Assembly: GCA_020725585.1 (NCBI GenBank)
Contig: DYES01000065.1
Location: 1-64,000 of the forward strand
Length of the DNA stretch: 64,000 nucleotides
Reading direction: 5' to 3'
Source of the DNA: Desulfovirgula sp.
Lineage (GTDB): Bacteria > Bacillota > Desulfotomaculia > Desulfotomaculales > Nap2-2B
Shown here: piece by piece, positions 1-64,000 of the stretch
Position numbering within the stretch: position 1 is the stretch's first letter
How the letters are laid out: each line of letters starts with the position of its first letter
Translations under genes and position numbers: made by a program
Notes under the pieces: model-generated
What the model was told of the DNA's origin: nothing
The model's input: only the letters and a program-made list of their open reading frames with translations
Database searches by the model: none

Positions 1-948
1 GTAACCGGTAGCCTTGGAGGCCAGGGCCGATGAGCGGGACACGCGGGGATTCACTTCGATCACGTAGTACTGATAACTGTTCGGATTGAAGGCAAACTGG
101 ATGTTGCAGCCGCCCTCTACGCCCAGCGCCCGGATAATTTTAAGCGCTGCGCTGCGGAGCATCTGGTATTCATAATCACTTAAAGTCTGCACCGGGGCGA
201 CCACAATGCTGTCTCCGGTGTGGATGCCCATGGGATCGATATTTTCCATGCCGCAGATGGTTATGCAGTTGTCAGCGCTGTCCCGCATCACTTCAAACTC
301 AATCTCTTTCCAGCCGACCACGCTTTTTTCCACCAGCGCCTGGTGAATAATGCTCGCCCGCAACCCCCTGGTGGTGACGGCGATTAATTCCTCCCTGTTA
401 TAGACCATTCCCCCGCCCGTTCCCCCCAGGGTGTAGGCGGGACGAACCACAAGGGGAAAACCGGCTTCTTTCGCAAAAGCCAACGCTTCCTCCACACTCT
501 TCACAATAACGCTGGCCGGCACGGGCTCGCCGATGCTCTCCATGGTCGTTTTAAACTCTTCCCTGTCCTCCGCCCTTTTAATAGCCTCCAAAGAGGTGCC
601 CAGCAACTGCACCCCTGCTTCGGCCAGGATGCCCGCCTCGGCCAGCTTAAGCGCCATGTTCAGCCCTACCTGCCCGCCCAGAGTAGGCAGCAGTCCGTCC
701 GGTTTTTCTTTTTTAATCACCGCGGCGACAAATTCCGGGGTCAAAGGTTCGATGTAAACCCGGTCGGCCATGTTGGTATCGGTCATGATGGTCGCCGGGT
801 TGCTGTTGATCAATACCACCTCCAGGCCCTCTTCGCGCAGAGCGCGGCAGGCCTGGGTCCCGGCGTAATCGAACTCCGCCGCCTGGCCGATAATAATCGG
901 TCCCGAACCAATCACCATTACCTTGCGGATACCTTTTTTGATCGGCAT
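1..948 (-). CDS. carB: Carbamoyl-phosphate synthase large subunit, N-terminal part (runs off window start)
   Basis: Minus-strand frame open to the window edge; starts [17 protein letters not shown] at 948, immediately downstream of carA in a pyr operon. Confidence 0.93.
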
Positions 949-971
949 TTTTAAATATCTGCTCCTCCTTG

Positions 972-2045
972 TTAAGCGTCCCTCATTAGTTCCATAAATT
1001 GATCAAACAGGTAGGCGGATTCCTGCGGTCCGGGAGAAGCCTCCGGGTGGTACTGCACAGCAAAAACCGGCAGGTGCCGGTGCCGGATCCCTTCCACAGT
1101 CTGGTCGTTTAAGTTCCGGTGCGAGACAACAACCGGTAGCCCCCGCAACGATTCTTCAGCCACCGAAAAACCGTGATTATGCGAAGTGATGTACACTTTC
1201 CCGGTGGCCAGGTCTTTCACCGGGTGGTTGGCGCCGCGGTGACCGAATTTCATTTTGTAGGTTTTGGCGCCCAGGGCAAGGGCAATTACCTGGTGCCCCA
1301 AACAAATCCCAAACATGGGCAGCCGCCCAATTAATTCCCTGGTGGTGGCAATGGTCGCGGGTACATCCACCGGATCTCCCGGTCCGTTGGAGATTAAAAC
1401 TCCCTGGGGATGCAGGGAAAGTATTTCCTGCGGCGTCGTTTTGGGCGGCACCACAACCACCTCGCAATTTCTCTTCTGCAGGTGGCGAATGATGTTCAGC
1501 TTGGAACCCAGGTCAATCAACACCACGCGGGGGCCGTTCCCTTCCAGAACGTAAATTTCTTCGGTGGCCACTTCGGGCACCAGCTCCTGGCCGGTCAGGT
1601 GAGGACAGCTGCGGGCCTTTTCGACCAGGTCCCGGGGGTCGGCCGCTTCCGTGCTGATTACCCCGCGCATAGTGCCGTAATTGCGCAGGTGGCGGGTCAG
1701 GGCGCGCGTATCCACTCCGGAGAGCCCCACCACCCCCTCCCGGTCCAAGAAGTCGGCCAGGCGGTAGCTGGCCCGCCAGTTACTGGGCTGAGTGCATTCC
1801 TCGTGAACGACGAACCCCCGCACGTAGGACTTTTTAGATTCAAAATCCTCCCGGTTGATGCCGTAGTTGCCGATCAACGGGTAGGTCATCACCACAATCT
1901 GCCCACAGTAGGAAGGGTCGGTGAGAATTTCCTGGTAGCCTGTCATACCGGTGTTGAAAACCACCTCCCCCCACCGTTCGCCGGCGGCGCCGAAGGCCCG
2001 GCCTTTAAAGATCGTCCCGTCTTCCAGGGCAAGCGTTGCCTGCAT
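972..2045 (-). CDS. carA: Carbamoyl-phosphate synthase small subunit
   Basis: Contains the glutaminase motif GICLGHQ and C-terminal HPEASPGP; start trimmed from the track ORF (2069) to [10 protein letters not shown]. Confidence 0.95.
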
Positions 2046-2170
2046 TGGATATCTCCTTCCCGTAAACAACTTTGTTTGCTAACTAACTTTCGGTCACCTA
2101 GAAAATTGTTGAAAAACCTCATGGCTCAACTCGAATTTGCCGGGATCTAATTGAACGGCTGGCGGTGTTT

Positions 2171-3472
2171 TTATCCGCCGTCGATAATCCCCTCCCGCCT
2201 GAACACGATCTTCCCTCCGACGATCGTGACCACCGGCAGGCCCTTTAACCGCCAGCCGGCAAAGGGGGTATTCCGGCCCTTGCTGGCAAATCGGGCCGGA
2301 TCGACTACCTCCTCCCGCTCCGGATCGATGATCGTGATATCCGCATCCGCCCCTACCGCCAGGGTGCCCTTGGAAAGACCCAGGATGCGGGCTGGGTTGA
2401 CTGTCATTTTGGCAATTGCCTCCACGGGATCGAGGACGCCGGGAAGCACCAGTTTTGTCCAGACCAGCCCCACCGCGGTCTCCAACCCGACCATGCCGAA
2501 GGGGGCAAGCCCGTACTCCACATCCTTTTCCTGGACGGTGTGCGGCGCGTGGTCGGTGGCGATCACGTCGATGGTGCCGTCGCGCAGCCCTTCGCGCACG
2601 GCGCGCACGTCCGCGGCGCTGCGCAAGGGGGGGTTAACCTTGGTGTTAGGATCAAAGTTGACTACCGCCTCTTCGGTCAGGGAAAAATGATGGGGGGTAA
2701 CTTCCGCCGTAACGGGCAGACCTTTTGCCTTGGCCTGCCGGATCAGCTCCACCGATCCCGCCGTGCTTACGTGGGCGACGTGCAACCGGCAGCCGGTCGC
2801 TTCGGCCAGAATAATATCCCGGGCCACCATGATCGTTTCGGCGGCCGCCGGGATGCCTTTTAAACCCAGCACGGTGGAGATGTATCCTTCGTGAACGAGC
2901 CCGCCCGCCGACAATCCGGCGTCCTCGCAGTGCTCGATTATAGGCAGACCTACCATCCGAGCATATTGCATGGCCCTGTACAGTACGCCGGAATTGGCGA
3001 CACAGCGGCCGTCGTCGGAAACGGCCACCGCTCCCGCTGCTTTTAAATCGGCCATTTCGGAAAGCTGTTCCCCCGCGCAGCCGGCGGTAATGGCCCCGAC
3101 CGGAAAAACATTCACCAGACCCTTTTCTTTAGCCCTGGCGCAGATATAAGTAATTACCGCTTTATTGTCCGCCACCGGATCGGTGTTCGGCATGCAGGCG
3201 ACGCTGGTAAAGCCCCCGCGGGCCGCCGCCCGCGTGCCCGTCTCGATGGTTTCCTTCGCCTCGAAGCCGGGGTCCCGCAGGTGGACGTGCATGTCAATAA
3301 GCCCGGGCGCGACCAGCTTTCCGCGGGCGTCAACGGCTACGCACTGTTCGCCCTCCCCGCCCAGGTCAGTGCCGATGGCCAGAATTTTTCCTTCGCCCAC
3401 CAGCACATCGGCAAAAAACATCTTCCGGGCAACCGGATCAATGATCCGGCCACCTTTTATGATCAGCTTCAC
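2171..3472 (-). CDS. pyrC: Dihydroorotase
   Basis: DMHVHLRDPG metal-binding motif, ATDHAPH motif; pyr operon context. Confidence 0.96.
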   Translation of the reverse strand: MKLIIKGGRIIDPVARKMFFADVLVGEGKILAIGTDLGGEGEQCVAVDARGKLVAPGLIDMHVHLRDPGFEAKETIETGTRAAARGGFTSVACMPNTDPVADNKAVITYICARAKEKGLVNVFPVGAITAGCAGEQLSEMADLKAAGAVAVSDDGRCVANSGVLYRAMQYARMVGLPIIEHCEDAGLSAGGLVHEGYISTVLGLKGIPAAAETIMVARDIILAEATGCRLHVAHVSTAGSVELIRQAKAKGLPVTAEVTPHHFSLTEEAVVNFDPNTKVNPPLRSAADVRAVREGLRDGTIDVIATDHAPHTVQEKDVEYGLAPFGMVGLETAVGLVWTKLVLPGVLDPVEAIAKMTVNPARILGLSKGTLAVGADADITIIDPEREEVVDPARFASKGRNTPFAGWRLKGLPVVTIVGGKIVFRREGIIDGG

Positions 3473-3475
3473 GGG

Positions 3476-4399
3476 TCATCCTCCCCTTTCGGTGAGCAGG
3501 TATAGAATGGCCATGCGCACGGCTACCCCGTTGGTAACCTGCTCGTTAATTACCGACCTGGGATGTTCAACCATCTCGGGGCTGATTTCCACTCCCCGGT
3601 TCACCGGCCCCGGATGCATGATCAAGGCATCGGGTTTGGCCAGAGACAGTCTTTCCTCATTTAAACAATAAAGGCGGCTGTATTCCCGCAAACTGGGGAA
3701 AAGACCCGCCTTCTGCCTTTCCAGTTGAATGCGCAGCATCATAATCACGTCTGCTTCGCAGACTGCTTCCTCAATGCGGTGATACACGCGAACTCCCAGG
3801 CGTTCCACCTCCGGGGGAATCACGGTCGCCGGACCGCAAACCACAACGTTTGCCCCCATTTTAAAAAAGCCCCAGATATTGGAGCGGGCAACGCGGCTAT
3901 GTAAAATATCACCGATAATGGCTACTTTGACTCCTTTTAAAATACCCTTTTTCTCTTTCACCGTAAATATATCCAGCAGCGCCTGGGTGGGGTGCTCGTG
4001 CGCCCCATCACCGGCGTTCACCACCGCGGCGTTGATTGTTTTCGCCAGCAAGTGCGCCGCCCCGGCCAGCGGGTGACGGAGCACAACCACGTCCGCGCCG
4101 AGAGCTTCAATGGTGCGAGCGGTATCTTTTAAGCTTTCCCCCTTGGCCACACTGCTGGCGGAGGCGGAGATATTTATACTGTCGGCGCTTAAATATTTGG
4201 CGGCCAGCTCAAAAGAAACGCGGGTGCGGGTGCTGGGCTCGTAAAAAACATTGACTACCGTGCGTCCTCGCAAGGCGGGCACCTTTTTAATAGGCCGCGA
4301 AATTATTTCTTTCATGCGGGCCGCCGTATCCAGGATCAGGTCAATTTCTTCGGCAGTCATTTCGGCCAGCCCCAGCAGATCCTTTCCTTTTAACTGCAT
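3476..4399 (-). CDS. pyrB: Aspartate carbamoyltransferase catalytic subunit
   Basis: [13 protein letters not shown] and MHPGPVNRG motifs; start probably [10 protein letters not shown]. Confidence 0.96.
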
Positions 4400-4418
4400 T
4401 GTCCGCCTCCTGCAAAGT

Positions 4419-5097
<679 letters not shown>

Positions 5098-5149
5098 ATT
5101 CGGTTCCAGTAAAGATTATCAAAAACCAACCCTGCTGTCAAGAAAATTT

Positions 5150-5776
5150 TTAATGTGCATCTCCGGCGGCCATTTCGGCCACGGTGACTTTTTTAAGTTT
5201 CCCGTCAAGATAAATACACGCCGTGGAATCATCTTCCCGTAATTTACTTGCCATTTCCCCGGGCGGCTTGATGTTCAGCGCTCTTAGCGCGCGGGCCGCG
5301 TGCGCCCGCACCGCGGGACTTTGGTCGCCGAGCAGGGACAAAATTTTATCCGCCGCCGGGCTTACCAGCGCGGGTCTGACCCGGCCGATTTCGGCCGCCG
5401 CCCACAAAACCCCGCACCGCAAGGCTGGATCGTCGAGATAAGAAAGGAGGATGGAAGCCAGGTCCCCGTACAGGCCGGGGCGGCGGCTGATGATCGCTCC
5501 GATGGCCTCCGGAACGCTGCGCGCGTTGCCTCCCGATTCATCGTTGAGGGCCCAGAAGAGGCGGCGCAGGATATCGCGTCCCTTTTCCGGCCTTTCGGCG
5601 GCCAGCGCGTCCACGGCGCAGGCCAGCGCCTCCACCGCCCGCCAGTGGATCAGGTCGTCAGCGGCGTACAAAAGAGAAAAAAGGGCGCGCCAAACCGCCG
5701 CCGGCCTGGCCGCGCCCAGCAAGCCCGGAAAATCTCTTCTCTTCAAATAGCCTACGGCCTGCTCCCGAAAATTCAT
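5150..5776 (-). CDS. HEAT-repeat protein, DVU0298-like
   Basis: Alpha-helical HEAT-like repeats (e.g. DQSPAVRAHAARALRALN); located after clpB. Confidence 0.65.
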   Translation of the reverse strand: MNFREQAVGYLKRRDFPGLLGAARPAAVWRALFSLLYAADDLIHWRAVEALACAVDALAAERPEKGRDILRRLFWALNDESGGNARSVPEAIGAIISRRPGLYGDLASILLSYLDDPALRCGVLWAAAEIGRVRPALVSPAADKILSLLGDQSPAVRAHAARALRALNIKPPGEMASKLREDDSTACIYLDGKLKKVTVAEMAAGDAH

Positions 5777-5792
5777 TTCCCTCTCCCTCGCC

Positions 5793-8396
5793 CTATGCGG
5801 CCGGGGTCACTTCGAAACTGAGCACACCGCCGCTTCCTTTTAACGTAACCACGTCCTTTGCCTTGACTTCCCCGCGGACGATCTTGCGCGAAAGGGGGGT
5901 TTCCACCTCCTGCTGGATAACCCTCTTTAGCGGCCGGGCCCCAAAAGCCGGATCGTACCCTTTTTCGGCCAGGTAGTCCACCGCCCCCTCGCCCCAGTGC
6001 AGGGCGCAGCCGATGGTTTGCGCCAGCCTGGCCGCCAGGCGCTTGAGAAGCAGGACGGCAATCTGGCGCACCTGCGTGCGCTCCAGGGCGTGGAAAACGA
6101 TGATTTCGTCTACCCGGTTCAAAAATTCGGGGCGAAAATGCTGCTTTAAGAGGGCGAGCACGCCCTCCTTCATTTTCTCGTAATCGCCGCCCCTTTCCTG
6201 GAAGCTCAGGATATGCTGGCTGCCGATGTTGGAGGTCATGATGATAATGGTGTTCCGGAAATCCACCGTCCGGCCCTTGCCGTCGGTGAGCCGGCCGTCG
6301 TCGAGGATCTGCAGCAGCACGTTAAAGACATCGTTATGCGCTTTTTCAATCTCGTCAAAAAGCACGACGCTATAGGGCTTTCTGCGCACGGCCTCCGTGA
6401 GCTGGCCGCCTTCCTCGTAGCCCACGTAGCCGGGGGGCGCGCCGATAAGCCGTGCCACGGTGTGCTTTTCCATGTATTCGGACATGTCCAGGCGGATCAA
6501 GTTGCGCTCGTCGTCGAAAAGCGCCTCGGCCAGCGCCCGGCTCAGCTCTGTTTTCCCCACGCCGGTGGGGCCAAGGAAAATGAAGCTGCCTACCGGCCTG
6601 TTCGGATCCTTGATCCCGCTGCGGGCCCGTAATACCGCGTCGGCTACGGCCCGCACCGCCTCGTCCTGGCCGACGACGCGCTCGTGCAGCAGCTCTTCTA
6701 AGCGCAGGAGCTTTTCCTTTTCCCCTTCCATGAGCCTGCTCACCGGAATGCCCGTCCAGCGGCTGACTACCCGGGCGATGTCCTCTTCGTCCACTTCCTC
6801 CTTTAAGAGCATGTTGTGCTTTTGCTTGCCCGCCAGCAACTCCTCTTCCGCTTTCAGCCTTCTTTCCAATTCGTTGAGCCGTCCGTACTTGAGCTCGGCC
6901 ATGCGATTTAAGTCGTATTCCCTTTCCGCCTTTTCAATTTCCATGCGCACTTCCTCGATCTCCCGCTTTAAGGCGCGCACCCGGGCGATGGCCTGCTTTT
7001 CCGCCTGCCACTGGGCCCTCATGGCTTCGGCATCAAGGCGCAGGTCCGCCAGCTCCTTCTGGATCTTTTGCAGCCTCTCCTGCGAAGCCTGGTCTTTCTC
7101 CTTTTTCAAAGCCGCCTCTTCAATCTCCAGCTGCATGATGCGCCGGGTGATTTCATCCAAAGCGGTGGGCATGCTGTCGATCTCCGTGCGCAGGCGCGCC
7201 GCCGCTTCATCCACCAGGTCGATCGCCTTATCCGGCAGGAAGCGGTCCGTGATGTAGCGGTCGGAGAGGACGGCGGCGGCCACCAGCGCGGTGTCCTGGA
7301 TGCGCACGCCGTGGTGAACCTCGTATCGCTCTTTAAGGCCGCGCAAAATAGAGATGGTTTCCTCCACCGACGGCGGATTGACCATCACAGGCTGAAAGCG
7401 CCTTTCCAGGGCGGCGTCTTTTTCAATGTGCTTTCTGTATTCGTCAATGGTGGTGGCTCCGATGCAGCGCAGCTCGCCGCGGGCCAGCATAGGCTTTAAA
7501 AGATTGCTGGCGTCCATGGCGCCTTCGGCTGCGCCGGCCCCCACCACGGTGTGCAGCTCGTCAATAAAGAGAATGATTTTGCCGGCGGCGTCCTGCACCT
7601 CTTTTAACACCGCCTTCAGGCGCTCCTCAAATTCCCCCCGGTACTTTGCGCCGGCCACCAGAGCCCCCATGTCCAGGGCGATGATCCGCTTATCCTTTAG
7701 CCCCTCGGGGACGTCGCGGGCCACGATCCGCCTGGCCAGACCCTCCACGATGGCCGTTTTTCCCACCCCCGGCTCGCCAATGAGCACAGGGTTGTTTTTC
7801 GTGCGCCGGGAAAGAATTTCCATCACCCGGCGGATCTCGTCGTCCCTGCCGATCACCGGGTCGAGCTTGCCTTCGGCAGCGAGCCTGGTCAGGTCGCGGC
7901 CGTACCGCTCCAGGGCTTCGTACGTTTCTTCCGGACTGTCGCTGGTTACGCGCTGGCTGCCCCGCACCTCCCGGAGCGCGCGCAGCAAAGAGTCCCTGTT
8001 CACGCCCGCCTGCCGGAAGAGGTTTTTAATTTCCTCCTCCCCTTCTTCCGGCATGGCCAGCAAGAGATGCTCGACGCTGATATATTCGTCCTTCAAAGAT
8101 TGCGCTTCCTTTTCCGCCCGGGCCAGCACCCGCGCCAGGCCCGCACCGACATGCAAAGCTCCTTCGTAGCCAAACACCGCCGGGGTTTTTTGCAGCAGTT
8201 CCTCCAGCCTGTACTGCAGCAGCGTTAGACTAACCCCCGCCCGCTCGAGGAAACGGGGAGCCAGCCCCCCTTCCTGGGCCAGCAGGGCGGCGAGCAGATG
8301 CTTTGTGCCCACTTCCTGGTGGCGCCGCTCGGCGGCCAGCCGCTGGGCGGCAAGGAGCGCCTCTTGCGATTTTTTCGTGAAGCGATTGAGATCCAT
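5793..8396 (-). CDS. clpB: ATP-dependent chaperone ClpB
   Basis: Two AAA+ modules ([31 protein letters not shown]), long coiled-coil middle domain; start MDLNRFT. Confidence 0.97.
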
Positions 8397-8401
8397 TTCC
8401 C

Positions 8402-8683
8402 TCACCTTGCTCTTTTTAATCTTTCAATTTCTTCCTGCAGCTCTTCAATACGGTCCAAAAGATCCAGAATAATGGCCGCGCCGGGCAGATTCACACCCAA
8501 ACAGTTTTTCAAGCGCAGCAATTTATAAATGCGCTTCAGCTGCTCGGGAGTAATGCAGTCGTCGCTGATTTCAATGATCCCCAGTTCGCTCAGCGTCCTG
8601 ATCATTTCAGGGTGAAACTCCAGGTGGTAGATGCTGAGCCTTTCTTTTTGCACACCATGGTAGCGAATTTGAATGAAATTCAT
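8402..8683 (-). CDS. cbpM: Chaperone modulator CbpM (MerR-like)
   Basis: [60 protein letters not shown] typical of CbpM; adjacent to CbpA-type DnaJ. Confidence 0.8.
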
Positions 8684-8734
8684 GTTCACTCCCTCGTCAA
8701 GCAAGTACTCAGGTTATGCCGGCGTTGCCCACCG

Positions 8735-9727
8735 TCAGGCTTTTTCCCGCAGTTCCTTGAGCTGCCGGTAAAGCCGGCGCTCCTGTTCGCTCAAGGAGGC
8801 GGGGATATCGATGATCACCCGCACGAATTGATCGCCGCGCGCGCCGTCTTTTCCTGGCAGCCCCTTTCCGCGCAAGCGCAGCTTCGTTCCCGCCCGGCTT
8901 CCCGCCGGCACGGTAACCGTCACCGGACCGTCCAGCGTGGACACGGTAACCTTATCGCCCAGGACAGCCTGCTCGGGAGTTAAAACGATCTCCGTTTCCA
9001 GGTCGCTGCCCTTCACGGTAAAAACGGGGTGAGGGAGGAGACGCACCTTCAGGTAGAGGTCGCCCCGCGGACCTCCCCCCAGGCCTTCCCCTCCCTGGCC
9101 CTTCAAACGAATGCGGCTGCCCTCCTGAATCCCGGGTGGAATCTTTACTTCCAGCGTTCTCGTGTCCGGGAGTGTTCCCGTGCCGCCACACTGAGCGCAA
9201 AAACTCCGGCCGGAAAGACCTGCGCCTCCGCACTCGGGACATACCGTCCCGCTAGAGATCTGCACGGTCTTTACCGTTCCACGGTAGGCCTCTTCTAAGT
9301 TGAGCTCGATCTCGCTCTCCACGTCCTGGCCGCGCCGCGGGCCCCAGGCGGAAGCGGTCCGGCCAAAGCGCGTACCGCGGCCGAAAAGCAGTTCAAAAAA
9401 ATCGCTGAAACCGCTTCGAAAACCGGATTCAAAGTCGCCCGTAGCATAAAAATGCACGTCTGTGCCGGGCGGCGGCTCAAAATCCTGCCCTGCCCGCCAG
9501 CTGCTTCCCAGGCGGTCGTACTTGGCGCGTTTTTCGGGATCGCTGAGCACTTCGTAAGCTTCGTTGATCTGCTTGAATTTTTCTTCCGCCTCTTGTTTCA
9601 TTTTGCCCGTGTGCAGGTCCGGGTGCCACTTGCGGGCCAGCTTCCGGTAGGCGGCCTTGATTTCCTTTTCCGTGGCGTCGCGGCTCACGCCCAAAATTTC
9701 GTAATAATCCTGGTAGGGTACAGCCAT
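8735..9727 (-). CDS. DnaJ/CbpA-type J-domain co-chaperone
   Basis: J domain with HPD (KWHPDLHTG), C-terminal substrate-binding domain; only a reduced zinc-finger ([22 protein letters not shown]). Confidence 0.92.
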
Positions 9728-9883
9728 TTATTTAAACTTCCTCCATATTACTCATAATCACTCATACTCATGTGATTTAATCTATCTATTTAATTTAATT
9801 TTCAAGTCTATCCATCATAAACTACCGTGAATAGAAGAGTGAAACCGGCCGTTTCCACCAGAGGTTGCTGATTATTCTTCTTG

Positions 9884-11776
<1,893 letters not shown>

Positions 11777-11952
11777 ATCAATTACCCCCAACTATTTAAG
11801 TTTAAGAATTTTGTTCTATAATTTTTAATATGACAGTTTTCATATGACAATTTTTACGGCGGAACATTAAACGAACGGGGAAATTTCCCCCGGGCCGATA
11901 TTCCGGTATTTATATAAAAATTTTCCGGCCGTTTTAAAATGTTTAAATATAA

Positions 11953-11975
11953 AAGGCAGGGTATTTCCCCGCCTT
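11953..11975 (-). terminator. Rho-independent terminator downstream of hsp20
   Basis: Minus strand AAGGCGGGG-AAATA-CCCTGCCTTTT hairpin. Confidence 0.6.
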
Positions 11976-12004
11976 ACGCGCTACTAAAAACCAACCCGCG
12001 CGTT

Positions 12005-12454
12005 TTATTCCTTAACTTCCACCTGAATTTCTTTCGGTTTAACTTCCTCTTTCTTCGGCAGGATAATTTCCAGTACACCGTTTTTGTAGTTTGCTTTTAT
12101 TTCATCTACCTTCACGGGTATGTCCAACGTGAAGGAGCGGTAAAAGTTGCCGTAGGTGCGCTCCAGCTTCAGGAAGCGGGCGCCTTCTTCCCTGGCTTCC
12201 TGCTTGCGCTCTCCCTGGATGGTAAGCTGGTTGTTCACAAAGTGGACTTTAATGTCGTCCTTCTCCACGCCAGGGATTTCTGCCCTCACGATCACGCTGT
12301 CCGCCGTTTCCTGGACATCTACGGGAAAAGTCCAGGCGCTGGCGAACATCCCTGCCCGCTTGGGCAACTGCAGGAAGCTCTCCTCAAAAAGTTTGTTGAT
12401 CGACTGCTGCAAATTGGTGAGGTCCCTAAAAGGATCCCATCTTACCAGATCCAT
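12005..12454 (-). CDS. Hsp20/alpha-crystallin family small heat-shock protein
   Basis: Alpha-crystallin domain; FPVDVQETADSVIVRAEIPGVEKDDIKV and GVLEIILPK. Confidence 0.95.
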   Translation of the reverse strand: MDLVRWDPFRDLTNLQQSINKLFEESFLQLPKRAGMFASAWTFPVDVQETADSVIVRAEIPGVEKDDIKVHFVNNQLTIQGERKQEAREEGARFLKLERTYGNFYRSFTLDIPVKVDEIKANYKNGVLEIILPKKEEVKPKEIQVEVKE

Positions 12455-12531
12455 GTAATCCACACCTCCCTGCTGATTTTTTTAATTTTAATGGGTTGGT
12501 AGAATGGGTCTCTTGAGATTTCCTTTTCTGG

Positions 12532-12566
12532 TCTTTATTATAAAAGTTGACAATACCATTGTCAAG
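12532..12566 (-). promoter_or_regulatory. hsp20 sigmaA promoter overlapped by HAIR-geometry inverted repeat
   Basis: Minus strand TTGACA-N17-TATAAT; CTTGACA-ATGGTAT-TGTCAAC inverted repeat (12546-12566) covers the -35 and spacer. Confidence 0.72.
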
Positions 12567-12643
12567 TATTTTGTCAATAAATCTTTAAAATTTTTGCCAT
12601 AAAATTTATTTATGAAAATAAAGCATACAAGAGAAGTAAATTT

Positions 12644-12955
12644 CTAATTTTCTAGATCCATTACGCTAATACCATATTTTTCTTTAATTTCTAAAATAAT
12701 TTTAACTCCGGCCAGGTTGACGTTTTTTATCTGGGTCAGGTAGCGGATATAACGAACTCGGTTAATATCTTTCTGGGAATACAACCTGATATTTCCTTCG
12801 GTCCGGGCAGGGTTAATCAATCCGTGATCCTCATAGATGCGTAAAGTCCGGGGATGAACGTTGGCCAGGCGGGCCGCCACACTGATCACGTAAACAGGAT
12901 GTTCATTGGTTATGCTCATTTCCGGGTCCTCCTTGTTTAACTCAATTATGTACAA
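12644..12955 (-). CDS. hspR: MerR-family heat-shock regulator, HspR-like
   Basis: YVISVAARLANVHPRTLRIYEDHGLINPARTEGNIRLYSQKDINRVRYIRYLTQIKNVNLAGVKIILEI matches HspR-type MerR organisation; next to hsp20/dnaK. Confidence 0.82.
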   Translation of the reverse strand: MYIIELNKEDPEMSITNEHPVYVISVAARLANVHPRTLRIYEDHGLINPARTEGNIRLYSQKDINRVRYIRYLTQIKNVNLAGVKIILEIKEKYGISVMDLEN

Positions 12956-13001
12956 TTATGTACTCTAATACCTTCAGACTAACCTTACATACTTAACTAA
13001 A

Positions 13002-13031
13002 ATTATGATTTATTACAGTAGTATTGTCAAG
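13002..13031 (-). promoter_or_regulatory. Putative hspR promoter with degenerate HAIR-like repeat
   Basis: Minus strand TTGACA-N17-CATAAT; CTTGACA-ATACTAC-TGTAATA shares the left arm of the hsp20 operator. Confidence 0.55.
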
Positions 13032-13118
13032 ATAATTACATAACTTTTTATATTAAATCTGAATCAATTAAATCCATGGTGTATATACTTAACCGAAGAA
13101 AAAAGCGTAATCTTTGTC

Positions 13119-13147
13119 TTGACAGATCTGGTTTGCCAATCTAAAAT
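13119..13147 (+). promoter_or_regulatory. sigmaA-type promoter of the HTH gene at 13184
   Basis: TTGACA-N17-TAAAAT. Confidence 0.55.
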
Positions 13148-13183
13148 GTGAATAAAAAGAGGTAGCCGGGAGGGAACAGAAGA

Positions 13184-13885
13184 ATGCCCTTAACCAGGCG
13201 CCGGAAAGAATTTTTAACCAAAGTCGTAAAAATGTATCATCAAACCGGTCAGCCTGTACATTACGCAACGCTCGCCCAATCTTTAGGAGTAAGCAAATGG
13301 ACTGCTTACGATGTATTGCGGGAACTGGAAAAAGAAGGTTTACTAACCATGGAATATTCTATAAACAGGGAGGACCGCTACCCGGGCCGGTCGCAAGTCT
13401 TGTTCCGGCCAACTCCCCTGGCCTTTCACATACCGTCAACAGAGCAAGCAGAAAACCAGCCTGGCGAGGATTGGTTGACGGTAAAAAAAAGATTATTAGG
13501 AGTAGTTGATAGTATTAAGATTAAAAAACTAGACCCTAAAAAGATAATTGATGAATTGCTCGAAGAAGTGCATACAATAGAAAAACCCATCACTTACAGC
13601 GCCTATATAATTACCTTGCTCACCGCCTGCCTTTACTCACTGGGCAACCGGGGAATTCACTTAATGGAAAATTTCCTTCACCTCTCTCCAAAACCAGAAT
13701 TAATCCTCAGTATGTTTGCCGGCACAGCCTTAGGAGTGGCCATCAAAACCATGAAGGAAACCATGACCGTTAAACTGGTTACAAAAATAGGCGTATTTCA
13801 AAAACACGTTTCTGAATTCAGCAGAAATGAAAGAAGATTGCTCGTTAACTTTCTTGGCGAAACTTTACAAAAGGTAACAGCATAA
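13184..13885 (+). CDS. Winged-helix DNA-binding regulator, family unassigned
   Basis: N-terminal wHTH (TRRRKEFLTKVVKMYHQTGQPVHYATLAQSLGVSKWTAYDVLRELEKEGLL), C-terminal domain unrecognised. Confidence 0.6.
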   Translation: MPLTRRRKEFLTKVVKMYHQTGQPVHYATLAQSLGVSKWTAYDVLRELEKEGLLTMEYSINREDRYPGRSQVLFRPTPLAFHIPSTEQAENQPGEDWLTVKKRLLGVVDSIKIKKLDPKKIIDELLEEVHTIEKPITYSAYIITLLTACLYSLGNRGIHLMENFLHLSPKPELILSMFAGTALGVAIKTMKETMTVKLVTKIGVFQKHVSEFSRNERRLLVNFLGETLQKVTA

Positions 13886-14145
13886 TTTTTTGCATATTTA
13901 TTTGGTCTTTTGGGTAAGATGATCGGTAAGACAACCTAAACAGAAAATGGTTTTATAGTAAAAAAATGATCGACGATAAAAAGGAGGTGAGCATAAAATG
14001 TACAAATGATAATTTATATGATTATAAATAATTAAATAAAGGTCAAAAGTTAAATAATTTAGCTTTATTTATTAAATTGTACAATATTTAGCGGTGCTGT
14101 TAAAAAAAGAAGCTTACTCAGCATTTCAAAGAGGGAGGGAAAGTA

Positions 14146-15528
14146 ATGCGCAAATCAGTGTTTAATCTTTATCATGCCCGCAACTTCCTGGCCGCACAAA
14201 TCCTCTTCCGCATCCTGGCCTACCTGGAAAAAAATCCTGAGGTCAACTTCCCGCGGCTTTTAGCCGTTGCCAAAAAAATCGCTGTTTTCAAAAAGCATAA
14301 AGACCAGATCGACCGTGTGGCGGCCACTTACCGGGAAAACGAGGCCATCCAAAAATACGTCCACCGCCTGCTTACCAACACCCACCCGAACGTCAAAAAG
14401 CGCCTCGGGCACAACTGGTTCATTAGCGAAATGCTTTTGGGGATTCCCTACCGGCAGAACCTCTCGGAAAAGCTGGGCGTGCACATCCCCAACTTTCTTC
14501 TGGTAGACCCCACCAGCGCCTGCAACTTGAGCTGCACGGGCTGCTGGGCCGGCAAATACGGCAAAAAAGACTCCTTGAGCCTTGCGCGGCTGGACCGTCT
14601 CTTCACCGAAGCAAAGGAGCTGGGCATCTACTGGATCGTCTTCTCCGGCGGAGAGCCGCTGTGCTACCCGCACCTGTTTGACCTGCTAGCCAAGCACAGC
14701 GACATGGCCTTTATGGCTTACACCAACGGGACGCTGATCAACGAGAAAGTGGCTGACAAAATCATCGCGGTGGGCAACTTCACCCCGGCCATCAGCCTGG
14801 AAGGGTGGAAAGAAACCACGGACGCCCGCCGGGGAGCCGGCACCTTTGACAAAATAATGCGGGCCATGGACCTATTGCGCGAAAGAGGGGCGGTCTTCGG
14901 GGTTTCGGTGACCATTACCCGCTACAACGTAATGGAAGTAACCAGCGATGAATTCATCGACTTCCTGATCGAAAAAGGGGTCACTTACGGCTGGACCTTT
15001 CACTACATCCCCATCGGGCGCAACCCCGACGTGGACCTCATGGTTACGCCGGAACAAAGGGCCTATTTGGCCGAGCGCATCCCTTACATCCGGACGCATA
15101 AGCCGATCCAGATCGCCGATTTCTGGAATGACGGAGAACTGGTGGAAGGCTGTATCGCCGGCGGGCGCAGCTACTTCCACATCAACGCCAAAGGGGACGT
15201 GGAGCCCTGCGCCTTTGTCCACTTTGCCCTGGACAACATTAATGAAAAAAGCTTGCTGGAGGTCTTAAAGTCGCCTTTGTTTGCAGCCTACCAGAAAAGG
15301 CAGCCCTTCAGCAAAAACCTTTTGCGCCCCTGCCCAATCATTGACGTGCCGCAGGCCCTGCGGGAAATCGTCCGCGAATCCGGCGCCCGCCCCACCCACG
15401 AGGGAGCAGAAACCGTTTTGGAGGGAACCATCGCCCGCTTTTTAGACCGCCGCTCCTCCGAGTGGGAAAAGGCGGCCGACGAAATCTGGGCGGCGCGGCG
15501 TGGAACGAAGAAGGCGGAGGGGTTTTAA
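14146..15528 (+). CDS. Radical SAM protein with C-terminal additional Cys-containing (SPASM-like) region
   Basis: CNLSCTGCW (CxxxCxxC) motif, GGEP motif, C-terminal GDVEPCAFVHFA. Confidence 0.88.
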   Translation: MRKSVFNLYHARNFLAAQILFRILAYLEKNPEVNFPRLLAVAKKIAVFKKHKDQIDRVAATYRENEAIQKYVHRLLTNTHPNVKKRLGHNWFISEMLLGIPYRQNLSEKLGVHIPNFLLVDPTSACNLSCTGCWAGKYGKKDSLSLARLDRLFTEAKELGIYWIVFSGGEPLCYPHLFDLLAKHSDMAFMAYTNGTLINEKVADKIIAVGNFTPAISLEGWKETTDARRGAGTFDKIMRAMDLLRERGAVFGVSVTITRYNVMEVTSDEFIDFLIEKGVTYGWTFHYIPIGRNPDVDLMVTPEQRAYLAERIPYIRTHKPIQIADFWNDGELVEGCIAGGRSYFHINAKGDVEPCAFVHFALDNINEKSLLEVLKSPLFAAYQKRQPFSKNLLRPCPIIDVPQALREIVRESGARPTHEGAETVLEGTIARFLDRRSSEWEKAADEIWAARRGTKKAEGF

Positions 15529-15551
15529 AGAGCGTTCATCCAATCTAATTC

Positions 15552-15593
15552 AAAAAACCGGGGGTGTCTTGAAAAGCCTACCGGTTTTTTTTA
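15552..15593 (+). terminator. Rho-independent terminator
   Basis: AAAAACCGG...CCGGTTTTTTTTA after radical SAM gene. Confidence 0.6.
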
Positions 15594-15819
15594 TTTTGTT
15601 TTTATTGACACGGAAATAGTTCAACAACAAACCTGTTGGTCCTGCAGCGAGGACGCCTATTGGCTAATCTAAAGGCTTAAAGCTCGTTAAGTAAAAAAAA
15701 CAAAACCAAAAACAAAAGGCAAAAGGTTAAATGGGGGTTTACTTCGTCGTTTAGGGCTACTATATTATTATTATATTGTCACCAAATCCCCCGAAAATTT
15801 GCCGTCCCAGGAGGAAATT

Positions 15820-17184
<1,365 letters not shown>

Positions 17185-17202
17185 TAGTGAGGAGGAAAAA
17201 AT

Positions 17203-18804
17203 TTAAATCGAACAAGGCTTCCTCCGCCAAAGATTGAATACAAACTCCATCTCCTTTACTTTCAACAGCCGGCAACAAATTGTATAAATTAGACCTCCAG
17301 CGGCAATCAAAACACCCAGGCGCAATCCCTGCAGCACAAAACCACCCAGCCCGCCGGCGCCCAGGCCCAGGCGGCCGGCGAAAACAGCCCAGCCGGCAGC
17401 GTCTAAGCCGTAAACGTCAAGCCACCACACGACGATCCCCATGAAAAAGGCGGCGGTTGCAATGCGCACGGTCTGGTGCAGCAAAAACAGGCCGCCGATA
17501 CGTCCCAGACGCCGGCGCAAGCAGCTAAACAACAAAAGACAGGCGATCCCGGCGGCTATGGAGGAGGCCAGGGCCAGCCCCCCATGGGCCAGGTAACGGA
17601 CCAGGATCAGGTTTAAGACGACGTTGCTCGCTACGGCGGCCAGGCCCGTCCACATCGGAGTAACGGTATCCTGCAGGGCATAAAAAGCCCTGTTTAATAA
17701 GTCGCGCCAGACGAGAAAGATTAAGCCCAGCGCGTAGAAAAAAAGGGCGATCGCGGTCATCCGCGTGTCGTTAGCGTCAAAAGCCCCGCGTTGAAAGAGA
17801 AACTGAACAAGATCGTGCCTTAAGACAACCAACCCTACCGTAAGGGGAAGAAGCAGGAAGGCCAGCAGAGTAGTCCCGCGGCCCAGCGCCCTCCGAAAAC
17901 CATTCAGGTCGGTAAGCGCCGTCCTTTCCGTAAGCGTCGGATATAAAACGGTAATCAGCGGGACAGCAAATAGTCCCTGGGCGATCCCCAAAGCCCGCTG
18001 GGCATAGCTCAACGCCGAAATGCTGCCTTCCGCCAGGCCGGAGGCCAGTATCCGGTCCACCACTATGTTTAACTGGTTGGCCCCCACCCCGATCAAAACC
18101 GGCCCGGCCAGCAGAAGCATTCTCCGCAAGGCGGGATGGCGCCAATTTAACGTCCATCGATAAGTAATCCCGTACCGGTAGAGAGCGGGCACCTGGATAA
18201 GAAACTGGCTTACCGTAGCGAAAAGCGTGGCCCAGGCCACGCCGTAAATACCCCCGCAGGCACCGGCAAGAAAAATGCCACTGATCATAATAATGTTGTA
18301 CGGAATCCCCATCAGCGCCGGCATCGTAAAATGCTGGTAGGCGTTAAGCACCCCTTGCGCCCAACCTACCAAACCCATCAGGATCACCATGGGGAGCATT
18401 ATTCTTACCAGCCCCACCGTTAAGGAAGCCTGCGCCGGCGAAAAGCCGGGCGCCAGTACTTTGACCAGCCAGGGGGCGAGCGCCAACCCAATGACCACTG
18501 CCGCTGCAAAAACAATCAGCAAAGCATGAAAACTCGCCCAAATTATCTTGTTGAGCTCTCTTCGCTTCTGAGGCTGATGCAAATATTCGCTAAAAACCGG
18601 GATGCCCACTGTAGTGATGGCACTCCCCACGATCCCAAAAAAAACCGCCGGGACAACCAGGGCAACAAGGTAGGCGTCGGTAGCCGCACTGGCTCCAAAA
18701 ACCGCCGCCAGGGCCACTTCCCGACCAAAACCCAAAATTTTACTTAAAATGGTTGCGCCCGTTACGATCGCCGTAGCGCGGGCAATTTTTCCGCCATCGA
18801 TCAC
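17203..18804 (-). CDS. murJ: Lipid II flippase MurJ (MVF family)
   Basis: Polytopic protein; ATIVTGATILSKILGFGREVALAAVFGASAATDAYLVA characteristic N-terminus. Confidence 0.92.
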   Translation of the reverse strand: MIDGGKIARATAIVTGATILSKILGFGREVALAAVFGASAATDAYLVALVVPAVFFGIVGSAITTVGIPVFSEYLHQPQKRRELNKIIWASFHALLIVFAAAVVIGLALAPWLVKVLAPGFSPAQASLTVGLVRIMLPMVILMGLVGWAQGVLNAYQHFTMPALMGIPYNIIMISGIFLAGACGGIYGVAWATLFATVSQFLIQVPALYRYGITYRWTLNWRHPALRRMLLLAGPVLIGVGANQLNIVVDRILASGLAEGSISALSYAQRALGIAQGLFAVPLITVLYPTLTERTALTDLNGFRRALGRGTTLLAFLLLPLTVGLVVLRHDLVQFLFQRGAFDANDTRMTAIALFFYALGLIFLVWRDLLNRAFYALQDTVTPMWTGLAAVASNVVLNLILVRYLAHGGLALASSIAAGIACLLLFSCLRRRLGRIGGLFLLHQTVRIATAAFFMGIVVWWLDVYGLDAAGWAVFAGRLGLGAGGLGGFVLQGLRLGVLIAAGGLIYTICCRLLKVKEMEFVFNLWRRKPCSI

Positions 18805-18962
18805 TCCTGCCCTGCCTCCCGGTTTATTTTATCCTACCGGCTCTTTTTTCTACAAGCCCATCAAAAATAAAATTTACAGAAGGATTACTTTTTTTGATGA
18901 AGAATAAACTCTCTTATAGAATTTATAAATATTTTAAAGAATAAAGAAAGGAGGCAAAATCC

Positions 18963-19760
18963 ATGCTACCAGAAAAGTTGATCCCGCTTTTGGAAGCGCA
19001 AAAATTTTTTCAAACCGGGAGCATTATTGCCATCGGCGGCCAGTCTGTATTTATGAACCCCATGGGATTAATCAAAGAACTAATGAAAAGCGGCTGCAAA
19101 TCTATAAATCTCGTAGCTTCACCGGTGGGCGGCCTGGGTATTGACCTGTTGATCGGCGCCGGGCTGGTCAACTCGGTAGAATTTGCCCAGGTCAGCCTTT
19201 GGGAGTACGGCCTGGCCCCGAATCTGCGGCGCCATGCGGAAAGCGGCCGCTTAAAACTAAAAGAACATGCCTGAACGAGCTTTTTTGCCGGGCTCCAGGC
19301 TGGAGCCATGGGCTTGCCTTTTTTGCCCGTCCGGGGCTTAATCGGCACCGACTACTTGCGCATCCGTCCCGACTTTCAGATCATTAAAAATCCGTACGGG
19401 GAAGATGATCTGGTAGCCATTCCCGCCATCAAGCCAGATCTTTTGCTCATGCACGCATACAAAGCAGATCGCTTTGGCAATGTGCTGACGGACAAGCGAG
19501 AAAGCGATCCCCTGCTGGCCCGCGCATCAGATCGCGCCATAGCAACGGCGGAAGAAATCGTTCCGCACGTAGAACCAGAGGCGGATAAAATAATCATCCC
19601 GGGCATTTATATCGACGCCGTTATTCACCTGCCCGGCGGGGCGAAACCGACGGCCTGCCCGGGGTATTATGAGATCCAGGACGAAGAGATCCGGCGTTAC
19701 CTGCAGGCGGCACAAACGCCGGAAACTTTTCGCCAGTACCTGGAAGAGTTCCTTGCCTGA
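18963..19760 (+). CDS. CoA-transferase-like subunit alpha with in-frame TGA at codon 104 (candidate selenocysteine; alternative: nonsense mutation)
   Basis: Track ORFs 18963-19274 and 19308-19760 are in the same frame and join through TGA 19272-19274: ...GRLKLKEHA[TGA]TSFFAGLQAGAMGLPFLPVRGLIGTD...; homology-like motif AGAMGLPFLPxRxxxGTD; no other lesion. Confidence 0.75.
19272..19313 (+). promoter_or_regulatory. Putative bacterial SECIS-like hairpin following in-frame UGA
   Basis: UGA then 23 nt to apical loop; GGCTCCA(19291-19297)-GGC-TGGAGCC(19301-19307) perfect 7-bp stem, extended by GCC(19287-19289)/GGC(19311-19313). Confidence 0.5.
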
Positions 19761-19775
19761 AAGGGAGGTGATCAC

Positions 19776-20507
19776 ATGTCAGATCTGGCCTACACCCCTG
19801 AAGAATTAATGGCCGTACTGATCAGCCGGGAGGTGCGCGACGGCGAAAGGATCGGCGTGGGCACCCTTTCCCCCGTAGTGGCCGCGGGATGCATTTTGGC
19901 CCACCACACGCACGCGCCTAACGCCAGCCTGGCCATCTGGCGGTTTAAGGAATACTGGCCCTTTACCGAAGGAATGAAAGAGCTGTTTGACCTCGGCCAG
20001 CGCGGCAAGGTGGACCTGTTCTTTTTAAGCGGCGCCCAAATAGATCGTCACGGGAATACCAATCTTGTAGCCATTGGCGATTATAGCCAGCCCAAGGTGA
20101 GATTGCCCGGGGGAGCGGGCTCGGCTACCTTATCTTACACCGTGCCCCGCATAATCTTGTTCCAGGTCAACCACTCGAAACGCACATTTGTGGAAAAAGT
20201 AGATTTTATTACTGCCACCAACAACCCGCCGCCAAACGTATACCGCCGGGGTAAATTTACCAAATGCATTACCCCCCTGGCGATCTTGAATTTTGAGGGG
20301 GAAAACCCTCTTTTGGAAGCGGTCAACCCGGGAGTATCGGTACAACAGGTGGTTGAGAATACGGGCTTCACCCTGGTTATCCCCCCCAACGTAAAGGAGG
20401 CGCCCCCGCCAACCAGCGAAGAATTGCAGGTTTTGCGCACCGTCGTGAAAGAAAAGATACGCGCCGTATATCCGCAATTCAGCGCCACCGCTTTCAAAAA
20501 ACCGTAA
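19776..20507 (+). CDS. CoA-transferase-like subunit beta
   Basis: Follows alpha subunit after 15 nt with RBS; HGNTNLVAIGDYSQPKVRLPGGAGSA motif typical of glutaconate/IpdB-type beta subunits. Confidence 0.85.
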   Translation: MSDLAYTPEELMAVLISREVRDGERIGVGTLSPVVAAGCILAHHTHAPNASLAIWRFKEYWPFTEGMKELFDLGQRGKVDLFFLSGAQIDRHGNTNLVAIGDYSQPKVRLPGGAGSATLSYTVPRIILFQVNHSKRTFVEKVDFITATNNPPPNVYRRGKFTKCITPLAILNFEGENPLLEAVNPGVSVQQVVENTGFTLVIPPNVKEAPPPTSEELQVLRTVVKEKIRAVYPQFSATAFKKP

Positions 20508-20575
20508 AAATTGGTCTTTTGATAAGAAAACGAAAAGCTTAAGCTATACTCTCTAAAACTCTAAAACACTATCTC

Positions 20576-20604
20576 TTGACTAATTGCTTAAACAATGATA
20601 AAGT
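20576..20604 (+). promoter_or_regulatory. sigmaA-type promoter of small membrane protein gene
   Basis: TTGACT-N17-TAAAGT. Confidence 0.5.
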
Positions 20605-20643
20605 TTTTTTAGGCAATTCCACCAGAAGGGAAGGTTTAAGGGC

Positions 20644-20787
20644 ATGACGGTGGATTGGGGTCCATTTTACACAGCATTAATAATAGTCGGTTTGATTGGA
20701 GCGCTAGCGGGGATCTTCTCCGGACCGTTAAACCGGGTGATGGAAAAAGTTGAAGAAAAGGCATCAGGAAAAGCCACGCATACCTGA
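20644..20787 (+). CDS. Small (47 aa) putative membrane protein
   Basis: MTVDWGPFYTALIIVGLIGALAGIFSGPLNRVMEKVEEKASGKATHT; RBS-like AGAAGGGAAGG upstream, own promoter and terminator. Confidence 0.55.
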   Translation: MTVDWGPFYTALIIVGLIGALAGIFSGPLNRVMEKVEEKASGKATHT

Positions 20788-20800
20788 AAAGGGACAGTAG

Positions 20801-20845
20801 CCGTAAGCTGGGGCCTGCTTTTACCGGCTTACGGTTTTTAATTTT
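20801..20845 (+). terminator. Rho-independent terminator
   Basis: CCGTAAGC...GCTTACGG followed by TTTTTAATTTT. Confidence 0.7.
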
Positions 20846-20908
20846 CCATAAGTTTTCACGGACAACATTATTACTTGCAAACTAATTACTCTCCCGCGAG
20901 GAGTCAAA

Positions 20909-21907
20909 ATGCTGGAAGTTCTTTTGCGGGGCAAACTAAGTAATATCCTGGGTTTTTTGCTTATTGCTCTCGGCCTACTACCTACCGCATCCTGTTTGCT
21001 TGTTCTTTATTTCTGCATTAAACCAAACACGCTCCCGGAAATTGCCAAACTTAAGGTATTCGCCTGTACTGCGCTGATTGTAGTGATAACACCGCTATGC
21101 GTGCTTCTTTTTTACATAATTTTTCGTCAAATTTCTAAATTTATCGACGAATTTTGCCAGGGAATTGACCAGATCAGCCAGGGCAACTTCGGCATTTTCC
21201 TGCAGCCCCGTTACTTTGCTGAATTCGACAAGCTGGTCGAAAGTTTTAATTGCATGTCCTGGTACCTTTCTTTAGCTCGCCGCAAGCTGACGGACAAAAT
21301 CAGCCTGCTCCAAAAAGAAAGCGAAGAAATCCGGACTGCCTACCAAAACGTGACTAAAAACAACCTTCAGCTCAAAGAATTAATTTTGCAGGACCCCCTT
21401 ACGGGCATTTTTAACAGACGATATCTGATGCAGCAGCTCCACTGGCGAGTGAAAATTTCCATGAGATATAAACAGCCCCTGGCCGTCCTCTTTTTAGACA
21501 TTGACTATTTTAAGGAGATAAACGATACCTACGGCCACCAGGTAGGCGATCAAGTCCTCCGGGAACTCGTCCGGATCTTATTGCTGGCGATCCGGGGAAC
21601 AGACATTCTGACGCGGTATGGAGGGGAAGAATTTATTATCCTGGCGCCTCAAACGGACCTGCCCAGCGCCACCAGGCTGGCGGAAAGAATTCGGGAAAGA
21701 ATCGCCAGCAACGCCTTCCATACGCAAAAAGGGGTCATCCACTTCACAGTAAGCATAGGTGTGGCCACGTTTGACGGAAAAAAAGAGTACCGCCCGGAAG
21801 AAATTGTAGAAAAACTCCTGGCTTTCGCCGATCGCCGCTGCTACGAAGCAAAAGCAAAGGGGCGTAACCGGGTCGACATAATAAGCATAGAAGAGCCGAG
21901 AAAATAA
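20909..21907 (+). CDS. Membrane-anchored diguanylate cyclase (HAMP-like linker + GGDEF)
   Basis: Two N-terminal TM segments; RYGGEEF active site; RGTD (RxxD I-site) five residues upstream. Confidence 0.92.
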   Translation: MLEVLLRGKLSNILGFLLIALGLLPTASCLLVLYFCIKPNTLPEIAKLKVFACTALIVVITPLCVLLFYIIFRQISKFIDEFCQGIDQISQGNFGIFLQPRYFAEFDKLVESFNCMSWYLSLARRKLTDKISLLQKESEEIRTAYQNVTKNNLQLKELILQDPLTGIFNRRYLMQQLHWRVKISMRYKQPLAVLFLDIDYFKEINDTYGHQVGDQVLRELVRILLLAIRGTDILTRYGGEEFIILAPQTDLPSATRLAERIRERIASNAFHTQKGVIHFTVSIGVATFDGKKEYRPEEIVEKLLAFADRRCYEAKAKGRNRVDIISIEEPRK

Positions 21908-21987
21908 TTTTTGCACACACCCGGGAATAATGATATACTTATTTATGATTTGAAAGCATAAATGGCTTTAAGCAGGGAGTGTTCTGA

Positions 21988-22836
21988 TTGGCAAGTTTTT
22001 ATAAATATTTTGCCGTCCCGGTAATCGTTATCTTTTTCGCCGGTATCTGCGGCTGTGCGGCAATAAAAGAAAAAACAGCCAAAAAAGCCCCCGCGGAAAA
22101 CCAGCAACCGTTAAATGTAGCCGTTTATTATGTAAAAATAAACAATCAGGAGGAGTATCTCGTCAGAGAAATCCACCGCCTCCCCCACGCTGCGGATAGC
22201 TTAAAAGCCGCCGCCGAAGAATTAATCCGGGGCCAGCCCATCACCAAAGGAGCAGAAAAAATTTTCCCTCCCGGCACAAAAATACTGGGGATCGTTGTAG
22301 AAAGCGGGCACGCCACCGTAAACTTTTCCCGGGAAGTTCTGCAGGCCAGTGTTGGCTCGGAAGGAGAAGCCCTGGGCATCCAGAGCATGGTCAACACATT
22401 GACAGAATTTCCGGAAGTTCGGGCGGTTTCTTTTCAGGTGGAAGGCAAGCTGGATAACCGCACCAAGGACTGGTGGGGCCACGTCGGTTTATATAATCAA
22501 CCCTTCCACAGAGACCTCTCCAAAGTTTACGAACCCCCCATCTGGGTTACCCACCCGGTAGAAAACCAGGTAATCAGCATCCCCCTGCTGGTTAAAGGGA
22601 GTGCCAGGGTTTTTGAAGGAACCGTCCACGTCAGGTTAGTCGATAAGGACGGGCATAAACTGGCCGAGGGCTGGGCCACCGCCACAAAAGGAGCCCCCGA
22701 ACGTGGAGATTTTGAGCTCAGGCTAAAATTTGAGCCGCCGCCGGCCGCCGACCAGGGCTACCTGGAAGTTTTTGAAAAAAGCGCCCGGGACGGAAGTGAG
22801 CGCCATAAGGTGACGATCCCGGTAAGGTGGCAATAA
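21988..22836 (+). CDS. GerMN-domain lipoprotein (with C-terminal Gmad2-like domain)
   Basis: TTG start, lipobox-like GICGC; VNFSREVLQASVGSEGEALGIQSMVNTLTEFPEVRAVSFQVEG typical of GerMN; C-terminal Ig-like Gmad2 region. Confidence 0.82.
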   Translation: MASFYKYFAVPVIVIFFAGICGCAAIKEKTAKKAPAENQQPLNVAVYYVKINNQEEYLVREIHRLPHAADSLKAAAEELIRGQPITKGAEKIFPPGTKILGIVVESGHATVNFSREVLQASVGSEGEALGIQSMVNTLTEFPEVRAVSFQVEGKLDNRTKDWWGHVGLYNQPFHRDLSKVYEPPIWVTHPVENQVISIPLLVKGSARVFEGTVHVRLVDKDGHKLAEGWATATKGAPERGDFELRLKFEPPPAADQGYLEVFEKSARDGSERHKVTIPVRWQ

Positions 22837-22854
22837 AATCGGCTTCTAGGGGGT

Positions 22855-23037
22855 GTGAAGAACAACATGACAAGCAAGGGCAAAACCATAAAAAAAGCGC
22901 CCATTCCGGATAAACCAGCAGGCGAAACGAGCGAGCAGCTCGTTAGGCGGATAAAAAGGGACATGATTTGGGTAATCGTGAGCGCTGTCGTCGCCATGGG
23001 GCTGGGGCTTGTCGCCGGCCAGCTGATCAAATTCTAG
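22855..23037 (+). CDS. Small single-TM hypothetical protein
   Basis: 60 aa, basic N-terminus then MIWVIVSAVVAMGLGLVAGQLIKF. Confidence 0.5.
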   Translation: MKNNMTSKGKTIKKAPIPDKPAGETSEQLVRRIKRDMIWVIVSAVVAMGLGLVAGQLIKF

Positions 23038-23062
23038 CCCTGCTCCACCTTTTAGATCCTTT

Positions 23063-25081
23063 TTAGCCCGCTTCTTCCGTTACCGGCAGCAGCCGGGGGT
23101 CTCTCCCCTGGAGTTCCAGGCGCAGCTCAATAAGCAGGTCACGCAGTTCTGCCGCCCGCTCGAATTCCAGGCGGCGCGCGCATTCCCGCATTTCTTTTTC
23201 CAGCCTGGCGATCATCTGCTTGAGCTCTTTTTTCGTCCGCCGGGCTGTTTTGTGTTCCTCGGAAGCCGCTGGTTTTTGCTGGACGGGCCGGGTGGCCTCA
23301 ATGATCTCGCGTACGGCCTTTTGGACCGTTTGGGGGGTAATCCCGTTCCTTTCATTGTATTCCCTCTGCAAACGGCGGCGGCGTTCCGTCTCTTCAATTG
23401 CCCGGCGCATGGAAAGCGTGATCTGGTCCGCGTACATAATTACCTTGCCCTCCGCGTTGCGGGCCGCCCGCCCAATGGTCTGAATGAGGGACCGCTCGGA
23501 GCGCAGGTAGCCCTCCTTATCCGCGTCCAGAATGGCCACCAGACTGACTTCCGGCAAATCCAGCCCCTCCCGCAGCAAATTAATCCCTACGAGCACGTCA
23601 AAGACGCCCAGGCGCAAATCCCGGATGATCTCCATCCGCTCGATGGCGTTGATGTCCGAATGCATGTAGCGGACCCGAATACCCACCCCGCGCAAATAAT
23701 CGGTCAGGTCTTCGGCCATCCTTTTGGTCAGGGTAGTGATCAAAACCCGCTGGTTTTTGGCCACCCGGCAGCGAATTTCCCCTAGCAGGTCATCGATTTG
23801 CCCCCTGGTCGGGCGCACGGACAATTCGGGGTCCACCAGCCCCGTCGGCCTAATGATTTGTTCCACCACCTGCCGGCTGTGCTCCAGCTCGTAGGAACCG
23901 GGTGTGGCGGAGACAAAGATGACCTGGTTGATGCGCTGTTCAAACTCGTGAAACGTCAGCGGCCGGTTGTCAAAAGCGCTGGGGAGCCGAAATCCGTATT
24001 CCACCAGAGCCGCCTTGCGGGAGCGATCACCTTCGTACATCCCCCTCACCTGGGGAAGGGCCACGTGCGATTCATCGATAAACATCAAAAAGTCGTCCGG
24101 AAAATAATCAATTAAAGTGTACGGGGGCTCTCCCGGTGCGCGTCCGGTAAGGTGCCGGGAATAATTTTCGATCCCTTTGCAATACCCCATCTCGCGCATC
24201 ATTTCAATTTCAAAATTAACGCGCTGCTCCAGGCGCTGGGCTTCCAGAAGCTTGCCCCGGCTGCGCAGTTCCCGGAGGCGTTCGGCAAGCTCTTCCTCAA
24301 TGGCGGCAATAGCCCGCTCCATCCGGGGGCGGGAAACGGTATAATGACTGGCCGGAAAAATCGAGACGTGCTGGCGTTCGCCTAAAATTTCCCCGGTCAG
24401 CACATCAAACTCTAAAATCCGTTCGAGTTCGTCACCGAAGAAGTCTAAACGGATGGCCCGCTCGGTGTAAGAGGCAGGATAAACTTCCAGAACGTCCCCT
24501 AAAACACGAAAGGTGCCGCGGGAAAAATCAATATTGTTCCGCTGGTACTGGATATCGACCAGCTTGCGGATAACGCCATCCCGGTCGTAAGCTTGACCGC
24601 GGCGCAAAGAAATAACCAGATCCCTGTATTCCCCCGGGTCGCCCAGGCCGTAAATACAGGATACGCTGGCCACGATGATCACGTCCCGGCGCTCAAAAAG
24701 GGCGCATGTGGCCGAATGGCGCAATTTGTCTATTTCGTCGTTAATGGAGGAATCCTTCTCTATATAGGTGTCCGTTTGGGGAATGTAGGCTTCCGGCTGG
24801 TAGTAGTCATAGTAGCTGATAAAATATTCCACCGCATTCTCCGGGAAAAATTCCTTAAACTCGCTGCAAAGCTGGGCAGCCAGCGCCTTATTGGGTGCCA
24901 GGACCAGCGTAGGGCGCTGGACAGCGGCAATTACCTGGGCCATTGTATAGGTCTTCCCGCTGCCCGTTACCCCCAATAACGTCTGCATTTTGTATCCCCG
25001 CCGAAGACCCTCCACAAGAGCGGCGATAGCCTTGGGCTGATCCCCCTTCGGCTCATAATCAGATTTCAAACGAAATTGCAT
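23063..25081 (-). CDS. uvrB: Excinuclease ABC subunit B
   Basis: [15 protein letters not shown] Walker [23 protein letters not shown]-terminal UVR motif. Confidence 0.98.
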
Positions 25082-25194
25082 CGCGGTTGCTCCTCTTTTT
25101 CACCATTATTTCCCCGAAAATATTTCCCCGAAAACTCTTGAGAACATCTGCCGCCTGTATTATATCACAAGCCCAAAGCATATTTTAACCGCCC

Positions 25195-26454
25195 TCAAAA
25201 ACCTTCTTTCGGGGCCTGTCCCTCCTGGGACGACTCGATGCTCTTCACCTCTCCGGGAATCTCTATCTCCATCGTTTTTCCTTCCTGAGTGGTAATCTTT
25301 AATTTTGTTTTCGCCCGCTGGCCGCCGCCGGATTGTTTTCCCGCGCCTTCCGATCCCTCTCCCCCGTCTTCACCGGAGCTTTCCGACCCACTTCCCCCGC
25401 CCCGGTCCTGACCCTGTCCTGCTCCTTCTTCCTGTTTCTTCCGGATTTCTTTGCCCCACCGCTGCTCCAGGAGATAGGCATTTGTTTTCTCGATCAAGCG
25501 CACGGGCGTAATTTTTGCGGGCACACTGTAATTGCCGTTGTTTACCCGGGCATCGTACTGCCAGTGTCCCGTTTTGGCCAGGCTCACCGCGGCGTCAAGA
25601 ACGTAGTGGCCCACCAGCTCCGGCATGGTGTCCACCTCGGCATCGTGATCGCCTGCCACTAATGCCCGGGCAGCGGTCCGGTCAGCTCCGACACCCAGAG
25701 TCAAAACCTGCTCGCTCAAGCCGGCAGATTTTAAGGCGGCCACGGCTCCCGCAGCAAGGCGGCTATCGGTAGCCAAAACTACATCGATCCTATTTTCGAA
25801 AATGGCCTGCCGAACGTTGCGCTCAGCCGCCTCCCGGTCGTTGCGGGGATGCTCCAATTCTTTGAGCACCCGCATGTTTTCAGTTAAAGAATGGCGAATA
25901 GCCGCGGCGATTTCCTGCGCTGCCGGGTCGGCGGGGCCGCCCTTTAAAATCAGCGCGTTTAAAGGTTTTTGCCGGCCGGCCCGGTTTAAAACATAGCGGA
26001 CCTGCAACTGGCCGGCCAGAACATGGTCAGAGGCTATATAGCCGTCGAGAGGGGCATTGCCGACCAGTTTTTCCAGCACGATTACTTTTATATTCTCCCT
26101 GGCCAAAGCTTCCACAAGCAGGGAGCTTTGCGCCGGGTCCACCGGTTGCAAAACGACTGCTTTTACTTTTTGCCGGCCAGTTTTTCTCAGTAAATGTTCG
26201 ATCTGTCTTTGCTGTTCAGCAGGATCGTTTTTAGCGTCCAGCCAGGTGATGTCTAAGCGCTCCCCCCTGCTCCTTTCCTCTACCGTCTTCCGGAGAACCT
26301 GCATGCCATCCCATTCTAAATCAGCAACGGCGACGGCAATCGGAAGGCGCGGGGGAAGGGGCTTTTTTTCCGGTTCAGGGCTGCAACCGCCGATCAAAAA
26401 GACAAAAGCGGCGAACAATATTAACCATCTATGAAAAGAAGTGAAATTGCTCAT
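25195..26454 (-). CDS. Periplasmic-binding-protein-like (sugar ABC substrate-binding) lipoprotein
   Basis: Lipobox LIGGC; PBP type-1 fold motifs; low-complexity Gly/Ser/Glu-rich segment near C-terminus. Confidence 0.8.
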   Translation of the reverse strand: MSNFTSFHRWLILFAAFVFLIGGCSPEPEKKPLPPRLPIAVAVADLEWDGMQVLRKTVEERSRGERLDITWLDAKNDPAEQQRQIEHLLRKTGRQKVKAVVLQPVDPAQSSLLVEALARENIKVIVLEKLVGNAPLDGYIASDHVLAGQLQVRYVLNRAGRQKPLNALILKGGPADPAAQEIAAAIRHSLTENMRVLKELEHPRNDREAAERNVRQAIFENRIDVVLATDSRLAAGAVAALKSAGLSEQVLTLGVGADRTAARALVAGDHDAEVDTMPELVGHYVLDAAVSLAKTGHWQYDARVNNGNYSVPAKITPVRLIEKTNAYLLEQRWGKEIRKKQEEGAGQGQDRGGGSGSESSGEDGGEGSEGAGKQSGGGQRAKTKLKITTQEGKTMEIEIPGEVKSIESSQEGQAPKEGF

Positions 26455-26716
26455 CTCCTTCCCCCCTGATTATTTGTATTATGCTTAATCCGGGAGGAAA
26501 TATGAGATAAGCAATCAGTTGCCAGTAATTAACAAAAAACAATTTACATATATATACTACAGAATAAATATCAAAAAAACAGCTAATTATTTTTTAAGTC
26601 CGGTTCCCAACTTCCCTTGCCCTAAGCAAAGGTGGTTGATCGCCTTGTTAAAATTAATCCGCATTAATATTTATCACTGGCTTATTAAACAAACAGTCTA
26701 CCATCGATCAAAACAG

Positions 26717-26938
26717 ATGGGTCTTTTAGAGATGATCGAGGAGTCCCGGCTATCCTGGCTAAACGCGCGCAATGAATTTAACCTGGGTGATCGGGAAGTC
26801 ATTGAGTATTTAATTTATAAAATTAATGCCGCCGAGAAAAGGTATATGGTTTTGCTCAATCAGGCCCGCGCGCAGGGGATTACGGCCTGGCCCGTTGAGC
26901 GACTAAAGCCGGTCGTCTTAACGGTCAGCAGTGAATAG
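26717..26938 (+). CDS. DUF2508 (YaaL-like) family protein
   Basis: MGLLEMIEESRLSWLNARNEFNLGDREVIEYLIYKINAAEKRYMVLLNQARAQG; N-terminus uncertain (track ORF extends to 26519). Confidence 0.65.
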   Translation: MGLLEMIEESRLSWLNARNEFNLGDREVIEYLIYKINAAEKRYMVLLNQARAQGITAWPVERLKPVVLTVSSE

Positions 26939-27563
26939 AGTAATGGCCGGGATCGATAAGTTCCCGGTACTTGGCCACCACCTGTTTGAAGTCTTCCCAG
27001 CTTTCCCTTTTCAACGAAGGGTTGCGGAGCAGGGCCGCCGGATGATAGGTGGGCAGAATAAAGACACCCTCTTTACGCACCCACTTCCCGCGGTCCCGCG
27101 TTATTTTTCCCCTGGGATTCAGAACCGCCTGCAAGGCTGCCGAACCCAGAAGAACCAGGATTTTTGGCTGCAGAATACGCAACTGTGCGTTTAAGTTCGG
27201 GCGGCAGGCAGCCACCTCCATCTCCGTAGGCGTCCGGTTTCCCGGCGGGCGGCATTTGACCACATTGAGAATATAAACGTGCGTAAAGCGCTCGAACCCG
27301 CAGGCCTCCAGAATTTTATCCAGCAGCTGGCCGGCTCTGCCTACAAAGGGACGCCCCAGCAGGTCTTCGTCCGCCCCCGGCCCTTCCCCGCACAAGACAA
27401 GGCGCGCCTGGGGATTCCCTTCGCCAAAAACCACGCCCCGGCAACCGGCTCTTAAGTTACACCGTGTACACTGCTTGACCTTTTCCTCGAGGTCTTCCAG
27501 ATTGTCAATGCCGGACAAATCCCAATCGGGATCAGCAAATAAACTTGTTTCCCCAAACAGCAT
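26925..27563 (-). CDS. Uracil-DNA glycosylase, type 4 (Fe-S)
   Basis: CTRCNLRAGC Fe-S cysteines; GEGPGADEDLLGRPFVGRAGQLLD; PTYHPAALLRNP. Confidence 0.93.
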   Translation of the reverse strand: MLFGETSLFADPDWDLSGIDNLEDLEEKVKQCTRCNLRAGCRGVVFGEGNPQARLVLCGEGPGADEDLLGRPFVGRAGQLLDKILEACGFERFTHVYILNVVKCRPPGNRTPTEMEVAACRPNLNAQLRILQPKILVLLGSAALQAVLNPRGKITRDRGKWVRKEGVFILPTYHPAALLRNPSLKRESWEDFKQVVAKYRELIDPGHYSIHC

Positions 27564-27667
27564 CCAAGCGCCCTCCCACCAGCTAAGTCAGAAAAAAATC
27601 TAAAGAATCAAACGACCAATTTTAATAATATTTTTTACCTTTTCGCCAGAAATAAGATAAAATCCTT

Positions 27668-27703
27668 TAAAAAAACAAGGCCCCCTTTACTGGGGGTCTT
27701 TTG
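27668..27703 (-). terminator. Rho-independent terminator downstream of cooT-like gene
   Basis: Minus strand GACCCCCAGTAAAGGGGGCCTTGTTTTTTT. Confidence 0.75.
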
Positions 27704-27718
27704 GAAATTGTTAGAAGT

Positions 27719-27907
27719 TTATTCTTTTTCTAAGATTATCCGGTGGTCCACTAAAGAAAGCTCGGCGATCCTGGCTTTAATGATCTTGCGGCGGCCAAAA
27801 ATATCCTCCAGCATTAAGCCGTCCTCATGAGGAACCACTTTATCCACCGCTTCCAAGAACAGCTCCTCCTGGCCGTCTTTTCGCAAGTAAGCGTTGGCTT
27901 CACACAT
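27719..27907 (-). CDS. CooT family nickel-binding protein
   Basis: MCEANAYLRKDGQEELFLEAVDKVVPHEDGLMLEDIFGRRKIIKARIAELSLVDHRIILEKE. Confidence 0.85.
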   Translation of the reverse strand: MCEANAYLRKDGQEELFLEAVDKVVPHEDGLMLEDIFGRRKIIKARIAELSLVDHRIILEKE

Positions 27908-28005
27908 AAAGATACATCTCCTCACTATATATAGTAATCTGGCGGACAATAGCAGCTCCTTGCCTCTTTAAAGAAGATCTGCCTCCGTGGCATACGCTTA
28001 CCTAG

Positions 28006-28034
28006 ATTATATTAACGACTCTCCCCTAAGTCAA
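28006..28034 (-). promoter_or_regulatory. sigmaA promoter of cooT-like gene
   Basis: Minus strand TTGACT-N17-TATAAT. Confidence 0.65.
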
Positions 28035-28157
28035 CGGTTAGAAATAACACAAATACTACAATCATGAAAATATTTCTTATCGGCCTGAAGGCGTCTTTTT
28101 AGCGACGTTGGACGAAGGGCAAGGTGAAGTTTGCTTAAAATTAAGGCAATAACAAAA

Positions 28158-29396
28158 TTAATGTTTGCATCTCCTCCAGAAATCTCCCCACCACCTGCCT
28201 AGAGGCCCGGCAGTGCCGAACTCCATATACGTTTCCTCTGTCCCCTCAGGAACGGCGAGGACGCCAAAAGCCCGTGTTGTCGCCGCCGAGGCCACTTCCC
28301 GCCGGTAAAACCGCCCCTTGCCTTGCAGAAATTCCACCTCCACCGGCCAAAATGTCTCCCCTAAAGCAGCTTCCAGGCCGGCCCGGTTAAAAACCCGCCG
28401 TCCGTTGACGGATAAAATTACGTCGCCCGAACGAATTCCCGCCCTCCAGGCGGGAGTATCAAAAAGCGTGTCCAGCACCCTCACCCCTTCTGGACAAGGT
28501 ACGTATAAAGGCGGATCGTTAAACTCTAGCTTTTTGCCAATGAAAATAACCAGCTCATGTCCCAGTGGTGAAAAGAGGGCCGCAAGGAAAGCAACGAAGC
28601 GCGAATTTTGCGCGAAGACGCTTAACATTAACAAAACAAAGCTATACAACCCCAGATACAAAGCAGAGAACCTGCTTTTTTGCCGCGGGTTACGGGCAAT
28701 GGCCAGGTCCCCGTACCCCAAGCCGGCCACCACCGGAAGCATACTGTAAACAACGTTTTCTAGATTGTCAATGCCGTCGGGTTTCAACAACGGCCACCAG
28801 TCGGGCATGTTGATTCCTTCTGGCGCTAAAGCGTGCCCGACCACCACGAGGACGACAATGGGGATGGGCCAAAACTTTTGCATGGTAAACCCCCCCACTA
28901 CGCGCCCCCGCTTATCCTTAAAATAGCCGGGCACCGCACCCAGGTGGCCGGAGGTAAGGATCAGTATACTCTCCACCATGTGCAAAATAGCCACCAGGGC
29001 TAGAATCTGGGCAATATCCAGGGAGGGAAAGCCAAAAAGCAAATTGGCCATCGCCAGCAGCCCGCCGGCGTAGGCAAAACATAAAAAACGCGCGTTAATG
29101 AGCATCAAGAGGATGGCCACCGGCCACAAGTAAATTAAACTCGAACCAGAGACGGTCAGGCCTACCACAACAATCAACAGGCTTCCGGCGAAGCCGCCAA
29201 TGATTCCGTAGATTGCGGCTGCCAGCGTATCCGACCAGACCGGGCGGGTTTTAATGCCGAAAAGGCTCTCCCTTACCGCCGACATGCGCCGGTATTGGAG
29301 GGCCACCAGCAAAACCACGACCCAAAACAAAGGCTCAAAAAGCACCGTGAGCAGCGAACCCAGGAGCAGGGGGAGGATGCGGTCAAAGGGAAACAT
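28158..29396 (-). CDS. Polytopic membrane protein with C-terminal PDZ domain
   Basis: Multiple TM helices then DTPAWRAGIRSGDVILSVNGRRV PDZ motif; adjacent to ctpA. Confidence 0.85.
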   Translation of the reverse strand: MFPFDRILPLLLGSLLTVLFEPLFWVVVLLVALQYRRMSAVRESLFGIKTRPVWSDTLAAAIYGIIGGFAGSLLIVVVGLTVSGSSLIYLWPVAILLMLINARFLCFAYAGGLLAMANLLFGFPSLDIAQILALVAILHMVESILILTSGHLGAVPGYFKDKRGRVVGGFTMQKFWPIPIVVLVVVGHALAPEGINMPDWWPLLKPDGIDNLENVVYSMLPVVAGLGYGDLAIARNPRQKSRFSALYLGLYSFVLLMLSVFAQNSRFVAFLAALFSPLGHELVIFIGKKLEFNDPPLYVPCPEGVRVLDTLFDTPAWRAGIRSGDVILSVNGRRVFNRAGLEAALGETFWPVEVEFLQGKGRFYRREVASAATTRAFGVLAVPEGTEETYMEFGTAGPLGRWWGDFWRRCKH

Positions 29397-29411
29397 TGCT
29401 TCACCAGCCTT

Positions 29412-30581
29412 TTAAGCTGCCTGCTTAATCTTGTCCTGGAGGATTTCCAGGGCTTTTTGCAGCTGCCGGTCTTCCTTGCCGGGCTCCTGCGAAACAACTA
29501 CATCAGGTTCGATTCCCTTTTTGTGAATATCGCGTTTGGCCGGTGTTAAGTAACGGGCGGTGGTCAGCTTTAAACCGGCGCCGTTATCCAGCCTGAATAA
29601 CTCCTGGACAACCCCCTTGCCAAAAGTTTTTTCACCGACCAGAACTCCGGATTTGGTATCCTTAATTGCACCGGCTAAAATTTCCGCCGCGCTTGCACTT
29701 GCCCTGTTTACCAGCACAGCCAGCGGAACGTCCAGCTTGTGCCCGTTAACCGTATAGGTCTCGTCTTTTCCCGTCCGGTAATCTATATGCACTACCGGCC
29801 CGCGGGGAATAAAATGCTCGGCAACTTTCACCGCCGCCCTCAATTCACCGCCGGGATTATCCCGCAGGTCCAAAAGAAGCCCCTGCATACCCTGCTTTTG
29901 CAGGCGTACCAGCAAAGCGTCCACTTCTTCAGGAGTTTTCATCGTGAACTGGGTCAGGGCCAGGTAGCCCACGCTCGTGCCGGGAATTATATATCCTTCC
30001 GCTGTAGGCACGTTGATTTGTTCCCGGACGATCTCTAATTCGCGGACTACAGGGTTGTCCTGGCGGGTTAGGGATAACCTGATTTTGGTTCCCACCGGCC
30101 CCCGCATCAACCCCACCGCGGTTTCCAGGTCCAGCCCTTTCGTGTCCCGATCGTTAATCTTTACAATTATATCGCCTTCCGTGATTCCAGCCCTTTTGGC
30201 GGGCGTCCCGGGGTACGCCCGCACGACGGTTAGCCGGCCGTCTTTAATGGTGACGACAATGCCCAATCCGCCAAACGTGCCGCTGATCTGCTCTTCCAGC
30301 TGGGCGAACATTTTCGGATCGAGATAGACCGAATAAGGATCGCCCAGCGCCTCAACAAGCCCGCGGATAGCGCCGTCAACCAGGTCGGCTACGTTTACCG
30401 GCTCTAAATAACGCGAGTTAATTAACGATACTACCTTAAATAAATTGCCAAAGTTTTTATAATTGGTGGCAATGATCCCGCCAGCTCCGAGAACGAACAA
30501 AAAAATGAGCACGGCCAAAAGAACCAGGCCCCGCCACAGCCATTTCCTGGTGCGGTAAAAATAATAACGCATGCCGGTCAC
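29412..30581 (-). CDS. ctpA: S41 family C-terminal processing peptidase
   Basis: PDZ (GDIIVKINDRDTKG) and S41 catalytic region (VNRASASAAEILAGAIKD, GEKTFGKGVVQ). Confidence 0.95.
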   Translation of the reverse strand: MTGMRYYFYRTRKWLWRGLVLLAVLIFLFVLGAGGIIATNYKNFGNLFKVVSLINSRYLEPVNVADLVDGAIRGLVEALGDPYSVYLDPKMFAQLEEQISGTFGGLGIVVTIKDGRLTVVRAYPGTPAKRAGITEGDIIVKINDRDTKGLDLETAVGLMRGPVGTKIRLSLTRQDNPVVRELEIVREQINVPTAEGYIIPGTSVGYLALTQFTMKTPEEVDALLVRLQKQGMQGLLLDLRDNPGGELRAAVKVAEHFIPRGPVVHIDYRTGKDETYTVNGHKLDVPLAVLVNRASASAAEILAGAIKDTKSGVLVGEKTFGKGVVQELFRLDNGAGLKLTTARYLTPAKRDIHKKGIEPDVVVSQEPGKEDRQLQKALEILQDKIKQAA

Positions 30582-30678
30582 CTTTCCAGTGTATTATGTA
30601 TATATTAGCTACGTTATTATACTATACCAATAATATCATAAAAAATTAAAACTATAAAAATCAAAAAAAGATTAAACG

Positions 30679-30702
30679 AAAAAAAACCGGCAGCGCCGAT
30701 TC
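30679..30702 (-). terminator. Rho-independent terminator downstream of M23 peptidase gene
   Basis: Minus strand AATCGGC-GCT-GCCGGTTTTTTTTC. Confidence 0.6.
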
Positions 30703-30773
30703 TCTTTGATTCAGAATTTTAGATATTAACAAAAGGTCAATAGGGAATGAATATTTATGACTTACCTGCCCTC

Positions 30774-31901
30774 TTATAAATACGAGTTGGGGTCAACCGG
30801 CGAACCGTTAACCATCACTGTAAAATGAAGGTGTGGACCCGTAGACATGCCCGTGCTGCCTACCCGGCCGATAATCTGTCCCTTCGCCACTTCTTGACCC
30901 GTAGAAACCACCTGCGCGGAAAGGTGGGCGTACAGGGTCACCACCCCGCCTCCATGATCACACATGATTACCCGCCCGTATCCGCTCATGTACCCGACGT
31001 GAATAACCGTGCCGTCCTGCGCAGCCACCACTTTTGCCCCCGTGGGAGCAGGAATGTCAATTCCGTCATGGAAACGCTCGACACGTAAAATGGGGTGGAC
31101 CCGGTATCCGTAACCCGAGGACACGGAGTAGTAACCGGGAACGGGCCAGGCAAAAGAGCCGCCCTTGCGCGGAGCCTTTTTAGCGTTCTGCAAGGCAATC
31201 TGCCTTAAAATTTCCCTTTCCTGCGCTTCTAACCGGTCAATTTCCTCCTGGTGACGGCTCAACGCGGCCTGCGCCGAGGCTACCAGATTCCTTTGTTTAA
31301 CCTGGTCGGCCTTGAGCTGCTGCAGGATAGCCTCCTGCTCTTGAAGAAGCCCGGCAACCTGGTTGCGCTTGTTTTCCAGTTCGGCTTTTCTTTCCGCAAT
31401 GTGGGCCTGCTCAACCTTTACCTGCCTGACAATCTGGGCATCCTGGGCAATCACCCGCTTGAGCAGCTCGTAACGGTTCAGCAGATCCCAAAAATCCCTT
31501 GCGCTAAAGAGTACTTCCAGATAACTGACCTGTCCCCAGAGATAGACGTTGTACAGACGCCCGCCCAATTTCTGCCTGCTTTTCGCCAGCCTGGCCTGGG
31601 CTTCCTGTAAATTTTCTTCCGCCTTGCGCAGTTCAGCATGAGCAATTTCCAGAGCGTTATTAAGCTCATTAATTTTATTTTCTTTTTCGTTAATCACCCG
31701 GTTTAATTCCGTCAAGCGATTGATGTAACGGTTAACTTCCCGCTTTTCCCGGTTTACTTCCTGCCTTTTTTGATAAAGCTGATTTCTCGTCTGCTGTAGC
31801 TTTTCTTCCAGGCTCAAGCCATACGCCGCATTCACCGCACTGCCGGCAAAAATAAGCACCAAAATAAACACCAAAAGTTTGCGCCAGGGTGTTCCGGCCA
31901 T
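30774..31901 (-). CDS. EnvC-like murein hydrolase activator (coiled coil + M23 peptidase)
   Basis: Signal peptide, long coiled coil, [11 protein letters not shown] and STGPHLHF motifs. Confidence 0.93.
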
Positions 31902-31920
31902 TTGTGTTCTCCCCCGCTAA

Positions 31921-32799
31921 TTAAACATTTAAGAACCGATGGACGGAAAGCACGCTGCCTGCCGCGCCGATAACCAGCCCTAAACCGATAATACAGGCAA
32001 AAACAGGAGAAATTTCATTTAATTGATTGGCGAGTGGAAAAAAGGGAATTAACGCGCTGACTTCCTTGATAATCAGGAAGTACCCGTAGTAAACGGTGAC
32101 GGCGGCCAAAAAGGCGCCGGCCACCCCCAGAAACATTCCCTCTAAAAGAAAGGGAAAACGGATAAACCAGTTGGTTGCGCCCAGATACTTCATGATGTTG
32201 ATTTCTCTCCGCCTGGAAAAAACAGAAACCCTAATCGTTGTAAAAATAAGGAAAACTGCCGCCACGCCCAGAACGGCCATACTTACCCAGCCGGCCATGC
32301 GGATCCCCCGGGTAACCATCAACAGCTTTTCCACCAACCCTTGTCCATAACGTACTTCTTCCACACCGGCCAGCTTTGCAATTTCTCCGGCTACCCGGGG
32401 AACCTGCTGCGGGTCAATGGTTTTCACCCGGAAGGCGTCTGGAAGCGGGTTGTAATCCAGCCCCTCAAGCTTATCGGCGCCAATGCTTTGCCGCATTTTT
32501 TCCAGAGCCTGCTCTTTGGAGATAAACTCCACTTCCGCTACTCCAGGAACAAATTTAATCTCCTCACGAAGCCGCCGGACCTGTTCTTCGGCCAAATCAT
32601 TCTTTAAAAAAACGCTTATTTCGAGCATTGACTCCAGCGCGCCGGCTAATTTGTTGGCATTTAACACCAGCAACAGACAGCATCCCAAAATAAACAGAGA
32701 AACGGTCACCGTTCCTATGGAAGCCAAAGAAAGCCAGCCGTTGCGCCGCAGGGAAGTAAAAGCTTCTCGGAAATAGTAACGGACCGTGTTAAGCGCCAT
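31921..32799 (-). CDS. ftsX: Cell division protein FtsX
   Basis: Four-TM permease adjacent to fts[40 protein letters not shown]. Confidence 0.95.
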   Translation of the reverse strand: MALNTVRYYFREAFTSLRRNGWLSLASIGTVTVSLFILGCCLLLVLNANKLAGALESMLEISVFLKNDLAEEQVRRLREEIKFVPGVAEVEFISKEQALEKMRQSIGADKLEGLDYNPLPDAFRVKTIDPQQVPRVAGEIAKLAGVEEVRYGQGLVEKLLMVTRGIRMAGWVSMAVLGVAAVFLIFTTIRVSVFSRRREINIMKYLGATNWFIRFPFLLEGMFLGVAGAFLAAVTVYYGYFLIIKEVSALIPFFPLANQLNEISPVFACIIGLGLVIGAAGSVLSVHRFLNV

Positions 32800-33490
32800 A
32801 GCTGTAAGCCCCACTTTCCTCGTCCCGCACGATCCGGCCCTGCGCCAGCGCAACCACCCTTTTTTTCATGGCGTTCACAATATCCCAGGCATGGGTGGCC
32901 ATGATAATAGTGGTCCCCTGTTCATTAATCCTTTGAAAAAGCTTCATCAGCTCCCAGGAAGTCTCGGGATCAAGGTTGCCCGTAGGTTCGTCAGCAATGA
33001 TCAGCAAGGGATTATTGACCAGCGCCCTGGCCACGCAGACCCTTTGTTGCTCACCGCCGGAAAGCTGGTGGGGGAACATTTTCGCCTTTCCTTCCAGGCC
33101 AACCAGCCCTAATACTTCCGGCACGCGTTTTTTGATTTCCTTAGGAGATGCCCCGGTTACCTCGAGAGCAAAAGCAACATTTTCGAAAACGTTTTTTTGG
33201 GGCAGCAAACGAAAATCTTGAAAGATCATCCCTATTTTCCGGCGGTGGAAAGGAATTTCCCGCGCGCGCAGGCGGACAATATTTTTCCCGTTAAAAATAA
33301 CCTGGCCCCGGGTAGGCAGCTCTTCACGAAAAACAAGCCTGGCCAGAGTGGTCTTTCCGGCCCCGCTCGGTCCAACCAGAAATAAAAAATCCCCCCGGCG
33401 CACATGAAGGTTTACATTGTCCAGCGCAGTGACCCCGTTTGGATATACTTTAGACACGTTGTACAACCGGAGCACAAAATTACACCTCAA
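32789..33490 (-). CDS. ftsE: Cell division ATP-binding protein FtsE
   Basis: Walker [15 protein letters not shown], signature [14 protein letters not shown]. Confidence 0.96.
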
Positions 33491-33547
33491 GTTGCTTATT
33501 TCGACATCATCTAGACAATCTCCTTCTAAAAAAAGTAAAAATATTAC

Positions 33548-33919
33548 TTAGCTTACTGTTAAAAATTTTGCCGTCGCCCGCGCGGCCCGCCTGCCGTCCG
33601 GCAAAACGATCTGGGCGGATAGTTCATAAAGCCGCCGGTGGATCTTTTCGCACCGGGCCTCCACCACTACCTCCTGTCCAATAGCCACCGGGAAACTGAA
33701 CCGGACGTTCATTTCCGCCGTCATCGCCCTGATTTGTTTTCGCCACAACCACTGCGCCATCGCTTCATCCAACATGGTTGCCAGCAGGCCGCCGTGCACA
33801 AAACCGTCCCATCCCTGGTGGTTTTCGCTGCCCTTAAAAACCGCGCGGCAGATTTCGTCTTCCATGGCAAATTTTAAATGCAGGCCGATTGGGTTTTTTG
33901 GACTGCAGGCGAAGCACAT
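33548..33919 (-). CDS. PaaI-family thioesterase (hotdog fold)
   Basis: MCFACSPKNPIGLHLKF...HQGWDGFVHGGLLATMLDEAMAQW; start trimmed because a terminator hairpin lies at 33962-33982. Confidence 0.85.
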   Translation of the reverse strand: MCFACSPKNPIGLHLKFAMEDEICRAVFKGSENHQGWDGFVHGGLLATMLDEAMAQWLWRKQIRAMTAEMNVRFSFPVAIGQEVVVEARCEKIHRRLYELSAQIVLPDGRRAARATAKFLTVS

Positions 33920-33952
33920 GCTATCCCGCACGAAACACCCCTCCTCTCCGAT

Positions 33953-33985
33953 GAAAGGAAAAGCTGGGCCGGCGGCCCAGCTCAA
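33953..33985 (-). terminator. Rho-independent terminator downstream of hppA
   Basis: AGCTGGGCC-GCC-GGCCCAGCT perfect 9-bp stem followed by TTTTCCTTT on minus strand. Confidence 0.75.
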
Positions 33986-34007
33986 AAAACGGATTAATTT
34001 TATGGAA

Positions 34008-36029
34008 TCAACGCACAATATTCCAGATTAAAGGTACAAGCAATAGGGCAACGATATTCACTACCTTAATCATCGGGTTGATGGCCGGACCTGCCGTGTC
34101 TTTGAGCGGGTCGCCGACGGTATCCCCGGTGACGGCTGCCGCGTGGGTGGGAGTGCCTTTTCCGCCATACATACCCTCTTCAATATACTTTTTCGCATTG
34201 TCCCAGGCGCCGCCGCCGGCGGTCTGGAAGATGGCCAGGAACAAGCCGCTGACAATGGCGCCCAGCAGCATTCCGCCCAGCCCGTCGCGGCCGAGAATCA
34301 GACCGAAGATAATCGGCGCCAGCACAGGGATTAAAGCCGGTAAGATCATTTCCTTAAGCGCCCTTCTGGTGACAATATCCACGCAACGCCCGTACTCCGG
34401 ACGTGCTTTGCCCTCCATCAAACCTTTAATTTCGCGGAATTGCCGGCGGACTTCGTTAACCACCTCATAGGCGGCTCTTCCTACCGCACCTATCGCCAGC
34501 GAGGAGAAGAGGAAAGGAAGCGCCGCGCCAACTAACAGTCCGGCCAGCACCCACGGGTTGTTAATAGAAAAGGTAAGCTGCTCAGCAGGTACGTAATCCC
34601 TCAGGTGGTAGGTATAATCGGCAAAAAGCACAATGGCGGCCAGGCCCGCCGAACCAATGGCATAACCCTTGGTGACCGCCTTGGTGGTGTTTCCGACGGC
34701 GTCTAGAGGATCGGTAATGTTCCGGATCTCTTCGGGCAGTTCGGCCATTTCCGCAATGCCGCCTGCGTTATCGGTAATCGGGCCGTAGGAGTCGATGGCC
34801 ACAATGATGCCCGTCATAGAAAGCATGGACATGGAGGCCACCGCAATGGCGTACAGTCCGCCGCCTCCTTCGCCGCCGCCCACTACATAGGAAATTAAGA
34901 TCCCGGCAATAATCACCAGCGCGGGCAGGACACCGGCTTCCATCGCGACCGAAAGGCCGGTGATGATATTGGTGGCGTGGCCCGACTGGGAGGCGTTGGC
35001 AATAGATTTCACCGGCCTAAAGGACTTTGACGTATAGTAATCGGTTATATAAACGATGGCCAGGGTGACGATAACGCCAATTAAGGCAGGTATAAAATAG
35101 AGGTTGGAGCCCATAATGGACGGAGTCACAAAATAAAAACCGATCAGCGCCAGAATAGCTGAAGCCCACAACCCCTTGTACAGGGCGCCCATGATATTTT
35201 GTCCGCCGCCCATGCGGACAAAAAAGCTCCCGATAATCGAAGCGATAATCGCTACCGCGCCCAGTAAAATGGGGTAAACCACGGCCAGCGGGTTATCCGG
35301 AAAAACGAGGTGACCTAACAACATGGCGCCAATGGCAGTAACGGCGTAAGTCTCAAACAGGTCGGCGGCCATGCCGGCGCAATCGCCCACGTTATCCCCC
35401 ACGTTGTCGGCGATCACCGCCGGGTTGCGCGGGTCATCTTCAGGAATTCCCGCTTCTACTTTACCTACCAGGTCGGCGCCCACGTCCGCGCTCTTTGTGT
35501 AGATGCCGCCGCCCAGACGGGCGAACACGCTGATCAGGCTGCCGCCAAAGCCCATACCCACTAAAGAAACTGGGTCTTTAAAAATAAGGTACAGGCCGGA
35601 AACACCCAGCAGGGCCAGGCTCACGCAAATCATTCCCGTTACCGCACCGCCTTTAAAAGCCACCTGCAGGGCATATCCGATGCCGCTCTTGGCCGCTTCA
35701 GCGACCCGGGTGTTGCCGCGGGTGGTCACATACATCCCTACGTAACCGCATAAAGCGGAAAAAACGGCGCCGATGATAAACCCGATCGCCGTCGTGGGTC
35801 CTAAACCTGCCCAGATGATAATAGCCACAATGATGCCGACGAGGGCCACCGTTTTATACTGACGGTTAAGATAGGCCATGGCGCCTTCTTGAATGGCGGC
35901 CGAAATTTCCTGCATCCGCGGCGAGCCGGCGGGACGGCTCAATACCCAGGAAATAAGATAGACGGCAAATAAGAGTCCGATTACGGAGGCAATAATACCT
36001 ATCCACGTAATGCTCGTAACCTGATCCAA
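34008..36029 (-). CDS. hppA: Membrane-bound proton-translocating pyrophosphatase
   Basis: [60 protein letters not shown] motif. Confidence 0.98.
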
Positions 36030-36177
36030 GGTAATTTACCTGGCGGCCTCTTTAACCAGGCTTTCTCCACTCCCTTCCCATTTGGATTTGCCCAGAAAAA
36101 CAAGGGCACTATAATAGACGAGGCCTGATAACAACGAAAGCTTAAAAAGTTTACCTCCTCATCCCCTTTTGCCCTTC

Positions 36178-36405
36178 TTATTGCCAGAAGCCCAGAAGAA
36201 GGGCCGTTATACCAAACAAGACAGCTACCACCGTAGTCATCTTGCCCAGTAACTCGTCTAACCCCTTCTTTTTTCCAAATATTGCTTCGGCACCGCCGGC
36301 AATGGTCCCGGACAAGCCGGCGCTCCGGCCCGACTGCAAAAGGACGACGGCAATTAAAAATAGACTGAGCATAACGTGCAGGACGGTTACCAGGCTTTTC
36401 ACCAT
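36178..36405 (-). CDS. secG: Preprotein translocase subunit SecG
   Basis: 75 aa, two TM, LLQSGRSAGLSGTIAGGAEAIFGKKK. Confidence 0.93.
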   Translation of the reverse strand: MVKSLVTVLHVMLSLFLIAVVLLQSGRSAGLSGTIAGGAEAIFGKKKGLDELLGKMTTVVAVLFGITALLLGFWQ

Positions 36406-36475
36406 TCAATCACCCCCCATCCTCTCTCTTTCCCCCGACAATTATAACATGATGCACAAAAAATGACAAATCATA

Positions 36476-36832
36476 TTATAACTGTGCTACGTTCACTTCC
36501 CCGGCGTCCCCCCACAGGCGCTCTAAATTATAAAATTGCCTTTCTTCTTCCACAAAAATATGGATGACCAGATCGCCGTAATCCAAAAGCACCCACCGGC
36601 CTTCCCGGAAGCCTTCTATGCGCGGCTGAAAACCTCCCGCCCGCTTTCCAATTTCTTCAATAATTTCTCTGGCTACACCCTTTACATGGATAGGAGATCT
36701 TCCGGTGCAGATTAAAAAATAATCGGCAAGGATGGAAATTTTTCTGATGTCCAGGACTGTAATATCGTAAGCCTTTTTCTCTTCAGCGACCCGCATGGCA
36801 ATTTTTAACAATGCCTGTGGGTTCAATGCCAA
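36476..36832 (-). CDS. rsfS: Ribosome silencing factor RsfS
   Basis: DITVLDIRKISILADYFLICTGRSPIHVKGVAREI, WVLLDYGDLVIHIF. Confidence 0.95.
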   Translation of the reverse strand: MALNPQALLKIAMRVAEEKKAYDITVLDIRKISILADYFLICTGRSPIHVKGVAREIIEEIGKRAGGFQPRIEGFREGRWVLLDYGDLVIHIFVEEERQFYNLERLWGDAGEVNVAQL

Positions 36833-36915
36833 ATGTAATTCCCCCTGTAAAACTTATTTTTTTATACTATATTCTCCCTCCAGGTCATAGTTCCTCCTCA
36901 TTTCATGACCATTTT

Positions 36916-37170
36916 TTATTTTCCTTCTCTGGCTTTGGCTTCGCTGACGGTAATGATCCGCCCGCCCAGTTCTTTGCCGTTTAGTGCGGCGATAATCGCT
37001 TCCGCATCTTCGTCGGCCACTTCTACAAAACCGAATCCCCGGGATTTGCCGGTTTGCCGGTCCCGGATAATCCGGCTGTTGATTACCTCGCCGTATTGAG
37101 AAAAGGTTTCGGCGAGATCTTCCGCTCTAGTGGACCAGGGCAGGTTACCCACATATAATATACGCACCAT
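36916..37170 (-). CDS. RRM-type RNA-binding protein
   Basis: RNP2 ILYVGNLPW and RNP1 KSRGFGFVEV. Confidence 0.95.
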   Translation of the reverse strand: MVRILYVGNLPWSTRAEDLAETFSQYGEVINSRIIRDRQTGKSRGFGFVEVADEDAEAIIAALNGKELGGRIITVSEAKAREGK

Positions 37171-37302
37171 CTCTTCTCACCTCTTTTCTTTTTCATGGCC
37201 TGTTTTATTATTTGCTAAATGGCTGGGGGCAATGCAAATTCATAAATTATTTAAGGTGCTGTGTTTGCAGCCACAAAGCAAAAACTCTTTATAGGGATAA
37301 AC

Positions 37303-37914
37303 TCACGACTTCTTCTGGTACAACCCTTGTTCCACAATGTACTTTTCGACCGCTTCCGGCAATAAGTATTTGATGGGGCGTCCTGTCTGCACGCGCTCCC
37401 GGATGTCTGTGGAGGATATGGCTAGCGCGGGCACTTCCATGATGATAATGCGCTTTAGCTGCTCCTCGCCAATCCCGGGGAGCTTCGTTTTGAGCTTCCC
37501 CAGCCGGTAGCCGGGGCGCTTAGCAGCTATAAAGCAACACTGGGCAAGCAGCTCGTCAAAATGTTTCCAGCTTAAAATTTCCAGCACCGCATCCGCCCCG
37601 GTAATAAAAAAAAGATCGGCCAGGGGATAAATTTTCTTCATCTCCCTGACCGTATCAATCGTATACGACAAACCGGGTCTTTCAATTTCAATGGCCGAGA
37701 TGCTAAAAAAGGGGTTGCTTTGAATGGCCAGTTGAGTCATGGCCAGCCGGTGGGAGGCAGCGGAAATTTTCCTGGAAACCTTGTGGGGAGGATGTCCGGC
37801 AGGGATAAAAACCACCTTCGCCAGCCCAAACTGGTAACGGGCTTCCTCAGCCGCCACCAGATGCCCGTGATGAATGGGATCAAAAGTTCCGCCCATAATC
37901 CCGATCCTTTGCAT
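37303..37914 (-). CDS. nadD: Nicotinate-nucleotide adenylyltransferase
   Basis: [22 protein letters not shown]-terminal [28 protein letters not shown]. Confidence 0.96.
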
Positions 37915-37984
37915 TAACCGATACTCCTTAAGAAAATAACATAAAAAGGCGCAGAGTTGAGGCCTGTAGACGTCTTTTCAGTCT

Positions 37985-39241
37985 TTATTGCCTGATCTGT
38001 CCGTCTCCAAAAACAATGTACTTATAAGTGGTCAGTTCTTTTAAACCCATGGGGCCGCGCGCGTGCAGCTTCTGTGTAGAGATCCCAATCTCCGCTCCAA
38101 AGCCGTACTGATAACCGTCCGTAAAACGGGTGGAGGCGTTGACATAAACCGCCGCCGCGTCGACCTGCTGCAGGAATTGTCTGGCCCGGCTGTAGTTTTG
38201 GGTTACGATCGCTTCCGAATGCTTCGTTCCGTAACGGTAGATATGTTCAATGGCTTCCTCCAAATTTTCTACTACTTTCACGGCCAGGATGAGGTCCAGA
38301 TATTCGGTGGCCCAGTCTTCTTCCGTCGCCGGGACGACCCATGGGGCGTACGCGCGCGTTTTGGCGCAGCCGCGAATCTGAACCCCTGCTTCTTTGAGCT
38401 TTTCCAGCAGCCCGGGGAAAAGCCTGCCGGCTACATTTTGATGAACCAGCAATGTTTCGACGGCGTTGCAAACCCCCGGACGCTGACACTTCGCGTTTAT
38501 CACGATCGCGACGGCCATTTCGGGGTCGGCGTCCTCGTCCACGTAAACGTGACAGTTGCCTACGCCCGTTTCAATTACCGGCACGGTGGCTTCCTGCACC
38601 ACCCTTTGGATAAGACCGGCCCCGCCGCGGGGAATCAGCACGTCCAGCAGGCCGCTTGCCTTTAACAAAGCGCCCACGGCAGCCCGGTCCGTGTTTTCGA
38701 TGAGCTGGATCGCTCCCGCAGGCACACCTGCTTCTGCAGCCGCCGCCGAAATAACGGAGGCGATTGCTTTGTTGGAATTGATGGCTTCCGAACCGCCCCG
38801 CAGAACGACCGCATTTCCGGCCTTTAAACAGAGCCCGGCGGCGTCCACCGTAACGTTGGGGCGAGCTTCGTAAATAATGCCGATCACTCCGAGAGGCACT
38901 CTCACCCGGCCGATTTGCAACCCGTTCGGCCTTGTCCACATGGACTCCACTTCGCCCACGGGATCGGGAAGAGCGGCCACTACCCGCAACCCTTCGGCCA
39001 TGTCTTCTATTCTCTGCGGGGTAAGCAGCAAACGGTCGAGCAGGGCTTTGGAGAGGCCCATTTCTTTTCCCGAACGGACGTCTTTTTCATTGGCCTCCAG
39101 AATGGCTTGCTGATTTTTAATCAGGCTCTCGGCCATCTGGAGAAGCGCGCGGTCTTTAATCTCCGTGGACAGATACGCCAGCCGCCGGGCGGCTTCTCTG
39201 GCACGGATCGCCTTTTCCTTGACTTCCTGTTCGTAAGACAA
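37985..39241 (-). CDS. proA: Glutamate-5-semialdehyde dehydrogenase
   Basis: GVIGIIYEARPNVTVDAAGLCLKAGNAVVLRGGSEA. Confidence 0.97.
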   Translation of the reverse strand: MSYEQEVKEKAIRAREAARRLAYLSTEIKDRALLQMAESLIKNQQAILEANEKDVRSGKEMGLSKALLDRLLLTPQRIEDMAEGLRVVAALPDPVGEVESMWTRPNGLQIGRVRVPLGVIGIIYEARPNVTVDAAGLCLKAGNAVVLRGGSEAINSNKAIASVISAAAAEAGVPAGAIQLIENTDRAAVGALLKASGLLDVLIPRGGAGLIQRVVQEATVPVIETGVGNCHVYVDEDADPEMAVAIVINAKCQRPGVCNAVETLLVHQNVAGRLFPGLLEKLKEAGVQIRGCAKTRAYAPWVVPATEEDWATEYLDLILAVKVVENLEEAIEHIYRYGTKHSEAIVTQNYSRARQFLQQVDAAAVYVNASTRFTDGYQYGFGAEIGISTQKLHARGPMGLKELTTYKYIVFGDGQIRQ

Positions 39242-39329
39242 CTATATCCTACCTCCTTTGAAAACATCCCAGGTACAAAGTTGCCCGGGCACTATCCCTC
39301 TTTTGTCTTTGCGCCTTTTCGCCTTAACC

Positions 39330-40424
39330 CTATATATTCAACACCATATTGTTCCGGTGGACGACCTCTTCGTAGCCTTTATGACCCAGCAACCTTTCTA
39401 TTTCTTTGGTCTTGGCCCCCTTGATCGCGTTTACTTCCGCGGCGGAAAAATTGGTTATCCCGCGGGCGATTTCATTGCCGTCGGGACCGTGTATACTCAC
39501 CGTGTTACCTATTTCAAAATCGCCTTCTACCTGCACTACGCCGGACGGCAAAAGGCTTTTTCCTTTATACAGCAAGGCCGCCGCGGCTCCCTCGTCCACG
39601 TAAATTTTCCCGTGCACGGTTGAGCTGTAGGCGATCCACCGCTTTTTATTCTCCAGCCTCTCCGAGGGCCAAAATACCGTTCCCAGCGGTTCCCCGCTGA
39701 CCACCCGGCGAACCACGTCTTTTTCGGCCGCGGAGGCCAGCACCATAATGATTCCGGAATGCATGGCGATCCTGGCCGCCTGAAGCTTCGTGATCATTCC
39801 GCCGGTGCCCAGCTTGTTTTTTGTGCCGGCAGCAATCTGTTCCAATTGCGGAGTGATTTCCTTAACCTCCGGGATCAGCCGGGCCGGGCCGGCAGAGGGG
39901 TCACCTTCATAAAACCCATCGATATCTGAAAGCATAATCAATAAATCGGCATCCACCAGGCCGCCAACCTGAGCGGCCAGGTTATCGTTGTCGCCCAGTT
40001 TGATTTCCTCCACCGCCACTGTGTCATTTTCGTTAATAATCGGCAGCACGCCTATGCGCAGCAATGTATACATGGTGTTGCGGGCATTTAAAAAACGCTT
40101 CCGGTCTGCGAAGTCCTCGCGCGTCAACAGTACCTGGCCTACCGGCACGTTGTACTCCGCGAAAAATTTTTCGTAGATGTGGATCAAAATACCCTGGCCC
40201 ACGGCGGCAGCCGCCTGTTTTTCCGGAATTGTTTTCGGACGCCGGGCATAACCCAGCCTGTTTAAGCCCACCCCAATCGCTCCGGAAGTAACCAGAAGCA
40301 TTTCTTTTCCTTGATTATGCAGGTCGGCCAGCTGGCGGACCAGGCTTTCCATTTGCGCCAGGTTCGGACGCCCAGTAGGATAAATCAGGGAGCTTGAACC
40401 GATTTTGACTACGATTCGTTTCAC
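39330..40424 (-). CDS. proB: Glutamate 5-kinase (with C-terminal PUA domain)
   Basis: VKRIVVKIGSSSL start (GTG), LLVTSGAIGVGLNRLG; PUA region at C-terminus. Confidence 0.94.
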   Translation of the reverse strand: MKRIVVKIGSSSLIYPTGRPNLAQMESLVRQLADLHNQGKEMLLVTSGAIGVGLNRLGYARRPKTIPEKQAAAAVGQGILIHIYEKFFAEYNVPVGQVLLTREDFADRKRFLNARNTMYTLLRIGVLPIINENDTVAVEEIKLGDNDNLAAQVGGLVDADLLIMLSDIDGFYEGDPSAGPARLIPEVKEITPQLEQIAAGTKNKLGTGGMITKLQAARIAMHSGIIMVLASAAEKDVVRRVVSGEPLGTVFWPSERLENKKRWIAYSSTVHGKIYVDEGAAAALLYKGKSLLPSGVVQVEGDFEIGNTVSIHGPDGNEIARGITNFSAAEVNAIKGAKTKEIERLLGHKGYEEVVHRNNMVLNI

Positions 40425-40498
40425 TGCGGAGAACTGTCTTTGCTCCAATTCCTGCCACTCCCTCGTTAGCTTAAAACCAGTATAAACAATAAACAGCT

Positions 40499-41791
<1,293 letters not shown>

Positions 41792-42343
41792 TCACCTGAC
41801 CGAAAAACAAAGCGTTATTGCCCCCGTACCGTTGCTTGCTTCAAATTTTGCCTGCCCCTGGCCGGAAGAAAAACGATCACGAACAGCCTCAAGCTGTTCC
41901 TTTATGAAATAGGGATCGCGGCAGAAAAAACTGATCACACAGACATAGTAACCGGGCTCTTCCCTTAAATTAACCTTTATTTCCCGATGCCTTATTGAAA
42001 GCGGACTTAAGGAAAAAATCGCCTGGGCCAGCGCCCATTCCAGGTAAGAGCTGATTTCCTCTCCGGAAAGAGCGCACTTGTCGAGATCTGTTTGCAAATC
42101 ATACTTTATCGTGATGCCTTTTTGCGCTGCCTCGTTTTGTGCGACTAAAAAAACCAGGGCCACTTCGGGCAGGTGCAGACGGGTAATTTTACTTTCCTCG
42201 GCAATTATTCCAACAACTTCCGCAATGTATTCTCTGGCCTCGGAAACTTTGTTTAACTGCAGGTAACCCAGAATTACCTGCAGGTGATTTAAAAAGTCAT
42301 GCCTTTGGGCCCGGACCACCCCTAGAACTGAGCTGGCCTGCAT
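41792..42343 (-). CDS. Spo0B-like sporulation phosphotransferase / sensor kinase SpoOB-type domain protein
   Basis: RAQRHDFLNHLQVILGYLQLNK with phosphoacceptor-His context; located between rpmA and obg as in Bacillus. Confidence 0.78.
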   Translation of the reverse strand: MQASSVLGVVRAQRHDFLNHLQVILGYLQLNKVSEAREYIAEVVGIIAEESKITRLHLPEVALVFLVAQNEAAQKGITIKYDLQTDLDKCALSGEEISSYLEWALAQAIFSLSPLSIRHREIKVNLREEPGYYVCVISFFCRDPYFIKEQLEAVRDRFSSGQGQAKFEASNGTGAITLCFSVR

Positions 42344-42385
42344 CTAAAATTCCCCTGCCCCAACGTAAACTTTTTAACGGTATAA

Positions 42386-42415
42386 AAAACCGGTCCCCCG
42401 GAAAGGACCGGTTTT
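42386..42415 (-). terminator. Rho-independent terminator downstream of rpmA
   Basis: AAAACCGGTCC...GGACCGGTTTTTTAT on minus strand, 11-bp stem. Confidence 0.85.
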
Positions 42416-42434
42416 GTGCGCTTATTGATATGTT

Positions 42435-42698
42435 TTACATCACGAGTACTGGCTCCACGTGAACCTGCTTTTTGTCGCGACCTTTCCGCTGAAAGCGAAC
42501 CACCCCGTCGACCAGGGCAAACAGGGTATCGTCACCGCCCCTGCCGACATTGCGGCCAGGATGGATTCTGGTTCCTCTCTGACGCACCAATATGCTGCCG
42601 GCAGTGACCATCTGGCCGTCCTGCCTCTTTACACCGAGCATTTTTGGCTGCGAATCCCTTCCGTTGCGGGAACTGCCCACTCCTTTTTTATGCGCCAT
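42435..42698 (-). CDS. rpmA: 50S ribosomal protein bL27
   Basis: [48 protein letters not shown]. Confidence 0.98.
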
Positions 42699-42736
42699 TT
42701 ACCCTCACCTCCTGACTTATGAAACACCCCGAATGA

Positions 42737-43054
42737 TCAGGCGCCTGTTTCAATTTTTTCTACAACTACCTGCGTGAAAGGCTGCCGGTGGCCTTTTTTC
42801 CGACGGTAATTCTTTTTCGGCTTATACTTAAAGACGATAATTTTCTTGCCCCGCCCCTGGCGAACGGCCCTCAGCAATACTTTCGCGCCTTCCACAAACG
42901 GCGCCCCTACCTTAAAGTCCCCATCACTAACAATAGCCAGCACCCTGTCTAAAGTTACCGTTTCTCCCGGCTCCACCGGCAGCTTTTCCACGAAAAGAGC
43001 ATCCCCTTCACGCACCCGGTACTGTTTTCCACCCGTCTCGATAATGGCGTACAT
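42737..43054 (-). CDS. rplU: 50S ribosomal protein bL21
   Basis: [25 protein letters not shown]; track ORF N-terminal extension rejected. Confidence 0.97.
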
Positions 43055-43148
43055 AAAAATCAACCCCTTAATTCGCAGGACTCGCCCGGAGCAGGTAGGC
43101 AGCGCCTTTTTCAAAAACCCGTCCGGCGCGGTATGATTTATAAGTTTT

Positions 43149-43176
43149 ATTCTAACACATAGTATTGTTTTGTCAA
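43149..43176 (-). promoter_or_regulatory. sigmaA promoter of rplU-rpmA
   Basis: Minus strand TTGACA-N16-TAGAAT about 95 nt upstream of rplU. Confidence 0.65.
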
Positions 43177-43336
43177 GCGGAGTGACGGCGCCCACAAGTG
43201 CCGCCAGGCGGTCAACCGCGCCTCGGCGCCCGTGATCCTCATTTGAAACCAATTCAACGGCTCAAAAGCTGAACGAAAAATTAATTAAAAAATACTCTGC
43301 GCCTTTTTAACCTGTCGGCTTTGAACCTTAAATCGT

Positions 43337-45016
43337 TCACTTCACCAGCCTGGCACGCGCGTAGGTGCGGTAGACTTTGTCCACCTCCACCGGGACCGTT
43401 TCGCCGACTAGCGCGCCCGCCCCCTCGATGTCCAGAACAAAGCCGTTGATGCGGGCGATGCCGTCCTCCGCCTTGGAAACGTGGGGTTCTTCAATTTTCA
43501 CTTCCAAAAGCTGGCCGGGGTGCACGGGAAGGGACTGGGCCTTGATCTCCGCCCGGTCGTACAAAGGCCGAATGGAAACCGATTCGATGTGCTGCGTCTG
43601 GGAGCCGCGGATGTATATATTTTTGCCCGTGTGCCTTTCCAGATCGCGCAGATGGGTGCCCCCGCTCCCGATCAGACGCGCCGCCACGTGGGGATGGGCC
43701 TCTACCAAAATGGTGTCGGCGGCAGTGCGGCGCGCCAGATCGTAAATGTGATTTTTAATGTGAATGCCCACCGTTTCTTCGGAAAGGACCTTTCCCCGTC
43801 CCTCACAGTACGGGCAAGGCTTCTGCAATACCTCCGCCAGGCTGGGGCGGACCTTTTTCCTGGTCAGCTCTAACAGGCCCAATTGCGTAATGCCCAGGAT
43901 ATTGGTCTTGGTTTTGTCTTTTTTCAGTTCTGCTTCCAGAGCCTCTAGCACCCGCCGGCGGTTCTCTTCCCTTTGCATATCAATAAAATCAACAATAATG
44001 ATCCCGCCGATATTGCGGAGCCTGATCTGACGGGCAATCTCCACCGCCGCTTCCAGATTTGTTTTCAGCACCGTATCTTCCAGATCCGTCGTGCCCACAA
44101 ATTTACCCGTATTTACGTCGACGGCAGTGAGGGCCTCCGTCTGGTCGATAACGATGTACCCTCCGGATCTCAACCAGACTTTCCGCTTTAAAGCCTTCTC
44201 GATCTCCTGGTCGATGCCGTAATCCTTAAAAATATTGTTGCGCATCTCCAAAATTACTTTGGGGCGCAGACGCGGGCTGATAATTTCCAGAATATCCATA
44301 ATTTTTTCGTATTCAAAACGCGAATCAACGATCAGGCGGTCAAAGTCTTCTGTGAAGAGATCTCTTAAAATACGCTGGCTCAGTTCCAGGTCCCGGTGAA
44401 TTAAACTGGGCGCGGAACTGTTTTTGGCCCGGGAGAGGATTTTTTTCCAAAGTTGGGTGAGGATATTGACATCCTGCTGCAAATCCCCTTCTTCCACCCC
44501 TTCGGCCACCGTCCGCACAATCAAGCCCATTTTTTCCGGTTTTACGCGCCCAGCCAGGGTCTTTAGCCTTTCTCTCTCTTTTTCCGAGCCGATGCGCCGG
44601 GAAACCCCTATATATTCCATCGTGGGCATTAACACCAGGTAACGCCCGGGCAAAGTTACGTGCGTGGTGACCCGCGGACCTTTGCTGCCCAGGGGCGCCT
44701 TAACCACCTGGACGATGATTTCCTGACCGCGTTTTAATAGCGAGGAAATATTTGTTGGGAAGTCTCTGCCGTTACCGTTCCACGTGCGCGGGGGCAGCGC
44801 ATCCTCGACGTATAAAAAAGCGTTCTTTTCCAGGCCGATATCCACAAAGGCGGCCTGCATCCCCGGCAGAACGTTCTCCACCCGCCCTTTAAAGATGTTG
44901 CCGACCAGCTTTTGGGCAAGGGACCGCTCAATATATACCTCTACCACCACGTCATCCTCTAAAACGGCAACTTTTGTTTCCTCTTCTCCGGCATGAAGAA
45001 CAATTTCTTTAAACAC
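43337..45016 (-). CDS. rng: Ribonuclease G (Rne/Rng family)
   Basis: S1-like N-terminus GNIFKGRVENVLPGMQAAFVDIGLEKNAFLYVEDA; VDVNTGKFVG; CPYCEGRG zinc link. Confidence 0.96.
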   Translation of the reverse strand: MFKEIVLHAGEEETKVAVLEDDVVVEVYIERSLAQKLVGNIFKGRVENVLPGMQAAFVDIGLEKNAFLYVEDALPPRTWNGNGRDFPTNISSLLKRGQEIIVQVVKAPLGSKGPRVTTHVTLPGRYLVLMPTMEYIGVSRRIGSEKERERLKTLAGRVKPEKMGLIVRTVAEGVEEGDLQQDVNILTQLWKKILSRAKNSSAPSLIHRDLELSQRILRDLFTEDFDRLIVDSRFEYEKIMDILEIISPRLRPKVILEMRNNIFKDYGIDQEIEKALKRKVWLRSGGYIVIDQTEALTAVDVNTGKFVGTTDLEDTVLKTNLEAAVEIARQIRLRNIGGIIIVDFIDMQREENRRRVLEALEAELKKDKTKTNILGITQLGLLELTRKKVRPSLAEVLQKPCPYCEGRGKVLSEETVGIHIKNHIYDLARRTAADTILVEAHPHVAARLIGSGGTHLRDLERHTGKNIYIRGSQTQHIESVSIRPLYDRAEIKAQSLPVHPGQLLEVKIEEPHVSKAEDGIARINGFVLDIEGAGALVGETVPVEVDKVYRTYARARLVK

Positions 45017-45019
45017 TTT

Positions 45020-45757
45020 CTACTCCTCCGTCGCAGTCCTCCCGCTTTCCCTGGAGTCGGAGCTTTTTTCAAAAAATAATCCCGTCCGTTTAATCCTGCA
45101 TGTCTGCAAAAGCACAGGAAGCCCGCATTTTTCCAAAAGACCCCGGCAGACCTCCTCCGGGCGCACGTTGCCGCTGCTGCCCGCCTGCAACTCCATTTCC
45201 AAGACCACTTTTTTTTGCTCCACCTTGCCTTGCAAACGATATATTCCCGGACGGATATCCTTGGTCTTTTGCCGGTCTTTTTTCTTTGTGGCTGCTTCCA
45301 CTGCAGAAAGGGCCAGAAAAGAATCAAGACAACCTTGCAATGCGCTGTTTGTCAGCGGACCGGAAAGTTCCATTTCCACTTCGTAACGGGCTTTTTTCAG
45401 GGTCGCCATCAATGAAGGTGCGCGATCACTAACCGGCCGGGCCTCTTTAACCCGAATACCCTCCGGAAAAACCATGTTTAAACGAGAAATTATTTCTTTT
45501 GGAGAAATATTTTTCTCCAATTCGATATCTAAATATTCCTGCTCCCCTGCCACCCCCACCGGCAGCGGGGCGGCAAAGCTAAACCGGGGGTGGGGATTAA
45601 AACCCTGGGAAAAAGCTAACGGCAGCCTCGCCCGGCGCAAGGCGCGCTCCGTGGTGCGCACAAGGTCCAGGTGCGACAAAAACCTGGCCGGCCCCTCCTT
45701 GCTAAACTGCACCCTGTAGCGGGGCAACCTCTTTCCCTCCCGAAAGCTCCGGAGCAA
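45020..45757 (-). CDS. TIGR03936-like radical SAM-associated protein (DUF2344)
   Basis: YRVQFSKEGPARFLSHLDLVRTTERALRRARLPLAFSQGFNPHPRFSFA. Confidence 0.9.
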   Translation of the reverse strand: MLRSFREGKRLPRYRVQFSKEGPARFLSHLDLVRTTERALRRARLPLAFSQGFNPHPRFSFAAPLPVGVAGEQEYLDIELEKNISPKEIISRLNMVFPEGIRVKEARPVSDRAPSLMATLKKARYEVEMELSGPLTNSALQGCLDSFLALSAVEAATKKKDRQKTKDIRPGIYRLQGKVEQKKVVLEMELQAGSSGNVRPEEVCRGLLEKCGLPVLLQTCRIKRTGLFFEKSSDSRESGRTATEE

Positions 45758-47573
45758 TTTCTAAAGTTACACACAAACCGCAGCCGGAACATTTCCCTTC
45801 CCGGCAGTCGCCGGTCAATATTCCTTTCAGGGCGCGCTGATGTTCATCAATCAGGTATTTTTTAGAAACGCCGGCGGATATGTGCTCCCAGGGCAATATG
45901 TCATCGTAATCATATTTCTGGTAAGCATACCATTCGGGAACAATCCCGGTCCGGCGAAAAGCCTCCCGCCAGAGATCAAAGCGGAAACATTCCGACCACC
46001 CGTCAAAACGGCAGCCCAGGCGCCACGCCTCTTCCAGTGCCGCCGCCAGGCGCCTGTCCCCGCGCGCCAGGACGGCTTCTAAAAAACTCTGGCGAGAATC
46101 ATGCCAGCGAAAAATAATTCCTTTCGTTTTGAGCAAATTTTTTAGGAGAGCCTGTTTCTCGTTTAACTCTTCCTGGGTATCCTGTGGTTCCCATTGAAAG
46201 GGGGTATGGGATTTAGGCACGAAACAGGACACGCTCACCGTAACGGCCAACTTGCCGCGCGGCACCCCCAGGCGCTTCCCTGTCTCCAACACCTGGCGGG
46301 CCAGCCGGGCGATGCCTTCTACGTCCGCACGGGTTTCGGTAGGCAGGCCGATCATAAAATACAGCTTGACCGCCGACCAGCCCGCGGCAAAAGCGCTTTG
46401 CACCGCCCGCAGCAGATCTTCTTCGCCAACTCCTTTATTAATCACGTTGCGCAGGCGCTGCGTGCCGGCCTCGGGGGCAAAGGTGAGGCCCGCTTTACGC
46501 ACGCGGCTGACCTCCTGCGCCAGGGCCACCGAAAAAGCATCGACCCGCAAAGAAGGCAAAGATATGTTTATCCTCTGGGCGGCAAACTCATCCAATAGCT
46601 CGCCCACCAATCTGGCGACCTGTGAATAATCGGCAGTGCTTAAGGAAACGAGCGAAATTTCCTCGTAACCGGTACTTTTTACCAGTTCTCTGGCCTGCTC
46701 TAAAAGCGTTTCCGGCCTTTTTTCCCGCACGGGCCGGTAAATATTCCCGGCCTGGCAAAACCGGCAGCCCCTAGTACAACCCCGCATAACTTCCAGCATG
46801 ATGCGGTCGTGAACCACTTCCGTGGAAGGAACGACCAATTTATCCGGAAAGGGCGCGGCGTCAAAATTTTTCACCACCCTTTTAGTTACTCGCTCCGGCA
46901 CGCCTTCCCGGGACGGTTTGATCGAGGCGATCTTTCCATCCGGCTTATATTCTACCAGATAGAGAGACGGCACGTAAACACCGCCTATCCCCGCCGCCTG
47001 CAGCAAAAATTTTTCCCTGTCCCTGTGTTTCTGATAATTTTTAACCAGATCAATAATTTCAGGAAATACCTCTTCCCCTTCGCCAATTACAAAAAGGTCA
47101 ACAAAGTCGGCCAGCGGTTCGGGATTATAGGCACAGGGGCCGCCCGCGATAACCAGAGGATGTTGAGCGGAGCGCTCTTGAGCGCGCAAAGGCAATCCGG
47201 CCAAATCCAACATGTTGAGGACGTTGGTAAACGTCATTTCGTATTGCAGCGTAAAGGCCAGCAGATCAAAGTCCCCGACGGTACGCTGCGATTCCAGGCT
47301 AAAAAGCGGAATCCGGTGCTGGCGCATCTCTTTTTCCATGTCCGGCCAGGGCGCAAAAACTCGCTCCATTAAAGCATCGTCCCGTTCGTTTACTAAATGA
47401 TAAAGGATTTGCAGGCCCAGATGCGACATGCCTACCTCGTAAACGTCCGGAAAGGCAAAGGCAATTTTGACTGGAGTTTGCTCCCAGTTTTTGAGCACCG
47501 CGTTCCATTCCCCGCCCGCGTAGCGCGCCGGCTTCTGGACGCGGCTTAAAACCCTTTCAATTTTGGGATTCAT
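45702..47573 (-). CDS. TIGR03960-like B12-binding-domain radical SAM protein
   Basis: RGCTRGCRFCQAG radical SAM motif; N-terminal KIAFAFPDVYEVGMSHLGLQILYHLVN. Confidence 0.93.
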   Translation of the reverse strand: MNPKIERVLSRVQKPARYAGGEWNAVLKNWEQTPVKIAFAFPDVYEVGMSHLGLQILYHLVNERDDALMERVFAPWPDMEKEMRQHRIPLFSLESQRTVGDFDLLAFTLQYEMTFTNVLNMLDLAGLPLRAQERSAQHPLVIAGGPCAYNPEPLADFVDLFVIGEGEEVFPEIIDLVKNYQKHRDREKFLLQAAGIGGVYVPSLYLVEYKPDGKIASIKPSREGVPERVTKRVVKNFDAAPFPDKLVVPSTEVVHDRIMLEVMRGCTRGCRFCQAGNIYRPVREKRPETLLEQARELVKSTGYEEISLVSLSTADYSQVARLVGELLDEFAAQRINISLPSLRVDAFSVALAQEVSRVRKAGLTFAPEAGTQRLRNVINKGVGEEDLLRAVQSAFAAGWSAVKLYFMIGLPTETRADVEGIARLARQVLETGKRLGVPRGKLAVTVSVSCFVPKSHTPFQWEPQDTQEELNEKQALLKNLLKTKGIIFRWHDSRQSFLEAVLARGDRRLAAALEEAWRLGCRFDGWSECFRFDLWREAFRRTGIVPEWYAYQKYDYDDILPWEHISAGVSKKYLIDEHQRALKGILTGDCREGKCSGCGLCVTLEIAPELSGGKEVAPLQGAV

Positions 47574-47673
47574 GATCCCCTCTCCTAAATGCGTTTCTAA
47601 CTGGTATTATTGCCCGCGGGAAAACGTTCCTTACATAAGTTTTTCTTCTTCCGGCTTAAAAAACCTGCCTTCC

Positions 47674-47805
47674 TTAAAATAAAGAAGCTGCCAGCGCTGA
47701 GGAGGCCACTTCCTCGTAATCCCCGCCCACCGCCACTAATTTACCGTCGCACAAAGCCAGCCACTGATTCTGGCAAAAAACAAAAACCAGGCTTTCGTAG
47801 GACAT
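47674..47805 (-). CDS. Small (43 aa) putative protein
   Basis: MSYESLVFVFCQNQWLALCDGKLVAVGGDYEEVASSALAASLF preceded by strong SD GGAGGTGAGGGT. Confidence 0.45.
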   Translation of the reverse strand: MSYESLVFVFCQNQWLALCDGKLVAVGGDYEEVASSALAASLF

Positions 47806-47870
47806 ACCCTCACCTCCCTCTTACTTACTTACTTATTTAACTTACCTACTTTAATACCCCCCACAATAAC

Positions 47871-47900
47871 TTAAGGCCACCCCAACCTGGGTGGCCTTTC
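47871..47900. terminator. Bidirectional-looking Rho-independent terminator
   Basis: AAGGCCACCC-CAACCT-GGGTGGCCTT. Confidence 0.65.
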
Positions 47901-48247
47901 CTTTTCTGACGAATCCAGAGAATTTTCAAGGCAAGTCCACTGCAGGTTGCCGGCATAAATACGCAAACGCCACTTCCCCGGCGCACATGGCCATGCCCGG
48001 GGTGCCTGTAGTAGTCATTGCGTTTGCCATCGTAACCGGCAACAACATTAACTTCCCCTCCTAACGTATACAATATACCATAAGAATGCTGCTCTGGCAA
48101 TACTTTTTATTTCCGGACGCTGCCCAAAATAAACGCGCTCCCCAACATTACCAATGTTTGGAAGCATCTCGCTTGACAGAGAAAGGTATAATATGGTATT
48201 TTGAGCTCAATGCGAACGCTAATTCCATGCTGAAGGATGTGGTTAAA

Positions 48248-49627
48248 ATGGAACAATTCATCACCGTGGACATCGGTCATTTATTAGGCAAAGATCGCGA
48301 TCTGAACACTTTCGTCAAAAAATACGGCGCCGCTTTTCAAGAATTTCAATCCTTGCTAAAAGAAAACCGCTCTACCGTCACCCTTTCCTTCCTGGAAGAG
48401 GAATCGATCCCGGAAATAAAGCGGATCGCCCTTGACTTAAAGACAAGATACGAAAACGTACTGGTCCTGGGGATCGGCGGATCTGCTCTGGGTTTTCGCG
48501 CCGTCCTGCAATTTTTAAAAGGGCCTTTCTATAACTTAGAAAAACACAACCGGCCCCGGATTTTCGTCCTGGACAACGTGGATCCGGCAGTGGTCAAAAA
48601 GCTGGACGAGCTTCTCGACTTTCAAAAAACGGCGCTCATTTACACCAGCAAATCGGGTTCCACGCCGGAAACCGCAGCAAGCTTCATCCATTTTTACAAA
48701 CTGTATCGAGAAGCCGGAGGCAGGCCGGAAGACATCGTTATTATCTGCGACCGCCGGGAGAACGGCATCAACAGGATCGCCAAAAACCTGGGGTGCCACC
48801 TGCTCCACATCCCCCGCGACCTGCCGGGCAGATATTCCGTTTTGTCTTCCGTGGGGTTCCTTCCCTCGGAAATTATCGGCATTGACAGCAAACAATTGTT
48901 AAGCGGCGCCCGGGCGGTGCACCAGGCTATCACCAGCGCGCCCCCCGAGGAAAACGCCGTTTTTGTCCTGGGTGCGTGCCTTTTTGAACACGCCCAAAAG
49001 GGCCGGACAATTCACGTCCTTTTCAACTACAGCAGTCTGCTTATCGAATTCGGCCTCTGGTTTATGCAGCTATGGGCAGAAAGCCTGGGCAAAAGGCTCT
49101 CCGTTGCCCAGGAGGTAGTCAATGCCGGCACCACCCCGCTGGCCTGCCTGGGGGCTACAGACCAACATTCACTCCTCCAGCTTTTCAAAGAAGGGCCTGA
49201 CGATAAGGTTTTCGGCTTTATTAAAATCGATCATTTCCCCGCCGACGTAGAGCTCACCGCCGAATTTCCCGCTGAGGTGGAATACGCCTACTTCGCCGGG
49301 CATACCCTGGGAGAGCAGCTGAGCATCGAGCAGCTGGCCACAGAAATGAGCCTAGCCAGGGCGGGGCGTCCCTGCTACCGGGTCTCCCTCCCGGACATCT
49401 CCGCCCCGACGCTGGGGGCCCTGTTTTACTTTTACGAAGCTCTGGTCGTGTATACCGCTCGGCTGTGGGGGGTCAATCCTTTCGATCAGCCCGGCGTGGA
49501 GGAGGGGAAAAATATCACGTACTCTCTTTTGGGAAGGCAGGACTACACCGGGCGGCGGCAAGAATACGAAAAAGATATTGAACAATACAGCAAAGAGCAG
49601 AAAATTTATAAATTGTATCTTAAGTAG
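48248..49627 (+). CDS. pgi: Glucose-6-phosphate isomerase
   Basis: VLGIGGSALGFRAV, YTSKSGSTPETAASF; start trimmed to MEQFITVD. Confidence 0.95.
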   Translation: MEQFITVDIGHLLGKDRDLNTFVKKYGAAFQEFQSLLKENRSTVTLSFLEEESIPEIKRIALDLKTRYENVLVLGIGGSALGFRAVLQFLKGPFYNLEKHNRPRIFVLDNVDPAVVKKLDELLDFQKTALIYTSKSGSTPETAASFIHFYKLYREAGGRPEDIVIICDRRENGINRIAKNLGCHLLHIPRDLPGRYSVLSSVGFLPSEIIGIDSKQLLSGARAVHQAITSAPPEENAVFVLGACLFEHAQKGRTIHVLFNYSSLLIEFGLWFMQLWAESLGKRLSVAQEVVNAGTTPLACLGATDQHSLLQLFKEGPDDKVFGFIKIDHFPADVELTAEFPAEVEYAYFAGHTLGEQLSIEQLATEMSLARAGRPCYRVSLPDISAPTLGALFYFYEALVVYTARLWGVNPFDQPGVEEGKNITYSLLGRQDYTGRRQEYEKDIEQYSKEQKIYKLYLK

Positions 49628-49785
49628 GTCTTCGATCAGTTCAGCCCTTTTTCCACAAAAGTTTTGGACACTTTTAAGAAGGCCAGCAAGGCACTTTCCA
49701 GCTTCTCGACGTTTTGTTCGCTGGCCTTCTCTGCCAGTTCCCTGGCCGCGGCGTGGATTACGCCAAATTTTTATTTTCAGTGCGG

Positions 49786-50682
49786 TTATAATGGCTTTAA
49801 GGGGAGTTTGCCGACCGGGAGATCGAAGCCGTGTTCTAACAATCCGTCGATAATTTGCACCTCCGTAAGCGTTCCCTTATAATGCCACTGGTTGTCCAGC
49901 ACCAGCACCAGGTGAAACTTTTGGGGCAAAAAAGGGCGGAGCACTTCGCCTAGAGTTGCATTTTCCAGAACCACCAGCGGCTCGGCAGGCAGAATGCGGG
50001 CCCTGACCAGCTCTTCCTTCTTTTGCATCAGGTGGCGTACAAAAAGGTAAGGAGCCGCGCTTTTTTCGCGCGTGGCCGCGTAGAAAAGAAACAAACCAGT
50101 AAACAATATATCCAGGCCGGTAAATCGGGAAAGCAAGCCAAAAACCCCAAACAGAACGATGATCACCCCCCATACCTGACCGAGGCCTGCAGCCCGGTAG
50201 GTGGCCTCGCGAATCCCGATTTTGGCCGCCAGATAAGCCCGGTAAACCCGCCCGCCATCCAGCGGCAAGGCCGGAAGCAAATTAAAAGCGGCGATCAACA
50301 GATTGCACTGCAGAAAAAAAGGACCCAGCTCTTCATGCCAGAGGCCGTGATTTTTCAAAGCCAGGCCGCAGGCGGCCATCACCAGGTTGCTGGCCGGCCC
50401 GGCCACGGCGATCCAGCTCTCTTTCAGCGGATCCAGAATCATCTCCCCGCCCATCCGGGTCACCCCACCAAAAGGGAGCAACTCCACTTCCGTAACCGGC
50501 ACCGCTAGGCGCCTGGCCACGGCGGCGTGCGCCAGCTCATGGAAAAACACCACGGCAAAAGCAATCAGCCCCTTGCCGATGACGCCCGCAACAAAGAAAA
50601 GGCCCAACAGGCCCAGAAAAAAAACGTTCAGGTAGATGTTGATCCCCATGATTTGTACGATCCGCATTAGCTTCCCCCGCAA
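49786..50682 (-). CDS. M50 site-2 protease, SpoIVFB-like
   Basis: FFHELAHAAVARR HExxH motif, NLLPALPLDGGRV; adjacent SpoIVFA-like gene. Confidence 0.88.
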   Translation of the reverse strand: MRGKLMRIVQIMGINIYLNVFFLGLLGLFFVAGVIGKGLIAFAVVFFHELAHAAVARRLAVPVTEVELLPFGGVTRMGGEMILDPLKESWIAVAGPASNLVMAACGLALKNHGLWHEELGPFFLQCNLLIAAFNLLPALPLDGGRVYRAYLAAKIGIREATYRAAGLGQVWGVIIVLFGVFGLLSRFTGLDILFTGLFLFYAATREKSAAPYLFVRHLMQKKEELVRARILPAEPLVVLENATLGEVLRPFLPQKFHLVLVLDNQWHYKGTLTEVQIIDGLLEHGFDLPVGKLPLKPL

Positions 50683-50718
50683 ACAAAAGATATGACGGCG
50701 CCCCTTCTCCCGCCCGTC

Positions 50719-51543
50719 TTATTTCGGCGCCTTTAATCTGGTTAAAGGGTCGATCAGCTTGCCATTTTCCCTTAACTCAAAATGCAGGCCGCCGCCGGGT
50801 ACATCGCCACTTTCGCCCACTTCGCCGATCACCTGTCCGGCCTGTACAGTTTCGCCTTGCGCAATCTGCACGGGCGCCAGTCCGGCATACAGCGTATAAT
50901 TATTTTCGCCGTGGTCAATTAAGACGAAATAACCAAGGGAAGGATCTTTGCCGGTGCGGGCTACTTTTCCACTGCGCGCGGCCTTTACAGGAGTGCCAGG
51001 AAAAGTTTTGATATCGATGCCGGCGTGAAAACGCTCTAACCCATCTAGAGGGTCGGCAGACCAGCCAAAGCCCCTTACCACTTTGCCCGAAAGGGGGATG
51101 ACCAAATCTTCAGTCAATCCGCTTCGCCCCAGGGTTTCCCGGGATTCCTGAATCATGTCGCCATAAAAGGGATAATTTTCATTAACCATTTGCAGGCCTA
51201 TTTGCACCGCTCTTTGCACAGCCGGCTGGATATTCCATTCCGTAGTGAGAATGTAGCGGAGATTCTCCCGTACCTGCGCACCCAGCGGGTCGGGAATTTC
51301 CTTCAAAGCAAGGAAAACAGCCAGCAAAACCAGGGCTATAGTCACCCGCAAAAATGTCTTGCGGTAACCGTGGCGGGGTTTTTCCTCCGGCCAGCCGCGA
51401 TAACTTGCCGAACCGGAAGATGGCCAATCCACGATTTGATACTTCTTGGAGCCAAAAGACCGGCTATCCTTCCTGAAAACCCTCCAGATCAAAGCAATCC
51501 CCTCCGTTACAAATATATTTTTCGGAGGGGACAAATATGACAA
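50719..51543 (-). CDS. M23-family peptidase-domain protein, SpoIVFA-like
   Basis: TM then RFHAGIDIKTFPGTPVKAARSGKVARTG, GGGLHFELRENGKLIDPL; next to SpoIVFB-like gene. Confidence 0.82.
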   Translation of the reverse strand: MSYLSPPKNIFVTEGIALIWRVFRKDSRSFGSKKYQIVDWPSSGSASYRGWPEEKPRHGYRKTFLRVTIALVLLAVFLALKEIPDPLGAQVRENLRYILTTEWNIQPAVQRAVQIGLQMVNENYPFYGDMIQESRETLGRSGLTEDLVIPLSGKVVRGFGWSADPLDGLERFHAGIDIKTFPGTPVKAARSGKVARTGKDPSLGYFVLIDHGENNYTLYAGLAPVQIAQGETVQAGQVIGEVGESGDVPGGGLHFELRENGKLIDPLTRLKAPK

Positions 51544-51562
51544 GCCTGCCGCCTGGCGAAGC

Positions 51563-52903
51563 TTAAAACAAAATTTTTCTCCGGCGCACGTGAACGCTCT
51601 GCAAAAGCCCCAGCGCCATCATGTTCATGATCATACTGGAACCGCCGTAGCTAAAGAGAGGCAAAGGAATGCCCGTCACGGGCATGATGCCGCAGGTCAT
51701 TCCGATGTTTACAAAAACGTGAAAGGAAAACATGGCAACAACCCCAAAAGCTAAAAGAGAGCCCACAAAATCCCTCGCTTCCAGGGCAATCCTGATCCCG
51801 CGGAGGATCAGGAGAAAAAACAACCCCAGGAGAACCAGCGCGCCTGCAAAACCGAATTCCTCGCCGACCACCGAAAAGATAAAATCCGTATGGCGGACCG
51901 GCAAAAAAGTAAAGTGGGTTTGCGTGCCCCCAAGTAAGCCCTTGCCGGTCAGCCCTCCGGAGCCAATGGAGATGAGCGACTGCCAGATATGGTAGCCATC
52001 CCCCAGCAGGTCCTTTTCGGGGTTTAAAAAGATAAACAAGCGGGTCATCTGGTACTCTTTTAACGTGTATTTATGAAACTTCTCGTGCCGCGCGCGCGCC
52101 GTCTGATATTTTTTTAATAAATGGGAATACTTTCTTTCCAGCTCCGGATCGGCCGGTGTTGCCGCGCTGCCGGCCGCGGCGAGCTTTTTTTCTTGTTCCA
52201 GAACAGATAACTGCTTTTCCAACTGTCGCTCTGTATCGTGCAAATATGCGTGACTAAAAATAAGCACAGCGGCCAGGACCAGTCCCGCCGCAATTATTTC
52301 CAGGAGCAAAAGGGGCCTGGCGTCCGCCAGGAACAGCATCGCCAGCATAATTGCCACAAATACCATGGACGTACCTAAATCAGGCTGGGCAAGGATCAAC
52401 AGCATAGGCGTTCCCACGAAAACGAAGCAGGGAATTAAGTCCTTTAACTTATTTAAATTCCCCTTTCTTTTCACCAGAAAGCCGGTGAAAGTTATGATCA
52501 TCAATATTTTGGAAAATTCGGAAGGCTGAAAAGCAAAGGGGCCCACCTGAATCCACCGCTGGGCGCCAAAAGCAACGTGACCCTTGACGAGCACCGCCGC
52601 CAGAAGAAGCAGGTTCAAAACATAGAGGAGGCGAGTGTGTTTCACCATGTCCTCATAAGGGATATAAATCATCACGAACATAAAAAAAAGACCAGCAACT
52701 ACCCAAAGAAATTGTTTCGCCACATAAGTAAAATCAAGGTGCAAAAGTCTTAAGAGAAAATTTAAATTTTTTAACTCCGTAAAAGAATCATCGGTAAATT
52801 CCAAAGAAGCGCTGCCGATGATTACCAGGCCGAACAAAATAATGGCCACTGCCGTGAAGAGGAGGGTATAATCAAGATTTTTTACTATTCTAGCAATCGA
52901 CAT
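51563..52903 (-). CDS. rodA: Rod-shape-determining SEDS protein RodA
   Basis: SEDS family polytopic protein; GNLNKLKDLIPCF, HTDFIFSVVGEEFGFAGAL, GIPLPLFSYGGSSM. Confidence 0.93.
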   Translation of the reverse strand: MSIARIVKNLDYTLLFTAVAIILFGLVIIGSASLEFTDDSFTELKNLNFLLRLLHLDFTYVAKQFLWVVAGLFFMFVMIYIPYEDMVKHTRLLYVLNLLLLAAVLVKGHVAFGAQRWIQVGPFAFQPSEFSKILMIITFTGFLVKRKGNLNKLKDLIPCFVFVGTPMLLILAQPDLGTSMVFVAIMLAMLFLADARPLLLLEIIAAGLVLAAVLIFSHAYLHDTERQLEKQLSVLEQEKKLAAAGSAATPADPELERKYSHLLKKYQTARARHEKFHKYTLKEYQMTRLFIFLNPEKDLLGDGYHIWQSLISIGSGGLTGKGLLGGTQTHFTFLPVRHTDFIFSVVGEEFGFAGALVLLGLFFLLILRGIRIALEARDFVGSLLAFGVVAMFSFHVFVNIGMTCGIMPVTGIPLPLFSYGGSSMIMNMMALGLLQSVHVRRRKILF

Positions 52904-52953
52904 GTTTAGCCTTCGCCCCCCTTCGAGATCAATTATAGTACGAAAGAGGACAC

Positions 52954-52995
52954 AAAAAAAGCCCCGTAACAATTACCAGCAAAAAACGGGGGCTC
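52954..52995 (-). terminator. Rho-independent terminator downstream of minE
   Basis: Minus strand GAGCCCCCGT...ACGGGGCTTTTTTT. Confidence 0.75.
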
Positions 52996-53017
52996 TCTTC
53001 ACCAGGGCGTTTTTTGG

Positions 53018-53305
53018 TTAAATACTGGAAGCAAGTTCCTTGGGAATCCGTTTCATGCCCCGCACCGGAATGCTGGCCACCAGAGCAACCTGATCTTCGC
53101 TGGTTTCCAAACTAACTTCCAGCGCTTTCTCGTCAATATCCATATAATTGGAAATGACTTTAATCAGCTCGTTTTTTAGAGTTTCTAAGAGTTGCGGGGA
53201 CACTCCGGCCCGGTCATGCACCAACACCAGCCGCAATCTTTCCTTGGCCACATTTTTGCTGGCGGTCGTTTCGCGCCCAAATACGCGAGCTAAAAATTCA
53301 AACAT
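53018..53305 (-). CDS. minE: Cell division topological specificity factor MinE
   Basis: ASKNVAKERLRLVLVHDRAGVSPQLLETLKNELIKVISNYMDID. Confidence 0.95.
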   Translation of the reverse strand: MFEFLARVFGRETTASKNVAKERLRLVLVHDRAGVSPQLLETLKNELIKVISNYMDIDEKALEVSLETSEDQVALVASIPVRGMKRIPKELASSI

Positions 53306-53333
53306 CGTTCTTCCCCCCTTGTCCGTGATAGTC

Positions 53334-54125
53334 TTACTTTAGACCGATAATCCGCCGTAACCTGCCTAAAAAGCCGCTGTCATCCAGGTTCATCATGGGC
53401 ACCGCCTCACCCTTAATTCTGCGGACAATATTGCGGTACGCCTGACCGGAACGAGAACGCTCGTCGGAAACAACCGTCTCGCCGCGGTTTGTGCTGATCA
53501 CGACCAATTCGTCCTCCGGCACCACGCCTAAAAGGTCCACCGCCAGAATATCGATGATGTCTTCAATTCCCATCATGTCTCCATGACGGACCATTTTTGG
53601 CCGGATGCGGTTAATAATCAAGGCAGGGTTGCGCAATTCCGCCGCTTCAAGAAGACCGATTACCCGGTCGGCATCTCTTACGGCGGCCACCTCGGGGGTG
53701 GTCACCACGATTGCCTTTTGGGCGCCCGCAATGGCATTCCGAAACCCTTGTTCAATTCCTGCCGGGCAATCAATGATCACGTACTCAAACTCTGCCGCCA
53801 GCTCACCGCATAACTTTTTCATCTGTTCGGGGTTGACCGCCGTTTTATCTTTAGTCTGGGCGGCAGGCAAAAGAAAAAGCCCCTCGTAACGCTTGTCTTT
53901 AATCAACGCCTGCCTTAACCGGCAGTGCCCTTCCGTGACGTCGGTTATATCATAAACAATCCGGTTCTCCAAACCCAGCACCACGTCAAGGTTACGCAAG
54001 CCAATGTCGGCATCGACCAATACTACTTTATGGCCCAAAGCGGCCAGCCCGGCCCCAATATTGGCTGTAGTAGTGGTTTTACCGACCCCCCCTTTCCCGG
54101 AAGTCACGACAATTATTTCGCTCAT
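53334..54125 (-). CDS. minD: Septum site-determining protein MinD
   Basis: TSGKGGVGKTTTTANIGAGLA deviant Walker A; C-terminal amphipathic helix FLGRLRRIIGLK. Confidence 0.98.
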   Translation of the reverse strand: MSEIIVVTSGKGGVGKTTTTANIGAGLAALGHKVVLVDADIGLRNLDVVLGLENRIVYDITDVTEGHCRLRQALIKDKRYEGLFLLPAAQTKDKTAVNPEQMKKLCGELAAEFEYVIIDCPAGIEQGFRNAIAGAQKAIVVTTPEVAAVRDADRVIGLLEAAELRNPALIINRIRPKMVRHGDMMGIEDIIDILAVDLLGVVPEDELVVISTNRGETVVSDERSRSGQAYRNIVRRIKGEAVPMMNLDDSGFLGRLRRIIGLK

Positions 54126-54184
54126 ACACGTACCTCCCTAAGTCAGTCGTCTGTCATCGGACGCCATGATCGCAGGAAGAAAAA

Positions 54185-54646
54185 CTAAATCAGGTTGCCG
54201 TACCGATCGCTGCTTTGAAATACCTCAATCGTTACCATGTTATCTTTAATGCGGGCAATTTCGGGCTGTTCAGGACCGGTAATTTCATCATCAGGAGGGC
54301 GCGTGATATGATTGGCGATCCGGAGCTGCGTAGGCTGCAGCCGAAAGGCCAGCACCGCCGCCTGCTCGTCTCCAGAGGCGCCGGCATGAACCACCCCGCG
54401 TAAAGCGCCCAGCACAATAATATGGCCGGAGGCTACAATCTCGGCGCCAGGGTTTACATCCCCGACCACCACCACATTACCGTCGAAATGTATCTTCTGC
54501 CCCGAGCGAAGCGTTCGCCGCACCAGGATGGTGTTTTCATCAATCATTTCATCGATTTCTTTGGGCCTGCGCGCCTTTTTAAACCATGGCTCGGGGGGGC
54601 TATTTTTGATTTCCGTGGCCAAGGCTAACCTCTCCTCGCAATACAC
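54185..54646 (-). CDS. minC: Septum site-determining protein MinC, short form (C-terminal beta-helix domain)
   Basis: GNVVVVGDVNPGAEIVASGHIIVLGALRGVVHAGASGDEQAAVLAFRLQPTQLRIA; directly upstream of minD. Confidence 0.93.
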   Translation of the reverse strand: MYCEERLALATEIKNSPPEPWFKKARRPKEIDEMIDENTILVRRTLRSGQKIHFDGNVVVVGDVNPGAEIVASGHIIVLGALRGVVHAGASGDEQAAVLAFRLQPTQLRIANHITRPPDDEITGPEQPEIARIKDNMVTIEVFQSSDRYGNLI

Positions 54647-54719
54647 TTATGATAAGTTCTACAAAAAAAAACCAAATCCTGCTAACAATAAATAAAAATA
54701 AAGGGTTTTTAACTAGATT

Positions 54720-56966
54720 TTACTCGTTTTGTTGCGTAGGCAGGGGCGGGATCAGGGGAAAGCGCTCCCCAGGCGGCGGCAGTTGTGCCGGCGGCTTCCT
54801 CTGGCCGTCTTGTTCCGGCGGCCTTTGTTGCGGTTGCCGCGGTTGTCCCTGGTCCGGCTGCTCAGGCGGTTTTTCCGGCGGCTGAGAGCCGGAAAGCCCT
54901 TGTTCCGGCAAAGATTGCGGCTGCCGCCCTTCGCCGGACTCAGAACCTCCCAACCGTTCAACGTTCGGCCGGGTTTCTCTTGGCCCCCCAGACCGGAGGG
55001 GCTCTGTCGTCCGCTGCTCGTGAACCTGCTGCCGCTCCGTTTCCGGTCCCGGAAAAGGCTGCGGTTCCTCTTCTCTGGCGATCCGGCCCTTTGCTTCCTC
55101 CAGGCTTTTCGCCTCCGGGCATTTTTGCAAGATAAAGTAGGCGTCTAAAATTTCCCTGGCCACCGGACCGGCAACGCCGCTGCCCATTCCGCCGTACTCA
55201 ATAATTACCGACACAGCGACTTCGGGATGCTCATAGGGCGCGTAGGCAAGGAAAAGAGCGTGCTTGTTGCCGGCCGCATCCCCTACCTCGGCAGTGCCCG
55301 TTTTCGCCGCCGCCCGGTAAGGAGCCCCGGCAAAAACGGCGGCGGCGGTCCCGTCAGGAGGTAAAGTCACCATGTGGATGCCTTCCTGGATAATTTTCAA
55401 AGTCTGGGCCGACACACTTATCTTCCGGGCTAACTGCGGAGCAAAACTGGCCATCGTCTTGCCGTCGGGAGAAATAATCTTTTTGACAATGTACGGTTTA
55501 TACAAACTTCCCCCGTTGGCAATCGCCGCCATATAGTTAGCCAGCTGAATGGCCGTGTATTTATTCTCCCCCTGCCCAATGGCCATATTCGTGCTGTCGT
55601 ACTCGTGCCACCTGGATTCCCATGGATCATTGGGATGGAGTTCTTTCTTTAATTCCCGCGTCGGCACCCGCCCCTGTTCTTCACCGGGGAGGTCAATGCC
55701 GGTTTTTTCGCCCAGGCCGTATTCCCGGGCGTACTTGCCCATCAGCTCCGGCCCGGCCTGTGCGCCAAACATATAAAAAAAGGTGTCGCAGGAAACTTTC
55801 AGCGCCCTTCGTATATCCACCCGACCGTGCCCGCCGGGCTTCCAGTCCTTCTGGGTCTTGTAATAGCCGGGATCGAAAATCGTCGTCTCCGGCCTGACGA
55901 TGCCTCCCTCCAAGAGGGCCGTAGCAGTGACCATTTTAAAGGTGGAACCGGGAATATAGGTTGTTTCGATGGCGTGATTTCTAAGGGCGCCGGTTTTAAT
56001 GAGCTCCTGGTATTCCTTGCTGGAAACCCCGCGGGCAAATACGGCGGGGTCGTAAGAAGGGAGACTGGCCATGGTGAGAACCTCGCCGGTGCGCACATCC
56101 AGAACTACCGCCGCCGCTGACAAGGTTTTTCCTTTCGGCACCTTTGCCCTCCCAACGGTCACGGCGTTGGCGATGCCCCTGGCAAGAGCATCCTGGGCCG
56201 CCCGCTGCAGACGGTGGTCAACAGTCAGGACGAGGTTGTTTCCAGGCGTCGGAGCCTCCACCCCCAGGTCCCGCACCGGGCGGCCCAGGGCATCCACCTC
56301 CACTAATCTGGCCCCCCTCTTCCCCCTTAAGAACTCCTCGTATTGTCTTTCCAGTCCCGTCTTGCCAAAATTATCCCCCATTTGATAACCTTTATCCTTA
56401 TGCTTTTCCAGTTGTTCCTTCTCGATTTCTCCTACGTAGCCGAGCACAGGGGCCAGCAAGTCTCCGTAAGGGTAGTCACGTACGGGCTGCACGTCAATGA
56501 CCACGCCGGGCAAATCCAGCCGGTGCTCCTCAATTCTGGCCACCGCCTCCAGACTCACCCCTACGGCCACGTGGACGGGTTCATATAACCTCAGCTTTTT
56601 GGCCTGCATCTTTTCCTGGATGCGGGCTTTAATTTGCCCGACATCCATTCCTTCGTAGGCTTTTTCTCCCACCAGCAAATTGGCCAGCGTATTCACGATG
56701 CGGTCCGTATTTTTCAAGCCCAGGTAAGTCACAGAAACCGTGTACACAGGCCTGTTGCCCACGATCCGCTCGCCGTTGCGGTCCAGGATATCCCCCCGGG
56801 GCGCGGTGATAGGAATTAAGCGCTGGTGGTTCTGGCGGGCCTGGGTTTGGTATTTGTCCGCCTCCACCAGCTGTAAAAAGCCGAGGCGAACAACAAGCAC
56901 CAAAAAAGCCCCAGCGACCAGGGCTAAAAAAAAGCGCATTTTCCTTTCCAGCTTTTTGTGTTCCAT
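54720..56966 (-). CDS. mrdA: Penicillin-binding protein 2
   Basis: STFKM transpeptidase motif (YIPGSTFKMVTA), KTGTAE; upstream of minC, downstream of mreD. Confidence 0.96.
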   Translation of the reverse strand: MEHKKLERKMRFFLALVAGAFLVLVVRLGFLQLVEADKYQTQARQNHQRLIPITAPRGDILDRNGERIVGNRPVYTVSVTYLGLKNTDRIVNTLANLLVGEKAYEGMDVGQIKARIQEKMQAKKLRLYEPVHVAVGVSLEAVARIEEHRLDLPGVVIDVQPVRDYPYGDLLAPVLGYVGEIEKEQLEKHKDKGYQMGDNFGKTGLERQYEEFLRGKRGARLVEVDALGRPVRDLGVEAPTPGNNLVLTVDHRLQRAAQDALARGIANAVTVGRAKVPKGKTLSAAAVVLDVRTGEVLTMASLPSYDPAVFARGVSSKEYQELIKTGALRNHAIETTYIPGSTFKMVTATALLEGGIVRPETTIFDPGYYKTQKDWKPGGHGRVDIRRALKVSCDTFFYMFGAQAGPELMGKYAREYGLGEKTGIDLPGEEQGRVPTRELKKELHPNDPWESRWHEYDSTNMAIGQGENKYTAIQLANYMAAIANGGSLYKPYIVKKIISPDGKTMASFAPQLARKISVSAQTLKIIQEGIHMVTLPPDGTAAAVFAGAPYRAAAKTGTAEVGDAAGNKHALFLAYAPYEHPEVAVSVIIEYGGMGSGVAGPVAREILDAYFILQKCPEAKSLEEAKGRIAREEEPQPFPGPETERQQVHEQRTTEPLRSGGPRETRPNVERLGGSESGEGRQPQSLPEQGLSGSQPPEKPPEQPDQGQPRQPQQRPPEQDGQRKPPAQLPPPGERFPLIPPLPTQQNE

Positions 56967-56982
56967 CGCTTTTCCCCCAAGG

Positions 56983-57465
56983 TTACGGGTAAACCCTCGT
57001 GTACGTCCGGAAAAACCACCTGTACAGAAGTAAAGCGACTGCGCCGTTATAAACAGAACCGCAAAAAATAATTTTCCCTAGCCCCACCCCCGGAGAAATA
57101 AAAATACCCAGGTAAAAAAGGAGCAGGTAATGAATTAAACCCTGAAAAAGACAGATCAACAGCGTGATAGTCGCCACCACAAAGGGATTATCTTTATACA
57201 AAACCGTTTGCATCAACCCCGCCAGGTAGCCGGCGGCCAGGTGATCCAGCGCGTTTAAGCCAAAGTAACCCCCTGTGGCCACATCTTTGAGGAATCCGGC
57301 TACAAAGCCCCAGAAGGAGCCCTCCCGAGTACCCCGAAGAAAAGCATAAAAAATTAATAAAATTAAAACAAGGTCGGGCTTTACCCCGAACAGCCGCACA
57401 GACTCCAGCGCGGTAACCTGGATAAACGTAGCCAGGACGAGTATGCCGAAAACAGTTATCCGCAT
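56983..57465 (-). CDS. mreD: Rod shape-determining protein MreD
   Basis: Polytopic 160 aa starting MRITVFGILVLATFIQ; mreB-mreC-mreD order. Confidence 0.9.
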   Translation of the reverse strand: MRITVFGILVLATFIQVTALESVRLFGVKPDLVLILLIFYAFLRGTREGSFWGFVAGFLKDVATGGYFGLNALDHLAAGYLAGLMQTVLYKDNPFVVATITLLICLFQGLIHYLLLFYLGIFISPGVGLGKIIFCGSVYNGAVALLLYRWFFRTYTRVYP

Positions 57466-57478
57466 CGCCAACCGCCTT

Positions 57479-58357
57479 TTAGCTTCCTGATTCCCGATCC
57501 CCGGTCTTTTCCGGCAGCTCACCGGCCAGTTCGGTAATGATAAACACCTCTTCCAACCGGTTAAAATCCACAAAGGGTTGCACCGTAGCATTATAAAAGA
57601 GACCCGTGGGGTCCTTTTTGGCATCCATAATCTGCCCGACGGCAACGCCCTTTGGAAATAAACTCCCCAGCCCGGAAGTGACCACCGTCTGGCCCCTGCG
57701 GACAAATATATCGTAAGGAATGTGAATCATCCGGAGGCGTCCGGAGGTATCGGACGTCCCCTCCACAATACCGGGGGAGCGGGTTTCTTGAACAAGGCTG
57801 CTGATTGCGCTGCGGGGATCGGTAATCAACATGACCTGTGCCGTATTGGCGCTTACCTTCACCACCCTGCCCACCAGCCCTTCCGGGACAAGCACCGTCA
57901 TATTTACCTGGACACCTTGCCGAAAACCCTTGTTTAAAGTAATGGTTTGAAACCAGTTCCCCGGATCGCGGCCAATAACCGCCGCGGAGGTTCCTTTGAA
58001 ATCTCCCGGCAGTCTGGTTTGAAAGTCCAAAAGTTTTTTTAAGCGCTCATTTTCTAAGCGGCACTCCTCCAGTTCCACCAGGCGCCCCTTGAGCTCCGCT
58101 ACTTCCCTGGTTAATTGTTTATTTTGCCGGGTAGCGTTAATTAAGGCAATGGGCAAAGACAGCTTGCCTTCCAGCCAGCGCGTGGCCGTTACGGAAAATT
58201 TCTGGAGGGGGGCAAAAACATCCCGCAAAGCTCCCTCCAAAGGCGACATTCCAATTTTTTTTAGATCTGTACTTTTCATGAGCAGTAAAAAAGCCAGCAT
58301 AAAAATGATGAAAAAGAAAACTCTCTTGCCGGACCTCCTTGATCGAGGCACCATCAC
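57479..58357 (-). CDS. mreC: Rod shape-determining protein MreC
   Basis: TM + coiled coil + VIGRDPGNWFQTITLNKGFRQGV. Confidence 0.95.
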   Translation of the reverse strand: MMVPRSRRSGKRVFFFIIFMLAFLLLMKSTDLKKIGMSPLEGALRDVFAPLQKFSVTATRWLEGKLSLPIALINATRQNKQLTREVAELKGRLVELEECRLENERLKKLLDFQTRLPGDFKGTSAAVIGRDPGNWFQTITLNKGFRQGVQVNMTVLVPEGLVGRVVKVSANTAQVMLITDPRSAISSLVQETRSPGIVEGTSDTSGRLRMIHIPYDIFVRRGQTVVTSGLGSLFPKGVAVGQIMDAKKDPTGLFYNATVQPFVDFNRLEEVFIITELAGELPEKTGDRESGS

Positions 58358-58361
58358 CCAC

Positions 58362-59438
<1,077 letters not shown>

Positions 59439-60134
59439 TCACATGAAGCCCTTTGCCTTCAAACTGCTGAACCGGTTGTCACCAATAATTAAATGGTCGA
59501 GAATTTCGATGCCGATAATGTGCCCCACCTCAATTAAACGCCGGGTCACTTCCAGATCTTCCCGGCTCGGTGAGGGATCGCCGCTGGGATGATTGTGGAT
59601 TAAAATGATCGCCGCGGCGCTGCGCTTGATGGCATTTTTAAACAATTCCCGGGGGTGCACTGCCGAAGAATTAAGGGTACCGATGGAAATAATCTCCTGG
59701 CCGATCACCTGATTTTTGGCGTTCAGCAACAGAGCCCGAAAATGTTCCCGGTCAAGGTGGCGCATTTCTTCCATCACCAGGCCGGCCGCATCTTCCGGCG
59801 TTTTAATCACCGCCCGGTCTTGGGAAGTGTTCGTCGCCACCCTTTTCCCCAGTTCCAACGCTGCTTTTATCTGGGCGGCTTTCGCCGGACCCACCCCCTT
59901 AATTTCGCCCAATTCCTCCACGCTGGCCTGAACCAGACCCCGCAGCCCGTGAAAATGGGTCAACACAACGGCGGCCAGGTCAAGCGCCGTACCCGCAGCC
60001 GTGCCCGTGCGCAGCAAAATGGCCAGCAGCTCCGCATCGGTTAAAGACTGTGCTCCATCCCGCAACAGCCGCTCGCGGGGCCGTAAATCCACGGGCATGT
60101 CCTTGATGGTTAAACGGTATTCCAGAGAAGGCAA
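59439..60134 (-). CDS. radC: RadC family protein (JAB1/MPN domain)
   Basis: HNHPSGDPSPSREDLEVTRRL JAMM motif; N-terminal HhH. Confidence 0.96.
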   Translation of the reverse strand: MPSLEYRLTIKDMPVDLRPRERLLRDGAQSLTDAELLAILLRTGTAAGTALDLAAVVLTHFHGLRGLVQASVEELGEIKGVGPAKAAQIKAALELGKRVATNTSQDRAVIKTPEDAAGLVMEEMRHLDREHFRALLLNAKNQVIGQEIISIGTLNSSAVHPRELFKNAIKRSAAAIILIHNHPSGDPSPSREDLEVTRRLIEVGHIIGIEILDHLIIGDNRFSSLKAKGFM

Positions 60135-60148
60135 AAAATTTTCTCCTC

Positions 60149-60805
60149 CTATGGGCGCCGATTTATCTCTAAGACGTCTACGCCGAATTCCTGCAAGAGC
60201 CGGGCTAAAAGCGCCAACGGCAGGCCGACCACGTTAAAATAGCATCCCTCCAGGCGCTCAATAAAAATAGCCCCTAACCCCTGAACCGCGTATGCTCCTG
60301 CTTTATCCATCGGTTCTCCAGTGGCCACGTAGCGTTTAATTTGATCCGGCGTCAAGGGCCTAAATTTTACCCTTGTCCGCTCATGAGCTACGGCTATGCG
60401 CTCAAAGGGCTTTTGAACAATGGCCAGTCCGGTGAAAACCTCGTGTTCTTTCCCCTGCAACAGGCTCAACATCTCCGCCGCCTGAGCGGCGTGAGTGGGC
60501 TTGCCCAGCACCCGACCCCCGCAGACCACCATCGTATCAGCGCCGATCACCAGGCCCTTAGTTATCTTTTCGGCAGCGGCCTTTGCCTTTCGTTCTGCCA
60601 AAACCTCCGCCTGCCGGGGACAGGGGAGCCCTTCGTCTAATTCTTCCTCCACCGGACAGGTTAGAACAGAAAAAGGCACGCCTAACTGTTTTAATAACAC
60701 ATGCCGGCGGGGAGAGGCGGAAGCTAAATAAACGGGAAGCAAATCTTCCCCTCCCAAAACAGTTGACAGTCGTCGAACGTCAGAGGTTAGAAATTTTTGA
60801 TACAT
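60149..60805 (-). CDS. maf: Maf family nucleotide pyrophosphatase
   Basis: LPVYLASASPRRHVLLKQLG, LVIGADTMV; exact start uncertain. Confidence 0.94.
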   Translation of the reverse strand: MYQKFLTSDVRRLSTVLGGEDLLPVYLASASPRRHVLLKQLGVPFSVLTCPVEEELDEGLPCPRQAEVLAERKAKAAAEKITKGLVIGADTMVVCGGRVLGKPTHAAQAAEMLSLLQGKEHEVFTGLAIVQKPFERIAVAHERTRVKFRPLTPDQIKRYVATGEPMDKAGAYAVQGLGAIFIERLEGCYFNVVGLPLALLARLLQEFGVDVLEINRRP

Positions 60806-60893
60806 TATGATACATTATGAAATATTTACAAAAAAATAATGCATTATATTTCAAAGAAGAAAACATTGCCTTTTTCTTCAGATCTAAAGCGCT

Positions 60894-61151
60894 TTAAATT
60901 TTTCGATACAAGAGGTACCCAAATAGAAAACCAATCACCGTCAAGATCCCTGCGTCCATGGTTAAGCCAAAGGTAAACTTCAGAAAATGGATGTCCAGCG
61001 TGGCGGGACTTAGCCCGATTGAGCTGATTGCCTTAAGCGCACCCAGACTGGGCGGTAAAACGTACGCTACGGCATTGCCAGCCAGTCCGCCGACAAAAAG
61101 AAGAAACAGCAAAATCCAGGGATTTCTCGATTGTTTATACGGTTTAGCCAT
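60894..61151 (-). CDS. DUF4321-family small membrane protein
   Basis: Two TM, 85 aa; position downstream of (transcriptionally upstream of) maf as in other Clostridia. Confidence 0.7.
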   Translation of the reverse strand: MAKPYKQSRNPWILLFLLFVGGLAGNAVAYVLPPSLGALKAISSIGLSPATLDIHFLKFTFGLTMDAGILTVIGFLFGYLLYRKI

Positions 61152-61328
61152 TTTTTTCACCTAAAACATAGTAATTTTTCAACTTTTAGTTTATCATTTT
61201 CTACCTTAGGTGACAAGCCGTTAATTTTTCTAGCTCACCCGGTAATTTCTTGGCCCTTGTGCCCTTTTTCACCCTGCGGCGAAACAGGTTCCGGTTCGCG
61301 TGTTTCCTCAGCAAGGCCCCCATCTTGC

Positions 61329-62336
61329 CTAGGCAATTATTCCCGAAAACACCGCGGCCAGGAAAACCACATAAAATACCCCGCCGTATGTTACCAAAAG
61401 ACGGGCGTCCAGGTAGCCAAAACGCCGCAAAAAAATGTAAGTAGCCAGCGAAGAGAGCAGGGCAAGCAAAGCACTGAACAAGGCCGCTTCGGTCAAGATC
61501 CAGGGGGTTAAAACGATTCCGATGGCCGGAATGACGGAACTTTGAAAAACCATCGCCCCGGTAATATTGCCCAGCGCTAGAGTGTCTTTATTCTGCCGGA
61601 GCCAGATAATGCTGTTAAACTTCTCTGGCATTTCCGTCGCCAAAGGTGCAATAATCAGGGAAAAAATAAACGCCGGCACTCCCAATAGACTGGACAGACG
61701 CGTGATCCCGTCCACAAAAAACTTGGCCCCTACAATTATTCCCCCCAGAGATAAAACCACCTGGGCAACCACCAGAAAAAGCGGGGGGTTCGCCAGCTTG
61801 CGGGCAACCAAAAGAGGCTCCTGGGCACATTCCTCCGCGGGCCCCTCCTCCCCCGTAACTGTTTTGTAAACAAAAACTGCGTAGGCCAACACCAGCCCCG
61901 CCGCCACCAAATACTTTAAGGCGGCGGGCAGAAAGGCGGCCAAAACAGCCAACGTATAGACCACCAGGAAAAAAAGGAGGTCGCGGAGGATCACGGACTT
62001 CTCCGGTATGATGCGGGAACAGCCCTCCCGGCTCTTCTGAAAGACCAGCACCGCCCCACCGCTTAAAAAAATGGCCAGCGTACCTAGCATAAACGGGGCG
62101 CCTAAAATGGCGCCGATCCCGATGGCGTGTCCCACCTCCCCGCCGGCGAGCAAAATGGCAATTAAAGGGATGATTGTTTCCGGCATGGCCGTACCCACCG
62201 CCGCCAAAACACTTCCGATTGTCCCCTTATTTAAACATAATTTACGCCCGAACCACTCGATTCCGTTGGTAAAAAAGCCGGCGCAGACCAGAATTACCCC
62301 CAGGCTGGTGATTAAGACCGCGATTTCAAACAGCAT
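61329..62336 (-). CDS. Sodium:calcium antiporter-family (CaCA) membrane protein
   Basis: Two internal repeats: GSVLAAVGTAMPETIIPLIAIL and IAPLATEMPEKFNSIIWL; start trimmed to MLFEIAV. Confidence 0.87.
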   Translation of the reverse strand: MLFEIAVLITSLGVILVCAGFFTNGIEWFGRKLCLNKGTIGSVLAAVGTAMPETIIPLIAILLAGGEVGHAIGIGAILGAPFMLGTLAIFLSGGAVLVFQKSREGCSRIIPEKSVILRDLLFFLVVYTLAVLAAFLPAALKYLVAAGLVLAYAVFVYKTVTGEEGPAEECAQEPLLVARKLANPPLFLVVAQVVLSLGGIIVGAKFFVDGITRLSSLLGVPAFIFSLIIAPLATEMPEKFNSIIWLRQNKDTLALGNITGAMVFQSSVIPAIGIVLTPWILTEAALFSALLALLSSLATYIFLRRFGYLDARLLVTYGGVFYVVFLAAVFSGIIA

Positions 62337-63673
62337 CTCTTTTTCCTCCTGCTCTGACGGCCCAGAAGAAGAATTTCCCTTGCTTCCGCCACCATATATA
62401 AAGAACCGGTAACGCAAACAACCTCATTCTGGCGGGCAATCTGAAAAGCCTTCGCCAGGGCATTTTTTATTGATTCGATGGCATATACCTCTTGAAGATA
62501 ACGCTGCGCTTCGCCGGCCATAGTTTGCCAGTCCTGGGCGCGAGGGCTGTTGGGCCTGGTCACGATCACCGCCCTCGCCCGGGGAACGAGCTCCTGCGCC
62601 ACCCTGGCGCGTTCCTTGTCGCCGAGCATGCCCAATACCAGTATTATTCCCCTGCCGGGAAAATAATCATCCAGCGCCCGACGCAAGGATCTGGCGCCGT
62701 CGTAGTTATGGGCGCCATCAATGACGACCGGCGGCTCGCCCGGGAAAACTTCCAGGCGGGCGGGCCAACAGGTATTCGCAAGCCCCGCGTAAAAAGCATC
62801 ACGGGTGATTCTGTATCCTTTTTCCAGGAGGAGCTCTGCAACAGCCACGGCGGTGGCTGCGTTGATCAGCTGGTGCCGCCCCAAAAGAGACAAAAAAAGC
62901 TTTTCGTAGTCATCCTTTAGCCCCCGCACAGTCAGGTACTGCCCGGCCAGGGAAAATCGCTCCCCTTCGTACGTCACCTGCCGGACAAAAGGACCCTCCC
63001 ATCCCTCCCCGGCGGGCCCGCTTAATACTCTGATTAAGGGGGCCCCTTTTTGCCGGGCAACCCTTTGGATTACCGCCAGCGCCTCCGGATCGCCGGCGGC
63101 GGTGACCACCGGCACCCCTTCTTTAATAATCCCCGCTTTGACAGAGGCTATTTCGGTGATTGTATTCCCAAGGTAATCCATGTGGTCCATGGCCACGTTG
63201 GTAATCACCGTGACCAAAGGGTGCGGCACTACGTTGGTGGAATCGATGGCGCCCCCCAACCCGACTTCCAAAACCAGAAAATCTACCCGCTTCTCGAAAA
63301 AATACTGAAAGGCCATGGCCGTGCTCACTTCAAATTCCGTGGGATGCTCAAAGCCTTGGGCCACCATGCTCTCTAAATGCGGGCGCAAGCCGGCAATTAA
63401 CCGGGCTACCTGCCGACGGGGGATTTGCTTTCCATTTATAGTATAACGTTCGGTATAACTGTGTAAATGGGGGGAGGTAAAGGCGCCCGTCTTATAACCC
63501 GCAGCCTGCAAAATAGAGGTAATCATGGCCACCGTGCTTCCTTTGCCGTTGGTCCCGCCCACGTGAATGACTGAAAGAGGCAAATGGGGGTTGCCCAATC
63601 TTCGCAGCAGCTCGCGAATGCGGTCCAGCCCAAAATTAAAGCCAAATTTGGTCAGATTTTGCAAATATTCCAT
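62312..63673 (-). CDS. folC: Bifunctional folylpolyglutamate synthase / dihydrofolate synthase
   Basis: VGGTNGKGSTVAMITSILQAAGYKTGAFTSPHLHSYTER; start probably MEYLQNL. Confidence 0.95.
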   Translation of the reverse strand: MEYLQNLTKFGFNFGLDRIRELLRRLGNPHLPLSVIHVGGTNGKGSTVAMITSILQAAGYKTGAFTSPHLHSYTERYTINGKQIPRRQVARLIAGLRPHLESMVAQGFEHPTEFEVSTAMAFQYFFEKRVDFLVLEVGLGGAIDSTNVVPHPLVTVITNVAMDHMDYLGNTITEIASVKAGIIKEGVPVVTAAGDPEALAVIQRVARQKGAPLIRVLSGPAGEGWEGPFVRQVTYEGERFSLAGQYLTVRGLKDDYEKLFLSLLGRHQLINAATAVAVAELLLEKGYRITRDAFYAGLANTCWPARLEVFPGEPPVVIDGAHNYDGARSLRRALDDYFPGRGIILVLGMLGDKERARVAQELVPRARAVIVTRPNSPRAQDWQTMAGEAQRYLQEVYAIESIKNALAKAFQIARQNEVVCVTGSLYMVAEAREILLLGRQSRRKKRCCLKSRS

Positions 63674-63892
63674 AGCTTCTTCGTACCGCAAATGCAGTCC
63701 TCCCCCGAAAACACAGGCCGAAAGTTTTTCCCAAAAAAGGCCCAGCAATTTTTCCCCATTTATATTTTGACGGCCACGCGCAAAATCCTACATGGCAACT
63801 TTGAAAAGAATAAAGTAATTTTTATCCTTCAAGTTTCCAAAAACCTGTCGATTGATCAATATTAGAAGAGCCGTCTGGAAGGAGGCTAAAAT

Positions 63893-64000
63893 GTGGGCAA
63901 ATTCAGAAGAAAGCTGGTGTTTTTAAACGGCGCCCTTGCTCTTCTGGCCGCGGCGGCAGCCCTGGGAGGCTTTTGGCTGGGCAAGAACTCCTGGCCGATC
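63893..64000 (+). CDS. N-terminal fragment of a membrane/secreted protein (runs off window end)
   Basis: GTG start after GGAGG RBS: VGKFRRKLVFLNGALALLAAAAALGGFWLGKNSWPI... Confidence 0.6.
   Translation, partial: MGKFRRKLVFLNGALALLAAAAALGGFWLGKNSWPI

Follow-up and report, generated by a model that had tools for sequence, protein, structure and literature searches.

A conserved in-frame UGA points to selenocysteine in the alpha subunit of a CoA-transferase-superfamily enzyme

The gene for a CoA-transferase-like alpha subunit in Desulfovirgula sp. contains a TGA codon in frame, which raises the question of whether this codon is a lesion, a true stop, or a signal for selenocysteine (Sec). In the window (the whole stretch of 64,000 nucleotides that was analyzed), TGA 19272-19274 is the sole lesion in the alpha gene, the beta gene begins after a gap of 15 nt, and both the alpha and the beta subunit match PF01144 (Pfam CoA_trans). 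A first-pass annotation of the window had proposed that reading through the TGA gives a 265-codon alpha subunit with the beta gene 15 nt further on. The frame, the coordinates, and both genes were reproduced from the sequence, and the hairpin that it placed at 19291-19307 was found as described, with 23 nt separating the UGA from the apical GGC. The features of the locus are as follows.

18950-18954, + strand: GGAGG, read from the sequence as the ribosome-binding site of the alpha gene
18963-19760, + strand: alpha subunit gene, PF01144 fold; ATG at 18963, one in-frame UGA, final stop TGA at 19758-19760, 265 codons
19263-19265, + strand: codon for Glu101, the E of the EHxU / EGSU / DHxU motif; Glu, with Asp in some members
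19272-19274, + strand: UGA codon, read here as Sec104; aligned to the IpdA position occupied by Glu in 6co6 and by Ala in 6coj
19291-19307, + strand: SECIS-like hairpin GGCTCCA-GGC-TGGAGCC, within the coding sequence
19308-19310, + strand: ATG that opens the mechanically called ORF 3' of the TGA; this Met codon is internal and does not serve as a start, and other members have Tyr, Gln, Ala, or Leu there
19656-19658, + strand: codon for Cys232, a residue without variation in the 33 Sec/Cys homologs examined; found in GctA and AibA, not in IpdA
19762-19771, + strand: AGGGAGGTGA, read from the sequence as the ribosome-binding site of the beta gene
19776-20507, + strand: beta subunit gene, PF01144; the AibB-Cys / Gct-Glu column holds a hydrophobic residue in most clade members, and the stretch that follows this column is shortened here

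One base separates TGA from the Cys codons, and with one genome alone the default reading would be a nonsense mutation (TGC or TGT to TGA) in a gene that is decaying or truncated. Folding of the hairpin in the single genome gave an MFE z of -0.9, and 36 of 200 shuffles folded equally well. Because the hairpin alone was no better than shuffled sequence, the UGA question is undecidable from one genome; the single-sequence folding statistics were set aside as uninformative, and synonymous-codon shuffles were used instead.

We searched whole genomes, covering one phylum, using as queries the read-through protein and profiles built from it. The searches revealed 37 species, including that of the window, in which the homolog has exactly one in-frame stop, always TGA and always at the same column. 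These carriers are G000 (the genome of the window), G001, G013, G019, G093, and G095, plus 14, 9, and 8 from further profile searches, and the identity of their homologs runs from 86% in a same-genus genome down to about 33%, across many families of the phylum. Neither TAA nor TAG was found at the Sec column of the 37 TGA homologs, and no second stop was found in any of them. When contigs were scanned with the single sequence, the same-genus relative was the only match, and no relative was found on viral contigs. Cys occupies the Sec column in four species (G039, G234, G405, and G470), and Glu, Asn, or Gln occurs there only in more distant homologs outside the clade. The comparison of homologs at codon 104 that had been suggested for this locus thus returned Sec-TGA or Cys within the clade, and the first-pass remark that relatives can carry EH(A/T)C at this point was borne out by EHAC in G234 and G405.

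The codons beyond the UGA are under strong purifying selection: their dN/dS was 0.02 to 0.17 in seven species pairs, the majority of which had a dS close to 1 or higher, and was similar to that of the upstream codons. The beta gene is intact 3' of the alpha gene in nearly all TGA carriers. Further decay in related species, which the first-pass annotation had named as a sign that would speak against Sec, was not seen in the TGA homologs. Because the TGA stands at the same column across species and dN/dS downstream of it is low, we excluded decay and assembly error. A pseudogene would have to account for the same TGA in many families at identities down to about 33%, never replaced by TAA or TAG and never joined by a second lesion; we consider this reading very improbable and judge it refuted by the cross-species conservation. 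The probability of a sequencing or assembly error at 19272-19274 is vanishingly small, as the identical TGA is present in the same-genus genome and in 35 further species, all from independent assemblies.

Alternatively, the UGA could be a true stop that splits the alpha subunit into fragments of 103 and 150 residues, with a restart at ATG 19308 and a three-subunit enzyme as the product. This ATG is suitably placed in the window's genome, but it has no ribosome-binding site, and the Met is not conserved among the other TGA members. The break would also fall where the chain aligns to the Glu/Ala residue of IpdA, and the Cys and Glu homologs are single chains, all of which makes a split subunit highly improbable.

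We compared the hairpin across the TGA genes, all 37 of which form it about 17 to 35 nt 3' of the UGA, with the apex at about 24 to 27 nt. Two registers exist, i+j = 54 (15 species, including the window) and i+j = 52 (22 species), and a covariation count over all members in a single register was therefore misleading and was rejected. In the window's register, concerted switches were observed at the pairs 19-35 (CG/GC), 23-31 (CG/GC), and 25-29 (AT/GC), with p values of 0.0004 to 0.0008 from column shuffles, and the pair 20-34 switches between GC and AT, outside the p range of the other pairs. In the other register, the third-codon-position pairs 20-32 and 23-29 covary in 22 of 22 species (p 0.0002, column shuffles), and these changes are synonymous. 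Since a conserved peptide, (A/G)L(R/Q)AG, dictates part of the stem, a synonymous-codon shuffle was needed. It gave a minimum at +18 to +41 nt after the UGA, with a mean z of -2.05 and negative values in 37 of 37 genes; most other segments along the sampled part of the gene had a z near 0, and the Cys and Glu homologs showed no dip in stability in this shuffle. Compensatory changes, some of them synonymous, thus maintain the hairpin in each of the 37 species, and it is significant because of this comparative evidence, namely its presence in every TGA homolog together with the synonymous-codon shuffling. The GCC/GGC lower stem by which the hairpin had been said to extend did not hold up, as it is not conserved across homologs.

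Ordinary readthrough, too, can be promoted by a conserved hairpin 3' of a stop codon, and the UGA might then be decoded as Trp or Cys, or under a reassigned code, and not as Sec. Code reassignment was ruled out because the alpha gene and genes of the window terminate at TGA. Against insertion of another residue, Cys, the usual counterpart of Sec, is found in the 4 homologs named above, and selA is present in all genomes of carriers checked. It was detected in 24 of 24 tested genomes with the Sec or Cys form, versus 255 of 398 in a sample of the phylum, and in each of the 15 TGA carriers within that 398-genome sample; SelB and tRNA-Sec were present in all 8 genomes tested. The window's genome itself has selB and selA side by side on contig C56, and contig C6 carries a TGA-bearing selD and a tRNA-Sec with the anticodon UCA, so that the check for selA, selB, selC, and selD proposed at the outset found selA, selB, selD, and tRNA-Sec all present. 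We accordingly regard readthrough with a residue other than Sec as highly improbable.

The same genome contains two members of known selenoprotein families with an in-frame TGA and, behind it, a GGU-apex hairpin: selD (G000:C6:16241-17164, locus L136) and a formate-dehydrogenase-like molybdopterin enzyme (G000:C89:2636-3907, locus L139). The apex is GGC in the alpha gene versus GGU/GGUC in these SelD and formate dehydrogenase genes, a difference that speaks against the Sec reading.

Taken together, the conserved UGA, the Cys/Sec exchange, the hairpin, the Sec machinery, and the purifying selection strongly support the original proposal that the UGA encodes Sec. Positions 18963-20507 very probably encode an alpha/beta enzyme of the CoA-transferase superfamily with a selenoprotein as its alpha subunit. 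The hairpin about 17 to 35 nt behind UGA 19272-19274 would recruit SelB with Sec-tRNA(Sec), and Sec would be inserted at position 104.

To place Sec104 in the enzyme, we aligned the family by profile to solved chains. The Sec column falls on a residue where 6co6 has Glu and 6coj has Ala; both chains are IpdA, and their sequences differ at this residue within the aligned part. We take the residue to be the catalytic Glu105 and 6coj to be the E105A variant. IpdAB, the steroid ring-cleaving hydrolase of Rhodococcus/Mycobacterium (6co6, 6co9, 6coj, and 6con), belongs by sequence to the same alpha/beta fold family, and its active-site Glu aligns with the Sec/Cys column of the new family; its beta subunit presumably also lacks the Gct glutamate. 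The new family differs from IpdAB in having Sec or Cys instead of Glu at the Glu105 column of alpha, in having Cys232, and in its gene neighborhood, and the identity between the two is about 25 to 30%.

Two other enzymes are close to the family. Glutaconate CoA-transferase (GctAB, 1poi) is the best profile match of the alpha subunit and has Cys232 in common with it, but its catalytic Glu is on beta and it has Gln at the Sec column, whereas the beta subunit of the new family has no such Glu. The 3-methylglutaconyl-CoA decarboxylase AibA/AibB (5mzw) is the best single-sequence match of both subunits; it has Gly at the Sec column of alpha and its Cys on beta, at a column that is mostly Ile/Leu in the new family. 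The catalytic Glu or Cys of Gct and AibAB sits on the beta subunit, and AibB has a chalcogen residue, Cys56 of beta, in place of the Gct Glu (PMC7756340).

Among the beta subunits of the Sec family, the AibB-Cys/Gct-Glu column is Ile or Leu in most members, and the window's beta subunit has no Glu there, whereas Glu is retained at the beta column by a second CoA-transferase pair encoded in the same operons. Because Sec stands at the IpdA Glu column, beta lacks the Glu or Cys, and the second pair keeps its Glu, the catalytic residue seems to have moved from the beta to the alpha subunit. From an alignment at about 30% identity, we infer an alpha/beta acyl-CoA enzyme in which Sec104 serves as the catalytic residue. 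In the window's sub-group, the beta subunits (those of the window, G001, G469, and G340) are missing about 20 residues right after the catalytic-residue column (WRFKEYW-PFTEG), which all other aligned members keep. A single-sequence AlphaFold model of the read-through alpha subunit with beta had a pLDDT of 33 and was discarded.

We built a tree of 41 alpha subunits, all homologs from the same phylum. The Sec sequences do not form one clade: they fall into two separated groups, one of them beside Glu-type homologs, with at least four label changes, and the Cys-bearing G039 lies near the TGA-bearing G093 and G095. This pattern suggests that Sec was gained or lost repeatedly at one catalytic column. 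Since not all Sec sequences are joined in the tree, Sec may have had a single origin followed by replacement with Cys and Glu, or it may have arisen twice.

The neighborhood of the gene pair varies between sub-groups. In the main sub-group, an operon-like array of HdrB/HdrA/HdrC-like genes stands before the selenoprotein pair in G093, G095, G147, G329, G281, G209, G471, G411, G506, G541, and G524 (loci L108-L110, L113, L114, L117, L120, L122, and L159-L161), and such arrays often also hold an MFS transporter and another CoA-transferase pair, of the Glu type. The 12 species of the window's sub-group share no common neighbor besides the beta gene and have no Hdr-like genes nearby. In only three related genomes, G320 (L116), G431 (L123), and G172 (L125), a gene resembling CoA-disulfide reductase directly follows the selenoprotein pair, where it was possibly retained by conservation of the locus; as read from its sequence, the protein appears to end in a rhodanese-like domain. 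The gene neighborhoods did not point to a particular reaction.

What Sec104 would do in the enzyme can be considered in two ways. It could serve a redox role, forming a selenenylsulfide with CoA or Cys232 that is coupled to the adjacent HdrABC-like proteins or, in the three genomes, to the CoA-disulfide-reductase-like protein. Such a role would fit the HdrB/HdrA/HdrC-like genes that precede the pair in many main-sub-group members, the invariance of Cys232, and the fact that nearly all known selenoproteins are redox proteins (PMC13188914). However, Hdr genes are missing near the pair in the window's own sub-group, Cys232 is also found in the non-redox Gct and AibA, and the known chemistry of the fold is acyl-CoA chemistry; we therefore consider a redox role rather unlikely.

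We hypothesize, with some reserve, that acyl-CoA chemistry with a Sec nucleophile and an acyl-selenoenzyme is the most likely mechanism, ahead of redox. By alignment, Sec104 would sit where alpha and beta meet, within the acyl-CoA active site and at the place that Glu105 has in IpdA, and would stand in for the beta-subunit Glu or Cys of Gct and AibB that is absent here. Its selenolate would attack the acyl-CoA substrate, at the thioester or at a beta-keto carbonyl, and the resulting acyl-selenoenzyme would then be hydrolyzed or its acyl group transferred. That Sec104 is a non-redox nucleophile in the role of the active-site Glu, with an acyl-selenoester intermediate, is a possibility that we put forward more tentatively still.

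Like the bacterial selenoproteins already listed, the family has a UGA codon, a hairpin just 3' of it, Cys homologs, and the Sec machinery in its genomes; unlike them, it has no CxxU/UxxC motif, and its Sec replaces a Glu of related enzymes. An inventory from 2026 lists 119 prokaryotic selenoprotein families and holds no CoA-transferase or PF01144 entry (PMC13188914), and we found no description of a selenocysteine CoA-transferase in the open-access literature. The alpha subunits very probably represent a new selenoprotein family, in a fold previously unlisted as holding Sec.

In species that carry it, annotation would present the gene as a pseudogene or as two fragments, and what it does in anaerobic acyl-CoA metabolism would be overlooked. 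The family would place Sec outside the CxxU redox motif, at a position where related enzymes have Glu, and the coexistence of homologous enzymes with Sec, with Cys, and with Glu bears on why selenium is used. If Sec104 is indeed the nucleophile, genetically encoded selenocysteine would be used beyond redox chemistry.
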